From Burkholderiaceae bacterium (lineage in GTDB: Bacteria; Pseudomonadota; Gammaproteobacteria; Burkholderiales; Burkholderiaceae_C): a stretch of 64,000 nucleotides of DNA. Below the pieces are notes generated by a model. The model saw only the letters and a list, made by a program, of their open reading frames with translations, searched no databases and was not told where the DNA came from. Positions 1-64,000 of this stretch are shown here, piece by piece; positions within the stretch are counted from its first letter, which is position 1, and each line of letters opens with the position of its first letter. Made by a program: the position numbers and the translations under genes. The DNA lies in contig JAKLLA010000001.1 in NCBI GenBank assembly GCA_023150375.1, forward strand, positions 372,001 to 436,000. The letters run 5' to 3'.

Positions 1-473
1 GCGGCCTGTGCGGCCCCCTGCTTCAGCGCGTCGTGCACTTCCGGCGGCATGTAGTTTTCGTCGTGCTTGGCCAGCACCTCGCTGGCCACCAGGCGGCCCG
101 AGGCGTCCAGCCGGCCCTGCGCGATGGCCCCCTTGCCGGCGGCGAAGAGGTCGGGCAGCACGCCGTCGTAGACCACCGGCACGCTGTGGGCGTGGTCGGT
201 CAGCACGAAGTTCACGCGCAGGCTGCCCGGCTCGCGCCGGATCGAGTCGACCTGCACCAGCCCGCCCACGCGCAGCGCGTCGCGCCCCTGTGCCGCACCA
301 CCGGCCAGCTCGGTGGGCGTGAGGAAGAAGACCAGGTTGCTGCGGAAGGCGTTGAGCAGCAGCGTCGCGGCCACGGCGGCCAGCACGCCCGCGCCGATCA
401 GCAGGACGAGACGGCGGCGCCGCGGCGTCCAGGCGCCGCGGGCGTGGGCCTGGGGAGGAAGGGGGGCATTCAT
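1..473 (-). CDS. ccmE: Cytochrome c maturation heme chaperone CcmE (3' end cut off by window)
   Basis: CcmE is a periplasmic, membrane-anchored chaperone that binds heme covalently and passes it to apocytochromes c. The start is the ATG at 471-473, and the frame is open to the window edge (about 157 codons visible). A short basic N-terminus is followed by one membrane anchor (residues about 21-42) and a beta-barrel OB-type domain. The heme-attachment motif KHDENYMP, with its essential His and Tyr, is present near the visible end. The start overlaps the ccmD stop by 4 bp, as usual in ccm operons. Only a short C-terminal tail should be missing. Confidence 0.95.
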   Translation of the reverse strand, partial: MNAPLPPQAHARGAWTPRRRRLVLLIGAGVLAAVAATLLLNAFRSNLVFFLTPTELAGGAAQGRDALRVGGLVQVDSIRREPGSLRVNFVLTDHAHSVPVVYDGVLPDLFAAGKGAIAQGRLDASGRLVASEVLAKHDENYMPPEVHDALKQGAAQA

Positions 474-646
474 CGCAGGGTCTCCGCGTTGCGGCGCGTC
501 AGCAGGCGTTCGCGACGCGCGAGCAGCCACCACTCGCCGGCCAGGGCGAGCAGGCAGATCGCCAGGGTGGGCCAGACGTACAGGCCGTGCCGGCCCATGC
601 GCAGGAAGCTGGCCAGATCCGGCCACCAGGGCGTGAGAAAGGACAT
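470..646 (-). CDS. ccmD: Heme exporter accessory protein CcmD
   Basis: Small protein of 58 residues with one transmembrane helix (about residues 19-37) followed by an Arg-rich cytoplasmic tail, the usual CcmD layout. CcmD helps release holo-CcmE from the CcmABC complex. The chosen ATG at 644-646 lies 7 bp after the ccmC stop. The open frame extends further upstream into ccmC, but a longer protein would be atypical. The stop overlaps the ccmE start. The call rests on size, topology and position, because CcmD proteins have little sequence conservation. Confidence 0.88.
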   Translation of the reverse strand: MSFLTPWWPDLASFLRMGRHGLYVWPTLAICLLALAGEWWLLARRERLLTRRNAETLR

Positions 647-653
647 CAGGGCA

Positions 654-1463
654 TCAGGCACGGGCCGCCTCCCGGAGAGGGCCGGAGCGGGCCGCGCCGG
701 TCTCGGCCGGCAGGTCGGCGGGCTCGGCAATTTCGTCGCGCAGCTGCTGCAGCCAGCGGGCCTGCGCCTCGCGCTCGGCGATGATCAGCTGCACGCGCTT
801 GAAGGCGGTCGCGCCGGTGTAGGCCCAGGCGGCCCCCACCATCAGCAGCAGTGCGGTCAGCATCTGCGGCGCCATGCTCGACTGGCCGGGCGACAGGCTG
901 GCGCCCTGGTGCAGGGTATTCCACCACTTCACCGAGAAGTAGATCACCGGCAGGTTCACCGCCCCGAGCAGCGCCAGCACCGCGCAGGCGCGATCGGCGC
1001 GCGCGCTGTCCTCGTTGGCACGCAGCAGCGCCAGGTAGCCCAGGTAGAGGAAGAACAGCAGCAGCGACGAGCTCAGCCGGGCATCCCAGACCCACCAGGT
1101 GCCCCACATCGGCTGGCCCCAGAAGGCGCCGGTGACCAGGCTGAGCAGGGCGAAGACCGCCCCGGTGGGCGCCAGGGCATGGGCCATCATCGCCGAGGCG
1201 CGGGTATGCCAGACCAGCCCGACGAAGCTCCAGAAGGCCATCGCCGCATAGACGAGCATGCTCATCCAGGCCGCCGGCACGTGCAGGTAGAGCAGCCGGT
1301 AGCCCTCGCCCTGCACCGCATCGGCGGGCGTGACCCCCAGCCCCAGCCAGAGTCCCGGCAGCAGCAGCAGCAGCGCCAGCCAGAGCAGCGGGCGCACCAG
1401 CCGGCCGGCCAGCGCGTGCAGGCGCATCGGGCTGGCAAAGTAGAAGATCAGGCGGGCAAACAT
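654..1463 (-). CDS. ccmC: Heme exporter/handling membrane protein CcmC
   Basis: Integral membrane protein of 269 residues with about six transmembrane helices. It loads heme onto CcmE. The tryptophan-rich heme-binding signature WGTWWVWD is present at mid-protein, with conserved histidines in the flanking periplasmic loops (LHVP and NTLHQG). The ATG at 1461-1463 begins a typical hydrophobic N-terminus. The gene follows ccmB by about 35 bp and precedes ccmD, in the canonical ccmABCDE order. Confidence 0.95.
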   Translation of the reverse strand: MFARLIFYFASPMRLHALAGRLVRPLLWLALLLLLPGLWLGLGVTPADAVQGEGYRLLYLHVPAAWMSMLVYAAMAFWSFVGLVWHTRASAMMAHALAPTGAVFALLSLVTGAFWGQPMWGTWWVWDARLSSSLLLFFLYLGYLALLRANEDSARADRACAVLALLGAVNLPVIYFSVKWWNTLHQGASLSPGQSSMAPQMLTALLLMVGAAWAYTGATAFKRVQLIIAEREAQARWLQQLRDEIAEPADLPAETGAARSGPLREAARA

Positions 1464-1498
1464 CGCGAACGACCTTTCCGGATGTCGTGACGGGGTTC

Positions 1499-2266
1499 TC
1501 AGGCCTCGGTGGCGCTGCGCAGCGCCAGCGCACCCAGCAGCGGACAGACCAGCGCCGCGGCGGCCAGCATCGCGCCGAGCAGCGACAGCTCGGCCATCGC
1601 CGGGCGGCCGGCCTGCGCGGCATGCACCGCCATGGCACCGAACACCATCACCGGTGCGGCCATCGGCAGCACCATCAGCATCGTCAGCAGGGCCGCGCCG
1701 CGCAGACCGGCCGCCAGCGCCGCGGCCACGCTGGCCAGCGCCACCAGCACCGCCGTGCCCAGCGCCAGCCCCGCCAGCAGCGCCCCGAGCGCCGCGGCGT
1801 TCAGGCCGAACTGCAGCGCCACCAGCGGCGCCACCAGCAGCACCGGCCCGGCCGCCAGCAACCACTGGATCGCCATGCGCGCGGCCACGATCAGCGCCAG
1901 CGGCAGCCCGACCGCAGCGCTGGCGAGCACGCACTGGTCCAGCCAGCCGCTCTTCAGGTCCTCGTGGAACAGCCGTCCGGTGGCCAGCAGCACCGCCAGC
2001 AGCGCGGCCACCCAGAGCACCCCGGGGCCGAGCTGCAGCAGCGTGGCCGGGTCCGGCCGCAGCGACAGCGGGAAGAGCGCGGCCACCATCACGAAGAAGC
2101 CGGCATGCCAGAGCAGGTCGGCGGGGCGCTGCACCGCGGCCAGCCATTCGCGCCGCGCCACCGCGCGCAGCGTGGGCCCCCAGGGCGCCGCGGGCGCCGG
2201 CAGGTCGCGCGAGGCCGACAACGCCGGCGGGACGGCCGTCTCCGGGGCCACGGGCAGGCTGCTCAC
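1499..2266 (-). CDS. ccmB: Heme ABC transporter permease CcmB
   Basis: Permease subunit of the CcmAB ABC module, which powers release of heme-loaded CcmE. It has 255 residues and six hydrophobic segments rich in Ala and Leu. The family signature around LFHEDLKSGWLDQ, just after the second helix, is visible. The start is a GTG at 2264-2266 that overlaps the ccmA stop (GTGA), implying translational coupling. The N-terminus before the first helix is about 40 residues, somewhat longer than in E. coli CcmB, so an internal start cannot be excluded. Confidence 0.92.
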   Translation of the reverse strand: MSSLPVAPETAVPPALSASRDLPAPAAPWGPTLRAVARREWLAAVQRPADLLWHAGFFVMVAALFPLSLRPDPATLLQLGPGVLWVAALLAVLLATGRLFHEDLKSGWLDQCVLASAAVGLPLALIVAARMAIQWLLAAGPVLLVAPLVALQFGLNAAALGALLAGLALGTAVLVALASVAAALAAGLRGAALLTMLMVLPMAAPVMVFGAMAVHAAQAGRPAMAELSLLGAMLAAAALVCPLLGALALRSATEA

Positions 2267-2913
2267 GATGCGACCCTCCGGGCGCCGCGCTGCGGCCCGA
2301 GCCAGAGCACCTCGCAAGCCGGAAAGCCCGCCGGCAGCGCCTGGTGCGAGCTGAGCAGCAGCGCGCCGCCACCGGCCAGATGGGCCTGCGCGGTGACCGC
2401 AAGCCAGTCGCAGCCGGCGCCGTCCAGCGCGTCGAAGGGCTCGTCGAGCAGCCACAGCGGCCGCGGCTGCAGCGCCAGCGGCGCCAGCGCCAGCTTGCGG
2501 CGCTGGCCGGCCGAGAGCTGGCGCACCGGCCGGTCGGCCGGCAGGGCCCAGCGCTGCAGCCAGCCGCGCAGCGCCGCGTCGTCCAGCGCCGCGGCGCCGG
2601 CCAGGTCCAGCCAGAGACGCAGGTTCGCCAGTGCCCCCAGGTCGTCGGCCAGCGGCGTGGCATGGCCGACGAACCACAGCGGCACCGTGCAGCCGCAGTC
2701 GCCCAGGGCCGGCCGGCGCAGGCCGGCCAGGGTGCGCAGCAGCGTGGTCTTGCCACAGCCGTTGGGCCCCTGCACATGCAGCGCCTGACCGGCCTGCAGC
2801 GCCTGCCCCAGCGGCCCCCACAGGCGCAGCCCCTGGCGCTCGCCCACCAGCTGGTGCATCGTCAGCAGGGCCGTGCGACCGGCCGGGCCGGCCGACGCCT
2901 CGGGTGCGTTCAC
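2263..2913 (-). CDS. ccmA: Heme ABC transporter ATP-binding protein CcmA
   Basis: ABC ATPase of 216 residues. Walker A (GPNGCGKTT) lies at about residues 49-57, the signature region is LSAGQRRKLALA, and Walker B is LWLLDEPFDALD. It is the energy-providing subunit of the CcmABC complex in cytochrome c maturation system I. The gene lies 7 bp downstream of the Crp/Fnr-type regulator gene, so the two are probably cotranscribed. Its stop is fused to the ccmB start. Confidence 0.94.
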   Translation of the reverse strand: MNAPEASAGPAGRTALLTMHQLVGERQGLRLWGPLGQALQAGQALHVQGPNGCGKTTLLRTLAGLRRPALGDCGCTVPLWFVGHATPLADDLGALANLRLWLDLAGAAALDDAALRGWLQRWALPADRPVRQLSAGQRRKLALAPLALQPRPLWLLDEPFDALDGAGCDWLAVTAQAHLAGGGALLLSSHQALPAGFPACEVLWLGPQRGARRVAS

Positions 2914-2920
2914 ATCGTCC

Positions 2921-3712
2921 TCACTGCGCCTGGTAGCGGGCCAGCCGGCCGGGGTCGGGGATGAGGATGTCGCGCTTGTCGATCTCGATCAGCCCGGCGC
3001 CCTCCAGCTCGTGCAGCACGCGCGAGAAGTACTCCGGCGTGAGCGACAGCCGCGAGGCGATGGTGGCCTTGCTCACCGGCAGCGACACGCGCAGGGTCCG
3101 GCGCGGCCGCGCCGCGGCCAGATCGTCGGCGTCCAGCGCCCCCGGCACGGTGACCTCGGCGTTCAGGCTGCCCAGGCCGTGCGGCGCATCCAGTTCGCCG
3201 GGCATGTCGCGCAGCAGGTAGCCGATGACGCGCTGCAGCCCGCTGTGCAGCGCATAGGCCTGCACGTCGTGCACCAGGCCATGCAGGCGCCGGGCCATGC
3301 CCGCCATCATGCGCAGTGCGAAGCGCGGGTCACGCTCGATCTCGCCCACCACCGCCGGCTTGCCGACGGTGAGCAGCAGCGTATCGGTGAGCGCCTGCGC
3401 GTTGATGATGTAGGGCTTGTCGGTGAACATCAGTGCCTCGGCGAAGGACTGCCCCGGCCCGACCAGCTCGATCACCTTTTCCTGCCCGGCCGGCGAGATG
3501 CCGAACAGCTTGACCTGCCCCATCACGGTGACGTGGAACTCGTCGCAGGGCTCGCCGACGCGGAAGACGTTGTCGCCGCGGGCCAGCCGGCGCACGCGGC
3601 AGCCGTCGGCCAGGCGCCGCAGCTCGATCGGCGTCATCTCCTGGAACAGCGGCAGCACCGACAGGTACCGCGGGACGTCGAAGCTCCTCGCTTCCATCGG
3701 GACAGTCTCCAT
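2921..3712 (-). CDS. Crp/Fnr-family transcriptional regulator
   Basis: Protein of 263 residues: an N-terminal cyclic-nucleotide-binding-like beta-barrel (about 20-140), a dimerisation helix, then a C-terminal winged helix with recognition segment VSKATIASRLSLTPEYFSRVL (about 213-233 as one continuous helix-turn-helix). There is no N-terminal cysteine cluster of the FNR [4Fe-4S] type, so it more resembles Dnr/NnrR-type sensors of nitric oxide. An extra loop of about 35 residues rich in Ala, Asp and Arg separates the barrel helix from the DNA-binding domain. The gene heads the ccm cluster, which suggests control of cytochrome c maturation by oxygen or NO. Start ATG at 3710-3712; the ATG 15 bp downstream is an alternative. 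Confidence 0.85.
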   Translation of the reverse strand: METVPMEARSFDVPRYLSVLPLFQEMTPIELRRLADGCRVRRLARGDNVFRVGEPCDEFHVTVMGQVKLFGISPAGQEKVIELVGPGQSFAEALMFTDKPYIINAQALTDTLLLTVGKPAVVGEIERDPRFALRMMAGMARRLHGLVHDVQAYALHSGLQRVIGYLLRDMPGELDAPHGLGSLNAEVTVPGALDADDLAAARPRRTLRVSLPVSKATIASRLSLTPEYFSRVLHELEGAGLIEIDKRDILIPDPGRLARYQAQ

Positions 3713-3771
3713 GCATATCCGAGCAAAATACTCGGGCGAATGGATTGTCGACAGCCGCCCCCCGCCCGGCC

Positions 3772-3785
3772 TTGACGCGGGTCAA
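3772..3785. promoter_or_regulatory. FNR/Dnr-type box
   Basis: TTGACGCGGGTCAA is a perfect inverted repeat with 5-bp arms and a 4-bp spacer. It matches the TTGAY-N4-RTCAA consensus of FNR, ANR and Dnr proteins. It lies about 60 bp upstream of the Crp/Fnr-type gene start, a distance compatible with a class II activator site (around -41.5) in front of that gene. It could mediate autoregulation and hence control of the following ccm genes. Confidence 0.7.
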
Positions 3786-3833
3786 GAACGCACCGGAGTG
3801 ATTCGCCCAGATACCGGGGCCGGCATCCGCCTG

Positions 3834-4415
3834 TCAGGGGGCGGACCGCACCTCGAAACGGCGCTGGTCGACCTGGGTCGTGACTTCGCCGTCGCGCAGG
3901 TACAACGGCACGAAGACCCTCAGCTGCGACACCTCGGGCACGCGCAGTTCGGCCGACAGGGTCACCACGCCGCGCGGCTGCGTCACGCGCACCAGCGCGG
4001 CGGCCAGCGGCTGCTGCCCGGGCGGTCCTTCCTGCACGCTCAACGCCAGGGTGGCCGACGCACCGGGCTGGACGTAGGCCACCTCGACCACCACGCGCAG
4101 CCGCTGGCCCGGCTGCAGCGGCTGCAGCGGCGACGGGTGGATCGACAGGATCCGCACCGAGGCCTCGTCCTGCGGCACCGCGGCGGCCTCCACCGCATCG
4201 GCCAGGCGCCCGGCGGGCGGCACCGGCCCCGCCGGCAGCCCCTGGGCCCGCACCGCCCCGCAGCCGCCCAGCAGCAGGGCCGCGACGACGGCGGCGGCGG
4301 CCGCGCCCGGCCACCCGCACCATCCCCCGGGCGGCCGGCGCACGGTCCGGCGAGCCGATCGGGGAAGCGCTCCGGCCGGCGCCGGCGCGCGCATGATCGA
4401 TACATCCTGTTTCAT
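3834..4415 (-). CDS. Hypothetical lipoprotein
   Basis: Protein of 193 residues with an Arg-rich N-terminus, a hydrophobic segment and a lipobox (LLGGC, Cys at about residue 52), so it is probably a lipidated envelope protein. The mature part has a beta-sandwich-like pattern with alternating Val and Leu and the phrase PLQPGQRLRVVVEVAYVQPG. It may be an immunoglobulin-like or accessory fold, but I cannot name a family. It lies between the penicillin-binding protein gene and the regulator, all on the same strand, and could share their transcript. The long pre-lipobox N-terminus suggests the true start may be the ATG at residue 8. Confidence 0.7.
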   Translation of the reverse strand: MKQDVSIMRAPAPAGALPRSARRTVRRPPGGWCGWPGAAAAAVVAALLLGGCGAVRAQGLPAGPVPPAGRLADAVEAAAVPQDEASVRILSIHPSPLQPLQPGQRLRVVVEVAYVQPGASATLALSVQEGPPGQQPLAAALVRVTQPRGVVTLSAELRVPEVSQLRVFVPLYLRDGEVTTQVDQRRFEVRSAP

Positions 4416-4520
4416 GCACCCGAGTCTGCCGCGCCGGGCTGCGACGGTGCGGGCGTCCCCCCCGGGTCGGACGAGCTGCCACCCCGCGAACGGCGGTGAC
4501 GCCGTCGCCGGGCGAGCCGC

Positions 4521-7500
4521 TCAGGGCGAGCGGGTCAGCTGCACCGGTTCGGCCGGCGCCCCGCAGGGCCCCTGGGCCAGCATCGGCTGCAGGGCCGGCA
4601 CCAGCGCCTTGAGCAGCTGCGAGGGCAGCGCGCTGGTGAACTTGTAGCGCGCCGCGTGGGGCTCCTGCACGTAGGCCATCATCGTGCCGTAGTAGCGCTC
4701 GCCGATCACGAAGGCCAGCGTGGCGGTGCGGTTCACCACCCGCGAGGAGAGCAGCACGCCGCCGCGGCCGTACACGTCGAAGCGGTGGTCGCCGGTGCCG
4801 GTCTTGCCGCCGATGGGCACCGGCGTGCCGTCGGGCAGCTTCAGCGCGCCGCGCAGCCGCCCGGCGGTGCCCTGGTCGACCACGTCGAACAGGGCCTCGC
4901 GCACGACCTGGGTGACCTCGGCGGGCAGCACCCGCTCGCCCTGCGCAGGGCGCAGGTCCAGCCGCGTCTCGAACGGCGTGCCCTGCGCGAAGTGCAGCGA
5001 GGTCACCCGTGCCACCGGCAGGCGCAGCCCGTCGTTGACCAGGATGCCCATCAGCTCGGCCAGCGCCGCCGGCCGGTCGCCGGAGGCCCCCAGTGCCGTT
5101 GCGTAGGAAGGTGTCAGCGCGTCGAAGGGGTAGCCCAGGCGCTTCCAGCGCCGCTGGATCTCCTGGAAGCCCTCCTGCTCGAGCAGGCTGCGGATGCGGG
5201 TGTCCTGGGCACTCTTGTGGCGCGTCTTGAACAGCCAGGTGTAGACCTCCTGGCGCACCGCCGGACTGGCGGCGATCACCTCCGACAGCGTCGCGCCGGG
5301 GTGGCGGCGCAGGTGCCCGACCAGCCAGAGCTCGAGCGGGTGGATGCCGGCGACGTAGCCGCGGTCGTCCAGGTTCATGGCCGCCGGCGCGTACTGGGCC
5401 AGCAGCGACTCGGCCGTGCGCGGCTTGCCGCGTGGCGCCGGCTGCCCCGGCCGGGGCCGTGGCGTATAGGCATCCAGGAAGGCCTGCAGCTGCTCGGGAC
5501 GGGCCTCGGGCTCGAAGGTCAGGAACACCGCGGCCAGCTTGGCCTGCGTCGGGCGCACCCGCTCCATCAGCAGCGCCACCGCCTCCTCGGGCGACTTGCC
5601 CTGGTAGCGGGCATGGAAGCGCGCCAGGTACTCGCGCCCCTCCTTGTCGGCAAAGCGCGCCAGGTACTCGCGCCGGCGTGGATCGTCGGGGTTGTCCAGC
5701 CAGTCGATGTCGGCCCCGGCGCGGCGGTACATGAAGTGGTGCACCACCTCGCGCATCAGGCGGATGAAGGGCAGGTTGACCGAGCGCCGCATCGCTTCGC
5801 GCAGGTCCATGATGCGCCCGTTGTCGTCGGGCTCGAAGTTGGCGAAGGTGTGCAGCCCGCCGCCGGTGAAGAAGCCTTCGTAGGGGCTGGCGGAGAAGCG
5901 CCGGTCCATCGCCGCACCGAGCATCGCGCGCAGGCTGCGGTCGGACGCACGCAGCAGGTACTCGCGCGCCCACTGGCCGAGCCGGTCGCGGCTGTGCACC
6001 GGCTCGGCACGCAGCGCCTGGGCACCGAGCCCGGCCCAGCGGCCGTGCAGCTCGGCCACCAGCTCCAGGTAGGTCACCAGGGTGCGCAGCTTGGCGGTGG
6101 AGCCCAGGTCGAGCCGCGCGCCTTCGTTGATGTCGAAGGGCTGGTCGACGCTGTCGGTCTGCACCCGCAGCAGGTTGGCGCCCGGCGTGCGCTCGAACAG
6201 CGTGAAGCTGAACTGCAGTGGCGCCGGGTCGTCGGCCTCGCCGAGCAGCCGGAAGCCCACCAGCCCCGCCGCCCGCGCGCCTTCCTTCGTCGACAGGCTG
6301 CGCAGCAAGGCGGTGGCGGTGCGCTGGATGTCACCGTCCAGGGTACCGCCCGCGCTCAGGTCGAGGCGGTCCAGGTCGTAGGCGCGCGGCACGTCCAGCA
6401 TGGCCGACAGGCGGGTGCGCGTGGCCGTGCTGGCCTTGCGTTCGACGAAGGACACCGGCTCGCGCGGCGGCGCCTGCGGGCGCACACGCAGCGGCTGCGC
6501 CAGGGCGGCGTCGCGCAGGGCCGCATCGATCAGGCCGGCGCCGGCCATCACGCGCAGGTGGGCATCGACCAGCGCGCCCAGGTCGGCCACGCCGTCGAGC
6601 AGGTAGTACGAGGGCCGGCGCTGCGCCACGAACAGCGCCAGCACCTGCTTGAAGGCCAGCGCCCGCTCGGCCAGCGGCAGGGTCGCGGCCTGCGCATCGT
6701 CGGCCAGCAGGCGGTCCATCTCGGCAATGTCGCGGCCGAACCAGGCCCACAGGCCATCGCCGATGCCGTTGACCTCGCCGAAGCCGGCCCGCGCGGCCAG
6801 CGGCACGGTGTTGAGGTAGTCCAGCACGATCTCGCGCCGGCGCGGCCGGGTGTCCTCGCCGCGGCTGTAGGCACGCAGCGTGGCGCTGGCCATCTGGCGC
6901 AGCTTCTCGGCGGCCGAGTCGGTGCGCCCGTCGGGCGAGTGGCGGTACTTCTCGATCTGCGTGGCCAGCGTGCTGCCGCCGCCGGCCGAATGGTCGTCCA
7001 GCACGCGGCGCAGCGCCTGGTCGACCACGGCCTTGCCGAAGCGGTCCCATTCCACCGCCGGGTTGCGCGTGGGCGGCACCTGCGGGTCGAGCAGTTCGCG
7101 GTTCTCGATGAACAGCAGGGCATCGCGCATGCGCCGCGGAATATCCTCGAAACGGGCGTAGACCCGCTCGGGCGTGCGCACCGCGTACATCGGCTGGGCA
7201 CGGCAGTCGCGCAGCGACAGGCCGGCCTGCGACTTCTCGCGGTAGATCGGGAACAGGCCATGGTCGGCCAGCGCCTGCATGCGCGGCGAGATGCGTGCCT
7301 GCTCGGTCACCGCAAAGCCCTGCCCCTGCAGCCGCTCGATCATCCTGGGCAGCAGGTGATAGCCGAACCGGCGGTCGTAGGGACCGTCACCCGGGAAGCG
7401 GATCGCGTCGCTGGGACCGGGCTGCAGCGTGTAGTTCAGCTCGCTGGCGATGCCGCTGGCCAGCCGCGCCTGCAGGGTCGACGTCTGCACCTCGTGCAGC

Positions 7501-7817
7501 ACGGCCCAGCCGCCCGCCCCCAGCAGGGCCAGCAACGCAGCGGCGGCCACGGCGCGCCGCAGCAGCGGGCGCCGGGCGGCCGAGGCCGCCGTGGCAGGCG
7601 CCGTCGCGGCGGCCGCGGCAGCGGCCACCGCATCGCTGCCGGGCGGGCGGGCATGGGTGGGCGCGCTCACCGGCGCATTCACCGGTGCAGCACCCGCCGG
7701 GACGGCCGGCGGATCGGCAGGGGCAGGGGCCGGCGCAGCCGCCGTCGGGGCGGCCGGGGACCCGGCCGGCGCAGCGCCGGCCGCGGCGGGAGGGCGCGGA
7801 GATTCGGGCAAGGTCAA
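4521..7817 (-). CDS. Large bifunctional class A penicillin-binding protein (glycosyltransferase GT51 plus transpeptidase)
   Basis: Protein of 1098 residues that should polymerise and cross-link peptidoglycan. A Pro/Ala-rich cytoplasmic N-terminus of about 85 residues precedes one membrane anchor. The GT51 domain shows IENRE (catalytic Glu region), GGGSTLATQIEKY and a YLNTVPLAA segment, all rather divergent from PBP1a/1b. The transpeptidase domain has the acyl-serine motif STAK, an SVN motif and KTGTG. The family is usually 650-850 residues, so this one carries long insertions between and inside the domains. The product is probably a specialised enzyme rather than the main PBP1a. Start ATG at 7815-7817. 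Confidence 0.85.
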   Translation of the reverse strand: MTLPESPRPPAAAGAAPAGSPAAPTAAAPAPAPADPPAVPAGAAPVNAPVSAPTHARPPGSDAVAAAAAAATAPATAASAARRPLLRRAVAAAALLALLGAGGWAVLHEVQTSTLQARLASGIASELNYTLQPGPSDAIRFPGDGPYDRRFGYHLLPRMIERLQGQGFAVTEQARISPRMQALADHGLFPIYREKSQAGLSLRDCRAQPMYAVRTPERVYARFEDIPRRMRDALLFIENRELLDPQVPPTRNPAVEWDRFGKAVVDQALRRVLDDHSAGGGSTLATQIEKYRHSPDGRTDSAAEKLRQMASATLRAYSRGEDTRPRRREIVLDYLNTVPLAARAGFGEVNGIGDGLWAWFGRDIAEMDRLLADDAQAATLPLAERALAFKQVLALFVAQRRPSYYLLDGVADLGALVDAHLRVMAGAGLIDAALRDAALAQPLRVRPQAPPREPVSFVERKASTATRTRLSAMLDVPRAYDLDRLDLSAGGTLDGDIQRTATALLRSLSTKEGARAAGLVGFRLLGEADDPAPLQFSFTLFERTPGANLLRVQTDSVDQPFDINEGARLDLGSTAKLRTLVTYLELVAELHGRWAGLGAQALRAEPVHSRDRLGQWAREYLLRASDRSLRAMLGAAMDRRFSASPYEGFFTGGGLHTFANFEPDDNGRIMDLREAMRRSVNLPFIRLMREVVHHFMYRRAGADIDWLDNPDDPRRREYLARFADKEGREYLARFHARYQGKSPEEAVALLMERVRPTQAKLAAVFLTFEPEARPEQLQAFLDAYTPRPRPGQPAPRGKPRTAESLLAQYAPAAMNLDDRGYVAGIHPLELWLVGHLRRHPGATLSEVIAASPAVRQEVYTWLFKTRHKSAQDTRIRSLLEQEGFQEIQRRWKRLGYPFDALTPSYATALGASGDRPAALAELMGILVNDGLRLPVARVTSLHFAQGTPFETRLDLRPAQGERVLPAEVTQVVREALFDVVDQGTAGRLRGALKLPDGTPVPIGGKTGTGDHRFDVYGRGGVLLSSRVVNRTATLAFVIGERYYGTMMAYVQEPHAARYKFTSALPSQLLKALVPALQPMLAQGPCGAPAEPVQLTRSP

Positions 7818-8087
7818 GGTTCACTCGCAGCAGAATCCCGATCTTGCCGAAGCTCGGGATCCCCTGCCGGGGACAGCAATGCCGTCAAGATAGCCCTAGT
7901 CCGACGATCGGCGCCGTCCTTTGTGCACGGCAGGCCGCTTCCTGGAACATCCGGTTGCATTGCCGGCCGGGCAGACGTGCAGCGTGGCGCGTTCGCAACC
8001 GCAGCGCGTGCCCCGGCCACACCCGCGACCTGCAGGGCCGTGGCCGGGCCGCACACTTCCTTGACATTTTTCGAGCAGGATACGGGG
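7818..8087. other. Divergent intergenic region between the PBP and efflux genes
   Basis: About 270 bp between two divergently transcribed genes, so it must hold both promoters. A TTGACA hexamer is present at 8061-8066 on the + strand, but I see no well-spaced -10 before the GTG start at 8088. No clear operator palindrome, RNA gene or coding sequence is visible. Confidence 0.4.
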
Positions 8088-9488
8088 GTGACCTCCTCCA
8101 GCCCGCTCCACCGACTGATCGTCCCGGCCACTGTCCTGTTGCTCGCCGGCCTGCTCACCGCCTGCCAGGACTCCCCCGGCGGAGGAGGCGCAGGTGCGGG
8201 CGCGGGTGCGGGTGGAAACGGCGCCGGCGCGGCCAGGCCGGGCGGAGGTGGCGGTGGCGGCGGCGGGGCGGGCCCGGGGGCCGGCAACCGCCCCGAGGTC
8301 GGCGTGCTGCGCGTGACGGCACAGGACGCCCCGCTGATGGTCGAGCTGCCCGGCCGCCTGAGTGCCAGCCAGGTGGCCGAGATCCGCCCCCAGGTGACCG
8401 GCCTGGTGCGCGCGCGCCTGTTCACCGAGGGCAGCGTGGTGCGCGCCGGCCAGCCGCTGTACCAGCTGGACGCGGCCAGCTTCGAGGCCGAACGGGCCCG
8501 CAGTGCCGCGGCCCTGCAGAAGGCCGAGGCGTTGCTGGCCGCCGCCCGGGTGAAGGCCGCGCGCGACGCCGACCTGCTGCGCGTGGACGCGGTGAGCCGC
8601 CAGGTGGCCGACGACAGCGCCGCCGCGCAGCGCCAGGCCGAGGCCGACGTGGCCGTGGCGCGCGCCGCCCTGGACGCCGCACAGGTGCAGCTGGCGCGGG
8701 CGCGCATCACCGCGCCGATCGGCGGGCGCATCGAAGTCTCCAGCGTCGGCACGGGCGCCCTGGTCACGGCCAACCAGGCCGCCGCGCTGACCAGCATCGT
8801 GCAGCTCGACCCGATGCACGTGGACATCGTGCAGAGCAGCAGCGAGATCCTGGCGCTGCGCCGCCAGCTCGGCGCCGACGCCGAGGCCGGCCGCAGCCGC
8901 GAACTGCAGCTGCGCCTGGAGGACGGCAGCCTGCATCCCTACCCGGCGCGGCTGCAGTTCAGCGGCGTCACGGTCGACCGCGGCACCGGTGCGGTGACGC
9001 TGCGCGCGGTGGTCCCCAACCCGCAGGGCACGCTGCTGCCGGGCATGGTGGTGCAGGCCCGGCTGCAGGCTGGCGTGGACCGCGGCGCGCTGCTGGTGCC
9101 CCAGCAGGGCGTCAGCCGCGGCCCCACCGGCGAGGCCACCGCGCTGGTGGTGGGCGCGGACGGCAAGGCCGAGCGCCGCCGGCTCGAACTGGCCCGCGCG
9201 GTGGGCAACCAGTGGCTGGTGACCCGTGGCCTGCAGGAAGGCGACCGGCTGATCGTCGAGGGCCTGCAGCGCGTGCGCCCGGGCCAGGCGGTGCGGCCGG
9301 TGCCGGCCGGCTCGCCACCGGGTGCGGGCCGGGCCGCCTCCGGTGCCGGTGCCGGTGCCGGTGCCGGTGCCGGTGCCGGTGCCGGTGCCGGTGCCGGTGC
9401 GGCGTCGGCGGGAGCGGGATCGGGGGCGGCCCCGGCCGCCTCGGCGGCGTCCGCCGGCCCGGCCGCGCAGCCGCCGGCCTCGCGCTGA
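8088..9488 (+). CDS. RND efflux periplasmic adaptor (membrane fusion protein, AcrA/MexA type)
   Basis: Lipoprotein of 466 residues. The signal peptide ends in the lipobox LLTAC (Cys 26), followed by a Gly/Ala linker to about residue 66. Then come the barrel-sandwich, alpha-hairpin and beta-barrel domains typical of adaptors (GRLSASQVAEIRPQVTG and ARITAPIGGRIEVS are recognisable). The adaptor bridges the inner-membrane RND pump to an outer-membrane channel. The GTG start is chosen because it gives a complete lipoprotein signal and has GCAGGA at 8075-8080; the frame is open far upstream with no family similarity. The C-terminus ends in a low-complexity Gly-Ala tract encoded by a hexanucleotide repeat. 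The pump gene follows 19 bp later. Confidence 0.9.
   Translation: MTSSSPLHRLIVPATVLLLAGLLTACQDSPGGGGAGAGAGAGGNGAGAARPGGGGGGGGGAGPGAGNRPEVGVLRVTAQDAPLMVELPGRLSASQVAEIRPQVTGLVRARLFTEGSVVRAGQPLYQLDAASFEAERARSAAALQKAEALLAAARVKAARDADLLRVDAVSRQVADDSAAAQRQAEADVAVARAALDAAQVQLARARITAPIGGRIEVSSVGTGALVTANQAAALTSIVQLDPMHVDIVQSSSEILALRRQLGADAEAGRSRELQLRLEDGSLHPYPARLQFSGVTVDRGTGAVTLRAVVPNPQGTLLPGMVVQARLQAGVDRGALLVPQQGVSRGPTGEATALVVGADGKAERRRLELARAVGNQWLVTRGLQEGDRLIVEGLQRVRPGQAVRPVPAGSPPGAGRAASGAGAGAGAGAGAGAGAGAGAASAGAGSGAAPAASAASAGPAAQPPASR
9341..9400 (+). repeat. Ten perfect copies of a 6-bp repeat (CGGTGC)
   Basis: Positions 9341-9400 are ten uninterrupted copies of CGGTGC, in frame in the C-terminal coding region of the efflux adaptor. 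They encode an alternating Gly-Ala run of about 20 residues. The unit is a multiple of three, so copy-number changes alter tail length without a frameshift. Confidence 0.95.
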
Positions 9489-9507
9489 GTCCCCGGAGCC
9501 CCGCGCC

Positions 9508-12500
9508 ATGGCCGCCTTCTTCATCGACCGCCCCATCTTCGCCTGGGTGCTCGCCATCGTGGTGATGCTCGCCGGCGCCGCCGCGACACTTTCACTGCCG
9601 CTGGAGCGCTACCCCGACATCGCGCCCACGCGCATCACGATCAACACCGTCTACCCCGGCGCCTCGGCCCAGGCCATCGAGGACTCGGTGACCCAGATCA
9701 TCGAGCAGAACCTCAAGGGCATCGACGGCCTGATGTCCATCGAGTCCTCCAGCAGCGCCGCGGGCACCGCCACCGTGCAGCTGGGCTTCGTCGCCGGCAC
9801 CGACCCCGACACCGCGCAGGTGCAGGTGCAGAACAAGGTGCAGCAGGCCCTGTCGCGCCTGCCGCAGGCGGTGCAGGCGCAGGGGGTGCGGGTGACCAAG
9901 GCGGGCAGCGAGTTCCTGATGGTGGTCACGCTCACCAGCGACGACCCGCAGGTCAGCTCCGGCGACCTGGGCGACTACCTCTCCAGCACGCTGGTGGACA
10001 TCGTCAGCCGCATCGAGGGCGTCGGCGATGTGTTCGTCTTCGGCTCCGGCTACGCGATGCGCATCTGGCTGGACCCCACCCAGCTGCAGCGCTACGGCCT
10101 GGTGCCCGGCGACATCCGCAGCGCGCTGCTGGCGCAGAACACCGAGGTCTCGGCCGGGCAGATCGGCGCCCTGCCCTCGCCGCCCGGCCAGCGCCTGACG
10201 GCCATCGTCACCGCGCGCGCGCGGCTGCAGACCGCCGAGGAGTTTCGCGCCATCGTGCTGCGCGTGCAGCCCGACGGCTCCGCGCTGCGCCTGGGCGACG
10301 TGGCCCGCGTCGAGCGCGCCCGCGACAGCTACGTCACCAACATCCGCAGCAACGGCCGCACCGCCGCGGGCATGGCGATCTACCCGGCCAGCGGCGCCAA
10401 CGCCCTGCTGGCCGCCGATGCGGTGAAGGCCCGGCTGGCCGAGCTGGCGCCCTTCTTCCCGCCGGGCATGAAGGCCACCGTGACCTTCGACACCACGCCC
10501 TTCGTGCGCGTGTCCATCGAGGGGGTGGTCAAGACGCTGATCGAGGCGGTGCTGCTGGTCGTGGCGATCATGTACCTGTTCATGCAGAACCTGCGCGCCA
10601 CGCTGGTGCCGGCCATCGCGGTGCCGGTGGTGCTGCTGGGCACCTTCGGCGTGCTGGCGGTGGCGGGCTACTCGATCAACACCCTGACCATGTTCGGCCT
10701 GGTGCTGGCCATCGGCCTGCTGGTGGACGACGCCATCGTGGTGGTCGAGAACGTCGAGCGCCTGATGCGCGAGGAGGGCCTGTCCCCGCGCGAGGCCACC
10801 CGGCGCAGCATGCGCGAGATCAGCGGCGCGCTGGTGGGCATCGCGGTGGTGCTGTCGGCGGTGTTCGTGCCGATGGCCTTCTTCGGCGGCTCCACCGGCG
10901 TGATCTACCGCCAGTTCAGCATCACCGTGGTCAGCGCCATGCTGCTGTCGGTGCTGGTGGCGATGAGCCTGTCGCCCGCGCTGTGCGCCACGGTGCTGAA
11001 GCCGGTGGCCAAGGGCGAGCACGCCGCCCACGGCGGGCCGCTCGGGCCGCTGCTGGACCGCCTGTTCGGCGGCTTCAACCGCGGCTTCGACCGCTTCACC
11101 GAACGCTATGTCGGCCAGGTCGGCTGGCTGACGCGGCGCAGCCGGCGCAGCCTGCTGGTCTTCGCGCTGCTGATCGCCGGCACCGCGGCGCTCTACAAGA
11201 GCCTGCCCACCTCCTTCCTGCCCGACGAGGACCAGGGCGGCCTGCAGATCCAGGTGCGCATGGCCCCGGGCGCCACCGCCGAGCGGCTGGAAGGCGTGAT
11301 GAGCAGCGTCGAGGCCTACCTGGCTGCGCAGCCGGAGGTGCAGTTCTACAACCTGGTGCGCGGCGCCGCCGGCGACCAGGGCTCCGGCCAGGGCTTCATC
11401 CGCCTGCAGGACTGGTCGCTGCGCCCGGCCCAGGCCCAGAGCGCCGCCGCGCTGGCCGAGCGCTTCAGCCGCGAGCTGGGCCAGCGCGTGCGCGACGCCA
11501 GCATCTTCGTGGTGCAGCCACCCACCGTGCGCGGCCTGGGCGGCAGCGCCGGCGTGCAGCTCTTCCTGCAGGACCTCGGCGGGCTGGGCAGCACCGCCCT
11601 GGCCGACGCGCGCGACCGGCTGATCGACGCGGCCGCCGAGCGCCCCGAGTTCCGCCGCCCGCGCACCAACAGCCTGACCGAGACGCCGCAGCTGGCCATC
11701 CGCATCGACGACCACCGCGCCGGCATGCTCGGGGTGAGCACCGCCACGGTCAACGAGACGCTCTCGATCGCGCTGGGCGGGTCCTACGTGAACGACTTCA
11801 TCGACCGCGGCCGGGTCAAGCGCGTGCTGCTGCAGGGCGATGCCGCCTGGCGCGCCGAGCCCGACAGCCTGCGCCACTGGTACGTGCGCAACGCCGCCGG
11901 GCAGATGGTGAGCTTCTCGGCCTTCGCCAGCGCCGAGTGGGTGAGCGGGCCGCGCCAGCTGGTGCGCTACAACGGCAGCCCGGCCTACGAGATCCAGGCC
12001 GACATCGCCCCGGGCGTCAGCTCGGGCGCCGCGATGCGGGCGATGGAGGAGCTGCTGCGCGACATGCCGCCGGGCATCGGCTACGAATGGTCCGGCCGCA
12101 GCTTCCAGGAGCGCCTGTCGGGCCAGCAGGCGCCGCTGCTGTACGCGGTCTCGCTGCTGTTCATCTTCCTCTGCCTGGCGGCGCTGTACGAGAGCTGGTC
12201 GGTGCCCTTCAGCGTCATGCTGGTGGTGCCGCTGGGCATCTTCGGCGCGCTGGCGGCCAGCCACCTGGGCGGCCAGGCCAACGACGTGTTCTTCCAGGTC
12301 GGCCTGCTCACCACGGTGGGCCTGAGCGCCAAGAACGCGATCCTGATCGTCGAGTTTGCCGAGACCCTGCGCCTGCAGGGCCTGGGCCTGCTCGAGGCCA
12401 CCCTGAAGGCCTGCCGTCAGCGCCTGCGGCCGATCCTGATGACCTCGCTGGCCTTCGGCATGGGCGTGCTGCCGCTGGCACTGGCCAGCGGCGCGGGCTC

Positions 12501-12648
12501 GGGCTCGCAGCGCGCCATCGGCGTGGGCGTGCTGGGCGGCATGATCAGCGCCACCGTGCTGGGCATCTTCTTCGTGCCGCTGTTCTACCTCTGGGTGAAG
12601 TCGCTGTTCACCCGGCGGCCGCGCGCGCCGCAGGACGCGGGCACCTGA
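9508..12648 (+). CDS. RND multidrug efflux pump, HAE1 family (AcrB/MexB-like permease)
   Basis: Protein of 1046 residues, the normal length for HAE1 pumps, starting MAAFFIDRPIFAWVLAI as these proteins do. Helix 4 carries the proton-relay pair Asp-Asp in GLLVDDAIVVVENVERLM. Two large periplasmic porter loops and the C-terminal set of helices (SAKNAILIVEFAE) are complete. It exports hydrophobic drugs or toxic aromatics using the proton gradient. It is coupled to the adaptor gene upstream. No outer-membrane factor gene follows, so a TolC/OprM-type partner must lie elsewhere. The neighbouring aromatic catabolic genes make export of phenolic compounds plausible, but this is inference. Confidence 0.95.
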   Translation: MAAFFIDRPIFAWVLAIVVMLAGAAATLSLPLERYPDIAPTRITINTVYPGASAQAIEDSVTQIIEQNLKGIDGLMSIESSSSAAGTATVQLGFVAGTDPDTAQVQVQNKVQQALSRLPQAVQAQGVRVTKAGSEFLMVVTLTSDDPQVSSGDLGDYLSSTLVDIVSRIEGVGDVFVFGSGYAMRIWLDPTQLQRYGLVPGDIRSALLAQNTEVSAGQIGALPSPPGQRLTAIVTARARLQTAEEFRAIVLRVQPDGSALRLGDVARVERARDSYVTNIRSNGRTAAGMAIYPASGANALLAADAVKARLAELAPFFPPGMKATVTFDTTPFVRVSIEGVVKTLIEAVLLVVAIMYLFMQNLRATLVPAIAVPVVLLGTFGVLAVAGYSINTLTMFGLVLAIGLLVDDAIVVVENVERLMREEGLSPREATRRSMREISGALVGIAVVLSAVFVPMAFFGGSTGVIYRQFSITVVSAMLLSVLVAMSLSPALCATVLKPVAKGEHAAHGGPLGPLLDRLFGGFNRGFDRFTERYVGQVGWLTRRSRRSLLVFALLIAGTAALYKSLPTSFLPDEDQGGLQIQVRMAPGATAERLEGVMSSVEAYLAAQPEVQFYNLVRGAAGDQGSGQGFIRLQDWSLRPAQAQSAAALAERFSRELGQRVRDASIFVVQPPTVRGLGGSAGVQLFLQDLGGLGSTALADARDRLIDAAAERPEFRRPRTNSLTETPQLAIRIDDHRAGMLGVSTATVNETLSIALGGSYVNDFIDRGRVKRVLLQGDAAWRAEPDSLRHWYVRNAAGQMVSFSAFASAEWVSGPRQLVRYNGSPAYEIQADIAPGVSSGAAMRAMEELLRDMPPGIGYEWSGRSFQERLSGQQAPLLYAVSLLFIFLCLAALYESWSVPFSVMLVVPLGIFGALAASHLGGQANDVFFQVGLLTTVGLSAKNAILIVEFAETLRLQGLGLLEATLKACRQRLRPILMTSLAFGMGVLPLALASGAGSGSQRAIGVGVLGGMISATVLGIFFVPLFYLWVKSLFTRRPRAPQDAGT

Positions 12649-12676
12649 CGGGACGGCCCGCGGCGCCGCGCCGTCT

Positions 12677-12717
12677 CGGACCCGCGGCCCGCCGGGCCCG
12701 CCGGCCGGGTGGGTCCG
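12677..12717. terminator. Inverted repeat between convergent genes
   Basis: Arms CGGACCC (12677-12683) and GGGTCCG (12711-12717) enclose further GC-rich self-complementary sequence between the convergent RND pump and vanA genes. It could act as a bidirectional stop, but there is no U-tract, so the call is weak. Confidence 0.3.
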
Positions 12718-13770
12718 TCAGGCCGCTGCGGCGGCCGCCTCGCCCCGCTCGGCCGCCACCAGGCGGTCCAGGATGCGCCGCGCGTGTGCGCCGCCGGCGT
12801 CGATGTTCAGCGTCATCAGGCGACGCTGCGGCCAGGTCTGCAGGTTGAGCTGCTGGCGCTCGAGCATCTCGCGGTCCTCGGCGAAGATGCGGCCCTGGCC
12901 CTCGCGGATGCGCGCCGTCAGCTCGGCGTCGCCGGGGCGGAAGCGCCGCGCCATGCCCCAGAAGTACCAGATCGAGCCGTCCGCCTCGGGCGTGATGAAG
13001 TCCACCACGGTGGCCGCGGTCTTGGCCTCCAGCGGCGCGTGGAAGCCGCCCCGGCCGGCCAGGGCGACGCCCACGTCGATCATCACGTGGCTGGGCGGGC
13101 TGAAGCGGCAGATCTGCCAGCGGTCCACCGGCTGGTCCGGGTCCATGCCGTTCATGCGCATGGCCATCTGCCAGAACGGCGGCGCCTGGATGCCCGCCAT
13201 GTGGCGCTGCGTGATCACGCGGTCGCCCTCGCGGTGGGTCTCGCAGGGGGTCTCGTCGATCTCCGACTGGCCGATGCTGGTGGCGTGCACGTAGGTCTCG
13301 TGCGTCAGGTCCATCAGGTTGTCGATCATCAGCCGGTAGTCGCAGGCGATGTGATACATCCCGCCGCCATGGGCCCACTCGGGGTTGCCGGACCACTCGA
13401 AGTCGGGCAGCTGCGCCGCATCGGCACGGTCCGCATCGCCGGGCCAGACCCAGACGAAGCCGTGCCGCTCCTGCACGGCGAAGCGGCGGATCGGCGCGAA
13501 GCGCTCGACCCGCTGGCCAGGCATCGACAGGGTGCGGCCGTCGCAGCCCATCACCAGGCCGTGGTAGCCGCAGACCAGCTCGCCCTGGCAGACCCGCCCG
13601 AGCGACAGCGGCGCACCGCGGTGGGGGCAGAAATCCTCCAGCGCGCAGACTTCGCCCTGCGCATTGCGGTAGAACACCATGCGTTCACCACAGATGCGCC
13701 GCCCCAGCGGCCGGCCCTCGACCAGTTCGTCGGGGGTGCAGGCTACGTACCAGGCATTCATCGGAAACAT
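12718..13770 (-). CDS. vanA: Vanillate O-demethylase oxygenase subunit (Rieske non-heme iron)
   Basis: Protein of 350 residues, the usual VanA length. It demethylates vanillate (and related methoxy-benzoates) to protocatechuate plus formaldehyde. The Rieske [2Fe-2S] ligands are CPH (Cys48, His50) and CGYH (Cys67, His70). The mononuclear iron site lies in DNLMDLTHETYVH (His157, His162). The ATG at 13768-13770 has GAGGAG 7 bp upstream. A VanR-type operator lies about 60 bp upstream. The usual reductase partner vanB is not adjacent, so electrons must come from a reductase encoded elsewhere. Other Rieske demethylases (for example dicamba or syringate type) share this architecture, but the operator supports VanA. 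Confidence 0.88.
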   Translation of the reverse strand: MFPMNAWYVACTPDELVEGRPLGRRICGERMVFYRNAQGEVCALEDFCPHRGAPLSLGRVCQGELVCGYHGLVMGCDGRTLSMPGQRVERFAPIRRFAVQERHGFVWVWPGDADRADAAQLPDFEWSGNPEWAHGGGMYHIACDYRLMIDNLMDLTHETYVHATSIGQSEIDETPCETHREGDRVITQRHMAGIQAPPFWQMAMRMNGMDPDQPVDRWQICRFSPPSHVMIDVGVALAGRGGFHAPLEAKTAATVVDFITPEADGSIWYFWGMARRFRPGDAELTARIREGQGRIFAEDREMLERQQLNLQTWPQRRLMTLNIDAGGAHARRILDRLVAAERGEAAAAAA

Positions 13771-13829
13771 CGTCGCGCTCCTCGCGGCGGCGCCGGATCG
13801 CCGTTCGATCCACCTCGTTCACCGCCATC

Positions 13830-13841
13830 ATTGGATCCAAT
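13830..13841. promoter_or_regulatory. VanR-type operator (perfect palindrome)
   Basis: ATTGGATCCAAT, a perfect 12-bp palindrome, is identical to the VanR operator core I recall for Caulobacter vanAB. It sits in the vanA-vanR intergenic region, about 60 bp from the vanA start and 10 bp before the vanR start, so it can repress both promoters until vanillate binds VanR. Confidence 0.85.
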
Positions 13842-13850
13842 TAGAGCATC

Positions 13851-14606
13851 ATGATTTCTGATTCACAAGACAATGACGACGAAGTGGATCCAATCGAGTC
13901 CGAGCAGGCCGCCTCGCCCAGCCTGGTGGCGACGCTGCGCAAGCTCATCATGGACGGGCGCTACGCCGCCGGCAGCCGCATCGCCGAGATCCCGGTGGCC
14001 GAGGCGCTGGGCGTGTCGCGCACGCCGGTGCGGCTGGCCTTTCGCACCCTCGAGCAGGAAGGCCTGCTGGAGAAGACCGGCAAGCGCGGCTACACCGTGC
14101 GCGCCTTCTCCGAGGCCGACGTGCTCTGCGCCCTCGAGGTGCGCGGCGTGCTCGAGGGCCTGGCCGCACGCCGACTGGCCGAGCGCGGCGTCGGCGCCGA
14201 GGTGATGGCCGCGCTGCAGGCCGCGCTGGCCGAGGGCGAGGCCGTGCTGGCCAAGGGCTGGCTGGAGGAGGCCGACATCGCCGCCTGGAGCGCGCTCAAC
14301 GAGCGCTTCCACCGCGCCATCGTCGGCGCCACCGGCAGCCGGGTGATCGGCGATGCGATCGCGCGCAACGACCACCTGCCCTTCGCCTCGGCCGACTCGC
14401 TGGTGATCGACCGCCACGCCCTGGGCGCCGAGTTCCGCAAGCTGCAGCTCGCGCAGATGCAGCACCAGCTGATCGTCGAGGCGCTGGCCCAGGGCGAGTC
14501 GGCCCGGGTCGAGGCGCTGATGCGCGAGCATGCCTACATCGCGCTGCGCTACGGCCGCCTGTTCGGCCTGGCGGTGCGGCTGGCGCCGCCCGGCAGCAGC
14601 GCCTGA
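13851..14606 (+). CDS. vanR: GntR/FadR-type repressor VanR
   Basis: Protein of 251 residues. An N-terminal winged helix (about 24-85, with AEALGVSRTPVRLAFRTLEQ) is followed by an all-helical FCD ligand-binding domain (ALEVRGVLEGLAARRL and the metal- or ligand-binding histidines FHRAI and MREHAY). It is divergent from vanA and separated from it by the VanR operator, so it is assigned as the vanillate-responsive repressor. Family knowledge: VanR releases DNA when vanillate binds. The ATG at 13851 has no strong ribosome site, and a second operator copy lies inside the first 15 codons. Confidence 0.85.
   Translation: MISDSQDNDDEVDPIESEQAASPSLVATLRKLIMDGRYAAGSRIAEIPVAEALGVSRTPVRLAFRTLEQEGLLEKTGKRGYTVRAFSEADVLCALEVRGVLEGLAARRLAERGVGAEVMAALQAALAEGEAVLAKGWLEEADIAAWSALNERFHRAIVGATGSRVIGDAIARNDHLPFASADSLVIDRHALGAEFRKLQLAQMQHQLIVEALAQGESARVEALMREHAYIALRYGRLFGLAVRLAPPGSSA
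13883..13894. promoter_or_regulatory. Second VanR-type operator inside the vanR coding region
   Basis: AGTGGATCCAAT matches the upstream operator at 11 of 12 positions. Its centre is 53 bp from the centre of the first site, very close to five helical turns. It falls within codons 11-15 of vanR. This could allow cooperative binding or a repression loop. Confidence 0.6.
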
Positions 14607-14651
14607 GCCCTGGCGCGCACGCAGCCGGCCGCCCGGGCGGCGCGCCAGGGC
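14607..14651 (+). terminator. Long GC-rich hairpin after vanR
   Basis: The arms GCCCTGGCGCG (14607-14617) and CGCGCCAGGGC (14641-14651) are perfect complements of 11 bp, and the loop itself is self-complementary GC-rich sequence. It begins right after the vanR stop. No U-run follows, so it may be a transcript-stabilising or Rho-assisted end. The rest of the gap to 14822 shows nothing clear. Confidence 0.45.
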
Positions 14652-14822
14652 GAGCTGCATCAAGAAACCTCCTCCGCTTTCGAGGTCTTCCCCGAGGAAA
14701 TCGGTGCGGGATCAGGCGAAAATCACGCTCCTGTGCGGGGTGGACGGCGCCCCGTCACGGCACCCGCCGTGCAACTGATCCCCTGCCGGGGGCCCCCGGG
14801 TCGGCCCTCGTGAAAGTCGAAG

Positions 14823-16091
14823 ATGAAACGTTTGGATGATTTCCGCATGCGCCTGGGCCGCCACGAGCTGGTGCCCATCATGATCGGCGGCATGGGCGTG
14901 GACATCTCCTCCGCCGATCTGGCGCTGGAGGCCGCCCGGCTGGGCGGTGTGGGACACATCTCCGACGCGATGATCAAGACGGTCACCGACCGCCGCTACA
15001 AGACCAAGTTCGTCAAGGCCAAGCAGGCGCTGTACAAGTACAACGTCGACTCGCCGGACAAGTCGCTGGTCAAGTTCAACCTCGCCGACCTGGCCGAAGC
15101 GACCCGGCTGCACGTGCAGCACACGATGGAGCGCAAGCGCGGCAGCGGGCTGGTGTTCATCAACTGCATGGAAAAGCTGACGATGAACGCCCCGCGCGAC
15201 ACCCTCAAGGTGCGCCTGGACGCGGCGCTGAACGCAGGCATCGACGGCATCACGCTGGCCGCCGGCCTGCACCTGGGCTCCTTCGCCCTGATCGAGGACC
15301 ACCCGCGCTTTCGCGATGCCAAGCTGGGCATCATCGTCTCGAGCCTGCGCGCGCTGCAGCTCTTCCTGAAGAAGAACAGCCGCCTGAACCGCCTGCCCGA
15401 CTACGTCGTCGTCGAAGGCCCGCTGGCCGGCGGGCACCTGGGCTTCGGCATGGACTGGGCGCAGTACGACCTGGCCACCATCGTCGCCGAGATCGCCGCC
15501 TGGCTGAAGGCCGAGCAGCTCGACATCCCGCTGATCCCCGCCGGCGGCATCTTCACCGGCAGCGATGCGGTGGGCTTCCTGGAAGCCGGCGCCGCGGGCG
15601 TGCAGGTGGCCACCCGCTTCACCGTCACCAAGGAATGCGGCCTGCCCGACGACGTCAAGCAGGAGTACTTCAGGGCCGGCGAGGACGACATCGAGGTCAA
15701 CCAGATCTCGCCCACCGGCTACCCGATGCGCATGATCAAGTCCAGCCCCGGCATCGGCGACGGCATCCGCCCGAACTGCGAGGCCTACGGCTACCTGCTC
15801 GACGCCACCGGCAAGTGCGCCTACATCACCTCCTGGAACCGCGAGGTGGCCGCCCACCCGGGCGCCAAGCGGGTGCAGGTGTTCGACAAGACCTGCCTGT
15901 GCACGCACATGCGCAACTTCGAGATCTGGACCTGCGGCCAGCTCACCTGGCGGCTCAAGGACACCACGGTGCGGGCGCCCGACGGCAGCTACCAGCTGCT
16001 CAGCGCCGAGCATGTCTTCCGCGACTACCAGTTCAGCACCGACCACCGCGTCCACCTGCCCGAGCCAGCGGTGGCCGAAGCCGCGGCCTGA
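14823..16091 (+). CDS. Nitronate monooxygenase family FMN enzyme
   Basis: Protein of 422 residues with a TIM-barrel FMN fold. It oxidises nitronates/nitroalkanes or may act on a related substrate. Recognisable parts are the N-terminal PIMIGGMGVDISSADLALE, the catalytic-His-containing segment VVEGPLAGGHLG, and the phosphate-binding IPAGGIFTGSDAVGFLEAGAAGVQ near residue 240. A C-terminal Cys-containing extension of about 100 residues (CLCTHM) goes beyond short nitronate monooxygenases and is typical of longer homologues. It is a single gene downstream of vanR. Its exact substrate is unknown. Confidence 0.85.
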   Translation: MKRLDDFRMRLGRHELVPIMIGGMGVDISSADLALEAARLGGVGHISDAMIKTVTDRRYKTKFVKAKQALYKYNVDSPDKSLVKFNLADLAEATRLHVQHTMERKRGSGLVFINCMEKLTMNAPRDTLKVRLDAALNAGIDGITLAAGLHLGSFALIEDHPRFRDAKLGIIVSSLRALQLFLKKNSRLNRLPDYVVVEGPLAGGHLGFGMDWAQYDLATIVAEIAAWLKAEQLDIPLIPAGGIFTGSDAVGFLEAGAAGVQVATRFTVTKECGLPDDVKQEYFRAGEDDIEVNQISPTGYPMRMIKSSPGIGDGIRPNCEAYGYLLDATGKCAYITSWNREVAAHPGAKRVQVFDKTCLCTHMRNFEIWTCGQLTWRLKDTTVRAPDGSYQLLSAEHVFRDYQFSTDHRVHLPEPAVAEAAA

Positions 16092-16122
16092 GGCCGATCC
16101 CCCGCGCCGACCGGCCCCGCCC

Positions 16123-16563
16123 ATGGCAGCGCGCCGCCGCTTCCGCAAGCGTGCCGGCCAGGCCGTGAGCGCGGTGCAGCTGGCGCTGGACACCGAGGGC
16201 TTCGCCTACCGCAAGTGGGGCGCCGAGCAGCGCTGCAAGCGCGGTGACTGGCTGGTCGACAACGGCGGCGAGGTCTACACCGTCGACGCCGCAGTGTTCG
16301 CCCGCACCTACCGGCCGGTTGGCCCGGGCCGCTGGGTCAAGGTGACCCCGGTGTGGGCCGAGCCGGCCACCTGCGCCGGCAGCCTGCCCACCCATGAAGG
16401 CCGCTCGCACTACGAAGCCGGCGACTGGCTGGTGGCCAACCAGCCCGACGGCGGCGACGCCTACTGCATCGAGCGGGCGACATTCGAGGCCCTGTACGAG
16501 CCGGACGACGAGCCCGCCGCCCCACCGGCCCCGCCCGGCGATCCGGCCGGCCCCCCCGGGTAG
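16123..16563 (+). CDS. Hypothetical protein with two tandem copies of a short domain
   Basis: Protein of 146 residues, 31 bp after the nitronate monooxygenase and probably cotranscribed. Two related blocks are visible: a first around GDWLVDNGGEVYTVDAAVFARTY and a second around GDWLVANQPDGGDAYCIERATFEALY, each preceded by a Lys/Arg- or His-containing strand. The N-terminus is basic (AARRRFRKRAG) and the C-terminus is Pro-rich. There is no signal peptide. I do not recognise the family; the GDWLV...F...Y pattern suggests a small beta domain that duplicated. Start ATG at 16123; the frame is open further upstream inside the previous gene. Confidence 0.65.
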   Translation: MAARRRFRKRAGQAVSAVQLALDTEGFAYRKWGAEQRCKRGDWLVDNGGEVYTVDAAVFARTYRPVGPGRWVKVTPVWAEPATCAGSLPTHEGRSHYEAGDWLVANQPDGGDAYCIERATFEALYEPDDEPAAPPAPPGDPAGPPG

Positions 16564-16670
16564 GCGGCAGCCTGCCGCGTGTCCGGCCCGACGGCGCTGG
16601 CGGCAGCGCCGCTGCAGTCACGCTGCCACCAGCGCCGCCGCAGCGATCCCGCCCTCGCCCGCCGCCGGGT

Positions 16671-17687
16671 TCAGCGGGGCAGCCCCGATACCTCCGCGAA
16701 GAAGCGCCAGATCTCCTCTTCGGCCACCAGGGCCTGCGAAGGCGACTCCCTGCCCCGCCGCCCGCGCTGCGCACCCGGCCAGCTGTGCCCGCCGGCCTCG
16801 GTGACGCACAGCCGCACCGGGGCCGAAGGGGCCGTTGCACCCCCTGCGCCCCCAGCGGACCCGGCGGCAGCCGCAGGCACGCGGGCCGGGTAGGTATCGC
16901 ACCAGGCCCCCGGGCGGTTCAGGCTGCGCAGCGGCTGTGCCTGGCTGCGGTTGCGCCGCTGCCAGCGCGCCACCGTCTCGGGCACCGACAGGTCGTCCAT
17001 GCCCGGCCGGCGGCCCTGCACCGCATCGGACCCCACGCCGCCGTCGAAGGGCACGCGCAGGTCGTTGCGGGCATGGATATGCAGCACCGGCACCGGCCGG
17101 GCAGGCCGGCAGTCGACGTCGGCCAGGGCCTCGGTGCCGGCCACCGCGGCGACGGCGCGAAAGGTCTCGGCCATCTCGCAGGCCAGCCGGTAGCTGAACA
17201 TCGCGCCGTTGGACATGCCGGTGGCGAAGATGCGCCCGCCGTCCACCGGCAGGCGGCGCTGCAACTGCCCGAGCAGCGCGCGCACGAAGCCCACGTCGTC
17301 GCTGCCCAGGTCGCGCGCCGCACCGCAGCAGCCGCCGGCGTTCCAGGTGGCCAGCCGGCCGCTGGCAAAGCGGCTGAACCCATTCGGAAACACCACCACG
17401 AAGCCCGAGCGCTGTGCCTGCCCCATCAGCCCGTAGCGCCGGTCGTCGGCCATGAACTCCGCATGCCCGCCGCCACCGTGAAAGGCCAGCACCAGCGGCA
17501 CCGGCCGACTCAGGTCCAGCCCGGCGGGCACATGCACGAGGGCGCGCCGGACCAGGCCGCCATGTTCCAGGTTCAGTTCATGGGTGCCATGCCGATAGGA
17601 GTCGGCTGCCGCCAGGGGCGCCGACAGCGCTGCCCACAGGAGGGTGGCCAGGCGGACCATGGACCGAAGGGAACGCCGTGTGTGCAT
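16671..17687 (-). CDS. Secreted PHB-depolymerase/feruloyl-esterase-type alpha/beta hydrolase (CE1-like)
   Basis: Protein of 338 residues with a signal peptide ending near APLAAA. The catalytic nucleophile is in GMSNG (GxSxG), with an oxyanion-side motif FHGGGG. A conserved WNAGGCCG cysteine pair and the C-terminal catalytic His in GGHSWPG complete the picture. This family (LpqC/esterase PHB depolymerase, CE1) includes polyhydroxybutyrate depolymerases and feruloyl esterases. The nearby feruloyl-CoA synthase and vanA genes favour release of feruloyl esters, but the sequence alone does not decide. Start ATG at 17685-17687; the ATG 27 bp further in would give a shorter signal peptide. Confidence 0.8.
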   Translation of the reverse strand: MHTRRSLRSMVRLATLLWAALSAPLAAADSYRHGTHELNLEHGGLVRRALVHVPAGLDLSRPVPLVLAFHGGGGHAEFMADDRRYGLMGQAQRSGFVVVFPNGFSRFASGRLATWNAGGCCGAARDLGSDDVGFVRALLGQLQRRLPVDGGRIFATGMSNGAMFSYRLACEMAETFRAVAAVAGTEALADVDCRPARPVPVLHIHARNDLRVPFDGGVGSDAVQGRRPGMDDLSVPETVARWQRRNRSQAQPLRSLNRPGAWCDTYPARVPAAAAGSAGGAGGATAPSAPVRLCVTEAGGHSWPGAQRGRRGRESPSQALVAEEEIWRFFAEVSGLPR

Positions 17688-17869
17688 GTCGACCAGCCTA
17701 GCGCATGGCGGCAGGCCGGACCGATGCATCGGAACCCATCCGGGCCCCGCGCCTGCCGCCCTCGCGCCGCGGCCCCACCGAGAAAACGTGAAGCGGCACG
17801 CTGCCGATGCAGGCCCACAATGGTTCACGCCACCACGCCCTGTCATCGTTCGATGGCGCGAGGACTGCC
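17688..17869. other. Divergent intergenic region
   Basis: The 182 bp between the secreted hydrolase and the divergent hypothetical gene should hold both promoters. I see no convincing -35/-10 pair or operator. Confidence 0.3.
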
Positions 17870-18460
17870 ATGCCCCAGCTTCCGATGCCCCTCTTGCGCG
17901 CCCGCAGCTTCGCGTCGATCGGCCTCCTGGCCACGCTGACCCTGGCCGCCACGGCCGCGGCGGCGTTCGACTTCACAGGCCGCAAGACCCTCCTCGCGGT
18001 GACCGCCGACGGCGCCCGCACCCCGCTGGGGACGGTCGATTTCACCCCGTCGGCCGGCACGCCCACCACTTTCCGGCTTGCGCTGAAGGCCGAAGCCTTC
18101 ACCGACCACTTCCTGTCGATGCGCGAGTTCAAGTGCCTGAACGCAGCCCAGGAAATCAGCTGCCACGTCCCCTACCCCTATCCGAACCCCGCCACCGTGG
18201 GCCCCGGCCAGCTCGCCTGGCTGGAGCACAGCCTGCTGTTCCTCTTCAAGAGCCCGTCCGAGTTCGGCGCCAGGCTCTGGAACGGCGTCTACTACGAATT
18301 CCGGGAGCAGGGCGCGGCGCTGGTCGGCACACCCCGGGCGGTCGACCTCAACGAGATCTCCGCGCCCCCGCGCGATCCGTCGGTGCCGCCCTTCAGGAAA
18401 GCGTTGCGTCACGACATGCCGGCGCAGGCGCGCTGGCTGCGGGAGCTGGTGATCGAGTAG
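17870..18460 (+). CDS. Hypothetical secreted protein
   Basis: Protein of 196 residues with a clear signal peptide (basic start, hydrophobic core about 16-31, Ala-rich cleavage site). The mature part has a mixed beta pattern with one Cys pair (FKCLNAAQEISC) that may form a disulfide. The aromatic-rich segment LWNGVYYEF resembles conserved proteins of unknown function in Burkholderiales. The ATG at 17870 has GAGG at 17860-17863. It is divergent from the secreted esterase. No function can be assigned. Confidence 0.7.
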   Translation: MPQLPMPLLRARSFASIGLLATLTLAATAAAAFDFTGRKTLLAVTADGARTPLGTVDFTPSAGTPTTFRLALKAEAFTDHFLSMREFKCLNAAQEISCHVPYPYPNPATVGPGQLAWLEHSLLFLFKSPSEFGARLWNGVYYEFREQGAALVGTPRAVDLNEISAPPRDPSVPPFRKALRHDMPAQARWLRELVIE

Positions 18461-18548
18461 GCGACCACGAGGCGGTCGCGGCACTGCAGGTGCTGACACC
18501 GCCCACCGTAAGGTGTTGCCCTGAGAACTCAAGCTGTGCGGGATTTCG

Positions 18549-19787
18549 TCATCGCCCCACGCTCTCCACCAACACCGCCATCCCCTGCCCCCCACCCACG
18601 CAGGCCGAGGCAATCCCCCAGCGCCCCCCACGCCGCTGCAGTTCCTTGGCGACGGTGACCGTCAGGCGCACGCCGGTGGCGGCGAGCGGGTGGCCCAGGG
18701 CGATCGCGCCGCCGTTGACGTTCAGCTTGTCGCGGTCCAGGCCGAGTTCGCGTTCGCAGGCGAGGAGCTGGGCACCCTGGGCTTCGTTGATTTCGATGAG
18801 GTGAATGTCCGCCAGCGTCAGGCCGGTCTTGGCGAGCAGGGCGCGGATGGCGGGGGCGGGGCCGATGCCCATGATTTCGGGCGGGACGCCGACCGCGGCG
18901 GCGGCGGCGATGCGGGCGAGCGGTTGCAGGCTGCGCTCGCGCACCAGCCGGCCGCGGGCCACGACGGCGGCGGCCGCGCCATCGACCAGCGCGGCGCTGT
19001 TGCCGGCGGTCTGCACGCCGCCCGGGTGCACCACGCGCAGCTTGGCTAGGGCCTCGACGGGGGAGGGGCGCGGGTGGGTGTCGGCGCTGACCGTGCCGAT
19101 CTTGGACGGGATCTGGATGCCGCGGGTGGCGTAGCCGGGCAGCTCGAAGCGCTCGCTGGCGACCGGGCAGATCTCGGCGGCCAGGCGGCCTTCGGCCTGG
19201 GCGGCCAGGGCGCGGGCGAAGGACTGGGCGGCGAAGGCGTCCACCTCCTCGCGGGTGATGCCGTACTTCTTCGCCAGGTTCTCGGCGGTGGCGATCATGT
19301 CGATGCCCGGGGCCGGGTCGATCAGCGCCTCCCGCATGAAGTCCTTGAAGCCGACCTCGGCGCCGAGCTTGAAGCCGGTGCGGTGGGTGAAGGCGGCAAT
19401 CGGGTTGCGCGTCATCGACTCGGCGCCGACGACCAGCGCGCTGTCGGCGTAGCCCAGGCTGATCTGGTCGGCGGCCTGGCGGAACAGCTCGAAGCCGGTG
19501 CCGCAAATGCGCTGGGCCATGATGGCCGGCACCTCCACCGGCACGCCGGCGTAGAGGCCGACGTGGCGAGGCAGGCAGAAGACGTCGAAGTCCGACGGCG
19601 CCATCGAGCCGGTGATCACCGAGCCGATGTCCGCGGCGGGCAGGCCGCTGCGGGCGATGGCCTCGCGCGCGACCTTGATGCCCAGGTCGGTGGCGGAAAT
19701 GCCGCCGAAGGCGCCGCAGTAGTCCACGAAGGGGGTGCGGACGCCGTCGACCAGCCAGATGTCGTCGAAGGTGGCGGCAAAGGCCAT
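18549..19787 (-). CDS. Acetyl-CoA acyltransferase (thiolase)
   Basis: Protein of 412 residues. Thiolytic enzymes of this family cleave 3-ketoacyl-CoA to acetyl-CoA and a shortened acyl-CoA. The active-site Cys is in RICGTGFE (about residue 90). The conserved INEAQ, NVNGGAIALGHPLAATG (catalytic His) and CVGGGQG (second Cys) are present. The ATG at 19785-19787 has GAGGAG at normal distance. It lies downstream of two CoA-transferase genes but beyond a probable terminator. It is a candidate for the final step of side-chain beta-oxidation in this cluster. Confidence 0.92.
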   Translation of the reverse strand: MAFAATFDDIWLVDGVRTPFVDYCGAFGGISATDLGIKVAREAIARSGLPAADIGSVITGSMAPSDFDVFCLPRHVGLYAGVPVEVPAIMAQRICGTGFELFRQAADQISLGYADSALVVGAESMTRNPIAAFTHRTGFKLGAEVGFKDFMREALIDPAPGIDMIATAENLAKKYGITREEVDAFAAQSFARALAAQAEGRLAAEICPVASERFELPGYATRGIQIPSKIGTVSADTHPRPSPVEALAKLRVVHPGGVQTAGNSAALVDGAAAAVVARGRLVRERSLQPLARIAAAAAVGVPPEIMGIGPAPAIRALLAKTGLTLADIHLIEINEAQGAQLLACERELGLDRDKLNVNGGAIALGHPLAATGVRLTVTVAKELQRRGGRWGIASACVGGGQGMAVLVESVGR

Positions 19788-19823
19788 GGTGGGTCTCCTC
19801 GGTGCGGGATCAGATTCGGGATC

Positions 19824-19847
19824 AAAAAGGCCCGCGCGCGGCGGGCC
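19824..19847 (-). terminator. Rho-independent terminator after the CoA-transferase genes
   Basis: Read on the minus strand, GGCCCGC pairs with GCGGGCC around a 5-nt loop, followed directly by five T residues. It lies between the CoA-transferase stop (19873) and the thiolase start (19787), so part of the transcription should stop before the thiolase. Confidence 0.75.
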
Positions 19848-19872
19848 AAAGGGCAACTCAGGTCGGGCCGGC

Positions 19873-21444
19873 TCAGTGGGCCTTGGGTGCAGCGCGGACC
19901 GCTTTGGCCAGGCCGCCCCAGGTCTCGCTGAAGATGCCGGGGTCCATGATCTTCACGTCCTTCATGATGGGCTGGAAGGCCATGTGCGCGAGCACGTCGC
20001 GCTCCAGGTCGATGCCGGGGGCGATCTCGGTCAGTTCCAGGCCGTCCTCGCGCAGGTGGAACACGGCGCGCTCGGTGATGAAGAGGACGTTCTGCTGGCG
20101 CAGCGCGGCGTCGTGGCCGTTGAAGGTGACCTGCTCGACGCGCTCGACGAACTTCTTGGCGCGGCCTTCCTCGAGGATCTCCAGACGGCCGTCGCCGATC
20201 TTCAGCTTCACGCCGCCGGCGGTGAAGCTGCCGCAGAACACCAGGTTCCTGGTCGAGCGGGTGATGTTGATGAAGCCGCCGCAGCCCACCGGGCGGCCGC
20301 TGAACTTGCTGACGTTGACGTTGCCGTGGTGGTCGACCTGGGCCAGGCCGAGGAAGCTGGCGTCCAGGCCGCCGCCGTCGTAGAAGTCGAACTGGAAGCT
20401 CTGCTCGATGATCGACTCGGCGTTGTAGGCCAGGCCGAAGTCACCCAGCTGCGCGGGCACGCCACCGTTGACGCCGGACTCGATCGACAGCTTGAGCAGG
20501 TCGGCCACGCCCTCTTCGGCCGCCACGGTCGGGATGCCGGCGGGGATACCGATGCCGAGGTTGGTGATCGCGCCCGGGCGCACCTCCAGCGCGGCGCGGC
20601 GGGCGATGACCTTGCGTTCGTCCAGCGGCATCGGCTCCAGGTGGCCCAGCGGCACACGCACGTTGCCGCACAGCGCCGGGTTGTACTGGGTGGCGATGGT
20701 CTGCATGTGGTTTTCGGGCTGGGCCACGACCACGTAGTCGATCAGGAAGCCCGGTACCTTCACCGCCTTGGGGTGCAGGCTGCCGGCCTGCACCACCTGT
20801 TCGACCTGGCAGATCACCACGCCGCCCCAGCGCTTGGCGGCCTGGGCGATGGAGAGCTGCTCCAGCAGCACGCCTTCCTTGTCCAGCGTGAGGTTGCCGT
20901 TCTCGTCGCAGACGGTGCCGCGGATGATGGCCACGTCGATCTTGGGCGAGCGGTAATACAGCCACTCCTGGCCGTCGAACTCCACCACCTTGACCAGGTC
21001 CTCGGTGGAGGCGCTGTTCATCTTGCCGCCCTCATAGCGCGGGTCGACGAAGGTGCCCAGGCCCACCTGCGTCAGCAGGCCGGGCGACTTGTTGGCGATC
21101 TGGCGCGTCAGGTGCGACAGCGAGCCCTGCGGGAAGTTGTAGGCCTCGACCTCGCCGTCGAAGACCATCTTCATCATCTCCTTGCCGGTCTGGCCGAAGT
21201 GGCCGGCGACGACGCGCTTGATCATCCCCTTGTGGGCGAAGTGCTTCATGCCCGCCTCGCCGGAGTTGCCCACGGCGCCGCAGGCCCAGGTGCTCACCAT
21301 CTGCGGGTGGCCGGTGGCCAGGAAGTGGCGCTCCAGGCCCTGCAGGATCTCCTCGGGCAGGCTGGTGACGGCCAGGCCGCCCAGGAAGATGGTGGCGTTA
21401 TCGGGGATCAGCGGGCCGACCTGGTCGGCGGTGATGACTTGCAT
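19873..21444 (-). CDS. Family I CoA-transferase (acetate/propionate or 3-ketoacid type, YdiF-like)
   Basis: Protein of 523 residues with alpha and beta CoA-transferase halves fused (PF01144 twice). It moves CoA between acyl groups, for example from acetyl- or succinyl-CoA to a carboxylate. The glycine-rich CoA site ITNLGIGIPAGIP and the catalytic Glu region SIESGVNGGVP (about residue 330) are present. It is a close paralogue of the next gene, clearly a tandem duplication. Its acyl substrate is unknown; in this context it may recycle CoA released by the pathway or activate an aromatic acid. Confidence 0.88.
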   Translation of the reverse strand: MQVITADQVGPLIPDNATIFLGGLAVTSLPEEILQGLERHFLATGHPQMVSTWACGAVGNSGEAGMKHFAHKGMIKRVVAGHFGQTGKEMMKMVFDGEVEAYNFPQGSLSHLTRQIANKSPGLLTQVGLGTFVDPRYEGGKMNSASTEDLVKVVEFDGQEWLYYRSPKIDVAIIRGTVCDENGNLTLDKEGVLLEQLSIAQAAKRWGGVVICQVEQVVQAGSLHPKAVKVPGFLIDYVVVAQPENHMQTIATQYNPALCGNVRVPLGHLEPMPLDERKVIARRAALEVRPGAITNLGIGIPAGIPTVAAEEGVADLLKLSIESGVNGGVPAQLGDFGLAYNAESIIEQSFQFDFYDGGGLDASFLGLAQVDHHGNVNVSKFSGRPVGCGGFINITRSTRNLVFCGSFTAGGVKLKIGDGRLEILEEGRAKKFVERVEQVTFNGHDAALRQQNVLFITERAVFHLREDGLELTEIAPGIDLERDVLAHMAFQPIMKDVKIMDPGIFSETWGGLAKAVRAAPKAH

Positions 21445-21492
21445 GCAGGGCTCCGTGCGCCGGGGGACGCGAGGGGAAATCGGATGTGAGAC

Positions 21493-23076
21493 TCAGTGGC
21501 CAGGATGGGCTGACGGCGCGCGGCGCACGATGTCGCCCAGGCCGCCCCAGGTCTCGCGGAACAGGCCGGCGTCCATCAGCTTCACGTTGCGGACGATGGG
21601 CTGGAAGTCCATGTGCGCCAGCACGTCCTTGTGCAGGTCGACGCCCGGGGCGATCTCGGTGAGCTCCAGGCCCTCCTCGCGCAGGTGGAAGACGGCGCGC
21701 TCGGTGACGAAGACGACGTTCTGGCGGCGCTGGGCGGCGTCCTCGCCGTTGAAGGTGATCTGCTCGACCTGGGTGATGAACTTCTTCGAGCGGCCTTCCT
21801 GCAGGATGGTCAGCTGGCCGTCGCCGATCGCGAGCTTCAGGCCCCCTGCAGTGAAGCTGCCGCAGAACACCAGGTTCTGGGTCGAGCGGGTGATGTTGAT
21901 GAAGCCGCCGCAGCCCACCGGCCGGCCACTGAACTTGCTGACGTTGATGTTGCCGCGCGCATCCACCTGCGCCAGGCCGAGGAAGCTGTAGTCCAGGCCG
22001 CCGCCGTCGTAGAAGTCGAACTGCGCGCTCTGCTCGACCATCGACTCGGGGTTGTAGGCCTGGCTGAAGTCGCCGCCCTGCGCCGGCACGCCGCCGGTGA
22101 CGCCGGACTCGACCGAGAGCGTCAGCAGGTCGGCGATGCCCTCCTCGGCCGCCACCGCCGGCACGCCCGCCGGGATGCCGATGCCCAGGTTGGTGATGGC
22201 GCCGGGGCGCAGCTCCATCGCGGCGCGGCGGGCGATCACCTTGCGCTCGTCCAGCGGCAGCGGCTCCAGGTGGCCCAGGGGCACCTTCACATCGCCGCTG
22301 AAGGAGGGGTTGTAGACCGTCGAGATGGTCTGCATGTGGTTCTCGGGCCGGGTGGCCACCACCACGTAGTCCACCAGGTAGCCCGGCACCTTGACGCGCT
22401 TGGGGTGGATCGAGCCGGCCTCGACCACGCGCTCGACCTGGCAGATCACGATGCCGCCGCAGCGCCGCGCCGACTGGGCGATGGCCAGCTGCTCGAGCAG
22501 CACGCCCTCCTTGTCGACGCTGATGTTGCCGTTCTCGTCGGCCAGCGTGCCGCGGATGATGCCCACGTCGATCACCGGCGTCGGGTAGTGCAGCCACTCC
22601 TCGCCGTTGAACTCGACGAGCTTGACCAGGTCCTCGGTGGACGCGGCGTTCATCTTGCCGCCCTCGTAGCGCGGGTCGACGAAGGTGCGCAGGCCCACCT
22701 TGGTCAGCAGGCCGGGGGTGTTGGCCGCGATGTGGCGGGTCAGGTGCGAGATCGAGCCCTGCGGGAAGTTGTAGGCCTCGACCTCGCCGGCGTGCACCAT
22801 CTTCATCATGTCGGGCCCGGTCTGGCCGAAGTGCCCGGCAATCACCCGCTTGATCATGCCCTTGTGGGCGAAGTGCTTCATGCCGCCGTCGCCCGAGTTG
22901 CCGATCGCGCCGCAGGCCCAGGTGGTGACCTGCTGCGGGTGGCCGGTGGCCAGGAAGTGGCGCTCCAGGCCCTGCAGCACCTCTTCGGCCAGGCTGCCCA
23001 TGCCCAGGCCGCCGAGGAAGATCGTGGCGCGGTCCTTGATGAGGGCGCCGGCTTGGTCGGCGGTGATGATCTGCAT
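21493..23076 (-). CDS. Family I CoA-transferase, paralogue
   Basis: Protein of 527 residues that aligns over its whole length with the preceding CoA-transferase, with most residues identical. The CoA site ITNLGIGIPAGVP and catalytic Glu segment SVESGVTGGVP are both conserved. Forty-eight bp separates it from the downstream copy and 85 bp from the upstream thiolase; all lie on one strand. Both copies keep their active-site residues, so both should be functional, perhaps with different acyl specificity. Confidence 0.88.
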   Translation of the reverse strand: MQIITADQAGALIKDRATIFLGGLGMGSLAEEVLQGLERHFLATGHPQQVTTWACGAIGNSGDGGMKHFAHKGMIKRVIAGHFGQTGPDMMKMVHAGEVEAYNFPQGSISHLTRHIAANTPGLLTKVGLRTFVDPRYEGGKMNAASTEDLVKLVEFNGEEWLHYPTPVIDVGIIRGTLADENGNISVDKEGVLLEQLAIAQSARRCGGIVICQVERVVEAGSIHPKRVKVPGYLVDYVVVATRPENHMQTISTVYNPSFSGDVKVPLGHLEPLPLDERKVIARRAAMELRPGAITNLGIGIPAGVPAVAAEEGIADLLTLSVESGVTGGVPAQGGDFSQAYNPESMVEQSAQFDFYDGGGLDYSFLGLAQVDARGNINVSKFSGRPVGCGGFINITRSTQNLVFCGSFTAGGLKLAIGDGQLTILQEGRSKKFITQVEQITFNGEDAAQRRQNVVFVTERAVFHLREEGLELTEIAPGVDLHKDVLAHMDFQPIVRNVKLMDAGLFRETWGGLGDIVRRAPSAHPGH

Positions 23077-23161
23077 GCGGGGCTCCAGGCGGTTCGGTCT
23101 GACGGGGAGAGGCGGGCTTGGGTCAGCGGGCGCTTACTTGACGCGGCTTATTGGGTGCAGC

Positions 23162-24367
23162 TCATTGGGCGCGGCTGTCGGTCACGCGCAGCACGCAGGC
23201 CACGCCGCTGTCACCGGCGGCGCAGCCGGTGAACACGCCCACGCCGCCGCCGCGCAGCACCAGCTCCTCGACCAGCTCGATCACGCCGCGCAGGCCGGTG
23301 GGGCCCTGCGGGTGGCCCCAGATGATGGAGCTGCCGTAGTTGTTCATCTTGCGCCAGTCGAAACCGGTGTCCTTCGCGAAGGCCAGGTCGTTGACGGCGA
23401 AGGGGTTGTGGGTCTTGACCGCGTCCACGTCGGCCATCGTCAGGCCGGCATGCCTGAGCGCGTTCAGCGCGGCCGGGGCCGGGGCCATCGGCATGTGGGC
23501 CTTCTCGACACGGGCCTGGCCGAAGCCGAGCAGCTCGATCTCGATGCCGGCGTCCATCGACACCTCGCGGGCGATCTCGCGGGTGGTGACGATCGCGCCG
23601 GCGTTGCCGTCGGCCGGGTGGGTCTGGGCCCCGAAGGTGATGGTGCCGCCCTCGCGCACCGGCTTCAGGCGGGCCAGGCCCTCGGCGGTGGTCGGGAACA
23701 CGCCCTCGTCGGCCGACAGCGCGCCGCTCTGCTTGCGGAAGCCCGAGTCGAAGATCGGCGCATCGACCATGTAGCGGCGCTGGAAGGCGCGGTCGTGGGC
23801 CAGCGCGGCCTGGTACTGCTCGAAGCGGTGCAGCTTCAGCTCGTGCTGCATCGCCAGCGTGACGCCGTACTTGGCGGCCACGTTCTCGCCGGTCTCCAGC
23901 ATCGCCTTGCCGGCATAGGGGTCGGCGGCGAAGTTGTCCAGCGTCCAGCGCTCGGTGATGCCGTTGCCGCCCGGCGCGGTGGCGTCGGGGTAGTGGACGA
24001 TCGGGCCGTTGGACATGCGGTCGCACATCACCAGCAGGGCGCAGGAGGCGGTGCCGCCGTTGATTTCCTGCGTGGCCATCTGCAGCGAGCGCACGCTGGT
24101 GGCGCAGGCCTGCTGCACGGTCGGGCCGGCGACGCGGTCGATGCCCATCATGCCGGTCAGCCAGGGCAGGCCGTAGAAGCTGCCCTTCTGCGGGTTGGTC
24201 AGGCCCAGGATGCCCAGGTCGATGCGATCCATCGGGAACTTCTTCGCCTCCAGCACGCCCTTGCCGGTGATCGCCGCCAGGCGCACCGAGTTCAGGTTGG
24301 CGAGCGAGCCCTGCCACTTGGCAAAGGGCGTGGACCAGTAGACACCGTAGGGCAGGAAGGCGGACAT
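23162..24367 (-). CDS. Thiolase-family protein
   Basis: Protein of 401 residues in the thiolase superfamily but divergent from the other thiolase here. The nucleophilic Cys is in QQACATS (about residue 89), the His region is KTHNPFAVN, a second motif is IWGHPQGPTG, and GCAAGDSG holds the second Cys. Such proteins act as acyl-CoA acetyltransferases in catabolic clusters. It is the first gene of the leftward operon (thiolase, two CoA-transferases), divergent from the hydratase/synthase operon. ATG at 24365-24367. Confidence 0.85.
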   Translation of the reverse strand: MSAFLPYGVYWSTPFAKWQGSLANLNSVRLAAITGKGVLEAKKFPMDRIDLGILGLTNPQKGSFYGLPWLTGMMGIDRVAGPTVQQACATSVRSLQMATQEINGGTASCALLVMCDRMSNGPIVHYPDATAPGGNGITERWTLDNFAADPYAGKAMLETGENVAAKYGVTLAMQHELKLHRFEQYQAALAHDRAFQRRYMVDAPIFDSGFRKQSGALSADEGVFPTTAEGLARLKPVREGGTITFGAQTHPADGNAGAIVTTREIAREVSMDAGIEIELLGFGQARVEKAHMPMAPAPAALNALRHAGLTMADVDAVKTHNPFAVNDLAFAKDTGFDWRKMNNYGSSIIWGHPQGPTGLRGVIELVEELVLRGGGVGVFTGCAAGDSGVACVLRVTDSRAQ

Positions 24368-24701
24368 CGGGGACTCCGGGGGGGACGCGGCAGAACGGGG
24401 GCGCAGGAGGTGCAAGGCCGTTCACCGGCCTCGCGCGGGCAGGACCGCCGCGGCGACAGGCGCCAGGGATCCTGTGGCTTGATAGTTTATTTCATGAATC
24501 ACTTGGCAGATCCCCCTCTAGGGAAAACCCGATGTGAACCGAGATCCTATTGCGTGCGAGCCGCGCCACCTGCATCATTGTGCACCTCAAGATAATTCAG
24601 GCAAGTAAGCAAATCGTGGCACCTCGGTGACACAGGCCCGCTGCCCGGATGCCCTGTCCCCTCGGCCCGCCCCTCCCTTTTCGCGTTCCTGCCCGCCCGC
24701 C
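24368..24701. promoter_or_regulatory. Divergent control region of the acyl-CoA cluster
   Basis: Between the two divergent operons the stretch 24480-24610 is clearly more AT-rich than its surroundings, as expected for paired promoters. It holds an 8-bp palindrome TTCATGAA (24491-24498) and an imperfect dyad at 24585-24601. These could bind the MarR protein encoded at the far end of the rightward operon. I do not see an unambiguous sigma-70 promoter. Confidence 0.5.
24585..24601. promoter_or_regulatory. Candidate MarR operator
   Basis: CCTCAAGATAATTCAGG reads CCT-N-AA-N5-TT-N-AGG, an imperfect 17-bp dyad about 100 bp upstream of the hydratase start. Size and symmetry fit MarR-family sites that control hydroxycinnamate genes. 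The link is inferred from position only. Confidence 0.35.
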
Positions 24702-25526
24702 ATGAGCCACTCCGACGCCCCCGTGTTCGAACCCGTCACCGGCCTGCTGGCCAGCCTGGACCTGCTGGAGATCTCCCAGGCCGGGGCCGTCCTGCATGTG
24801 CGGCTGAACCGGCCGACCAAGCGCAACGCGATCAACGACACGCTGATCGCCCAGATCCACACCACCTTCGTGAACCTGCCGGCCGATGTGCGGGCGGTGA
24901 TCCTCAGCGGCGCGGGCGAGCATTTCTGCGCCGGGCTGGACCTGTCCGAACTGGTGGAGCGCAACACGCTGGCGGCGGTGCTGCACTCGCGCGGCTGGCA
25001 CGCGGCCTTCGAGGCCATCCAGTACGGCCGTGTGCCGGTGATCGCGGTGCTGCACGGCGCGGTGGTGGGCGGCGGCCTGGAGATCGCGGCGTCCTGCCAC
25101 ATCCGCGTGGCGGAGGACTCGGCCTACTTCGGCCTGCCCGAAGGCCAGCGCGGCATCTTCGTGGGCGGCGGCGCCTCGGTGCGCGTGCCGCGGCTGATGG
25201 GCACTTCGCGCATGATGGACATGATGCTCACCGGCCGGGTCTTCGACGCCGACCAGGGCGAGCGCTACGGCGTCGTCAACTACCGCACCGCCGACGGCGA
25301 GGGCTTCGCCAAGGCGGTGGCCATCGCCCGCAAGATCACCAGCAACGCGCCGATGACGGCCTTTGCGGTGATGCACGCGCTGCCGCGCATCGCCGAGATG
25401 TCGCCCAGCGAGGGCCTGTTCGCCGAATCGCTGATGGCCTCCGTGGCCAGCAACACGCCCGAGGCCCAGGACCGGCTGCGCGCCTTCCTGGAAGGCCGGG
25501 CCGGCAAGGTCGTGAAGGAGGGCTGA
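24702..25526 (+). CDS. Enoyl-CoA hydratase/isomerase (crotonase family)
   Basis: Protein of 274 residues. The oxyanion-hole segments are GAGEHFCAGLDLSEL (about residue 70) and HGAVVGGGLEIAASC (about residue 116), and the catalytic-loop segment is FGLPEGQRGIFVGGG. It should hydrate an alpha,beta-unsaturated acyl-CoA made by the synthase or dehydrogenase of the cluster. The motif pattern differs from known feruloyl-CoA hydratase/lyase, so a plain beta-oxidation hydratase is preferred. ATG at 24702; a longer reading to 24627 lacks family similarity. The next gene begins 4 bp after the stop. Confidence 0.85.
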   Translation: MSHSDAPVFEPVTGLLASLDLLEISQAGAVLHVRLNRPTKRNAINDTLIAQIHTTFVNLPADVRAVILSGAGEHFCAGLDLSELVERNTLAAVLHSRGWHAAFEAIQYGRVPVIAVLHGAVVGGGLEIAASCHIRVAEDSAYFGLPEGQRGIFVGGGASVRVPRLMGTSRMMDMMLTGRVFDADQGERYGVVNYRTADGEGFAKAVAIARKITSNAPMTAFAVMHALPRIAEMSPSEGLFAESLMASVASNTPEAQDRLRAFLEGRAGKVVKEG

Positions 25527-25530
25527 GCCC

Positions 25531-27408
25531 ATGAGCGCTGCCCGCTTCCGCGAAGCCCACGTCGGCGGCTGCACCGAGGCCACGCTGGAAACGCGTGCCG
25601 ACGGCACGCAGGTGCTGCGCTCCACCGAGGCGCTCGGCTGGCACCCGGAGAACCTGGGCGACCTGCTGGCGCAGTGGGCGACCGAAGTGCCGGAGCGCAC
25701 CTTCGCCGCCCGCCGCGCCGCACGGCCCGACGGCACGCGCGGCGACTGGGTCCGCATCAGCTACGCGCAGATGCTGCAGCGCGCCCGGGCGCTGGGCCAG
25801 GCCTTCGTCGACCTGGGGCTGTCGCCCGAGCGGCCGATTGCCATCCTGTCGGACAACGACCTGGAGCACCTGTCGATCATGATGGGCGCGATGTGGGCCG
25901 GCGTGCCCTTCGTGTCCGTCTCCTCGGCGTACTCGCTGATCTCCACCGACTTCGGCAAGCTGCGCCACATCCTGGGCACGGTCACGCCAGGGCTGGTGTA
26001 TGCGTCGGACGCGCGCTTTGCCCGGGCGATCCAGACCGTGGTGGCGGCCGATGCCACCGTGGTGCTGGGCGAGGGGCAGATCGAGGGCCGCGCCACCCGC
26101 TCGTTCGCCGAGCTGCTGGCCACCGCGCCGGGTGCGGGCATCGACGCGGCGCATGCGGCGATCACGCCCGAGACCATCCTGAAGTTCCTGTTCACCTCGG
26201 GCTCGACGAAGACGCCCAAGGGGGTGATCACCACGCACCGCATGCTCTGCGCCAACCAGCAGATGCTGCGCCAGTGCATGGCCTTCCTGGCCGACGAGCC
26301 GCCGGTGCTGGTGGACTGGCTGCCCTGGAGCCACACCTTCGGCGGCAACCACAACCTGGGCATCGTGCTCTACAACGGCGGCACGCTGTACATCGACGAC
26401 GGCAAGCCCACCCCGAAGGGCATCGCCGAGACGATCCGCAACCTGCGCGAGATCCCGACCACGGTCTACTTCAACGTGCCCAAGGGGCTGGAGGAGATCG
26501 CCCGGGCGATGGACGGCGACGCGCAGCTGCGCCAGACCTTCTTCTCCCGCGTCAACGCCATCATGTTCGCCGCCGCCGGCCTGTCGCAGGCGGTGTGGGA
26601 CGCGCTGGACGCGCATGGCGAGGCCACGGTGGGCGAGCGCATCCGCATCCTCACCGGCCTGGGCATGACCGAGACGGCGCCCTCGTGCACCTTCGTGGTG
26701 GGCACGCATGCACGCTCGGGCTACATCGGCCTGCCCTGCCCGGGCGTGGAAGTGAAGCTGGTGCCCAACGCGCAGGACAGCGGCAAGACCGAGGTGCGCT
26801 TCCGCGGCCCGAACGTCATGCCCGGCTACTGGCGCGAACCGCAGAAGACCGCCGAGGCCTTCGACGACGAAGGCTTCTACTGCACCGGTGACGCGGTGAC
26901 CTTCGTCGACCCGACCGACCTGAGCCTGGGCCTGCTCTTCGACGGGCGCATCGCCGAGGACTTCAAGCTCTCCACCGGCACCTTCGTCAGCGTCGGTCCG
27001 CTGCGCGCCAAGGCCGTGGCCTACGGCCACCCCTGCGTGCAGGACGTGGTGGTCACCGGGCTGAACCGCGACGAGATGGGGATGATGGTCTTCCCCCGGC
27101 TGGGCGACTGTGCCGCGCTGGCCGGACTCCCCGCCGATGCGGCGCCCACCGAGGTGCTGCACCACCCGGCGGTGCGGGCCTTCTTCCAGACGCTGTGCAA
27201 CCGCCTGGCCGCCGAGGGCACCGGCAGCGCCAACCGCGTGGCGCGCATGCACGTGCTGGTGGAGCCGCCCTCCATCGACCACGGCGAAGTCACCGACAAG
27301 AACTCGATCAACCAGCGTGCGGTGCTGACGCACCGCGCCTCGCTGGTCGAGGCGATGTACCAAGGCCCCGCGGCCGATCCCTGGCTCATCCTGCCCGTCA
27401 AGGGCTGA
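25531..27408 (+). CDS. fcs: Feruloyl-CoA synthase (AMP-forming acyl-CoA ligase)
   Basis: Protein of 625 residues of the adenylate-forming superfamily. It activates ferulate or related hydroxycinnamates with ATP and CoA. The P-loop is FTSGSTKTPKGVI (about residue 225), followed by WLPWSHTFGGNHNLG, the adenine-binding GLGMTETAPS, and the hinge motif GRIAEDFKLSTGTFVSVGPLR, whose wording is characteristic of feruloyl-CoA synthases. It is cotranscribed with the hydratase before it and the dehydrogenase after it. Specificity for ferulate, coumarate or caffeate cannot be read from the sequence. Confidence 0.85.
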   Translation: MSAARFREAHVGGCTEATLETRADGTQVLRSTEALGWHPENLGDLLAQWATEVPERTFAARRAARPDGTRGDWVRISYAQMLQRARALGQAFVDLGLSPERPIAILSDNDLEHLSIMMGAMWAGVPFVSVSSAYSLISTDFGKLRHILGTVTPGLVYASDARFARAIQTVVAADATVVLGEGQIEGRATRSFAELLATAPGAGIDAAHAAITPETILKFLFTSGSTKTPKGVITTHRMLCANQQMLRQCMAFLADEPPVLVDWLPWSHTFGGNHNLGIVLYNGGTLYIDDGKPTPKGIAETIRNLREIPTTVYFNVPKGLEEIARAMDGDAQLRQTFFSRVNAIMFAAAGLSQAVWDALDAHGEATVGERIRILTGLGMTETAPSCTFVVGTHARSGYIGLPCPGVEVKLVPNAQDSGKTEVRFRGPNVMPGYWREPQKTAEAFDDEGFYCTGDAVTFVDPTDLSLGLLFDGRIAEDFKLSTGTFVSVGPLRAKAVAYGHPCVQDVVVTGLNRDEMGMMVFPRLGDCAALAGLPADAAPTEVLHHPAVRAFFQTLCNRLAAEGTGSANRVARMHVLVEPPSIDHGEVTDKNSINQRAVLTHRASLVEAMYQGPAADPWLILPVKG

Positions 27409-27441
27409 GCCGAACGCAGAGAACCCGACAGGAGACCCGAC

Positions 27442-28215
27442 ATGCAGATCCAAGGACAAGCCGCCCTCGTCACCGGTGGAGGTTCCGGCCTCGGCGAGGC
27501 CGTCGCCCGCGAACTGGCCCGCCTGGGCGCCAAGGTGGCGGTGCTGGACGTCAACGAGGCCGGCGCGCAGCGCGTGGCCGCGGAGATCGGTGCGGACCGG
27601 GCCATGGCGTGCCAGTGCGACATCACCGACAGCGCCTCGGTCACCGCGGCGCTGGACGCCGCCGAGGCCGCGCACGGCCCGGCGCGCATCGTGATGAACA
27701 TCGCCGGCATCGGCACGGCCAAGCGGGTGATCGGCAAGGACGGCTCGCCCGCCCCGCTGGAGGACTTCGAACGGGTGGTGCGCATCAACCTGGTGGGCAC
27801 CTACAACATGATCCGCCTGAGCGCCGCGCGCATCGCCAGGCTGGAAGCGCTGGAAGATGGCGAGCGCGGTGCGATGGTCTGCACCGCCTCGGTGGCGGCC
27901 TTCGACGGCCAGGTCGGCCAGGAGGCCTACTCGGCCTCCAAGGGCGGCGTGGTCGGCATGACGCTGCCGCTGGCGCGCGACCTGGCACAGCACGGCATCC
28001 GTGTCTGCACCATCGCCCCGGGCCTGTTCGCCACGCCGCTGATGAAGACCCTGCCCGAGCCGGTGCAGCAGTCGCTGGCCGCCTCGATCCCCTTCCCGCC
28101 GCGGCTGGGCAAGCCCGAGGAGTTCGCCGCGCTGGCCTGCCACATCGTGACCAACACGCACCTGAACGGCGAGACGATCCGCCTGGACGGCGCGTTGCGC
28201 ATGGCGCCGCGCTGA
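27442..28215 (+). CDS. Short-chain dehydrogenase (3-hydroxyacyl-CoA dehydrogenase type II-like)
   Basis: Classical SDR of 257 residues. The NAD-binding motif is TGGGSGLGEAVA (about 11-22), followed by an NIAG-type segment, the catalytic Ser in ASVAAFDG, and YSASKGG with the catalytic Tyr and Lys. Its overall layout resembles HSD17B10-type 3-hydroxyacyl-CoA dehydrogenases (PGLFATPLM, FPPRLGKPEEFA), fitting the third step of beta-oxidation between the hydratase and thiolase. AGGAG lies 7 bp before the ATG. Confidence 0.85.
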   Translation: MQIQGQAALVTGGGSGLGEAVARELARLGAKVAVLDVNEAGAQRVAAEIGADRAMACQCDITDSASVTAALDAAEAAHGPARIVMNIAGIGTAKRVIGKDGSPAPLEDFERVVRINLVGTYNMIRLSAARIARLEALEDGERGAMVCTASVAAFDGQVGQEAYSASKGGVVGMTLPLARDLAQHGIRVCTIAPGLFATPLMKTLPEPVQQSLAASIPFPPRLGKPEEFAALACHIVTNTHLNGETIRLDGALRMAPR

Positions 28216-28348
28216 CACCTCCGGCGCGCCCTTCCGGGCCGGCCCCTATGGCGGCCCCGGAACCCGCACGGCACAGTGCCGCCCCACCGGCCCCCCACCC
28301 ATTTCCCTCCCCCACGCTTTCCCCACGCGCCCTCCAGGAGACATGACG

Positions 28349-29488
28349 ATGACCCCCACGTTCAAGACCCTCGCCGCCGCCGCACTCGTCGCCCTCGCCG
28401 GTGCCGCGCAGGCCGACATCACCATCGGCGTGAGCCTGCCGCTGACCGGCCCGGCCAGCGGCCTGGGCATCCCGATGAACAACTACATCAAGCTCTGGCC
28501 GACCAGCATCGCCGGCGAGAAGCTCAAGGTGGTCGTGCTCGACGACGCCACCGACCCGACCAAGGGCGTGCAGAACGCCAAGCGCTTCGTCAGCGAGGAC
28601 AAGGCCGACATCGTCATGGGCTCGGCGGCCACGCCGGTGGCCATCGCCATGGCCGGCACGGTGGCCGAGGCGCAGACGCCGCACTTCATGTTCTCGCCCG
28701 CGGTGCTGCAGGCCGGCAAGGACGAGTGGGCCTTCCGCCTGCCGCAGTCCAACGCCGTCATGTCGCACGCCATGCTGCAGCACATGAAGAAGCAGGGCAT
28801 CAAGACGGTGGGCTTCCTGGGCTACACCGACGCCTACGGCGAGAGCTGGCTGAAGGACTTCCAGGCCGAGGCCGCCAAGATCGCCCCGGAGATCAAGATC
28901 GTCGCCACCGAGCGCTTCCAGCGCTCGGACACCGCGGTGACCGGCCAGGCGCTCAAGCTGGTGTCGGCCAACCCGGATGCGATGCTGATCGTCGCCTCGG
29001 GCTCGGGCGCCGCGATGCCGCACAAAGCCATCGTCGAGCGCGGCTTCAAGGGCAAGATCTACCAGACCCACGCGGCAGCCTCGCGTGACCTGGTGCGCGT
29101 GGGCGGCAAGGACGTCGAAGGCGCCTACGTGGTCTCCGGTCCGGCCGTGATCGCCGAACAGCTGCCCGACAGCCACCCCTCCAAGAAGATCGCGATCGAC
29201 TTCGTGCAGAAGTACGAGAAGGCCTACGGCCCGGGCTCGCGCAACCAGTTCGCCGGCCATGCCTACGACGCCGTGCTCGTGCTGGAGAAGATCGTGCCGA
29301 TGGCGCTGAAGAAGGGCAAGCCGGGCACTCCGGCCTTCCGCGCCGCGCTGAAGGAGGCCACCGAGACGATGGGCCGCACCGTGGTCTCGCACGGCGTGCT
29401 GAACTACACCAAGGACAACCACTGGGGCTTCACCACCGAGACCGGCGTGGTGCTGAAGGTGGTCAACGGCGACTGGAAGGTCGAGTGA
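28349..29488 (+). CDS. Branched-chain-type ABC transporter periplasmic substrate-binding protein
   Basis: Protein of about 379 residues with a signal peptide ending in AGAAQA and a type I periplasmic-binding fold (ITIGVSLPLTGPASGLGIP at the mature start). It belongs to the LivK-like class that often binds aromatic acids rather than amino acids (the CouP/HbaE type). It is the first gene of a complete importer inside the CoA-ligase cluster, so a phenylpropanoid ligand is likely. The ATG at 28349 is preferred over the one at 28343 because AGGAG (28336-28340) is only 2 bp from the latter. Confidence 0.88.
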   Translation: MTPTFKTLAAAALVALAGAAQADITIGVSLPLTGPASGLGIPMNNYIKLWPTSIAGEKLKVVVLDDATDPTKGVQNAKRFVSEDKADIVMGSAATPVAIAMAGTVAEAQTPHFMFSPAVLQAGKDEWAFRLPQSNAVMSHAMLQHMKKQGIKTVGFLGYTDAYGESWLKDFQAEAAKIAPEIKIVATERFQRSDTAVTGQALKLVSANPDAMLIVASGSGAAMPHKAIVERGFKGKIYQTHAAASRDLVRVGGKDVEGAYVVSGPAVIAEQLPDSHPSKKIAIDFVQKYEKAYGPGSRNQFAGHAYDAVLVLEKIVPMALKKGKPGTPAFRAALKEATETMGRTVVSHGVLNYTKDNHWGFTTETGVVLKVVNGDWKVE

Positions 29489-29573
29489 CCCTCGCCCGCC
29501 CCTGATCGGTCGCATCGGCGCCCGGTCCCGATCCAGCGGCCGACCGGCCGGGGGGCGGGGCGCCGGCGGCAGC

Positions 29574-29627
29574 CTCCGCAGCGCGGAGTGCCGCCCTCAC
29601 GCGATGTCCCGGCCCCCATGGGGGGCC
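29574..29627 (+). other. Two intercistronic hairpins between the binding protein and permease genes
   Basis: CTCCGC (29574-29579) pairs with GCGGAG around a 3-nt loop, and GGCCCCC (29611-29617) pairs with GGGGGCC around ATG. No U-tract follows. Such hairpins commonly stabilise the abundant binding-protein message and limit read-through into the permease genes. The gap 29489-29661 otherwise holds nothing recognisable. Confidence 0.5.
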
Positions 29628-29661
29628 GCCCCCCGGCGTCGCCCAGCCCGACGGAATCCGC

Positions 29662-30699
29662 ATGGACTTCACCATTGCAAGCATCCTCACGCTCGACGGC
29701 GTGACCAACGGCGCGATCTACGCGCTGCTGGCCATGGCCACGGTGCTGCTGTTCGCGGTCACCCGCGTGATCTTCATCCCCCAGGGCGAGTTCGTCGCCT
29801 TCGGGGCTCTCACCCTGGCCATGCTGCAGATGAAGCAGGTGCCCGGTACGGTCTGGCTGCTGCTGCTGATGACGGCGGTGGCTGCCGTGCTGGAGGTGGT
29901 GCAGGCCCTGCGCCGCGGCGAGAGCGCCGGTCGCTGGCTGCGCAGCCTGGCACGCACCGTGGTCTACCCGGTGGCGGTGTCGCTGATCGCGATCTGGGCC
30001 GCGCCCCAGGATCTGCCGCTGTGGCTGCAGGCGCTGCTGACGCTGGCGCTGGTGACCCCCTTCGGCTCGCTGGTCTACCGGCTGGCCTACGAATCGCTGG
30101 CCGATGCCACCGTGCTGGTGCTGCTGATCGTCTCGGTGGGCGTGCACTTCGCGCTGACCGGGCTGGCGCTGCTGTTCTTCGGCGCCGAGGGCTTCCGCAA
30201 CCCGAGCTTCTGGGACGAGCGCTTCAGCGTCGGTGCGCTCACCCTGTCCGGTCAGGCCGTGATCATCTTCCTGGCCACGCTGGCGCTGATCGTGATGCTC
30301 TGGCTGTTCTTCGAGCGCAGCCTGTACGGCAAGGCGCTGCGCGCCACCGCGGTGAACCGCCTGGGCGCGCGCCTGATGGGCATTTCCACGGCCAACGCCG
30401 GGCGGCTGTCGTTCACGATGGCCGCCTTCATCGGCGCACTGTCGGGGCTGCTGATCGGGCCGACCACGACGATCTTCTACGACAGCGGCTTCCTGATCGG
30501 CCTCAAGGGCTTCGTGGCCGCGGTGTTCGCCGGCCTGTCGAGCTACCCGCTGGCGCTGGTAGGCGCCTTCGGCGTGGGCATCCTGGAGGCTTTCGGCTCG
30601 TTCTGGGCCAGTTCGTTCAAGGAGGTGATCGTGTTCACCTCCATCCTGCCGGTCCTGCTGTGGCGTTCGCTGCGCGACCCGCACAGCGACGAGGAGTGA
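29662..30699 (+). CDS. Branched-chain-type ABC permease (LivH-like)
   Basis: Inner-membrane permease of 345 residues with about eight to nine helices. The N-terminal [19 protein letters not shown] and the C-terminal [36 protein letters not shown] are typical of LivH. A longer central region (about residues 75-130) than E. coli LivH is present. It forms the translocation pore with the LivM-type half of the next protein. It ends 5 bp before the next start. Confidence 0.9.
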
Positions 30700-30704
30700 T
30701 TCAA

Positions 30705-32483
30705 GTGAACGCACGCCGCATGGTTTTCTTCGGCAGCGCCGCGCTGCTGGCCCTGCTGCCGCTGGTGGGAGTGCCCGAGTTCTGGATCACCCAGCTCAAC
30801 TACATCGGCCTGTTCGCCATCGTGGCGCTGGGCCTGGTGCTGCTGACCGGGGTGTCCGGGCTGACCTCCTTCGGGCAGGCGGCCTTCGTCGGCCTGGGCG
30901 CCTACACCTCGGCCTACCTGACCACCGCGCACGCGGTGTCGCCCTGGCTGACGATCTTCGTCGCGCTGGCCATCACCATCGTGGTGGCGCTGGCACTGGC
31001 GGCGATCACGCTGCGCATGTCCGGGCACTATCTGCCGCTGGCCACCATCGCCTGGGGCCTGTCGCTGTACTACACCATGTCCAACATGGAGTTCCTGGGC
31101 AAGTACGACGGCATCCTGGGCGTGCCGGCGATGGAGTTCTTCGGCATCAGCCTGTCGTCGGGGCGCAGCTACTTCTACCTGATCTGGGTGGTGGCGCTGC
31201 TGGCGGCGGTGGCGGTGATCCACCTGCTGGACTCGCGCACCGGCCGGGCCATCCGCGCCCTCAAGGGCGGGGTGACGATGGCCGAGGCCATGGGCATCTC
31301 CACCTACAGCTACAAGGTGCTGGTGTTCGTGCTGGCGGCCATCCTGGCCTGCATCTCGGGCTGGCTGTTTGCGCACTTCCAGCGCACCGTCAACCCCTCG
31401 CCCTTCTCGATGGCCAAGGGCATCGAGTACCTCTTCATGGCGGTGCTGGGCGGGGTGGGCAACGTCTGGGGGGCCTTCGTCGGCGCCGGCCTGGTCAAGA
31501 TCATCGAGGACCAGCTGCAGGTGCTGCTGCCCAAGCTCTTCGGCGGCAGCGGCAACTACGAGATCATCGTCTTCGGCATCGTGCTGGTGGTGGTGCTGAA
31601 GTACGCGCCGCAGGGCCTGTGGCCCTTCGTCGAGAAGCTGGGCGGGCGCTGGATCCCGGCGCAGCGCCGCCTGCGCGACTGGGCCGACGCCGCGCCGCTG
31701 GAAGAGCGCAGCAAGCCCCAGCGCGGCGAGCTGCTGCTGGACGTCAAGGAGGTGCGCAAGGAGTTCGGCGGCCTGGTGGCGGTCAACGACGTGAGCTTCA
31801 CGATCCGCGCCGGCGAGATCATCGGCCTGATCGGCCCGAACGGCGCGGGCAAGTCGACCACCTTCAACCTGATCACCGGCGTGCTGCCGCTCACGCGCGG
31901 ACAGGTGATCTTCCGCGGCCAGGCGGTGGGCGGCCTGCCCTCGCGCGAGATCGCCCGGCGCGGCATGAGCCGCACCTTCCAGCACGTGAAGATGCTGCCG
32001 GAGATGACGGTGCTCGAGAACGTGGCGCTGGGTGGCTACCTGCGCAGCCACGCCGGCGTGGTCCAGGCCATGCTGCGGCTGGACCGCGACGAGGAACGCC
32101 GCCTGTTCAAGGAGGCCGAGCGCCAGCTCGAGCGCATCGGCATGAAGGAGCAGATGCACGAGCTGGCCGGCAACCTGGCGCTGGGCCCGGCACGCCTGAT
32201 GGAGATCGCCCGCGCGCTGTGCACCGACCCGGCACTGCTGCTGCTGGACGAGCCCGCCGCCGGCCTGCGCCACAAGGAGAAGCAGGCCCTGGCCACGGTG
32301 CTGCGCCAGCTCAAGGCCGAGGGCCTGAGCATCCTGCTGGTGGAACACGACATGGACTTCGTGATGAACCTGACCGACCGCATCACGGTGATGGAGTTCG
32401 GCACCAAGCTGATCGAGGGCACGCCCGACGAGGTGCAGGCCAGCCCGGCGGTGCGCGCCGCCTACCTCGGCACGGAGCACTGA
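30705..32483 (+). CDS. Fused ABC permease-ATPase (LivM-LivG fusion)
   Basis: Protein of 592 residues joining a LivM-type permease (about 1-330, FGQAAFVGLGAYTSAYL) to a LivG-type ATPase (about 345-592). Walker A is GPNGAGKSTT and Walker B is LLLLDEPAAGL. The ABC signature is altered: LALGPARLMEIAR stands where LSYGQQRRLEIAR is usual, so Ser and Gln of the signature are replaced by Ala and Pro. The C-terminal LivG tail (VEHDMDFVMNLTDRITVMEFG) is intact. GTG at 30705 follows GAGGAG by 8 bp; the ATG at 30720 is possible. Confidence 0.88.
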   Translation: MNARRMVFFGSAALLALLPLVGVPEFWITQLNYIGLFAIVALGLVLLTGVSGLTSFGQAAFVGLGAYTSAYLTTAHAVSPWLTIFVALAITIVVALALAAITLRMSGHYLPLATIAWGLSLYYTMSNMEFLGKYDGILGVPAMEFFGISLSSGRSYFYLIWVVALLAAVAVIHLLDSRTGRAIRALKGGVTMAEAMGISTYSYKVLVFVLAAILACISGWLFAHFQRTVNPSPFSMAKGIEYLFMAVLGGVGNVWGAFVGAGLVKIIEDQLQVLLPKLFGGSGNYEIIVFGIVLVVVLKYAPQGLWPFVEKLGGRWIPAQRRLRDWADAAPLEERSKPQRGELLLDVKEVRKEFGGLVAVNDVSFTIRAGEIIGLIGPNGAGKSTTFNLITGVLPLTRGQVIFRGQAVGGLPSREIARRGMSRTFQHVKMLPEMTVLENVALGGYLRSHAGVVQAMLRLDRDEERRLFKEAERQLERIGMKEQMHELAGNLALGPARLMEIARALCTDPALLLLDEPAAGLRHKEKQALATVLRQLKAEGLSILLVEHDMDFVMNLTDRITVMEFGTKLIEGTPDEVQASPAVRAAYLGTEH

Positions 32484-32486
32484 GCC

Positions 32487-33230
32487 ATGAGCATCGCGAA
32501 CCCCAATGACCTGCTGCTCGATGTGCGCGGCCTGCATGCCGGCTACGGCAAGGCCGAGGTGCTGTCCGGCCTGAACCTGAAGCTGCCGCGCGGCTCGGTG
32601 GTGACCGTGATCGGTCCCAACGGCGCGGGCAAGTCCACCACGCTGAACGCGCTGATGGGGGTGCTGCCGTCGAAGGGCGAGATCACCTTCGACGGCCAGC
32701 CGCTGGCCGGCATCACCCTCGAGGAGCGGGTGATGATGGGCCTGGCGCTGGTGCCGGAAAAGCGCGAGCTGTTCTCCACCATGCCGGTGGAGGACAACCT
32801 GGTGCTGGGCGGCTACCGCCAGATGCGTGCCGGCAACGCGCAGTGGCGCGACCAGCTCGACCGCGTCTACGCGCTGTTTCCCCGCCTGAAGGAGCGCCGC
32901 CTCCAGCTGGCCGGCACGCTCTCCGGTGGCGAGCGCCAGATGCTGGCAGTGGGCCGCGCGCTGATGAGCCAGCCCAAGGTGCTGATGCTCGACGAGCCCA
33001 GCCTGGGCCTGGCGCCGCTGGTGGTGCGCGAGATCTTCCGCATCATCGAGCGGCTGCGCGAGACCGGCGTGTCGATCCTGCTGATCGAGCAGAACGCCCG
33101 GGCCGCCCTCGAGGTGGCCGACTACGGCTACGTGCTCGAGACCGGCGCCATCGGCCTGGAAGGGCCCGCTGCGGAGCTGGCCGAGGACGCGCGCGTCATC
33201 GAGACCTACCTGGGCAGCAAGAAGAGCTGA
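32487..33230 (+). CDS. Branched-chain-type ABC ATPase (LivF-like)
   Basis: Protein of 247 residues with Walker A GPNGAGKSTT (about 40-49), a canonical signature LSGGERQMLAVGRAL, Walker B VLMLDEPSLGLAP and the LivF-type end LIEQNARAALEVADYGYVLETG. It is the second ATPase of the importer and keeps the normal signature missing from its fused partner. It starts 3 bp after the previous stop. Confidence 0.92.
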   Translation: MSIANPNDLLLDVRGLHAGYGKAEVLSGLNLKLPRGSVVTVIGPNGAGKSTTLNALMGVLPSKGEITFDGQPLAGITLEERVMMGLALVPEKRELFSTMPVEDNLVLGGYRQMRAGNAQWRDQLDRVYALFPRLKERRLQLAGTLSGGERQMLAVGRALMSQPKVLMLDEPSLGLAPLVVREIFRIIERLRETGVSILLIEQNARAALEVADYGYVLETGAIGLEGPAAELAEDARVIETYLGSKKS

Positions 33231-33251
33231 AACGCACCGAGATCACAGGCC

Positions 33252-35036
33252 ATGAGCACGTACATCCCTCCGCTGGAGGACATGCAGTTCGTCATCGAGC
33301 AGGTGCTGGACGCACCGGCCTCCTGGCGCGAGCAGCCGGCCTTTGCCGAGCTGGATGCCGACACGGCGCGCGAGGTGCTGGCCCAGGCGGGCCGCTTCGC
33401 CGCAGAGGTGCTGGCGCCGATCAACGGGCCGGGCGACCGGCAGGGCTGCCGCTGGAGCCCGCAGGGCGTGAAGACGCCCGACGGCTACCCGCAGGCCTGG
33501 CGGCAGTTCGTCGAGGGCGGCTGGCCGGCGCTGGCCTGCGACCCCGAGGTGGGTGGCCAGGGGCTGCCGAACCTGCTGAACGCCGCGCTGTTCGAGATGC
33601 TCTGCGCGGCCAACCACGGCTGGACGATGTACCCCGGCCTGCTGCACGGCGCCAGCGAGGCCATCCAGGCCACCGCAGTGGGCGAGCTGCGCGAGCGCTA
33701 CCTGCCCAAGGTGGTCAGCGGCGAATGGCTGGCGACGATGAACCTCACCGAGCCGGCCGCGGGCAGCGACCTGGGGCTGATCCGCAGCCGTGCCGAGCCG
33801 CTGGAGCCGCGCGCCGACGGGATCATCGCCAACGGTGACCGCATGGCCATCTCCGGCCACAAGATCTTCATCTCCGGCGGCGACCAGGACATGACGGACA
33901 ACATCGTCCACCTGGTGCTGGCCCGCCTGCCCGATGCGCCGGGCGGCACGAAGGGGCTGTCGCTCTTCCTGGTACCCAAGTTCCTGCCGGACGGGCGCCG
34001 CAATGCCGTGTTCTGCGACGGCATCGAGCACAAGATGGGCATCCACGGCAGCGCCACCAGCCAGATGCGCTTCGAGCGCGCCGAGGGCTGGCTGCTGGGC
34101 GAGCCGCATGCCGGCCTCGCGGCGATGTTCCTGATGATGAACGCCGCACGCCTGCATGTGGCGATGCAGGGGCTGGGCCACCTGGACGCGGCCACGCAGA
34201 AGGCGCTGCGCTACGCCCGCGAGCGGGTACAGCTGCGCGCACCCCGACGCCCGGCCGACGCGCCGGCCGCGGGCGGCCCGGACCTGATCGAGTGGCATCC
34301 GGCGATGCGCCGCATCCTGCTGTCGCTGCAGGCCCAGACCGAGGGCGCACGCGTGCTGGCCTACTGGATCGGCGTGCTGCTGGACGAGTCGCACCAGCAC
34401 CCGGACGAGGCGCGGCGCCGCCGCGCGGCCGACCTGGTGGCGCTGCTCACGCCGGTGGCCAAGGCCTTCCTGACCGACCTGGGCCACCGCGGCGCCGACG
34501 AGGCGCTGGGCGTGTTCGGCGGCTACGGCTATGTGCACGAATACGGTGTGGAACAGCACGTGCGCGACAGCCGCATCGCGATGATCTACGAGGGCACCAA
34601 CGAGATCCAGGCCATCGACCTGGTGATGCGCAAGCTGCTCGATTCGCCGCGGCGCAGCGACGCCCTGCTGGCCGAGCTGGAGGCCGAGGCCGCCGCCTGT
34701 ACCGCCGAGGGTCTGACGCTGGAGGCGCAGGCCCTGACCGGCCAGGTGGCCGCCCTGCGCGCTGCGCTGGCAGCCCTGCAGGCGGCCCGCGCGGCCGACC
34801 CGGAGGCCCCGCTGCGCGTGGCCGACGATGTGCTGCACGGCCTGGGCCACACCCTGCTGGCCTGGGCCTGGGCGCGCAGCTCGCGCTGTGCGCCGCGCCA
34901 CCCGGATCCGGCGCGGGCCACGCGCAAGCGCGAGGTGGCCCGCTTCGGCCTGCAGTGGCTGCTGCCGGCGGCGCAGTGGCGCTGGCAGCGCGTGCAGGAC
35001 TGGGCCGTGCTGCCGCTGCCCTGGGTGCGGCCTTGA
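33252..35036 (+). CDS. Acyl-CoA dehydrogenase (long, DmdC-like class)
   Basis: FAD enzyme of 594 residues, the size of the DmdC/FadE-like subclass with an extra C-terminal domain, against about 380 for short-chain types. Substrate- and FAD-binding segments MNLTEPAAGSDLGLIRS and KIFISGGDQDM are present. The catalytic Glu lies in IYEGTNEIQAIDL (about residue 450). It may introduce the double bond into saturated (dihydro) phenylpropanoyl-CoA before the hydratase acts. Its stop overlaps the next gene. Confidence 0.88.
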   Translation: MSTYIPPLEDMQFVIEQVLDAPASWREQPAFAELDADTAREVLAQAGRFAAEVLAPINGPGDRQGCRWSPQGVKTPDGYPQAWRQFVEGGWPALACDPEVGGQGLPNLLNAALFEMLCAANHGWTMYPGLLHGASEAIQATAVGELRERYLPKVVSGEWLATMNLTEPAAGSDLGLIRSRAEPLEPRADGIIANGDRMAISGHKIFISGGDQDMTDNIVHLVLARLPDAPGGTKGLSLFLVPKFLPDGRRNAVFCDGIEHKMGIHGSATSQMRFERAEGWLLGEPHAGLAAMFLMMNAARLHVAMQGLGHLDAATQKALRYARERVQLRAPRRPADAPAAGGPDLIEWHPAMRRILLSLQAQTEGARVLAYWIGVLLDESHQHPDEARRRRAADLVALLTPVAKAFLTDLGHRGADEALGVFGGYGYVHEYGVEQHVRDSRIAMIYEGTNEIQAIDLVMRKLLDSPRRSDALLAELEAEAAACTAEGLTLEAQALTGQVAALRAALAALQAARAADPEAPLRVADDVLHGLGHTLLAWAWARSSRCAPRHPDPARATRKREVARFGLQWLLPAAQWRWQRVQDWAVLPLPWVRP

Positions 35037-35545
35037 GCCCGCTTCCGGGCGACGAGACGGCGCGGTCAGCTCGCCCCGGGCGGCGCGCCGCCGCCCGTGC
35101 CCCCGGCCTGGACGAGGGGGCACTGGGCGGCGTGCTGGGCTATCACATCTCGCAGGCGTCGGTGACCACGCTGGAGCTGTTCGGCCGCCATGTCGGCGAG
35201 CCGCTGGACCTGCGTCCGGTGGAGTTCTCGCTGCTCCTGCTGCTGCAGGCCAACACGCAGGTGACGCCGAAGCTGCTGGCCCAGGCGCTGGCGCTGTCGG
35301 CCCCGAACCTGACCATCCTGCTCGACCGGCTGCAGGAGCGCGGCCTGATCGAGCGCGTGCGATCCGAGGCCGACCGGCGCTCCCAGCATGTGCTGCTGAC
35401 CCCCACGGGCCTGCAGCTGGCCGAGCGCTGCGTGGCCCTGTGCGGCACGATGGAGCTGGAGCTGGACGACTGCCTGACACCCGGCGAGCACCTGCTGCTG
35501 ATCGAGCTGCTGCAGAAGGTGGTCCGGCACGGCCGGCGCAGCTGA
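35033..35545 (+). CDS. MarR-family transcriptional regulator
   Basis: Protein of 170 residues with a winged helix: LSAPNLTILLDRLQERGLIER as recognition helix region (about 87-107) and wing RSEADRRSQHVLLTPTG. The start is taken as TTG at 35033, overlapping the dehydrogenase stop (TTGA), because no ATG or GTG gives a full N-terminal helix. MarR proteins with this neighbourhood (CouR, FerR, HcaR) are repressors relieved by hydroxycinnamoyl-CoA; the same role is inferred here, with operators in the divergent region near 24.5 kb. Confidence 0.82.
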   Translation: MSPLPGDETARSARPGRRAAARAPGLDEGALGGVLGYHISQASVTTLELFGRHVGEPLDLRPVEFSLLLLLQANTQVTPKLLAQALALSAPNLTILLDRLQERGLIERVRSEADRRSQHVLLTPTGLQLAERCVALCGTMELELDDCLTPGEHLLLIELLQKVVRHGRRS

Positions 35546-35720
35546 GGGGCGGCCCGCGCACGCGTGAATTGCGGGGCAGCGGGCCCGCTGCTCCGGCCTT
35601 CAGCCCGGCCGCGCAGCGTCGATAGTGCGACAGCAGGCGTGAGACTCCGACCCGGCGCTCCTGGCGGGCGCGCGGGGACATCTCGTCCACGGGGGGCCTG
35701 CCGCAGTACCGAGGTTTCGC

Positions 35721-37151
35721 ATGTCCGCATCTTCCTTCTCCAGCCAGGCCGTGTTGCGCGCCCGGCGCCAGCATCAGGTGCCACTGGTGGCGGCCTGGAT
35801 CTCCGCCGTCGTGGCCATCGGGCTGGGCTGGCAGGCCGACGAACTGCTGCTCGGCCTGGTCGGCGGCGTCGGCCTGGCCGGCGCTTTCACGCTGGCCACC
35901 CTCGCCCATCCGGTCGCACGCGCCACCGCCTGTCTCGCCGGGGTCGTGCTGATGTCGCTGGTGGGGCTGCACATCCATCTGGCGCGCGGCGCCACCGAGA
36001 TCCACTTCGGCGTGTTCGCGCTGCTGGCCGCCCTGGTGGTCTACCGCGACTGGCTGCCCATCCTGGTCGGCGCGGTCACCATCGCCGCCCACCACGCCGG
36101 CTTCCTCTGGCTGCAGCAGAGCGGCTTCGGGGTGTACTGCTTCACCCAGCCCACCTTCGCGGAGCTGGTCAAGCACGCCGCCTACGTGGTGGTGGAAGCC
36201 GGCCTGCTGATCTATCTGGCCGACCAGATGCGCCGGGATGCGCGGCGCTTCCTGGACGTCGAGTCGGTGGTCGACGCGGTGCGCATCGAGGGCGAGCGGG
36301 TCGACCTCGGCGGCGTGACCCGCCTCGAGGTGCGCGCCAGCCAGGCCCGCAAGCTGCAGGAACTGCTGAGCAGCATCCAGCAGCTGGTGCAACGTCTGAA
36401 CGGCTCGATCCAGTCGATCACCCTGGCCACCCGCGAAATCGCCAGCGGCAACCAGGACCTGTCGGCGCGCACCGAGCAGACCGCCAGCTCGCTGCAGCAG
36501 ACCGCCAGCTCGATGGAACAGCTCACCGGCACGGTGCAGCAGACCGCCGACTCGGCCCGCACCGCCAACCAGCTGGTCGGTACCACCGCGCAGTCGGCCC
36601 GCCACGGCGGTCAGGTGGTGGCCCAGGTGGTGGCCAACATGGCCGACATCACCACCTCGAGCCGGCGCATCGCCGAGATCATCGGTGTGATCGACGGCAT
36701 CGCCTTCCAGACCAACATCCTGGCGCTCAACGCCGCGGTGGAGGCCGCCCGTGCGGGCGAACAGGGCCGCGGCTTCGCGGTGGTGGCCGGGGAGGTGCGC
36801 TCACTGGCGCAGCGCTCGGCCAACGCGGCGCGCGAGATCAAGAGCCTGATCGGCGCCAGCGTCGAGAAGGTGGAGTCGGGCAGCCAGCTGGTGCAGCAGG
36901 CCGGTGCGGCGATGGACGAGATCGTCGCCGGCGTGCAGCGCGTCACCGACATCATCGGCGAGATCAGTGCCGCGGCCACCGAGCAGAGCCACGGCCTGGC
37001 GCAGGTCAACGGCGCGGTGACCCAGCTCGACCAGATGACGCAGCAGAACGCCGCCCTGGTCGAACAGAGCACGGCCGCGGCCGAAAGCCTGCGCGAGCAG
37101 GCCGAGCAGGTGCGCGAGCTGATCGGCCGCTTCGAGTCCACGCCCGCCTGA
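35721..37151 (+). CDS. Methyl-accepting chemotaxis protein with a membrane-embedded sensor domain
   Basis: Protein of 476 residues. The first 165 residues form about five or six helices with almost no periplasmic loop, and carry clustered conserved-looking residues ([26 protein letters not shown]). The cytoplasmic part lacks an obvious HAMP but has the signalling hairpin with [29 protein letters not shown] and adaptation helices. It should signal to CheA/CheW. Its position beside an aromatic uptake cluster suggests taxis to those compounds or to their metabolism (energy taxis). The 175-bp gap before it shows no clear sigma-28 promoter. Confidence 0.88.
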
Positions 37152-37188
37152 GCGGGGCCGCCCGCGCCGCCGGGCCCGCCGCCCGGCC

Positions 37189-37767
37189 TCAGGCGGCCAG
37201 GAAGTGCTGCCGGTAGTACAGCAGCTCGTCGATCGACTCGTGGATGTCGGCCAGCGCGGTGTGCTTCTGCGCTTTCTTGAAGCCGTCCACCAGGCCGGGC
37301 TTCCAGCGCCTAGCCAGCTCCTTGAGCGTCGAGACGTCGACGTTGCGGTAGTGGAAGAAGTCCTCCAGCTTCGGCATGTAGTTGGCCATGAAGCGGCGGT
37401 CCTGGCAGATGCTGTTGCCGCACATCGGCGACTTGCGCGCGCTGACGTAGCGCATCAGGAAGGCCTTCACCTCGGCCGCGGCGGCCTCCTCGTCGATCGT
37501 CGAGGCGCGCACCCGGTCGATCAGTCCGCTCTTGCCATGGGTGCCCTTGTTCCAGGCGTCCATGCGGTCGAGCACCGCGTCGCTCTGGTGCAGCGCGATC
37601 ACCGGCCCCTCCACGCGCAGCTGCAGCTGCGCGTCGGTCACCACCACGGCGATCTCCAGGATGCGGTCGGTGGCCGGATCCAGGCCGGTCATCTCCATGT
37701 CCACCCAGATCAGGTTGAGGTCGTTCTTGGCGAGCAGGGCTTCGGGCGGGTTCGGCGTCTCGGTCAT
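37189..37767 (-). CDS. orn: Oligoribonuclease
   Basis: Protein of 192 residues that degrades 2-5-nt RNAs, and pGpG from cyclic-di-GMP turnover. The DEDDh exonuclease residues are visible: Asp and Glu in [10 protein letters not shown], Asp in CQDRRF, and His and Asp in [11 protein letters not shown]. The ATG at 37765-37767 gives the normal length; an upstream ATG would add 11 atypical residues. It is divergent from the M48 peptidase gene. Confidence 0.96.
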
Positions 37768-37850
37768 CGGCGGCTCCAGCAGGGGGCGGAATTGTCCCAT
37801 GCAGCCCCCGCCGCACGGCAGGGCGACAGGGCTTCGGCGAGAATCCCGGC

Positions 37851-39116
37851 ATGACTTCGCTGACCGTGACGATCGTCTTCGCCGCCGCCCTGCTGCTCAA
37901 GCTGGGCCTCGAGCTCTGGCTGATCGGTCGGCAGGTGCGCCATGTGGCGCGGCACCGGGAGGCGCTGCCGCCTGCCTTCGCCGGCGTGGTAAGCCTGGAG
38001 GCGCACCGCAAGGCGGCCGACTACACCCTGGCGCGCCAGCGCCTGCAGGTCATCGCCCTGACCTGGGGCGCCCTGGTGCTGCTGGGCTGGACCCTGCTGG
38101 GCGGCCTGGATCTGCTCAATGTCTGGCTGCGCGACGCCCTGCTGCCGCGCTGGGGCGAGATGGGCTACCAGCTCGCACTGCTCACCGCGGTGAGCGTGAT
38201 CGGCGCCGCGCTGGACCTGCCGCTGGACCTGTGGCGCACCTTCCGGCTCGAGCAGCGCTTCGGCTTCAACCGCATGACCTGGGGCCTGTGGCTGCGCGAT
38301 GCGGCGATGGGCGCGCTGCTGGGCGCCCTGATCGGGCTGCCGCTGGCGGCCCTGATGCTCTGGCTGATGGCCGCCGCCGGCGGCCTGTGGTGGCTCTGGG
38401 CCTTCGGCGTGCTGGCCGGCTTCACGCTGCTGATGCAGCTGATCTACCCGACCTGGATCGCGCCGCTGTTCAACAAGTTCCAGCCGTTGGCCGACGCGGC
38501 ACTGGCCGAGCGCGTGCAGGCGCTGATGCAGCGCTGCGGCTTTCGCGCCCAGGGGTTGTACGTGATGGACGGCAGCCGGCGCTCGGCCCATGCGAACGCC
38601 TATTTCACCGGCTTCGGCAGCAGCAAGCGGGTGGTCTTCTTCGACACCCTGCTCGCCCGCCTGAGCCCCGGCGAAGTCGAAGCCGTGCTGGCCCATGAGC
38701 TGGGCCACTTCCACCACCGCCACGTGCCCAAGCGCCTGGCCACGGTGATGGGCATCTGGCTGTTCAGCCTGGCCCTGCTGGGCTGGCTGATGAACCAGCC
38801 GGCCTTCTACGCCGGCCTGGGCGTGCAGCCGAACCTGTTCGCCCCGAACCACGCCCTGGCGCTGCTGCTGGTGGTGATGGCCGGGCCGGTGTTCGGCTTC
38901 TTCGTCGGCCCGATCACCGCGGCGTTGTCGCGCCGGCATGAATTCGAAGCCGACGCCTACGCCTGCCGGCAGGCCGCCGGGGCGGATCTGCGCGCCGCGC
39001 TGCTCAAGCTGTACGAGGACAACGCCTCGACGCTCACCCCCGACCCCCTGTACGTGCGCATGTACTACTCGCATCCCCCCGCCAGCGAACGCCTGGCGGC
39101 GATGCCGGCAGCCTGA
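37851..39116 (+). CDS. M48-family membrane metallopeptidase (Ste24/CAAX-protease type)
   Basis: Zinc protease of 421 residues with several membrane helices around the catalytic site. The HEXXH motif is AHELGHFHH (about residue 284), and the third zinc ligand is in HEFEADAYA (about residue 364). The N-terminal half matches the peptidase M48 N-terminal domain. In Burkholderiales it is often next to rsgA and orn, as here. It probably works in membrane protein quality control. Confidence 0.92.
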
Positions 39117-39131
39117 CGCCGCGGCCCGCCG

Positions 39132-40055
39132 ATGCAGCGCCCCGCCGACCTGGACACCGGACTGGTGATCGCCGGCCATGGCCGGCACTATCTGGTGCAG
39201 ACGCCCGAAGGGCGCGAGCTGATCTGCCACCCCCGCGGCAAGAAGAGCGATGTGGTGGTGGGCGACCGCATCCGCTGGGCCCCCACGCATGGTGACGAGG
39301 GTGTGATCGAGGGCCTGGAGCCGCGCCGCAACCTGCTCTACCGCCAGGACGAGTGGCGCACCAAGTCCTTCGCCGCCAACCTCGACCGGCTGCTGATCCT
39401 GGTGGCCGCCGAGCCGGTGTTCAGCGAGCAGCAGCTCGCGCGCGCGCTGATCGCCGCCGAACAGGCCGGCATCGAGGTGCTGATCGCGCTGAACAAGATC
39501 GACCTGACCGAGGCCGCCGCGACCGCGCGCGAGCGCCTGGCGCCCTACCGGGCCATGGGCTACGAGCTGATCGAAGTCGCCCTGAAGCCGCGCGGGCCGG
39601 ACGGCGAGCCCGATGCCCGCCGCCAGCTGGCCGAGCGGCTGGCCGAGGGCGCCACACTGGTGCTGGGCCCCTCGGGCACGGGCAAGAGCACGCTGGTCAA
39701 CCTGCTGGTGCCGCAGGCCGCGGCGCTGACGGCGGAGATCTCCACCGCGCTGAACTCCGGCCGCCACACCACGACCCACACACGCTGGTACTGGCTGGAC
39801 GAGGCGCGCCGCGGTGCGCTGATCGACTCGCCGGGCTTCCAGGAATTCGGCCTGCAGCACATCGACCCCACCGAGCTGCCGCGCTGGATGCCCGACCTGA
39901 ACGCGCATCTGGGCAGCTGCCGCTTCCACAACTGCAGCCACCTGCACGAGCCTGGCTGCGGGGTGCGCGCCGCGCTGGAGCGCGGCGACATCGCGGCCTC
40001 GCGCTACCGCATCTACCAGTCGCTGCGCGAGGAACTGAGCCGGTCGAAGTGGTGA
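39132..40055 (+). CDS. rsgA: Ribosome small-subunit-dependent GTPase A
   Basis: Circularly permuted GTPase of 307 residues that checks late maturation of the 30S subunit. It has an N-terminal OB domain (about 1-65), G4 ALNKIDL, G1 GPSGTGKSTLVN (about 178) and G3 DSPGF. The C-terminal zinc knuckle reads CRFHNCSHLHEPGCGV. It starts 15 bp after the peptidase stop. Confidence 0.96.
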   Translation: MQRPADLDTGLVIAGHGRHYLVQTPEGRELICHPRGKKSDVVVGDRIRWAPTHGDEGVIEGLEPRRNLLYRQDEWRTKSFAANLDRLLILVAAEPVFSEQQLARALIAAEQAGIEVLIALNKIDLTEAAATARERLAPYRAMGYELIEVALKPRGPDGEPDARRQLAERLAEGATLVLGPSGTGKSTLVNLLVPQAAALTAEISTALNSGRHTTTHTRWYWLDEARRGALIDSPGFQEFGLQHIDPTELPRWMPDLNAHLGSCRFHNCSHLHEPGCGVRAALERGDIAASRYRIYQSLREELSRSKW

Positions 40056-40065
40056 GCCGTGCGGC

Positions 40066-41055
40066 TCAGCCGAGCAGGTTGGCCAGCGACAGCAGTGCGA
40101 GCAGCAGCATCCACAGCACCACGGCCCGCCAGACCAGCCCGACCACCGAACGCAGGTGGCCCAGCTGCGGGGCGGCCCCCGGCGTGCTGCCCTCGGCCTG
40201 CGGATCGGCGCTCATCCCGCCGGCCTGGAAGCTGCGCCCATGGTCGGGCTGCATCTCGGGCGCCGGCGCGCCGCCGAGGGCCACACCCACCGCCCCGGCT
40301 GCCGCAGCCAGCAGCACGCCGTCGTTGCGCTGCTTCCAGAGGCCGGCATGGTTGCGCCAGCAGTCCACCGCCTCCTCGAAATTGCCGACCACGGCAAAGC
40401 CGGCTGCGGTGAGCCTTGCGGGCACATGGTCGACCCAGGCGAAGGCGGCCTGCGAGCGCTGCATCAGCCCCAGATTGGTCGGCGCGCCCAGCACGTGGCT
40501 CTTGTACGACCAGTAGCGCGCACAGAACTCCGCCATGCGGTAGAGCACGGCGCCGGTCGGGCCCAGCCCCAGCGCCGAGCCCAGCACGAACCAGAAGAAC
40601 ACGCCGAAGACATGCCGGTGCGAGGCCAGCAGCGCATGCTCGATGACATGGCGCAGCACCTCGTTGCGCGGCAGCTCGCTGGCATCCAGGTGCCGCCACT
40701 GCTGCAGCAGGCCGCGCGCGGCCTCCTCGTCACCGCGTTCCAGCGCTTCGCGGATGTCGGTGAAATAGTGGCTGAACTGCCGGAAACCCAGCGTCAGATA
40801 CAGCACCACCAGGTTCCAGGCCAGCGCCAGCAGCACGCTGAAGTGGAACAGCAGCGCAAAGACGGCCCAGACGATCACGCAGGGCACCGCGACGCTGACC
40901 ACCCAGACCACCCAGGCGTGGTGCTCGCGGCCGGCATCGAAATTGCGGCCGGTCCAGCGTACCCAGGCCACCAGACCCTCGTGGACCGGATTGCCATGCG
41001 GGAGCGGCCGAAGTTGTTCGACAAACAGGGCCAGCAGAACCGCGAGAAAGCTCAT
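40066..41055 (-). CDS. CobD/CbiB-family (AmpE-like) membrane protein
   Basis: Protein of 329 residues with four or more hydrophobic segments: one at the N-terminus (SFLAVLLALFVEQL), a pair around residues 50-85, and one at the C-terminus. The overall pattern matches the CobD/CbiB/AmpE superfamily. No cobalamin genes are nearby, and Burkholderiales homologues at this locus are not thought to act in cobalamin synthesis, so the role is unknown. The ATG at 41053-41055 avoids an 11-residue extension. Convergent with rsgA (10-bp gap). Confidence 0.75.
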   Translation of the reverse strand: MSFLAVLLALFVEQLRPLPHGNPVHEGLVAWVRWTGRNFDAGREHHAWVVWVVSVAVPCVIVWAVFALLFHFSVLLALAWNLVVLYLTLGFRQFSHYFTDIREALERGDEEAARGLLQQWRHLDASELPRNEVLRHVIEHALLASHRHVFGVFFWFVLGSALGLGPTGAVLYRMAEFCARYWSYKSHVLGAPTNLGLMQRSQAAFAWVDHVPARLTAAGFAVVGNFEEAVDCWRNHAGLWKQRNDGVLLAAAAGAVGVALGGAPAPEMQPDHGRSFQAGGMSADPQAEGSTPGAAPQLGHLRSVVGLVWRAVVLWMLLLALLSLANLLG

Positions 41056-41128
41056 GTCGGGATGATAGCCGGCGCCCTTCGCGTCCACGCAGGCCGACCG
41101 TGCGGCTCGGACGGCTGACGGTCGATCC

Positions 41129-41827
41129 TCAGGCGCTCAGGAAGCGGTAGAAGTTGCGCAGCATCGCGGCCGTGGCGCCCCAGATGAAGTACTCGCGCGC
41201 CTCGGCACCGCCGGTCCAGGGCATCGAGAGGAACTGGCGCCGCCCGATTGCACCGGGCAGCTCCACCTCGTGACGGCGGTGATGCGCCGGCGTCATCAGG
41301 AAGGTCAGCGGCACCTCGAAGACCTCGGCGACTTCGAAGGGGTCCGGGGACAGGTCGAAGCCGGGCTCCACCAGGGCCACCACCGGGGTCACGACATAGG
41401 CCGTGACCGTGGTGTAGGCCGGCAGGCAGCCGATCACCTCGACATGGCGTGCGGGCAGACCGACCTCCTCCTCGGCCTCGCGCAGGGCGGTGCGCACAGG
41501 ATCGCCGAGTTCGTCGTCCTCGGCGCGGCCACCGGGAAAGCTGATCTGCCCGGCATGGTCGTGCAGATGATCGGTGCGCCGGGTCAGCAGCACCGCCAAC
41601 CCCTGCGGACGCTGCACCAGGGGCACCAGCACCGAGGCAGGCCGCAGCGCCCGCCCCTCCAGACGCCCGCCGTCGCCGGGAAACTCGGGCTGCCAGTCCA
41701 GCGGCGCAGCAAAGCGCCGGCGCAGCGCGTCGGCCGTCAGCCGGGGCGCCGGCACGGCAGGCAGATGGGCATCCTGCGCCACCACGGGAATGGCGCGCGG
41801 GTCACGGATCAGCGCGGGACGGGACAT
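41129..41827 (-). CDS. CoA pyrophosphatase (Nudix hydrolase)
   Basis: Protein of 232 residues of the NudL/YeaB type, which cleaves CoA and oxidised CoA to 3',5'-ADP and phosphopantetheine. The Nudix box runs from GGRAEDDELGDP through REAEEEVGL and keeps all catalytic Glu and Arg residues. The upstream family motif is visible as LLTRR...HAGQISFPGG. It lies downstream of the rplS operon but after a strong terminator. Confidence 0.92.
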   Translation of the reverse strand: MSRPALIRDPRAIPVVAQDAHLPAVPAPRLTADALRRRFAAPLDWQPEFPGDGGRLEGRALRPASVLVPLVQRPQGLAVLLTRRTDHLHDHAGQISFPGGRAEDDELGDPVRTALREAEEEVGLPARHVEVIGCLPAYTTVTAYVVTPVVALVEPGFDLSPDPFEVAEVFEVPLTFLMTPAHHRRHEVELPGAIGRRQFLSMPWTGGAEAREYFIWGATAAMLRNFYRFLSA

Positions 41828-41844
41828 GGCGCCAGCATAGGGCC

Positions 41845-41876
41845 AAAAGCAAAGGGCCGTCCGGTGGACGGCCCTT
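41845..41876 (-). terminator. Rho-independent terminator of the rpsP-rimM-trmD-rplS operon
   Basis: On the minus strand, AAGGGCCGTCC pairs perfectly with GGACGGCCCTT around a 3-nt loop (41852-41876) and is followed by a T-rich tract (TTTGCTTTT). It lies about 220 bp past the rplS stop, beyond the REP-like repeats, and 18-49 bp before the CoA pyrophosphatase start. Confidence 0.85.
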
Positions 41877-41912
41877 GCGGGCGCTGGCAGAAGGCATCCT
41901 GCCGTGCAGTGA

Positions 41913-42114
41913 GGCCGCTCGCGCGACCCTTCGCTTCGCTCAGGACAGCTTTTGGCGGATGCCGAAAGCTGTACGGCCTACGATGCAGGCCGGGCCGCTC
42001 GCGCGACCCTTCGCTTCGCTCAGGACAGCTTTTGGCGGATGCCGAAAGCTGTACGGCCTGCGATGCAGGCCGGGCCGCTCGCGCGACCCTTCGCTTCGCT
42101 CAGGACAGCTTTTC
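41913..42114. repeat. Tandem REP-like 80-bp repeat, 2.5 copies, overlapping the rplS stop
   Basis: Units begin at 41913, 41993 and 42073 (GGCCGCTC...), giving an exact 80-bp period; the first two are almost identical and the third is partial. Each full unit contains CCCTTCGCTTCGCTCAGGAC, a phrase of REP-type elements common in high-GC proteobacteria, and an imperfect hairpin formed by ACAGCTTT and AAAGCTGT. The partial copy supplies the last codons and stop of rplS. Confidence 0.85.
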
Positions 42115-42453
42115 CTTGATGCGGGCGGACTTGCCGCTGCGCTGGCGCAGGTAGTACAGCTTGGCACGACGCACGTCGCCACGGCGCTTGACCTCGATGG
42201 AGGCGATCAGCGGGCTGTAGAGCTGGAAGGTCCGCTCGACGCCCTCGCCGCTGGAGATCTTGCGCACGATGAAGCTGCTGTTCAGGCCGCGGTTGCGCTT
42301 GGCGATCACCACGCCTTCGTAGGCCTGCACACGCTTGCGAGTACCTTCGACCACGTTGACGTTGACGATCACGGTATCGCCGGGCGCGAAGGCCGGGATG
42401 GTCTTGTTCAGCCGAGCAATCTCTTCCTGCTCGAGTTGACGGATCAGGTCCAT
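42100..42453 (-). CDS. rplS: Ribosomal protein L19
   Basis: Protein of 117 residues, standard for L19, with the conserved [33 protein letters not shown]. It sits at the 30S-50S interface. The ATG at 42451-42453 has AGGAG upstream. The final codons (KLS and stop) coincide with the start of a REP-like repeat. It is the last gene of the rpsP operon. Confidence 0.98.
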
Positions 42454-42539
42454 TCGAATCACTCCTAGGGATCGTGCCTGCACCCGAGGCGACCGGTCGG
42501 ACCGGATCGCCGCGCTGCATCGGGCAGCAGTGCGTCGGG

Positions 42540-42611
42540 GCTGCCAGAAGCGGCAGCTCGACGCGAAACCTTCGGTTTCGGCCAGGCAGAGGATCAAAAC
42601 CGCGGATTATA
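42540..42611 (-). promoter_or_regulatory. Possible internal promoter and leader hairpins for rplS
   Basis: A perfect -10 hexamer TATAAT (minus strand, 42606-42611) overlaps the trmD stop codon, but no good -35 is visible. Between it and rplS lie two hairpins: GGTTTCG-type arms (42564-42580, CGAAACC with GGTTTCG) and GCTGCC/GGCAGC (42540-42557). The 153-bp spacer is long for this operon and could hold a separate start or a control element. Confidence 0.4.
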
Positions 42612-43368
42612 GCGTCGGATCTGCGGCCAGTTGCTGCAGCCAGCGCTCGTCGTCCCGGTCGAGCTGGCCCGCGCGACGCGCCGCCTCGATCAGCTCGGGG
42701 CGGCGGCGGGCCGTCAGCGCCAGTTGCCGGCGGCGGCGCCAGCGGGCAATCTCGCCGTGGTGGCCCGACAGCAGCACCGGCGGCACCGGCTGGTCGGCCC
42801 AGCATTCCGGCCGGCTGTAGTGCGGGCAGTCGAGCAGCCCGTCGGAGAAGCTGTCCTGCTGGTGCGAGGCCGCATCGTTGAGCACGCCCGGCTGCAGCCG
42901 GGTCGCCGCGTCGATCAGCGCCAGCGCCGGCAGTTCGCCACCGGAGAGCACGAAGTCGCCCAGGCTGATCTCCTCGTCGACATGGCGATCCAGGAAGCGC
43001 TGGTCGACGCCCTCGTAGCGCCCGCACAGCAGCAGGGCTCCGCTGCCGGCCGCGAAGGCCTGCACGCGCCGCTGTGTCAGCGGCACCCCGGCGGGGCTGA
43101 AGTAGATCAAGGGCGCGCGCTCACGGCCGTCGCCGCGTTCGGCCCGGATGGCCGCCACAGCCCGCTCGAGGGGCTCGGCCAGCATCACCATGCCGGGCCC
43201 GCCGCCGTAGGGGCGGTCGTCGACGCGGCGGTAGTTGTCGCTGGCAAAGTCACGCAGCGGCCAAAGCCGCACATCGACCTGGCGCGACTCGAAGGCGCGG
43301 CGGGTCACGCCGACCTCGAGGAAGGGCCGGAACAGCTCGGGAAACAGGGTCAGGACATCGATGCGCAT
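42607..43368 (-). CDS. trmD: tRNA (guanine-N1)-methyltransferase
   Basis: SPOUT methyltransferase of 253 residues that makes m1G37 in tRNAs. The trefoil-knot S-adenosylmethionine site is [13 protein letters not shown] and [16 protein letters not shown]. The ATG at 43366-43368 with AGGAG 5 bp upstream is preferred over a GTG two codons earlier. Member of the rpsP-rimM-trmD-rplS operon. Confidence 0.97.
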
Positions 43369-43399
43369 GCACACTCCTGCAGCCCGCCCCGAGGGGGTC

Positions 43400-44044
43400 T
43401 CAGTAGTCGGCTTCCCAGTCGACCAGGATGCGCCGCTCGGACAGGCGCACCTCGTCGATGTAGGCGGCCACGAAGGGAATCAGGCGCTCCTCGGGCGCGG
43501 CCGCCTTCGCACGCGCGCGCTTGCCGGGCGAGGTCGACGGCTCGGCGGCCGGGGCCTGCCCCTCGGTCGCCGCGGGCACGGGCGCCAGCACCCTCAGCAC
43601 GCTGTGCGCGCCGGTGTCGAGCAGGTCGGCCACCTGGCCCAGGCACTCGCCGCGCCGGTTCACCACGTCCAGGCCGATCAGGTCGACCCAGTAGTACTCG
43701 CCCGGCGCGGCGGCCGGAAAACTGGCCCGGGAGACGAAGACGCGCGCGCCCTTGAGCGCTTCGGCGGCCGAACGGTCGGCGATCTCGCCCGCGGCGGCCA
43801 CCACCCCGTCGCCATGCTCGCGCACCTGGGTGATCTGCAGCAGGCGCGGCAGCACCGGCGCCGCGGCGGGCCGGGGCCGGCCGGCCGGCGGCTGCAGGAA
43901 CCAGCGCCGCGAGGCCAGCAGGGCCTTGGGATCACGTGCGTAGGGCTCGACCCGGATCCAGCCCTTGACGCCCCAGGCGTCGCCGATACGGGCCACCTCG
44001 ACCGCATCGTCGGGCCAGGAAAGGTCGTCGTCGTGGGTGCTCAT
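43400..44044 (-). CDS. rimM: Ribosome maturation factor RimM
   Basis: Protein of 214 residues with an N-terminal barrel ([16 protein letters not shown]) and a C-terminal PRC barrel ([22 protein letters not shown]). It assists 30S head assembly with S19. An insertion of about 35 residues rich in Ala, Pro and Lys (about 158-190) splits the C-terminal barrel and makes it longer than E. coli RimM (182). This is common in the order. Confidence 0.96.
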
Positions 44045-44078
44045 GAGGGGGGCAGGAAAGGGGATCCAGGAAGCAGAA

Positions 44079-44096
44079 CGGGGCCCACAGGCCCCG
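44079..44096 (-). other. Hairpin between rpsP and rimM
   Basis: CGGGGCC and GGCCCCG form a 7-bp stem around CACA in the 95-bp gap between rpsP and rimM. It lacks a U-tract, so it is more likely an attenuating or stabilising hairpin that lets rpsP be expressed above rimM and trmD. Confidence 0.5.
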
Positions 44097-44139
44097 CGCT
44101 TCGTTCGCGCCGGTGATACACACCGGCAGCGGTTCGGAC

Positions 44140-44400
44140 TCAGGCCGCCGGAGCGACCTTGGCACGGGCCTGCTTGACCAGGCGCAGCACCGTGGGCGAC
44201 ATCTGAGCGCCATGGGCCACCCAGTGCTCCAGGCGGTCGAGCTCGATGCGCAGGCCTTCGGCCTGGCCGGCGGCCACCGGGTTGTAGAAACCCACGCGCT
44301 CCAGGAAGCGGCCATCACGGCGGTTCTGGCTGTGCGCAGCCACGATGTTGTAGAAGGGGCGCTTCTTGGAGCCGCCGCGTGCGAGTCGAATCACGACCAT
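44140..44400 (-). CDS. rpsP: Ribosomal protein S16
   Basis: Protein of 86 residues starting [20 protein letters not shown], the diagnostic S16 N-terminus. First gene of the operon. Start at 44398-44400 with AAGGAAAC upstream. Confidence 0.98.
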
Positions 44401-44594
44401 GATGTTTCCTTGATCACCAACGTTCAGTGACCCACCCGACCAGGAGACACTCAGGCCAGCAGATCAGTTATGGAAGCCGCCGCGTCGGGCCTGTCGGCCC
44501 TGCGCTCGCAGCGCTTCCTCGCGAAGAGTTCCAGCCCCGTTAGATACGTGCAGCGTACGCCTGGGGCGCGTTCTGCCGTCACCGGAAACCGGCG

Positions 44595-44622
44595 AGTATA
44601 GCCGCAAGCCGGCCGCCCGCAA
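44595..44622 (-). promoter_or_regulatory. Probable sigma-70 promoter of the rpsP operon
   Basis: On the minus strand, TTGCGG (44617-44622) and TATACT (44595-44600) are separated by 16 bp. They lie about 195 bp upstream of the rpsP start in the gap 44401-44626. The long leader could carry control elements, but I see no defined structure in it. Confidence 0.6.
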
Positions 44623-44626
44623 GAAC

Positions 44627-45637
44627 TCACAGCAGCTTCAAGCTCAGCATGTAGGCGCCGGCCGCCACGGCGGCCGAGGCCGGGATCGTGAAGATCCAGG
44701 CCCAGACGATGTTGCCGGCCACGCCCCAGCGCACGGTCGAGGCGTTGCGGGTGGCGCCGACGCCGACGATCGCCCCGGTGATGGTGTGCGTGGTCGAGAC
44801 CGGGATGCCCAGGCCCGTGGCGATGAACAGCGTCATGGCCCCGCCGGTCTCGGCACAGAAGCCGCCCACCGGCTTGAGCTTGGTGATGCGCTGCCCCATC
44901 GTCTTGACGATGCGCCAGCCGCCGAACATCGTGCCCGCGCCGATGGCCAGGTAGCAGGCCCAGATCACCCAGCTCGGTGGCATCTTGTCGCTGGCGGCCA
45001 CATAGCCGGAGGCCACCAGCAGCATCCAGATGATGCCGATGGTCTTCTGCGCATCGTTGCCGCCATGCCCCAGGCTGTACAGGCCGGCCGACACCAGCTG
45101 CAGCCGCCGGAACCATCGATCCACCCTCAACGGGGTCGTGCGGCGGAACAGCCAGGCCACGATCACCATCAGCAGCGAGCCGAGCAGGAAACCCAGTGCC
45201 GGCGACACGAAGATGAAGGCCACGGTCTTCCAGATGCCCTGGCCGACCAGGGCGGTCAGGCCGGCCTTGGCGGTGACCGCGCCGACGATGCCGCCGATCA
45301 GCGCATGCGAGGAGCTCGACGGGATGCCGTACCACCAGGTGATCACGTTCCAGGCAATTGCCCCGATCAGGGCACCGAACACCACGTGGTGGTCGACGAT
45401 GCCCGGCTCGACGATGCCCTTGCCGATCGTGGCCGCCACCTTGAGCTGGAACACCGCAATCGCGACGACGTTGAAGAAGGCGGCGAACAGCACCGCCTGC
45501 TGCGGCTTGAGCACGCCGGTGGACACGACGGTGGCGATCGAGTTCGCCGCGTCGTGAAAGCCGTTCATGAAGTCGAAGGCAATGGCCAGCAGCACCAGCA
45601 GCGCCACCGTCCAGAAACCGACCTGCACCATGTCCAT
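44627..45637 (-). CDS. pit: Inorganic phosphate transporter, PiT family
   Basis: Low-affinity phosphate symporter of 336 residues with about ten helices. The two family signature halves are FDFMNGFHDAANSIATVVSTGVL near the N-terminus and SLGHGGNDAQKTIGI at mid-protein. SSSSHALIGG and STTHTITGAIVG are the paired repeats. It follows a DUF47 gene by 14 bp, the usual orfA-pit pairing. ATG at 45635-45637. Confidence 0.95.
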   Translation of the reverse strand: MDMVQVGFWTVALLVLLAIAFDFMNGFHDAANSIATVVSTGVLKPQQAVLFAAFFNVVAIAVFQLKVAATIGKGIVEPGIVDHHVVFGALIGAIAWNVITWWYGIPSSSSHALIGGIVGAVTAKAGLTALVGQGIWKTVAFIFVSPALGFLLGSLLMVIVAWLFRRTTPLRVDRWFRRLQLVSAGLYSLGHGGNDAQKTIGIIWMLLVASGYVAASDKMPPSWVIWACYLAIGAGTMFGGWRIVKTMGQRITKLKPVGGFCAETGGAMTLFIATGLGIPVSTTHTITGAIVGVGATRNASTVRWGVAGNIVWAWIFTIPASAAVAAGAYMLSLKLL

Positions 45638-45651
45638 GGCGAAGGCCCCGC

Positions 45652-46299
45652 TCAGGAGTTCTCGAGGACGATGCCCTCGATCAGGTTGGCGACATCCTCG
45701 CACTTGTCCGTGATCGACTCGAGCTGCTCGTAGATGGCCTTGAGCTTGATCAGCTCGCGGATGTCGGCCTCCTCGCGGAAGAGTTTGGACATGGCCGAGC
45801 GCATCACGCGGTCGGCATCCGACTCGAGGCTGTCGATCTCGCCACAGGTCTTGACGGTGGCCTCGGCCACCGCATGCTTGGACAGCTGCGACAGCAGCGA
45901 CACCGCATGGGCGACGCGCTCGCAGCACTTCACCGACAGATCGGCCAGACGGTCGACCTCCTCGGTGACATGGCGCACGTCGTACAGCGCCAGGGTCTCG
46001 GAGGTATCCTGCAGCAGGTCGAGGATGTCGTCCATCGCGTTGATCAGCGAGTGGATCTGCTCGCGGTCGATCGGCGTGATGAAGGTCTTGTGCAGCAGAC
46101 GGTTCACCTCGGCGGTGATCTTGTCGGCCGCGTGCTCGGCCCCGTCCACCTCGGCGGCGTACTTCTCGCGCAGGATCGTGTCGCCGTAGTGGCGGATCAG
46201 GGACTGGAAGGCGCGGGAACCCGCGACGATGGCCTGAGCATGGGCGTCGAAAAGCGCGAAGAAGTTGCCTTCGCGCGGCAGCAGCTTGCCGAACAGCAT
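45652..46299 (-). CDS. DUF47 (PhoU-like) phosphate transport accessory protein
   Basis: All-helical protein of 215 residues of the PhoU-like DUF47 family, nearly always paired with a PiT transporter and thought to modulate it. Starts MLFGKLLPREGNFFALFD, as the family does, with the acidic DREQIHSLINAMDDILDLLQD helix visible. First gene of the operon with pit. Confidence 0.93.
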   Translation of the reverse strand: MLFGKLLPREGNFFALFDAHAQAIVAGSRAFQSLIRHYGDTILREKYAAEVDGAEHAADKITAEVNRLLHKTFITPIDREQIHSLINAMDDILDLLQDTSETLALYDVRHVTEEVDRLADLSVKCCERVAHAVSLLSQLSKHAVAEATVKTCGEIDSLESDADRVMRSAMSKLFREEADIRELIKLKAIYEQLESITDKCEDVANLIEGIVLENS

Positions 46300-46360
46300 G
46301 GGGACTCCGGTGAAGCGCGAACCCGCGGCGTTCCCCCGCGCAGCGCCCTGCGCAGCGCCG

Positions 46361-46390
46361 TTGTCACCGGAACGTCATGAATTCGTCACA
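46361..46390. promoter_or_regulatory. PHO-box-like triple repeat upstream of the DUF47-pit operon
   Basis: GTCAC (46363), GTCAT (46374) and GTCAC (46385) recur with an exact 11-bp period, matching PhoB boxes, in which GTCA-containing 7-mers repeat every 11 bp. The site lies about 65-90 bp upstream of the DUF47 start. As direct repeats they read on the opposite strand to the operon, which would suit a negative or position-independent role. Confidence 0.55.
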
Positions 46391-46405
46391 AACGAAGCCG
46401 CGAGT

Positions 46406-47047
46406 TTATCCGCTCGCCCGCCCCGCTCCGCAGCCACCCGCCGCCCACAGCCCGGACGGTTCGTCGACCAGGCGCTCGATGCGCTGCGCCGCGGTGGCGG
46501 CGATCAGTCCGGCCAGCGGCCCCTGCCCCGGCCAGTGCAGACCGGGGGCCAGTTCGTGCAGCGGCTGCAGCACGAAGGCGCGCAGATGGCCGCGGGGATG
46601 CGGCAGCGTCAAGCCGGGCCGCTCGAGACAGAGATCGCCGTACAGCAGCAGGTCCAGGTCGAGGGTGCGGGGCGCATGGAAGTAGGGCCGCTCGCGACCG
46701 TGCCGGGCCTCGATGCCGAGCAGGGCCTGCAGCAGCGCCCAGGGGTCCAGCGAGGTGTCGAGTGCGGCCACGGCGTTCAGGTAGTCCGGCCCGCCCGCGT
46801 CCACCGGTGCGCTGCGATACAGCGAGGAGCGGCCGCGCAGGTGCACGCCCGGCAGCCCGGCCATCGCCTCGCAGGCCGCCTCGAGCGCGGCGCGCGCGTC
46901 GCCCAGGTTGGCCCCCAACCCGATGTAGGCCCGACAGGGCGCCTGCGCAGCGGCTACGCCGGATGCGGCAGCGCAGACCCCGGTCGCCGCCAGGGCCGCG
47001 GCGCCCCCGGCAGCCGGCTGGCCGGGGCGACCGCCCTCAGTCGTCAC
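46406..47047 (-). CDS. folK: 6-hydroxymethyl-7,8-dihydropterin pyrophosphokinase
   Basis: Folate biosynthesis enzyme. The core starts at YIGLGANLGDARAAL and includes LDLDLLLYGD (metal-binding Asp pair) and LPHPRGHLRAFVLQPL. The only usable start found is GTG at 47045-47047, overlapping the pcnB 3' end by 11 bp. This gives 213 residues with an Ala/Gly-rich N-terminal extension of about 40, against about 160 for E. coli FolK. The pairing pcnB-folK is usual. Confidence 0.93.
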   Translation of the reverse strand: MTTEGGRPGQPAAGGAAALAATGVCAAASGVAAAQAPCRAYIGLGANLGDARAALEAACEAMAGLPGVHLRGRSSLYRSAPVDAGGPDYLNAVAALDTSLDPWALLQALLGIEARHGRERPYFHAPRTLDLDLLLYGDLCLERPGLTLPHPRGHLRAFVLQPLHELAPGLHWPGQGPLAGLIAATAAQRIERLVDEPSGLWAAGGCGAGRASG

Positions 47048-48629
47048 CGCCGTCGCCGGCCGGGGCGGGCGCCGTCGCCGCCCCGCTGCCGCCTTCGCCC
47101 GCCGCGGCCCCCGCCGGCTTGCGGCGACGCCGCCGCTTGCGCGGGCCGGCGGCCCCGCTCGCCTCGGCTGCTGCAGTCTCCGGCACGGCCGTGCTGCGGC
47201 GCTGCTGGTCTTCCTGACGGGCCGCCTCGAGCAGGCCGTGGCGATCGGGCGCCGCGGCCGCGGCATAGCGCTCCCACCACTGCACCAGCGCGGGATCGGC
47301 TTCGCCCGCCTCGGCACGCAGGGCGAGGAAGTCGAAGCCGGCGCGAAAGCGCGGCTGCGCCGACAGCGCCTCGGCGCTGGACGGGGTGCGCCGCTCGAAG
47401 CGCGGCTGCATGGTCCAGATCTCGCGCATGTCGGTGGCCAGCTTGCCACGCCCGGAGATGTCGCCGATGCGCGCGTCGAAGACCTGGTCGATGGCCTGCA
47501 GCAGCGCCGGCATGGCCGGCTCGCCCTGCGCACGCAGCCTGTCGCGGCGCTTGACCACGTCGTGCCAGAGCATGCAGGCAAGCATGAAGCTGGGCGCCAC
47601 CGGCCGGCCGTCCTGGACACGGCGATCGGTGTCCGACAGCGCCAGGTGGATGAACTTCTCCCGCCCGTCGTGGCGGTGCGCGTCGTCGAGCACGGCATCC
47701 AGGATCGGGAAGACGCCGCGGTGCAGCCCCTGGCGACGCAGCTCCTCCAGGCTGGCCAGGGCGTGGCCGGTCTGCAGCAGCTTGATCATCTCGTCGAACA
47801 GCCGCGAGGCCGGCACGTTGCCCAGCAGGTCGGCCATGCGCAGGATGGGCGCGCGCGTGGCCGGCTCGATCGCGAAGCCCAGCTTGGCCGCGAAGCGCAC
47901 CACGCGGATGATGCGCACCGGGTCCTCCCGGTAGCGCGTCTCGGGGTCGCCGATCATGCGCAGCAGGCGCTGCTTCGCGTCCTCGATGCCATGGTGGTAG
48001 TCGACCACGATCTCGCGCTTCGGGTCGTAGTACAGCGCGTTGACGGTGAAGTCGCGCCGCGCGGCATCCTCGTCCTGCGGACCCCAGACGTTGTCGCGCA
48101 GCACGCGACCGCTGGCGTCGACCACGTGGCTCTTGCCGGCCAGCTCACCCTTGGAGGTCTTCTCGTTGCCCTCCACCTGCTCGGCCGCACTGGCATCGAG
48201 GTAGGCGCGGAAGGTGGAGACCTCGATCACCTCGTGCTCGCGCCCGCGCCCGTACACCACGTGCACGATGCGGAAGCGCCGGCCGATGATGAAGGCGCGC
48301 CGGAACAGGGCCTTGACCTGCTCGGGCGTGGCGTTGGTGGCGACGTCGAAGTCCTTCGGGCGGTGCCCGAGCAGCAGGTCGCGCACCGCACCGCCGACGA
48401 TGTAGGCCTCGAAGCCGGCGTCCTGCAAGGTGGTGACGACCTTGACGGCACGCTCGTCGAGCAGCCTGGGGTCGATGCCATGCTGCTCGCGCGGCACCTC
48501 GATGCGCTGTCCGACGGCGTGCCGGCCACCCGCGTCCTGGGCGTCGGGACGCCGCAGGCCCAGTCGCCCGGCAATGCGCCCCCCCTGGCTGGCCTTGCCC
48601 AGCAGTTTGTCGATGAAGTTCTTGATCAT
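47037..48629 (-). CDS. pcnB: Poly(A) polymerase I
   Basis: Nucleotidyltransferase of 530 residues that adds 3' poly(A) to RNA and promotes decay. The catalytic motif is YIVGGAVRDLLLGHRPKDFDVATNA (shown in parts: GGAVRD, then DFDVA, about residues 75-95), followed by RRDFTVNALYY and the RNA-binding RIIRVVRFAAKLGF. The C-terminus has a very basic stretch (RKRRRRRK) and an Ala/Gly/Asp tail that probably binds RNA. ATG at 48627-48629. Confidence 0.95.
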   Translation of the reverse strand: MIKNFIDKLLGKASQGGRIAGRLGLRRPDAQDAGGRHAVGQRIEVPREQHGIDPRLLDERAVKVVTTLQDAGFEAYIVGGAVRDLLLGHRPKDFDVATNATPEQVKALFRRAFIIGRRFRIVHVVYGRGREHEVIEVSTFRAYLDASAAEQVEGNEKTSKGELAGKSHVVDASGRVLRDNVWGPQDEDAARRDFTVNALYYDPKREIVVDYHHGIEDAKQRLLRMIGDPETRYREDPVRIIRVVRFAAKLGFAIEPATRAPILRMADLLGNVPASRLFDEMIKLLQTGHALASLEELRRQGLHRGVFPILDAVLDDAHRHDGREKFIHLALSDTDRRVQDGRPVAPSFMLACMLWHDVVKRRDRLRAQGEPAMPALLQAIDQVFDARIGDISGRGKLATDMREIWTMQPRFERRTPSSAEALSAQPRFRAGFDFLALRAEAGEADPALVQWWERYAAAAAPDRHGLLEAARQEDQQRRSTAVPETAAAEASGAAGPRKRRRRRKPAGAAAGEGGSGAATAPAPAGDGGDD

Positions 48630-48633
48630 TGAA

Positions 48634-49335
48634 TCAGTCGAAGAGCCGCAGTATGCGCCAGCCGCGCTCGAGGGCGATGGCTTCGAGCGGCGGGCTCGGG
48701 TTGGTCGCGACCGGCTGGGTGGCCAGCTCCAGCAGCGGCAGGTCGTTGATCGAGTCGCTGTACACGACGATCTCGGCGAAGTCGGCACGCCGGCGCCCGA
48801 GAGTGGCCAGCCAGTCGTCGACGCGCTGCACCTTGCCCTCGCGGAAGGTCGGGGTGCCGCGGATGCGGCCGCTCCAGGCGCCGGTGGCCTCGCGCTCGAG
48901 CTGCACCGCCAGCAGGTGCTCCACGCCGAAGGCCGCCGCGATCGGCGCCGTGACGAATTCGTTCGTGGCGGTGACGATGGCCACCAGATCGCCGGCCGCC
49001 TGATGCTCGCGCACCAGCGCCTGGGCCGATGCCCGCATCTGCGGCTGCATCACCTCGCACATGAAGCGTTCGCGCTCGGCCTCGGCCTCGGTGACCGGCC
49101 GGCTGCGCCACACCGAGGTGGCGAATTCGACGTAGGCCGGCAGGTCCAGCGTGCCGGCCAGGTAGTCGGCGTAGAAGTCGTCGTTGCGCGCGCGGAAGGT
49201 CTGGGCGTCGGCCCAGCCGATGTCGACCATGAAGCTGCCGAAGGCATGGTCGGAGTCGATCGGGATCAGCGTGCCGTCCAGGTCGAACAGGCACAGTCGG
49301 GGTCCGGCATCGGCCGGTGGAGGCTGGGAGGTCAT
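48634..49335 (-). CDS. HAD-family phosphatase (SerB-like, HAD-IB)
   Basis: Protein of 233 residues. The nucleophile motif is LFDLDGTL, followed by a conserved Thr segment (IVTATNEFV) and the acidic motif YSDSINDLPLLE. It belongs to the HAD-IB subclass related to phosphoserine phosphatase; its true substrate is unknown. Its ATG overlaps the hda stop (ATGA), so it is coupled to hda. ATG at 49333-49335. Confidence 0.88.
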   Translation of the reverse strand: MTSQPPPADAGPRLCLFDLDGTLIPIDSDHAFGSFMVDIGWADAQTFRARNDDFYADYLAGTLDLPAYVEFATSVWRSRPVTEAEAERERFMCEVMQPQMRASAQALVREHQAAGDLVAIVTATNEFVTAPIAAAFGVEHLLAVQLEREATGAWSGRIRGTPTFREGKVQRVDDWLATLGRRRADFAEIVVYSDSINDLPLLELATQPVATNPSPPLEAIALERGWRILRLFD

Positions 49336-50054
49336 GTCGTCTCGTCGTCGGACAGCACCTGCCGCACCAGCGGCAGGGTGATGGCACGCTGCGCGACCAG
49401 GGCCTGGTGGTCCAGACGGTCGAGCAGTCTCATCAGGTGGCCCATGTCGCGGGCGCTGCGGCGCAGCAGGTAGTCGAGCACCTCGTCGCCCAGCAGGACG
49501 CCGCGGCGGTCGCCCTCGCGGCGCAGCAGGGCACGCACCTGCGCCTCGGTGGGCGGATCGATCTGGTAGACCAGTCCCCAGCCCAGCCGGGTGCGCAGGT
49601 CGTCGCGCAGCGGCAGGTCCACCGGCGGCAGCCGCCCGGCGGCGATCACCGGGATGCCGCAGGCGCTGGCCTGCACGAACAGGCTGAAGGCGGCCTGCTG
49701 GCGCGCAGCGTCGTAGCGATCGCAATCGTCCAGCAGCAGCAGGCGAACGGTCTCGTCGAATTCCCAGGGCAGTCCGGTGCCCAGGTCGAAGGCGGCCACC
49801 TTGTCGCCCTCGGCCTGGACCAGCCCGGCCGCCGCACGCAGCAGGTGCGACTTGCCGCAGCCCGCCGGGCCCCAGAGGTACAGCGGCGCTGCGGCGCTCG
49901 GCGTGGTCAGGGCCTCGCACAGCTGCGGCCACTGCGCGTTGCTGCCGGGCAGGAAGTTGTCGAGCCGCCACACGGGCGCGGGCCCGAGGGCCAGCGGCAC
50001 CTGGCGCATCGGCATCGGCAGGGGCGGCGCATCGAAGCGGTCGAGGTCAGCCAT
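49332..50054 (-). CDS. hda: DnaA regulatory inactivator Hda
   Basis: AAA+ protein of 240 residues homologous to DnaA domain III. With the beta clamp it stimulates ATP hydrolysis by DnaA. The N-terminal clamp-binding part lies near MRQVPLALGP, Walker A is GPAGCGKSH, Walker B is LLLLDDCD, and the sensor 2 region is RSARDMGHLMRLLDRLD. GGAGGG lies 8 bp before the ATG at 50052-50054; a shorter start at MRQVPLALG is possible. Confidence 0.92.
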   Translation of the reverse strand: MADLDRFDAPPLPMPMRQVPLALGPAPVWRLDNFLPGSNAQWPQLCEALTTPSAAAPLYLWGPAGCGKSHLLRAAAGLVQAEGDKVAAFDLGTGLPWEFDETVRLLLLDDCDRYDAARQQAAFSLFVQASACGIPVIAAGRLPPVDLPLRDDLRTRLGWGLVYQIDPPTEAQVRALLRREGDRRGVLLGDEVLDYLLRRSARDMGHLMRLLDRLDHQALVAQRAITLPLVRQVLSDDETT

Positions 50055-50200
50055 GCCGCAGCCCTCCCGGCCCTGCGTGGGCGCCGGCTCCGACACGCCA
50101 GGACGCGAGCTGCCTGCGCCCGCACCCGCCAGGCATCCGCGCACTGGCCGGCCCGCCCCCCCGAAGAGGCTGCCCCCAGAGCGCCGTGAACGCAAACACG

Positions 50201-51274
50201 TCAGCCCGCGGTGCCATACAGGGGGCTCGACAGGTAGGCGCTGCGCAGGCGCCGCAGGGCCACGAGGGCGAGGGCGCCTGCCGGCAGGGCCAGCAGCACG
50301 CCGACGAAGCCGAACAGGTGACCGCAGGCCAGCAGCGCGAAGATCACCGCGATCGGGTGCAGCCCGATGCGCTCGCCGACCAGCCGCGGCGTGAGCACGA
50401 AGCTCTCGAGCAACTGGCCCAGGCCGTAGATCAGCGCCACGGACAGCACGCCGTACCAGCTGGCGAACTGCAGCACGCCCGACAGCAGGGCCAGCACCAG
50501 CCCGAGCCCGAAGCCCAGGTAGGGGACGAACACCGCCAGCCCCGTGAACACACCCACCGGCAGCGCCAGATCGAAGCCGGCCAGCGCCAGCGCCAGCGTG
50601 TAGTAGGCCGCCAGCAGCAGCATCAGCCAGAGCTGCCCGCGCAGGTACTGGCCCAGCAGCGTATCGCACTCGGCCAGGTACCCCTGCACGGCCGCGGCAT
50701 GACGCGGCGGCACGAAGGCCTGGACCCGGGTCACCAGCTGGGGCCAGTCGGCCAGCAGGTAGAACAACACCACCGGCAGCAACACCGCATTGCCCACGAT
50801 GGCCAGCACGAAGCTGCCGCCGATGCGCGCCGAGCTCAGCGCGGCGGCGAGCCAGTCTTCCAGATTGGCGCTGAGGTACTTGACGACGAAGGCCTTGATG
50901 CTGGCCACATCCAGCGCCACCGTGATGCCATAGGACGCCAGCCAGGGCGCCAGGCGGTCGTTGATGCGCGCAGCCAGCACGGGAATCTGCTCGCGCAGCA
51001 GCGGCAGTTCGCGCGAGAGGATGGGCACGATCAGCAGCAGCACCCCCAGCGCAGCGGCCACCGCGGCCAGCTCGACCAGCGTGACCGCCAGCAGGCGCGG
51101 CAGCGGTCCGCGCGGACGGGCCAGGCGTTCGACGGCCGGGTGCAGCGCGTAGGCCAGCACCGCCGCGGCCAGGAAGGGCATCAGCACCGGCGCCAGCAGC
51201 CAGACCAGGGCCAGCAGCGCGAGGGCCACGGCCAGCCAGGCCAGCCCGAGGCGTTGGGCAGGCGTCAGGGTCAT
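50201..51274 (-). CDS. AI-2E/PerM-family membrane transporter
   Basis: Protein of 357 residues with about eight helices, the family size. The C-terminal signature GFLAVFVPYLGFGLGLVLALLSG is visible in part, as is the re-entrant segment LVGERIGLHPIAVIFALLACGHLFGF (quoted in pieces: VGERIGLHPIAV). Substrate unknown; family members export autoinducer-2 or act as antiporters. Start ATG at 51272-51274. Often adjacent to hda in this order. Confidence 0.9.
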   Translation of the reverse strand: MTLTPAQRLGLAWLAVALALLALVWLLAPVLMPFLAAAVLAYALHPAVERLARPRGPLPRLLAVTLVELAAVAAALGVLLLIVPILSRELPLLREQIPVLAARINDRLAPWLASYGITVALDVASIKAFVVKYLSANLEDWLAAALSSARIGGSFVLAIVGNAVLLPVVLFYLLADWPQLVTRVQAFVPPRHAAAVQGYLAECDTLLGQYLRGQLWLMLLLAAYYTLALALAGFDLALPVGVFTGLAVFVPYLGFGLGLVLALLSGVLQFASWYGVLSVALIYGLGQLLESFVLTPRLVGERIGLHPIAVIFALLACGHLFGFVGVLLALPAGALALVALRRLRSAYLSSPLYGTAG

Positions 51275-51412
51275 GCGGGGCAGTCGGCGCGATCGGACAT
51301 CGGCAAGCGTCGGTTGGGCAGGTCCCGCGGCAGCCGGCGCGGGCACAGCGCCGCCGCGACAGGGAGGCGGGCCTGCATTCTAGGAAACGCGGTGCAGCGA
51401 CATCGGTGCGGC

Positions 51413-52285
51413 TCAGTGCCAGCGCGGCGGGCCCGCGTCCAGCAGGGCCTCCAGGCGGGCCGTGATGCGCCCCCGGTCGCTGGCCTGGGGCACGCGGCGC
51501 AGGTACTCGCGCAGGTCCGCGATGGCCGCTTCGGTCTGCCCGAGCTGCGCCAGCGTCTCGCCGCGATCGCGCCGCCAGTCCCACTCCTCGGGCTGCAGCA
51601 GCACCAGCCGCTGCTGCACCTGCAGCAGGCGAGGCAGGTCGCCCTCGTGCCGGTGGATCGACGCCAGGTTGCGCAGCATGCGCGCCACGATCTCGCGCGG
51701 CGGTGCCGGTTTCAGGAACAGCGCCAGCGGGTCGCCCACGCGGCCGGCAGCCTCGAAGCCCAGGCCCTCGCCCGCATCCAGGTAAGGCTCGAGCCGCTCC
51801 TCGAGTTCGCCGCGCGACAGCGACTGGCCGGTCAGCGGATCGACCACGGCATCCCCCAGCGGCAGGCTGAGCTTGACCAGGAAATGCCCGGGAAAGGACA
51901 GCCCCTGCGCCTTCAGCCCCACCTGCGCGGCCAGCTCCAGGTAGATCACCGCCAGGCTGATCGGAATGCCCCGGCGCGTGGCCAGCACCTCGTGCACATG
52001 ACTGTTGGCCGGGTTGTAGAAGTCGTTGACATTGCCGGCGAAGCCCAGCTCCTGGAAAAAGTAGCGGTGCAGCGCGCGCAGCCGCTGCAGCGCGCTGGCG
52101 TCCTGCGGCAGCCGGGCCTTCAGCCGCGCCGCCAGGCGGTCCAGATCGGCCAGCACGCCCTGCGTATCGAGCCCGGGATCGTCGGCCTGGGCCACCGCGA
52201 TGGCCGCCTCGGTCAGGGACAGGCTGTCGTCCTCGGCGACGAGGGCGGCGAAGTAGTCCAGGGGCGTCGGCGCGGTCCAGTCCAT
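51413..52285 (-). CDS. SirB1-type transglutaminase-like/TPR protein
   Basis: Protein of 290 residues. The N-terminal two thirds match the SirB1 transglutaminase-like domain (LGFAGNVNDFYNPANSHVHEVL and RRGIPISLAVIYLELA). The C-terminal third has a tetratricopeptide-like pattern (MLRNLASIHRHEGDLPRLLQ). Such proteins are conserved but of unknown biochemical function. It is 37 bp downstream of murJ on the same strand. Confidence 0.88.
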   Translation of the reverse strand: MDWTAPTPLDYFAALVAEDDSLSLTEAAIAVAQADDPGLDTQGVLADLDRLAARLKARLPQDASALQRLRALHRYFFQELGFAGNVNDFYNPANSHVHEVLATRRGIPISLAVIYLELAAQVGLKAQGLSFPGHFLVKLSLPLGDAVVDPLTGQSLSRGELEERLEPYLDAGEGLGFEAAGRVGDPLALFLKPAPPREIVARMLRNLASIHRHEGDLPRLLQVQQRLVLLQPEEWDWRRDRGETLAQLGQTEAAIADLREYLRRVPQASDRGRITARLEALLDAGPPRWH

Positions 52286-52322
52286 GCGAAGAGTGTATCG
52301 GCTGGCACGGCCTGCCGTGGCC

Positions 52323-53885
52323 TCACCCCTTGCGCAGGAACTGCCGCAGCGGCAGCCCCAGCGCCAGCAGCACCGCGAAGTAGGCCAGCGCCGATGCCGC
52401 CAGCACCGCGCTCAGCCAGCCCACCCGCAGCAGGGGCGCGGCACGCAGGCCGATCCAGTCGATGCCCTGCGCGGCCCAGGCCATGCCGGCACCCATGACC
52501 GCGCAGGCCAGCGCGATGCGCACGCCGAAGCCCAGCCAGCCCGGTGCCGGCCGGTAGCTGCCCCGCCGCCGCAGGCCCACGAGCAGCCACAGCGCGTTCA
52601 CGCAGGCCGCCAGGCCGATCGACAGCGCCAGGCCGGCGTGGCCGAGCGCGGGCACGAAGGCCAGGTTCAGCAGCTGAGTCAGCACCAGCACCACCACGGA
52701 GATCTTCACCGGCGTGCGGATGTCCTGCCGCGCATAGAAACCCGGCGCCAGCACCTTGACCGCCACCAGGCCGAGCAGCCCGGCGCCGTAGCCGCGCAGC
52801 GCCAGCACGGTCTGCGCCACATCGTGCGCGCCGATGCGGCCGTAGTGGTACAGCACCGCGATCAGCGGCTCGGGAAAGACCAGCAGCGCCACCGCGCAGG
52901 GCGCCGACAGCAGCAGCACCAGGCGCAGCCCCCAGTCGAGCAGGCCGGAGTACTGCTCCTCCTGCCCCGCGGCCTGCGCCGCCGACAGCTGGGGCGTCAG
53001 CACCACCCCCAGCGCCACGCCCAGCAGGGCAGTCGGGAACTCCATCAGCCGGTCGGCATAGGTCAGCCAGGACACCGAGCCCGCCGGCAGGTGCGAGGCG
53101 ATCTGCGTGTTGATCAGCAGCGACAGCTGCGCCACCGAGACGCCCAGCAGGGCAGGCGCCATCTGGCGCAGGATGCGGCGCACGCCCGGATGCGCCCAGG
53201 CGCGGCTGAGCGCGCCCAGGCCGATCGACAGACGGGGCATGACCCCGGCCCGGCGCAGCGCCGGCACCTGCACGGCCAGCTGGACCAGCCCGCCGGCCAT
53301 GACCCCCAGGGCCAGCGCGTAGATCGGCGGCCAGCCCCAGGCCTCCAGGCGCGGCGCCAGCCACCAGGCGGCCGCGATGACCGAGAGGTTCAGCAGCACC
53401 GGCGTGGCCGCCGGCACCGCGAAGCGCTTCCAGGTATTGAGGATGCCCGCCGACAGTGCCACCAGCGACATGCAGCCGATGTAGGGGAACATCCAGCGCG
53501 TCATCACCACTGCGGCGTCGTGCGCCTCGGGGCCGAAACCTGCCGCCATCAGCCAGACCAGCACCGGCGCGGCCAGCACCCCGGTGGCGCTGGTCAGCAG
53601 CAGCACCCACAGCAGCACCGTGGTGACCGCGTCGATCAGCCGCTGCGTGACCTCGTCCCCCTCGGTGGCCCGGCTGGCCGCCAGGATGGGCACGAAGGCC
53701 TGCGAGAAGGCACCCTCGGCAAACAGGCGGCGCAGCAGGTTCGGGATGCGGAAGGCCACCTGGTAGGCGTCGCTCAGCGCGGTGGCGCCGAAGGTGGCCG
53801 CAATGAGCTGCTCGCGCACCAGGCCGGTGACGCGCGACGCCAGCGTGAGCAGGGAAACGACGGAAGCGGCGCGCAGCAGGTTCAT
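52323..53885 (-). CDS. murJ: Lipid II flippase MurJ (MviN)
   Basis: Membrane protein of 520 residues with 14 predicted helices. It flips lipid II to the periplasmic face for peptidoglycan synthesis. Typical features are [18 protein letters not shown] at the N-terminus, [28 protein letters not shown] (quoted in parts: [15 protein letters not shown]), and the central [20 protein letters not shown]. It is convergent in neither direction and divergent from rpsT, as is usual in Burkholderiales. Confidence 0.96.
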
Positions 53886-54027
53886 GCGAAGGCAGACAGG
53901 ACAGCGGCCGCCTCGGGGCGGCCGCGGGCAGGCCCGCTGTCGGGCCGATGCGCGATTATCGACCGCGGCCGACCGACCGGAAGCGCTGGTGCGCGCATCG
54001 ACTGCACAACGCAGCCCGGAAGCGTGG

Positions 54028-54033
54028 TAGACT
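54028..54033 (+). promoter_or_regulatory. Candidate extended -10 of rpsT
   Basis: TAGACT preceded by TGG lies 31 bp upstream of the rpsT start in the murJ-rpsT divergent gap. No consensus -35 is visible, so it may be an extended -10 promoter. Confidence 0.4.
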
Positions 54034-54064
54034 CGCCGGCTTTCCACCCGGACCTCGCACACAC

Positions 54065-54370
54065 ATGGCCACCGCTTCCAAAGCCAAGAAGAAGACGGTT
54101 CGCATTGCCTCTGGTCGCAAGCGTGCCCGTCAAGACGTCAAGCTCAACGCCGCCAACACGGCGCTGCGCTCGAAGTTCCGCACCGCCGTCAAGAGCGTGC
54201 TGAAGGCCGTCGCCACCGGCGACAAGGCCAAGGCCGGCGATACCTTCAAGTCTGCCCAGTGCGTGATCGACTCGATCGCCGACAAGGGCATCTTCCACAA
54301 GAACAAGGCCGCCCGCCTGAAGAGCCGCCTGTCGGCCAAGGTGAAGGCGCTGGCTGCCCCGGCCGCCTGA
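54065..54370 (+). CDS. rpsT: Ribosomal protein S20
   Basis: Basic protein of 101 residues, slightly longer than E. coli S20 (87), with the conserved [20 protein letters not shown] and [17 protein letters not shown] segments. It is a primary 16S rRNA binder. ATG at 54065. Single-gene unit ended by a perfect terminator. Confidence 0.97.
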
Positions 54371-54395
54371 CACGCCGGTTCCCGGGTGGCGATCG

Positions 54396-54421
54396 AAAAG
54401 GCCCGCACTGCGGGCCTTTTT
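54396..54421 (+). terminator. Rho-independent terminator of rpsT
   Basis: AAAAGGCCCGC pairs perfectly with GCGGGCCTTTT around ACT, ending in five T residues. It begins 25 bp after the rpsT stop. The symmetrical A-tract means it could also stop transcripts from the right. Confidence 0.95.
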
Positions 54422-54464
54422 CATGCCCGGCTGCCGGGGCGGCTGCCGAGCCACCCCGGCAGCG

Positions 54465-55490
54465 TCAGGCCTTGTCGGCCGCGCTGGTGAAGGCGTCGGC
54501 AAAGAACTGCTCCTCAGGCAGGGCACAGCGGGCCAGGAAGTCCCGCCGCGCACTCTCGACCATGACGGGCGCCCCGCAGGCGTAAACCTCATGGCCCGAG
54601 AGGTCCGGCCAGTCGGCCATGACCGCCTCGTGCACCAGCCCGCAGCGCCCGGTCCAGGCATCCTCGCCGGCAGGCTCGGAGAGCACCGGCACGTAGCGCA
54701 GCCAGGGAAGCTCGGCCACGGCAGCCTCGACCCAGTCGTTCAGGTACAGGTCGGCACGGCGCCGGCAGCCCCAGTACAGCGTGGCGGGCCGCTGGCTGCC
54801 GCGGATGCGCAGTTGCTCGACGATGGCCTTGATCGGCGCGAAGCCGGTGCCCGAGGCCAGCAGGATCAGCGGGCGATCGCTCTCCTCGCGCAGGTAGAAG
54901 CCGCCGTAGGGACCCTCGGCGCGCAGGATCTCGCGCTCCTTCATCGCACCGAAGACATGGTCGGTGAAGACGCCCCCCGGCATGTGGCGCAGGTGCAGCT
55001 CGATGCGCCCGGGCAGCGTCTGCGGCGCCGTGGCCATCGAGTAGCTGCGGCGCAGCCCGTCGGCCAGCAGGAACTCGATGTACTGCCCGGCGTGGTACTG
55101 GAAGGCCTGGTTGGCCGGCAGCTGCAGGGTCATCACGATCACGTCGGGCGCACGGCGCTCGAGCGACTGGACCCGCATCGGCAGCTTGACCACCGGAAAC
55201 TGGCCGGCCGCACTGACCTGGCGCGACTCGATCACGCAGTCGCTCAGCGGCACGGCGCAGCAGGTCAGGACGGCTCCGGCGGCCTCTTCGGCGTCCGTCA
55301 GGGCCTTGCTCTGGTGCACGCCATGGCGCACCTGGCCGACCAGCAGTCGGCTCTTGCAGGAGCCGCAGGCGCCGTCCTTGCAGCCGTAGGGCAGGCCGAT
55401 GCCCTGGCGGATGGCCGCCGCCAGCAGGGTTTCGTCAGGCTGGGCCGAGAATGTGCGCCCGGCCGGCTGAACGATCACGGAGAAAGTCAT
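54465..55490 (-). CDS. 2Fe-2S ferredoxin-FAD/NAD(P)H reductase fusion (CDP-6-deoxy-delta-3,4-glucoseen reductase type)
   Basis: Protein of 341 residues. The N-terminal plant-type ferredoxin domain carries CKDGACGSC plus a distal Cys (LTCCA). The FAD domain is marked by RSYSMATAP, and the NAD(P) domain by LLASGTGFAPIKAIVEQL and the final CGAPVMVESARRDF. Family members feed electrons to dioxygenase or dehydratase partners. The annotation name comes from a sugar reductase, but no sugar genes are here, so the partner is unknown. Its start codon overlaps that of the divergent next gene. Confidence 0.88.
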   Translation of the reverse strand: MTFSVIVQPAGRTFSAQPDETLLAAAIRQGIGLPYGCKDGACGSCKSRLLVGQVRHGVHQSKALTDAEEAAGAVLTCCAVPLSDCVIESRQVSAAGQFPVVKLPMRVQSLERRAPDVIVMTLQLPANQAFQYHAGQYIEFLLADGLRRSYSMATAPQTLPGRIELHLRHMPGGVFTDHVFGAMKEREILRAEGPYGGFYLREESDRPLILLASGTGFAPIKAIVEQLRIRGSQRPATLYWGCRRRADLYLNDWVEAAVAELPWLRYVPVLSEPAGEDAWTGRCGLVHEAVMADWPDLSGHEVYACGAPVMVESARRDFLARCALPEEQFFADAFTSAADKA

Positions 55491-56517
55491 GTCCCCAGGT
55501 TCCCGTCGAGGTTCCGATGTCAGAAGTCGGCATTGTGCCCGCCCCGCGTGTGCCCCCCGCCTGTCGCCGCCGGCCGCCCTGCGCCGGCCCCGCCTGCTGG
55601 TGATCGGCTGCGGTGATGTCGGCCAGCGCGTCGTGCGCCTGCTCGGCGGGCGCTGGCGCATCCGCGCCCTGACCCACCAGCCGACCTCCGCGGCCGCGCT
55701 GCGGGCCCTGGGTGTCACCGCCCTGCCCGGCAACCTGGACCAGCCCGCCAGCCTGCGACGGCTGGCCGCGCTCGCCCCGCGCGTGCTGCACCTGGCTCCG
55801 CCGCCCGGCCAGGGCCACAGGGATCCGCGCAGCACGGCCCTGCTGCAGGCGCTGTCGCGCAGCGATCAGGCCCGCCGGCTGGTCTACGGCAGCACCACCG
55901 GGGTCTATGGCGACGCGGGGGGCGCCTGCTTCGACGAAACCCGTCCGGTCGCCCCGGCCACCGACCGGGCAAGGCGCCGCGTCGACGCCGAACGGCAGCT
56001 GCGCGCCTGGGCCGCCCGGCGCGGCGCCCGCGCGAGCCTGCTGCGCATCCCGGGCATCTATGCCTTCGACCGGCCCGGCGGCGATCCGCGCGAGCGGCTG
56101 CACCGCGGCAGCCCCGTGCTGCAGGCCCGCGACGACGTCTACACGAACCACATCCACGCCGACGACCTGGCGCGCGCCTGCCTGCGGGCCCTGCTGCGCG
56201 GCGCCCCGCAACGCGCCTACCATGTCTGCGACGATGCACAGTCGAAGACGGGCGATCACTTCGACCGGATTGCCGCGGCCTGCGGCCTGCCGCCACCGCC
56301 GCGCATTGCGATCGAGGAGGCGCGCCGCACGATGTCGCCGATGCAGCTGAGCTTTCTGGGCGAGTCGCGCCGGCTGCTGAACCGACGCCTGAAGCAGGAG
56401 CTTCGGCTGGCGCTGCGCTACCCCACGGTGGAGCAGGCCCTGGCCGCGCTGACCGCTGCAGGCGGGTCGGCCCCCTCCCCGCTGTCGATGCTCAGCGACG
56501 CCGGCCGCGCGACGTGA
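55489..56517 (+). CDS. NAD-dependent epimerase/dehydratase-family protein
   Basis: Protein of up to 342 residues with an extended-SDR fold: nucleotide motif LLVIGCGDVGQRVVRLLGG (about 36-54), YGSTTGVYGD (Ser/Thr region) and HIHADDLARACLRAL. The usual YxxxK is not obvious, so it may be a non-catalytic or atypical member, like YeeZ. The only start before the fold is the ATG at 55489, whose bases overlap the divergent reductase start (CATG). The first 30 residues look unlike the family, so translation may start at a non-standard codon. Confidence 0.75.
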   Translation: MSPGSRRGSDVRSRHCARPACAPRLSPPAALRRPRLLVIGCGDVGQRVVRLLGGRWRIRALTHQPTSAAALRALGVTALPGNLDQPASLRRLAALAPRVLHLAPPPGQGHRDPRSTALLQALSRSDQARRLVYGSTTGVYGDAGGACFDETRPVAPATDRARRRVDAERQLRAWAARRGARASLLRIPGIYAFDRPGGDPRERLHRGSPVLQARDDVYTNHIHADDLARACLRALLRGAPQRAYHVCDDAQSKTGDHFDRIAAACGLPPPPRIAIEEARRTMSPMQLSFLGESRRLLNRRLKQELRLALRYPTVEQALAALTAAGGSAPSPLSMLSDAGRAT

Positions 56518-57094
56518 AGGGTGGCTGGCCGCGCCAGTAGCGGATCATCAGCCAGCCCCCCAGCATGCCGCCCAGGTGGGCGAAGTGCGCGATGCCGCTG
56601 CGCCCGGCCAGACCGGAGAGCAGTTCGATCACCCCGAACACCACGACGAAGACTTTGGCCTTCATCGGGATGGGCGGAAACAGCGGCATGATCGTCCGGT
56701 CGGGGAACATCATGCCGAAGGCCAGCAGCACCGCGAACAACGCCCCCGAGGCCCCCAGCGTGGGACCGCCGGCGGGCACGATCAGCGCGAAGATCTGCTG
56801 GGCCACTGCGCCGGCCAGTGCGCCGGCGATCAGGTAGTGGGTATAGCGGCGGCGTCCCCAGATCGTCTCGATCTCGGCGCCGAACATCCACAGGCCGAGC
56901 ATGTTGAAGAACAGGTGCAGCATGTCGCCATGCAGGAAGGCATAGCTGAGCAGCTGCCAGGGCAGGAAGTGTCCGGAGCCGATCGGCCAGAGCGCCAGCA
57001 GCCCCTCCATCCAGGGCCCGAACAGCAGCTGGGCGCAGAACATCGCGACGCAGGCCAGCATCAGGGCCTTGGTGATCGGGGGAAGCTGCGGCAT
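56492..57094 (-). CDS. Rhomboid-family intramembrane serine protease
   Basis: Membrane protein of 200 residues with six helices. The catalytic Ser lies in GASGALFAVL and the catalytic His in AHLGGMLGGWL. The HGDMLHLFFNMLGLWMFG segment (first loop and helix 2) is characteristic. ATG at 57092-57094. It overlaps the 3' end of the convergent epimerase-like gene by 26 bp. Confidence 0.92.
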   Translation of the reverse strand: MPQLPPITKALMLACVAMFCAQLLFGPWMEGLLALWPIGSGHFLPWQLLSYAFLHGDMLHLFFNMLGLWMFGAEIETIWGRRRYTHYLIAGALAGAVAQQIFALIVPAGGPTLGASGALFAVLLAFGMMFPDRTIMPLFPPIPMKAKVFVVVFGVIELLSGLAGRSGIAHFAHLGGMLGGWLMIRYWRGQPPFTSRGRRR

Positions 57095-57192
57095 GGAGAA
57101 GCGGGCTCGTCGACGGGGCCGGCGGTCACCGGCGTGAGGGCGCAGCGCGCTGGCTGCTCGGCGCTGCCGCCGCAAGGCGGCAGGCAATCGCC

Positions 57193-57206
57193 CGGGCATA
57201 TGCCCG
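57193..57206. other. Perfect 14-bp palindrome next to the tRNA 3' end
   Basis: CGGGCATATGCCCG lies 16 bp beyond the tRNA 3' end. Nearby, CTGCCGCC and GGCGGCAG (57164-57183) form an 8-bp stem with a GCAA loop. Either could help end the tRNA transcript, though no U-tract is present. Confidence 0.4.
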
Positions 57207-57221
57207 ACCGCATCCCTTTCC

Positions 57222-57309
57222 TGGTGCCGGAGGCCGGACTCGAACCGGCACGCCGTATGAGGGCGGTGGATTTTGAATCCACTGCGTCTACCGATTTCGC
57301 CACTCCGGC
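57222..57309 (-). tRNA. tRNA-Leu (anticodon CAA)
   Basis: Read on the minus strand, an acceptor stem GCCGGAG pairs with CTCCGGC. The anticodon arm has loop TTCAAAA (anticodon CAA), followed by a long variable arm (CGCCCTCATACGGCG) as in class II tRNAs, the T arm GGTTCGAGTCC and an encoded CCA end. The 88 nt include CCA. Complete and apparently functional. The integrative element begins on its 5' side. Confidence 0.97.
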
Positions 57310-57352
57310 AGGGAACCGGGCGCTGTCAGGCCGCGGGGCGCGATTATGGCAT

Positions 57353-57417
57353 GGGCTCTATGAGAAAGAGCCCGATCGGGGGTCCTGAGCGACGAAAGAC
57401 AGCACTGTCGAGACAGT
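57353..57417. other. Palindromes between tRNA-Leu and the integrase (candidate att or control region)
   Basis: GGGCTCT and AGAGCCC form a 7-bp stem with a 7-nt loop (57353-57373). A perfect 14-bp palindrome ACTGTCGAGACAGT lies at 57404-57417. A related CTGTCAGG word occurs at 57323-57330. This 136-bp gap could contain the recombination core and arm or regulatory sites of the integrase. Confidence 0.5.
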
Positions 57418-57445
57418 CGGTGGTTGCGTCCGGAAAGGCCTCGCC

Positions 57446-58588
57446 GTGACGCATCTAATGACACAGTTTGCCCAGCATCGCACCATGTCCTTGACGGACA
57501 GCGTGGTCATCAACCTGCCCCGCCCGAAGGAGGGGAGGCAGACGATCCGGGACAGCAAGGTGCCGCACCTGCTGCTGGTGGTGGGGCCCCGTAGCCGGAC
57601 GTTCTACATGCATGCGACCGCGCGAGGCCGGTCCTATCGGGTCAACCTCGGGCGCGCCCCTGTCCTGAGCGTCGACGATGCCCGCCGCGCTGCCGTCGAC
57701 GCCCTGCGCGACGTGTGGGCAGGGGTCGACCCTCGGATCAGCCGGACGGCGGCGGTGCCCACGCTGCGCGAAGCGCTGCAGGCCTACCTCGGCCGCGGGA
57801 CGATGCGCCCTGCCAGCGTGCGCGACTGCAGGGGCACCCTCGAGCGTCACGCTGCGCCCTGGCTGGACAGGGTGGCGACGTCGGTCGACCCCGCGGGGCT
57901 GGCTGCAGCCTACAAGGGACTGTCGACCCGCTCGCCGGCGACAGCGGCGAAGCTGCTGCGGCACCTCGGTGCCGTGCTGCGCCACGCGGCTGCAGCCTGC
58001 CCGGCGATCGATCCCGAGGTGGTCACGCGAGCCCGGGCGCTGGCCGGGGGTGCCGTGGCAGTGGCGCCCCGCGATCGGCTCATCCCGGACGCACTGCAGG
58101 GCGCATGGTTCGCGGCCCTGCAGGGCGAGGCCGAGCCCGTGCGCCGCCTGCTCTGCGCCCTGGCCCTGACGGGGTGCCGGCGCGAGGAACTGCGCGACCT
58201 GCCCGCCGCAGCGTGGTCCCCGGCCGCAGACAGCTTCACGATCGGCCAGACGAAGACAGGGCGGCCCCACACCCTTCCTGTCACGCCTGCCCTTGTCTGG
58301 GCCCTGGGTGACAGCCTGCCCGAGGTGAGCGAGTCCACGCTGCGGGGCGCTTACGAGCGCATCGGGCGGGCCATCGGGCAGGAGTGGAGCCCGCACGACC
58401 TGCGGCGCGGCTTCGCCTCGATCGCGGCGCGTCTCGGCGTGGATGAACTGCAGATCAAGCGCCTGTTGAACCACGCAGCCACAGGGGTGACGCAGCGGCA
58501 TTACGTCAGGCTCGGCGCCGACGACGTGCGGGGGGCGCTCGAGCGTGTACAGGCGCACCTGCTCGGGCTGTGGGGGGTGACAGCCTGA
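57446..58588 (+). CDS. int: Tyrosine recombinase (integrase) of the element
   Basis: Protein of 380 residues. An N-terminal arm/core-binding part precedes the catalytic domain with the Arg in LTGCRREEL, the HxLRR motif HDLRRGFASIA, a His in LLNHAATGV and the nucleophilic Tyr in TQRHYVRL, so the active site is complete. It should integrate and excise the element. GTG at 57446 is taken as start, with GGAAAGG just upstream; ATGs at 57458 and 57485 are alternatives. It points away from tRNA-Leu into the element. Confidence 0.9.
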   Translation: MTHLMTQFAQHRTMSLTDSVVINLPRPKEGRQTIRDSKVPHLLLVVGPRSRTFYMHATARGRSYRVNLGRAPVLSVDDARRAAVDALRDVWAGVDPRISRTAAVPTLREALQAYLGRGTMRPASVRDCRGTLERHAAPWLDRVATSVDPAGLAAAYKGLSTRSPATAAKLLRHLGAVLRHAAAACPAIDPEVVTRARALAGGAVAVAPRDRLIPDALQGAWFAALQGEAEPVRRLLCALALTGCRREELRDLPAAAWSPAADSFTIGQTKTGRPHTLPVTPALVWALGDSLPEVSESTLRGAYERIGRAIGQEWSPHDLRRGFASIAARLGVDELQIKRLLNHAATGVTQRHYVRLGADDVRGALERVQAHLLGLWGVTA

Positions 58589-58596
58589 GGTCCGGG

Positions 58597-58653
58597 CCCT
58601 GACAGGTGGGTGGCCCCCGCGAAGCGGGGACTGTCAGGGGTGGACTGTCAGGG
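58597..58653. repeat. Cluster of CTGTCAGG-type repeats around a hairpin after the integrase
   Basis: CCCTGACAG (58597-58605) is the inverse of CTGTCAGGG (58631-58639). Between them, CCCCGC and GCGGGG form a hairpin with a GAA loop (58615-58629). A direct copy ACTGTCAGGG recurs at 58644-58653, and GGACAGTGGG follows shortly after. The hairpin could end the integrase transcript. The repeats look like a protein-binding array. Confidence 0.65.
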
Positions 58654-58771
58654 CGGGTGCAGGACAGTGGGTGGTGGCGGGCGGGTTTCGGCCTGGCTGG
58701 CGCTGCTCGGTCTGCTCGAAGCTGATGGGGTGCAGGCCGGCGGGCCGGACAGAATCGGCGCGGCGGGGGCC

Positions 58772-58860
58772 TAATCTCGACTCCGAGGGGCCTGCAGGCG
58801 AGATTGATTCGAGGGGCTCGGTAGCGACGACGTCGAAATCGAGCCCGTGATAATCTCGCC
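58772..58860. repeat. AATCTCG repeats upstream of the element's second gene
   Basis: AATCTCG occurs at 58773-58779 and within AATCTCGCC at 58852-58860. The exact inverse GGCGAGATT sits at 58797-58805. These lie in the 362-bp gap before the next gene and may be operator sites for one of the element's HTH proteins. The remaining gap sequence shows no gene. Confidence 0.5.
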
Positions 58861-58950
58861 GACGTCACGGCACGCACTGGGATCGCCACCTAGTCCGAGC
58901 GTCGCTTCTCCCCGGTTCCGGCGCTGCGCCGTGACCCTCTACGGACCGGG

Positions 58951-59691
58951 ATGAACTGGGGAAACTCCATGATCGCCCTTCTAAGGTCCGTGCAGGATAA
59001 GACTGCACCGGAAATGCTCTCGCGCGCCTCGGTGGCCTATCTTGCCGCATCGGATGGGGTTTTCAGCCCTGAGCCTGAACAGGTGGCGGAGATGGCCCGG
59101 ATGATCGACAGGCTTGTGGAGCGCGGGACCCTGAAGACCACGATCAAGACCTATGAGTCGAAGAGCTGGAACCATTACAGGGTTTTCGACGCAGGTCGCG
59201 GGGAATGGGTCGAGGTGCAGCGCATCATGGGGTCGACGCCGACGGAGCGGGACGTCCCGCAGGGTGCCGAGATGGTCCCCCACTACCGACATGAAGAGTT
59301 CCTGCGTGCCGAAGACGTCGGTTCCGCGCTGTTGACGCTCGGTGAGCGTGGCGAGGCCCTGTGTTCCGTCGACCTGCTGGCCTGGCTGGCGCTGCATGGT
59401 GTTCGTCTTCCGAAGCGGGGCCGACAGGTTGAGGTGGCGCGCCCCGACGACCAGTCGATAAAGCTGTCTGCGCTGGGCAGGGTGCTCGAAGGCGAGTATG
59501 GGAAGTGGGTTTTTGCCGCGGTTAAGCCGAAACTCGACCATGCAGCGGATTATCCCTGGCTTGCGGGCTGCAAGGCAGGGCACGGCAAGTTCTGGCGCAG
59601 TGCCACCATTCAAGCGCTGGAACAGCAAGGACTGCTGCCCCGGCGCGTCAAGTCCTCGACCCCGGCGCAGCCTCTAAGAGCTGTCGGGTAG
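58951..59691 (+). CDS. Hypothetical protein of the integrative element
   Basis: Protein of 246 residues (or 240 from the ATG at 58969, which has GGGGA nearby). No signal peptide or membrane segment. The C-terminal third has an aromatic/Lys pattern (EGEYGKWVFAAVKPKLDHAADYPWLAGC) quoted here only in part: GKWVFAAVKPKL. I do not recognise a family. Its lower GC at third positions and its place between integrase and HTH genes suggest an element-specific control or accessory role. Confidence 0.6.
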   Translation: MNWGNSMIALLRSVQDKTAPEMLSRASVAYLAASDGVFSPEPEQVAEMARMIDRLVERGTLKTTIKTYESKSWNHYRVFDAGRGEWVEVQRIMGSTPTERDVPQGAEMVPHYRHEEFLRAEDVGSALLTLGERGEALCSVDLLAWLALHGVRLPKRGRQVEVARPDDQSIKLSALGRVLEGEYGKWVFAAVKPKLDHAADYPWLAGCKAGHGKFWRSATIQALEQQGLLPRRVKSSTPAQPLRAVG

Positions 59692-59786
59692 GGTTTCTGC
59701 AGGTTCCTGCGGGAATCTGCAAAACCCGGTCATGTCGGCGACCTGACGGGAAGAATTCGGCCATCTTGAAACCGGAGGTGGCCGGA

Positions 59787-60320
59787 ATGGCTGAAGTCTC
59801 GAAACTCACGCTCGAAACGAGTGAAGTCGCCCGCCTGGCAGGGGTGACGCCCGATGCGGTAGCGCTCGCAGTCCGTCGAAATGGTTCGTTCCGGGGTATT
59901 AGTCCCCGACGGGCTGCGAATGGGCGGGATCTGATCTGGCCGGCCGATGAGGTCCGCTTCTGGCTCGGAAGCAGGCTTCCGAGCCTGCCCAGCGGTGCCT
60001 GGGAGCTGGCGGGCCGGATGGTCGGGAAGGTCGACGCCCCAGTCGACGCCCTGCTGCAGGCCGGCGCGACCTTGCTCGACAGCCGGGGCTTTGCGAAGTC
60101 GGGGCAGCGGGTGCCCGAGCTGCTCGCCGACGTGCGCGACGTGGCTGCACTGGTACGGGCGGGGGTATCTCGGATCGAGTGGGCGCTCTCGGACGAAGGC
60201 CAGATGAAGCCGGCCGACTGGCAGGCGCTGCGGGGCCTGGCCGAGGTGCTGCGCGAGGCCGGCGACGACGTGGCCCGGCTCGCCGACTGGGCCCCTGTCG
60301 GGAATGGGGGTGCAGCATGA
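59787..60320 (+). CDS. Helix-turn-helix protein of the element (AlpA/excisionase-like N-terminus)
   Basis: Protein of 177 residues. The N-terminus (LTLETSEVARLAGVTPDAVALAV, given in parts: SEVARLAGVTPDAVAL) is a MerR/AlpA-type helix-turn-helix, followed by a helical region (about 70-165) that may form a coiled dimer. The ATG at 59787 has a strong GGAGG 8 bp upstream. Its stop overlaps the next start (ATGA). AlpA-like proteins regulate integrase or excision in phage satellites; a similar role is inferred. Confidence 0.65.
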   Translation: MAEVSKLTLETSEVARLAGVTPDAVALAVRRNGSFRGISPRRAANGRDLIWPADEVRFWLGSRLPSLPSGAWELAGRMVGKVDAPVDALLQAGATLLDSRGFAKSGQRVPELLADVRDVAALVRAGVSRIEWALSDEGQMKPADWQALRGLAEVLREAGDDVARLADWAPVGNGGAA

Positions 60321-60550
60321 GCCCGTTCCTCGATACCGACTTCGCCCCCCTCGACAGCGAGCGCACGGCGCAGCAGGTGCGCGTCCTGGAAGCGCTGAAG
60401 CAGGGTCCCCGGACCACGCTCGAGCTGCGCCAGATGGGTGTGGCGAACTGCGCCGCCCGGGTGCTGGAACTGCGCCGGCAAGGCTTGGACATCCTCACAG
60501 CGCGGGCCGGCCGGTTCGCCTGCTACGTCCTGCGCGGAGGTGCGACGTGA
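60317..60550 (+). CDS. Small winged-helix protein of the element
   Basis: Protein of 77 residues with a helix-turn-helix pattern: TAQQVRVLEALKQGPRTTLELRQMGVANCAARVLELRRQG (given in parts: VLEALKQGPRTTLELRQMG then AARVLELRRQG), then a short beta wing ending YVLRGG. Such small winged-helix proteins are common beside replication genes of phages and satellites. Its start and stop overlap both neighbours, so it is translated as part of the replication operon. Confidence 0.7.
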   Translation: MSPFLDTDFAPLDSERTAQQVRVLEALKQGPRTTLELRQMGVANCAARVLELRRQGLDILTARAGRFACYVLRGGAT

Positions 60551-61995
60551 AAGGCCGCCTGACCCTGTTCACCTCGCCCGCCCTGCTCGCCAAGCGCTGG
60601 GAGTGGGTCGACGGCGAGGCCAAGAAGACGACCGCGGCGCAGATGACCTCGGGCAGCTATGAGGTACTGAGCTTCGACAGCGTGTCTGCGCTGGTCGACA
60701 TCCTGCGCGATGTGTCGACAAAGCAAGCGCTTTGCGCCTCGATCCCGCTGGATGGCAGCGAGTCTGGCGCGATCACGACCCGGGCTGCAGCCGGTGACAG
60801 GCCGGGTGCCTTGACGCGGACGAAGGACTGCTTCGCCCTGCCCAGTGGCCCGGGGATCGGCTTCATCGATTGCGATGAAGCCGGCATCTCGCGGGATCAG
60901 CTCTTCGACATGCTCTTCGAGGCCGCACCTGCGCTGCGGGATGCCGCGATGCTGTGGCGCCCCTCGGGCTCTTCGCACATCTTCCACGGCGACCAGGACC
61001 TTACGGGCCTGCGTGGACAGCATGTGGTGGTGCCGGTCGCCGATGCGTCGGACTGGCCCCGAGCGCTGAAGGTCATTGCCGCCCGGCTCTGGCTGGCAGG
61101 ACATGGCCGAGTCAAGGTCAGTTCGGCCGGCGCCCTGCTCGAACGCTGCCCCGTCGACCTCGCGGTGGGGGAAGCGGCGCGACTGCTCTTCGTGGGGGGC
61201 TCGCATTGTGAGCCCCCCCTCGAACAGCGGCGCGGCGACGTCGTGGTCAGGCCGGGCGGATGGCTGGACAGCAGGGCGTCGATTGCGGACCTGAGCAGCG
61301 AGGAAGCAGGAAGGCTCGAAGGCCTCATTGCACAGGCGAAGGCTGCGGCTCTGCCTGAAGCGCAGCGCCTGCGCGAGTTGCATCGGGCCTCGACAGTCGG
61401 TCGCCGCGTGCCCGAGCTGATGCGAGCAGGCTGCAGCGCCAGCGAGGCGGAAGCGCGCATCGGTGCAGCCTGTGATGCGGCGCTCGCCGGGGTACTTCTT
61501 GGCGACTTCGAACTGTCTGTGGTGGGGCAGGATGGCCGGTGCACCTTGGTGACAGTGGGGCAGGTGCTGGCCGATCGGGATCGGTGGCACGGCGCGACCT
61601 GTCTCGACCCCCTGAACCCCGAGCATCGCAGTGGTTCGCCGGACGCGGTCCTGTATCTGCACGAAGCGTCGCCGGTGCTGTTCAGCCTGGACGATGGCGG
61701 ACAGATCTACAGGCTGCGGGCGCAGCGGGTCAGGGTCACCGCTGTGGCAGGAGGAAGGGACGACGTCGTGCAGCAGCTTGCCGCTGTGGTCTCGGACCTC
61801 GATTGCGTGTTCCACGCAGACGGTTCTCCTGTCGTGCTGGTCAACGACCGCCTTGTAACCCTGACCCGGGCTCATCTCCTGAACCTGCTGGGGACCGCTG
61901 TTGCCTTCTTCCGGCAGACAGGGCGCGGTGTGGCGCCCGCAGACATCCCTCCCGATCTGGCCGACCTTGTCTTGAGCCACCTCGCAACCTACTAG
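60547..61995 (+). CDS. Putative primase-polymerase (archaeo-eukaryotic primase, PrimPol-like)
   Basis: Protein of 482 residues from a GTG overlapping the previous stop (GTGA). Three motifs of the archaeo-eukaryotic primase fold appear in order: hhhDhD as GIGFIDCDE (Asp108, Asp110), sxH as SGSSHIFHG (His144), and hD as RCPVDLAV (Asp204). The following ARLLFVGGSHCEPPL resembles a conserved segment I associate with primases of integrative elements. The C-terminal half is unassigned. It should prime replication of the element. The next gene encodes a helicase-like P-loop protein, the other half of many fused primase-helicases. Confidence 0.65.
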   Translation: MKGRLTLFTSPALLAKRWEWVDGEAKKTTAAQMTSGSYEVLSFDSVSALVDILRDVSTKQALCASIPLDGSESGAITTRAAAGDRPGALTRTKDCFALPSGPGIGFIDCDEAGISRDQLFDMLFEAAPALRDAAMLWRPSGSSHIFHGDQDLTGLRGQHVVVPVADASDWPRALKVIAARLWLAGHGRVKVSSAGALLERCPVDLAVGEAARLLFVGGSHCEPPLEQRRGDVVVRPGGWLDSRASIADLSSEEAGRLEGLIAQAKAAALPEAQRLRELHRASTVGRRVPELMRAGCSASEAEARIGAACDAALAGVLLGDFELSVVGQDGRCTLVTVGQVLADRDRWHGATCLDPLNPEHRSGSPDAVLYLHEASPVLFSLDDGGQIYRLRAQRVRVTAVAGGRDDVVQQLAAVVSDLDCVFHADGSPVVLVNDRLVTLTRAHLLNLLGTAVAFFRQTGRGVAPADIPPDLADLVLSHLATY

Positions 61996-62004
61996 GAGCA
62001 AAGC

Positions 62005-63240
62005 ATGCCGCTCAAACCCCTTACTGCCGTTCTCGACCTGCCCTTCGCCACCCCGGACGGCAGGGTCATCACGAAGCCGGGCTATGACCGTGACAGTGCG
62101 ATGTATCTCGCCCTGGATCGGCACTGGTCGCCGACAGTGCCTGTGCGGCCCAGCAAAGACCAGTTGCGCGCCGCGCTGGTCGACATGCTGGCGCCGTGGT
62201 CGGGTTACCGGTTCACGTCGCCGGACGATGCCGCAGGACTTGTGTCTGCGGTGCTGTCTGCCCTGTGCCGCCCCGTCCTGCGCACCTGCCCGGCCGTGCT
62301 CTTCGACGCAGCGCAGCAGGGCAGCGGGAAGACGAAGGCAGCACTAGCTTTGGGGGCGCTGGTCGAAGGTCGCATCCCCGGGATCGCCACCCTTCCCGCT
62401 GGCGACGAAGAGGTGCGAAAGATGCTGCTGTCCTATGGTGTCGACCATGCGCGCAGCCTTTGCATCGATAACCTGATCGGGCATGTGAAGAGTGCCGCGC
62501 TTACGGGGATGTTGACCTCGGGCCGGCTGTCTGGTCGCGTGCTCGGGTCTACGAAGACAGTCGACATCGCCGCCCACTTCCTGCTCACGCTCACGGGAAA
62601 CAATGCGTCGGTCGACGCCGACCTGCTGCGCCGCACCGTCTGGGTCCGGATCAACGCCGGGGACAGGCCTACGCACCGGAGCTTCGAGTTCGACCCTGTG
62701 GAAACAGCCCTGCAGCTGCGCAGGCGCATCGCTGTCGCTGCCTGCACGCTGTGGCGCGGCTACTTCGAGGCCGGCGCGCCGACAGTGGTTCGGGGCGATG
62801 CCGGCGGGTTCTCGGACTGGAACAAGCTGTGCCGACAGCCTGTGCTGTGGTTGGCCCGGGAAGGGCTGGCCGACAGCCTGCCTTGGGGGGTGGGCGACCC
62901 GGCCGCGTCCATGCTCTCGGACGCATCGGCGACCGACCCCGAGCTGGGCACGCTGGGCGACCTGCTCGAGGCCCTGGAGGAGTGCAGCGGCGGACAGCCG
63001 TTCACCGCAGTCGAGGCGCAGCACTGGTTCCGGATCGGGGCCAGCCGCAGCGACAGGAGTCCCGAGGGTCGGGTGCACTCCGCACTGTGGGACTTGACGA
63101 AGCAGCGCGAGCTGTCGTCGCAAAGCATCGGCCGGGTCCTGCTCAACCGCCGGGACCGGTCCGTCGGCGGGCTGTGCTTGCGGGCTGGCGCGAAGCGTCA
63201 GGGAAGCCTTCTTTGGGCCGTAACCCGGTCCACTCACTGA
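62005..63240 (+). CDS. P-loop replicative helicase-like ATPase of the element
   Basis: Protein of 411 residues. Walker A is AQQGSGKTKAALAL (about 103-116), the Walker B-like segment is ARSLCIDNLIG (about 149-159), the sensor-1 Asn lies in LLTLTGNNAS (about 193-202), and a probable arginine finger is in LLRRTVWVRINAG. This layout matches AAA+/SF3-like helicases attached to primases in phages and plasmids. The C-terminal third (about 290-411) may be a winged-helix DNA-binding domain. It starts 9 bp after the primase stop. Confidence 0.7.
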   Translation: MPLKPLTAVLDLPFATPDGRVITKPGYDRDSAMYLALDRHWSPTVPVRPSKDQLRAALVDMLAPWSGYRFTSPDDAAGLVSAVLSALCRPVLRTCPAVLFDAAQQGSGKTKAALALGALVEGRIPGIATLPAGDEEVRKMLLSYGVDHARSLCIDNLIGHVKSAALTGMLTSGRLSGRVLGSTKTVDIAAHFLLTLTGNNASVDADLLRRTVWVRINAGDRPTHRSFEFDPVETALQLRRRIAVAACTLWRGYFEAGAPTVVRGDAGGFSDWNKLCRQPVLWLAREGLADSLPWGVGDPAASMLSDASATDPELGTLGDLLEALEECSGGQPFTAVEAQHWFRIGASRSDRSPEGRVHSALWDLTKQRELSSQSIGRVLLNRRDRSVGGLCLRAGAKRQGSLLWAVTRSTH

Positions 63241-63256
63241 CCTGTCGCCGACTTTT

Positions 63257-63374
63257 GGGGGGCTGGGGGGATAAGGGGGATATTTCCAATCAAGTCTACC
63301 CCCCTATTCATTGTTTCCCGTATTGGTTGAAAACATCCCCCGCATCCCCCTATCCTCACATACCCCGGGGGTAT
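63257..63374. other. G-tract and palindrome segment after the helicase gene (candidate replication origin)
   Basis: Three G-tracts (63257-63262, 63265-63270, 63275-63279) include two direct copies of GGGGGATA. The mirrored CCCCCTAT occurs at 63300-63307 and 63346-63353. ATACCCCGGGGGTAT (63360-63374) is a perfect 15-bp dyad. An AT-rich stretch lies between them (about 63305-63336). The gap 63241-63385 carries no gene. Iteron-like repeats beside an AT-rich stretch just after primase and helicase genes fit a satellite origin, but a promoter/operator role is equally possible. Confidence 0.45.
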
Positions 63375-63385
63375 AGGACACCAAA

Positions 63386-63844
63386 ATGAACGAATCGGAA
63401 GCCGAAAACACTGGGCCCGCCCGCCCGCCTGAGACTGTCAGCGAGCGCGGATCGGCCTACCTGCTGGCCCTGACGATGGGCAGCGAAGGCCTGCCGCCGG
63501 CCGCGGCCCTCGAGGAACTGAGACAGCGGGTTGCCCGCCTGCGCGACCCGACGTCGCCCGCGGCCCTCGAAGAGCTGTCGGGGCATCTCCCCCTCCTGGA
63601 TGCGCTCTGGCAGCGGATGGCGGCCGAGGCGGTGCGCGCCAAGCGCCCGGATGACCGCGCCCGCCTGCTCAGGGCAGCGCTGCATGCGCAGGCCGCCTAC
63701 GGACGTACCGTCGCCCTCCTGCACGGCCTGGAGCTGCAGCGCCGGGGTCTGGCTGCGGTCTCGGTCGGCAGCAGGCCCGGACGCGCCCCGTCCCTCGGGC
63801 ATGACGGCGGGGGCAACCCCGACGACCTGGAGGCGCTGCCGTGA
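63386..63844 (+). CDS. Hypothetical protein of the element
   Basis: Protein of 152 residues, mostly helical (about 40-125, rich in Ala, Leu, Arg and Glu), with no membrane segment or known motif. The ATG at 63386 follows AGGA at 63375-63378. Its stop overlaps the GTG of the next gene. I cannot assign a function; a small packaging or regulatory subunit is one guess without direct support. Confidence 0.55.
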   Translation: MNESEAENTGPARPPETVSERGSAYLLALTMGSEGLPPAAALEELRQRVARLRDPTSPAALEELSGHLPLLDALWQRMAAEAVRAKRPDDRARLLRAALHAQAAYGRTVALLHGLELQRRGLAAVSVGSRPGRAPSLGHDGGGNPDDLEALP

Positions 63845-64000
63845 CCAGACCCGGACAGGACAGCGGGGACGGCAACGTCCACCCCACCGGCGGGCCGGTG
63901 CCCGGGGTCGGGGTCGGGGTCGGGCAGCGGGTCGGGGTCGGACAGCAGGGCGAGCAGTGCGGGCGGGCCGAGCAGGGCGAACAGCGCCAGCAGGCCGGCG
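63841..64000 (+). CDS. Partial hypothetical protein with low-complexity N-terminus
   Basis: Starts at GTG 63841, overlapping the previous stop (GTGA), and stays open to the window end (53 codons visible). The sequence is low complexity: a Gly-Val run encoded by repeated GGGGTC, then Gln/Glu/Arg-rich residues. Coupling to the previous gene supports a real gene, but it could also be a chance reading of GC-rich repeats. Confidence 0.4.
   Translation, partial: MTRPGQDSGDGNVHPTGGPVPGVGVGVGQRVGVGQQGEQCGRAEQGEQRQQAG

Follow-up and report, generated by a model that had tools for sequence, protein, structure and literature searches.

The window, the whole 64,000-nucleotide stretch of DNA analysed here, holds near its right end a mobile element of 7.2 kb that runs from 57266 to 64517, with its right edge outside the window. 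Its ends were placed by a blastn repeat search, which returned a perfect 91-bp att repeat at both. The left copy (57266..57356) covers positions 44 to 1 of an intact tRNA-Leu(CAA) gene (57222..57309, minus strand; ARAGORN and Rfam RF00005) plus 47 bp upstream, and the right copy (64427-64517; L006:7628-7718) lies 427-517 bp past the window end. The sequence-only reading had expected such a second repeat further right and had set the element at 57310-64000; the repeat is there, and the extent changes at both edges, with the true start inside the tRNA gene and the true end beyond the window. The repeat spans the 5' half of the tRNA gene and the conserved CATAAT -10 box of its promoter (57343..57348, minus strand), an uncommon arrangement that illustrates how the front of a host tRNA gene can be replaced by an element. 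CATAAT occurs in all 12 empty sites of the genus and is immediately preceded by TGC in 11 of them, a combination that we take to be an 'extended -10'. Across the genus, the 12 further genomes compared all have an empty integration site, with only 97-183 bp between the tRNA gene and cysM, the gene that the element's att adjoins. An intact tRNA gene at one end, a tRNA fragment at the other and an integrase inside are what is found in tRNA-targeted tyrosine-integrase islands, among which a 5' tRNA fragment is less common (159 of the 3919 islands in Islander; PMC4383910). Chance or artefact was rejected as a source of this pattern, given the exact 91-bp repeat, the 12 empty sites and a gene block shared with an element in a Rubrivivax MAG (locus L013; JAUXRG010000020.1). 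Paired arm sites were not seen at the element ends, where the longest shared word was not above 8 bases.

Between these borders, and on one strand (plus), lie genes for an integrase, a winged-helix protein, a primase, a helicase and four ORFs without clear assignment, one of them weakly HTH-like. The tyrosine integrase (57446..58588, 380 aa) is complete, as had been claimed (Pfam PF00589, 1.7e-10, and PF13356, 2.3e-10; phrog_1, 3.3e-33), and at E <= 0.001 it matches nothing else in the genome that carries it. The intergenic region that follows (58589..58950) carries three CTGTCAGGG boxes (58597 inverted, 58631 and 58645) that are possible operator or arm sites. Between the integrase and the HTH candidates, the ORF list gives a 246-aa protein (58951..59691) without a match in Pfam, PHROG, NCBIfam or PADLOC. 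The next protein (59766..60320, 184 aa) is weakly MerR/excisionase-like at its N-terminus (Pfam MerR, 0.52; the excisionase/regulator family phrog_66, 0.074) and is a candidate regulator or excisionase, and after it comes a 77-aa winged-helix protein of the HTH_39 family (60317..60550; PF14090, 4e-7, above cut-off), whose gene overlaps both neighbours by 4 bp each. Two small HTH proteins had been proposed, and one of them can be regarded as established because the matches of 59766-60320 are weak; likewise, the proposed overlapping stops and starts occur at the 59766/60317/60547 junctions and are absent between the integrase and 58951 and between primase and helicase. At the far end stand a 152-aa protein (63386..63844), conserved in the Rubrivivax element (51% over 117 aa) and without a match of note in family searches, and a 139-aa ORF (63841..64000 in the window, on to L006:7042-7461) that has a 19-aa segment in common with an ORF of the same relative.

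The gene at 60547..61995 encodes a 482-aa primase of the archaeo-eukaryotic (AEP) type, an assignment that draws on a PHROG named DNA primase (phrog_16593, 3.3e-51), on its motifs and on an AlphaFold model (pLDDT 93). The three ordered motifs seen at first reading are present as D108-x-D110, S140-x-S142-x-H144 and D204, giving the AEP series DxD/E, SxH (S142/H144) and hD in that order, and the HMM check suggested for this protein and for that at 62005 had a divided outcome, with no primase or helicase match from Pfam on the window proteins and the phrog_16593 match for the primase. We aligned 43 primase rows (the window and 42 of 56 loci from alignment-based scans, leaving out L015, L041, L043, L048-L052, L055, L059, L060, L063, L066 and L067), among which D108, D110, S140 and D204 are identical in 43 of 43 and S142 in 42, and the position of the motif-II histidine is filled by H (9), C (9), Y (9), N (6), L (3), G (3), E (2) or F (2). 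None of these rows, the window primase included, has a Pfam AEP match at E <= 0.01; PF01896 (DNA_primase_S) reaches 43.8 bits against a cut-off of 26.8 in a homologue with 34% identity over 98%, the one among nine fused relatives scanned to pass it. The primase family is nearly invisible to Pfam and has no conserved histidine in motif II. A Foldseek search of the model gave 0 PDB matches at E <= 0.001 (an HSV-1 helicase-primase chain stood at 0.26) and 11 viral proteins in BFVD at that threshold, the best being an uncharacterised Xanthomonas phage protein (4e-34) and the remainder including proteins named replication origin-binding. Against PF09250-type and RepB-type AEPs, the best hhalign probability was 3.2%, on motif I; the positive control (those two AEP sets against each other) failed as well, at only 1.1%, and unrelated pairs gave 0.1-0.7%.

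The product of the separate gene at 62005..63240 (411 aa) had been described as a P-loop helicase-like ATPase, and its Walker A motif (GSGKT) and AlphaFold model support its prediction as an SF3/D5-type helicase. In the PDB, 69 chains match that model with E <= 0.001, the best at 2e-5, and 49 of the best 50 belong to AsfvPrimPol, NrS-1, mpox E5 / vaccinia D5, SaPI5 or PriRep1, with TM-scores on the query of just 0.30-0.40. The fold and Walker motifs of SF3/D5-type helicases are both present, and G108, K109, N156, R209 and R210 occur in all 33 rows of the helicase alignment, from which L041 and L055 of 34 references were left out.

That primase and helicase are encoded separately here and fused elsewhere also stands, the fused form being found in 42 of 69 classified relative loci and in 42 of the 46 relatives in which an SF3/D5-type helicase was recognised. 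This excess of fusions, together with the placement of the two ORFs in the same frame only 9 bp apart, would suit a single gene lately broken by a stop codon in a decaying element, which we nevertheless regard as very improbable: the helicase gene has an ATG of its own and a GGAG site after the primase stop, and the closest relative, L013 (55% identity), is the only one to share a clean split and has it in another form, with a 4-bp primase/helicase overlap. Codon-position differences between the window and L013 likewise argue against breakage. Third positions differ most in the primase (0.58 versus 0.30-0.35 for the others) and in the helicase (0.57 versus 0.29-0.40), as expected with selection on each protein separately; the contrast is weaker in the 152-aa ORF (0.45 versus 0.31-0.38) and absent in the winged-helix gene (0.47 versus 0.40-0.45). 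Because the closest relative is cleanly split too, the split appears to be a conserved gene arrangement rather than a broken gene.

The helicase gene is followed by a dyad with G5-6 runs (63241..63385; 54% GC versus 68% for the element), which bears out the origin-like repeat segment noticed earlier. The element's four GGGGGAT/ATCCCCC sites all fall in this stretch, and across 500 shuffles of the element the count in a stretch like this never rose above two; of the looser pattern GGGGG[AT], 6 of 17 sites lie here. The dyad looks like an origin. L013 carries a similar segment at the equivalent place, a modest resemblance that 7 of 1000 shuffles score as highly. An origin hairpin was dropped as a candidate, since 63241-63385 folds no better than shuffles (z -0.77).

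Relatives are found in integrated elements of compact size, on circular plasmids and in phages. L013, the closest, shares the split primase (55%) and helicase (54%), the winged-helix gene ahead of the primase, a protein of the 152-aa type and the origin-like segment; it differs in an integrase without BLASTP similarity to that of the window, in its target (the 3' part of tRNA-Val(GAC)), in its size (8.8 kb), in a second integrase gene past its right repeat and in an internal 366-aa minus-strand ORF, and the 184-aa and 246-aa proteins show no similarity to their positional counterparts there. Among 60 loci scanned, five relatives in genome contigs are bounded by exact repeats of 25-55 bp, which lie at tRNA or tmRNA genes and are separated by 6.6-9.6 kb (the 17-bp repeats at L018/L055 and L053 were put down to chance). 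Circles, too, carry related modules, namely plasmid pA32H2 and an IMG/VR contig (L064) of 10,043 bp with 51-bp terminal repeats. An upstream integrase on the same strand was present in 19 of 40 genome-assembly loci, 7 of the 19 being seeds of that profile; in all, the profiles had been seeded with ten integrases and three winged-helix proteins, which match by construction. In the viral contig scans, relatives were confirmed by alignment-based queries and none by single-protein queries. The tree held 64 rows, matches under 300 residues having been dropped, with the window row among those of unusual composition. Identical loci (L018/L055, L008/L046, L047/L063 and L059/L060) were counted separately, so locus counts are not counts of independent events.

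Since none of the eight ORFs scanned in the complete element matches a capsid, terminase or transfer family, as had been stated for its visible part, it does not resemble a plain prophage or ICE, and neither is supported. Nor does it seem at all credible as the remnant of a larger prophage: phages do encode homologous primases, some helicase-fused, but the flanking repeats are perfect, the core ORFs are open, five relatives with other borders are of similar size, and the site is empty in 12 of 12 further genomes of the genus. We consider it likely that the element is a complete compact integrative replicon, a layout recognised at first reading and supported by the second att, the helicase structure match and the phrog_16593 primase; it probably represents a minimal integrative plasmid or a phage satellite, able to copy itself and borrowing a vehicle to spread. 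Under this proposal the integrase would insert the element into the tRNA-Leu(CAA) gene and excise it again by recombination, perhaps with the 184-aa protein controlling excision; the winged-helix protein, the helicase or both would open the excised circle at the G-run dyad; and the helicase would unwind while the primase primes, and perhaps extends, new strands. Since no gene for a capsid, for packaging or for transfer was recognised in it, the element would move between cells by the machinery of a helper phage or conjugative element.

One special case of this explanation, an integrative plasmid whose circle is kept for a time and is mobilised in trans by conjugative elements, is a tentative possibility. 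Fused homologues reside on the circular plasmids pA32H2 (6.5 kb) and pA17P3 (17.7 kb, where an integrase is also annotated) and on Cereibacter plasmids of about 105 kb, and our literature search found no paper naming pA17P3 or pA32H2. The Psychrobacter plasmid pA32H2 (NZ_MN657069.1; 6,547 bp) is like the window element in size and in an HTH_39 gene shortly upstream of a homologous primase-helicase, and differs in being a circular plasmid with a fused primase-helicase, a clear AlpA (4.8e-8) and no integrase by the integrase profile. Against an integrative plasmid, neither a relaxase nor a partition gene could be recognised among the eight ORFs scanned, and a DNA search of 72,556 plasmid records gave only a 46-bp piece in 8 Streptomyces plasmids.

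Taken jointly, these observations could describe a family, so far without a name, of integrative replicons 6-10 kb long (bounded examples come from alpha-, beta- and gammaproteobacteria, unbounded relatives from contigs labelled as other phyla) whose AEP primases are barely seen by Pfam and have dropped a motif-II histidine otherwise held diagnostic of AEPs, with a conserved primase-helicase gene fission in one lineage, so far only probable Sphaerotilaceae, with the window element targeting a tRNA 5' half and carrying the -10 box of that gene, and with all members being helper-dependent satellites of phages outside Vibrionaceae; as a whole, this remains speculative and rather unlikely. Small and clean-bordered, the replicon combines one integrase and a few small proteins with a two-gene replicase plus an origin-like site, which allows a direct test of what a self-copying passenger element minimally needs. 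With primase and helicase separate, either can be taken out or assayed by itself; the variability of the motif-II histidine raises the question of how nucleotides are bound by these primases.

Our literature search, mainly at title and abstract level, found no description of an element of this exact kind, and three described systems invite comparison. ICETh2 of Thermus thermophilus, likened by description only, is a mobile element with a PrimPol beside a putative helicase; PMC7693054 reports that this PrimPol restricts foreign DNA uptake and is dispensable for element replication, a finding that also weighs against the cycle proposed here. A role of the window PrimPol in host or element defence against incoming DNA, and not in replication, would follow that precedent and is improbable, the gene being co-oriented with a replicative-type SF3 helicase and an origin-like dyad, PADLOC matching neither primase nor helicase, and pA32H2 having no other annotated replication gene (in a feature table of 4 entries that may be incomplete).

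The compact integrative replicon favoured here resembles the PICMI satellites of Vibrionaceae, whose 6.1-kb type element is described (PMC10803314) as encoding an integrase, a regulator and a primase and no capsid genes. The minimal plan without capsid remodelling is shared, a gene overlaps int by 4 nt in L013 and L037, as the PICMI iolg does, and AlpA, clear in pA32H2, is weak in L035 and L037. A PICMI-like helper-dependent satellite, with phage-induced excision and replication and concatemers packaged in unmodified phage heads, is a special case with a real chance of being right, though somewhat short of even. The window element itself lies in tRNA-Leu whereas PICMI lies next to fis, and it has another host, no int-overlapping gene, no AlpA (PF05930 or PF12728, up to E 1 in Pfam; only phrog_66 at 0.074), no Pfam match to DUF3987 or DUF5906 and no identified packaging site. 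Among its relatives, DUF5906 shows up weakly in 2 of the 33 helicase rows, at 6.6e-4 at best, and stays under the cut-off in the 2 of 9 fused relatives where it was seen. A DNA search of 50,697 phage records gave no match at E <= 0.001. The element thus resembles PICMI and the cryptic integrated MGE yet fails the defining features of PICMI. Compared with the PrimPol-PV1 primases of the latter (Kazlauskas et al. 2018, PMC5862659), the window primase differs in lacking a Pfam AEP match, in its separate helicase gene and in a family motif-II position that varies beyond the H/Q/Y patterns; those elements likewise lie mostly at tRNA genes between direct repeats, often pair the primase with a helicase and, in class (iii), are without phage and conjugation genes.

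The element is bounded by a perfect 91-bp direct repeat (57266-57356 and 64427-64517), such that the unit measures 7,161 bp within a genome of 4.63 Mb, in which the window is contig 1, 372001-436000. A search against this genome revealed that the first 47 bases of the interval singled out by the sequence-only reading recur just beyond the window end, and when we read 19.2 kb around the right copy and compared the ends, the second att repeat sought by that reading was located; its ORFs and strands also agreed with our ORF listing of the window. The repeat takes in positions 44 back to 1 of tRNA-Leu(CAA) and the 47 bp that precede the gene, with the intact tRNA-Leu(CAA) at 57222-57309 (minus strand). 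Beyond the right end lies a gene that we take to be cysM. Because tRNA-Leu(CAA) and cysM adjoin, 97-183 bp apart, in 12 other genomes of the genus, the integration site is empty in 12/12. One of these genomes holds a fused-type relative (L008). Across the stretch on which the tree was built, it shows no difference from L046, which lies on a contig labelled Sphaerotilus sp., so that Sphaerotilus or kin in the family Sphaerotilaceae is the probable host.

Alignment of the 12 empty sites revealed one conserved upstream box, CATAAT (12/12), with TGC directly 5' of it in 11/12, which together we presume to form an extended -10 promoter. As this box lies within the att repeat, the tRNA retains it after insertion, though all sequence farther upstream is element DNA. 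At the right border (window 64427-64470; 7628-7671 in L006, the stretch around that end), the native tRNA promoter region now precedes the tRNA 5' half, antisense into the element; this half retains a complete anticodon stem-loop, and a tRNA-half transcript from here is conceivable. Three CTGTCAGGG boxes lie behind the integrase gene (58597, 58631 and 58645), and their core, CTGTCAGG, recurs in the att repeat at 57323, making them possible operator or arm-type sites.

Family profile searches identified the integrase clearly and found no family of note for the 58951 and 63386 proteins. Two small HTH proteins had been proposed: the one at 60317-60550 is indeed HTH_39, and that at 59766-60320 gave only a weak MerR/excisionase-like signal. 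Profile similarity for the primase (60547-61995, plus strand) was found in phrog_16593 'DNA primase' (3.3e-51) and not in Pfam. Pfam DNA_primase_S does match a homologue on a Cereibacter plasmid (34% identity over 98%) at residues 113-246, which cover motifs I to III, and matched neither 8 other fused relatives scanned alongside it nor any of 43 alignment rows (E <= 0.01). Across these rows D108, D110, S140 and D204 are invariant and S142 is present in 42/43, while the motif-II histidine position varies (H 9, C 9, Y 9, N 6, L 3, G 3, E 2, F 2). The confident AlphaFold model (pLDDT 93) matched no solved structure and 11 viral models, some named replication origin-binding, at E <= 0.001. For the helicase (62005-63240, plus strand; pLDDT 91.5), the best PDB matches were AsfvPrimPol, the NrS-1 C-terminal region, mpox E5, the SaPI5 primase-helicase and PriRep1. 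Their E-values are significant, but TM-scores on the query stay at 0.30-0.40; from this modelling, we take the protein as SF3/D5-type.

That primase and helicase are separate here and commonly fused elsewhere was borne out across 69 classified relative loci: 42 are fused, 23 have no recognised helicase of this type (contig cut off or different C-terminus), 3 have the primase core separated from the remainder, and one, the Rubrivivax MAG element L013 (JAUXRG010000020.1), is cleanly split like the window element. In the window element the primase stop and the helicase start lie in a single frame with a short gap (TAG GAG CAA AGC ATG), and L013 has a 4-bp overlap in place of this gap. The two pair in the tree (support 100/100) on a long branch with no firm placement, and in primase and helicase genes alike the third codon positions are the most divergent between them. 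When 369 genomes from the class and 399 from the order, two sets that overlap in part, were searched with profiles at E <= 1e-20, 8 primase relatives were recovered from genomes other than the element's own, none split as in the window: 7 are fused and one (L073) is a fragment of a primase whose match contains a stop. In the three separated-core loci (L041 7854-10675, L050 551-3372, L043 5258-8149), about 290 aa of primase core stand apart from the C-terminal part and helicase, and two of these loci have the same layout of overlapping frames, which may mark a second point of fission or a programmed frameshift.

The origin-like segment (63241-63385) has 54% GC versus 68% for the element and holds all four of its GGGGGAT/ATCCCCC sites, two per orientation. 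Within 300 bp past its helicase gene, L013 has 9 runs of at least 5 G or C versus 0.65 expected; aligned with each other, the two segments outscore 993 of 1000 shuffles and share TTTCCAA and ATTG-n-TTGAAAA between the G and C runs. Most of 36 other loci compared have 0 or 1 such run, with 4 in L022 and 3 each in L027 and L035, so the feature is not strictly limited to the split pair.

Scanning 60 loci revealed exact-repeat borders for five relatives in genome contigs: L013 (8,766 bp, tRNA-Val), L034 (9,556 bp, tRNA-Arg), L035 (6,560 bp, tRNA-Phe), L037 (6,585 bp, tRNA-Met) and L025 (8,130 bp, tmRNA). The first four have a fragment from the 3' part of the tRNA, and the window element has one from the 5' part; islands with a 5' fragment are the rarer kind in Islander (159/3919; PMC4383910). 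Of 40 loci from genome assemblies, 19 have an integrase upstream in the same orientation; 7 of these 19 are profile seeds, and among the remaining 21 there are 9 with <4 kb upstream of the primase. Besides integrase and primase-helicase, the ORFs listed for L025, L034, L035 and L037 include none >240 aa except a 667-aa ORF in L034 (11923-13926), and L013 contains a 366-aa minus-strand ORF; family searches covered a few ORFs of these bounded relatives. The 667-aa ORF presumably resembles an acyltransferase, judging from its N-terminal sequence, and is possible cargo changing the cell surface. L035 and L037 both reside in Gamma proteobacterium HdN1, with closely similar primases and differing integrase-side genes. 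L013 also shows a second tRNA-Val fragment directly adjoining another integrase gene (13575-14925), perhaps a tandem array at one tRNA, and the Desulfobacteraceae relative L031 (1082-2581) carries an integrase shortly past the 3' end of a tRNA-Leu(CAA), the tRNA type used in the window.

Plasmid-borne relatives include Psychrobacter pA32H2, with gene order AlpA, HTH_39 and fused protein. L064, a 10,043-bp IMG/VR contig with integrase and primase, has 51-bp terminal repeats and is thus probably a circle; its primase closely resembles the one on Psychrobacter plasmid pA17P3, and it carries what we assume to be a Rep-like ORF. We consider the window element rather likely to be an integrating, self-replicating element. 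As special cases of this reading, travel as a satellite is a plausible prospect somewhat short of even chances, and travel as a plasmid, placed slightly behind it, is a more tentative one.

Novel here are a lineage whose replicase is split, an AEP family poor in the motif-II histidine, and a 5' att carrying a promoter; none overturns existing knowledge. In the excerpted account of PICMI, satellites of Vibrionaceae, excision requires int, alpA and iolg and copy number requires the primase (PMC10803314); the window element matches this plan, and by the traits that define the family there it is not a PICMI. Its plan likewise matches the class that Kazlauskas et al. describe as 'cryptic integrated MGE' (PMC5862659).
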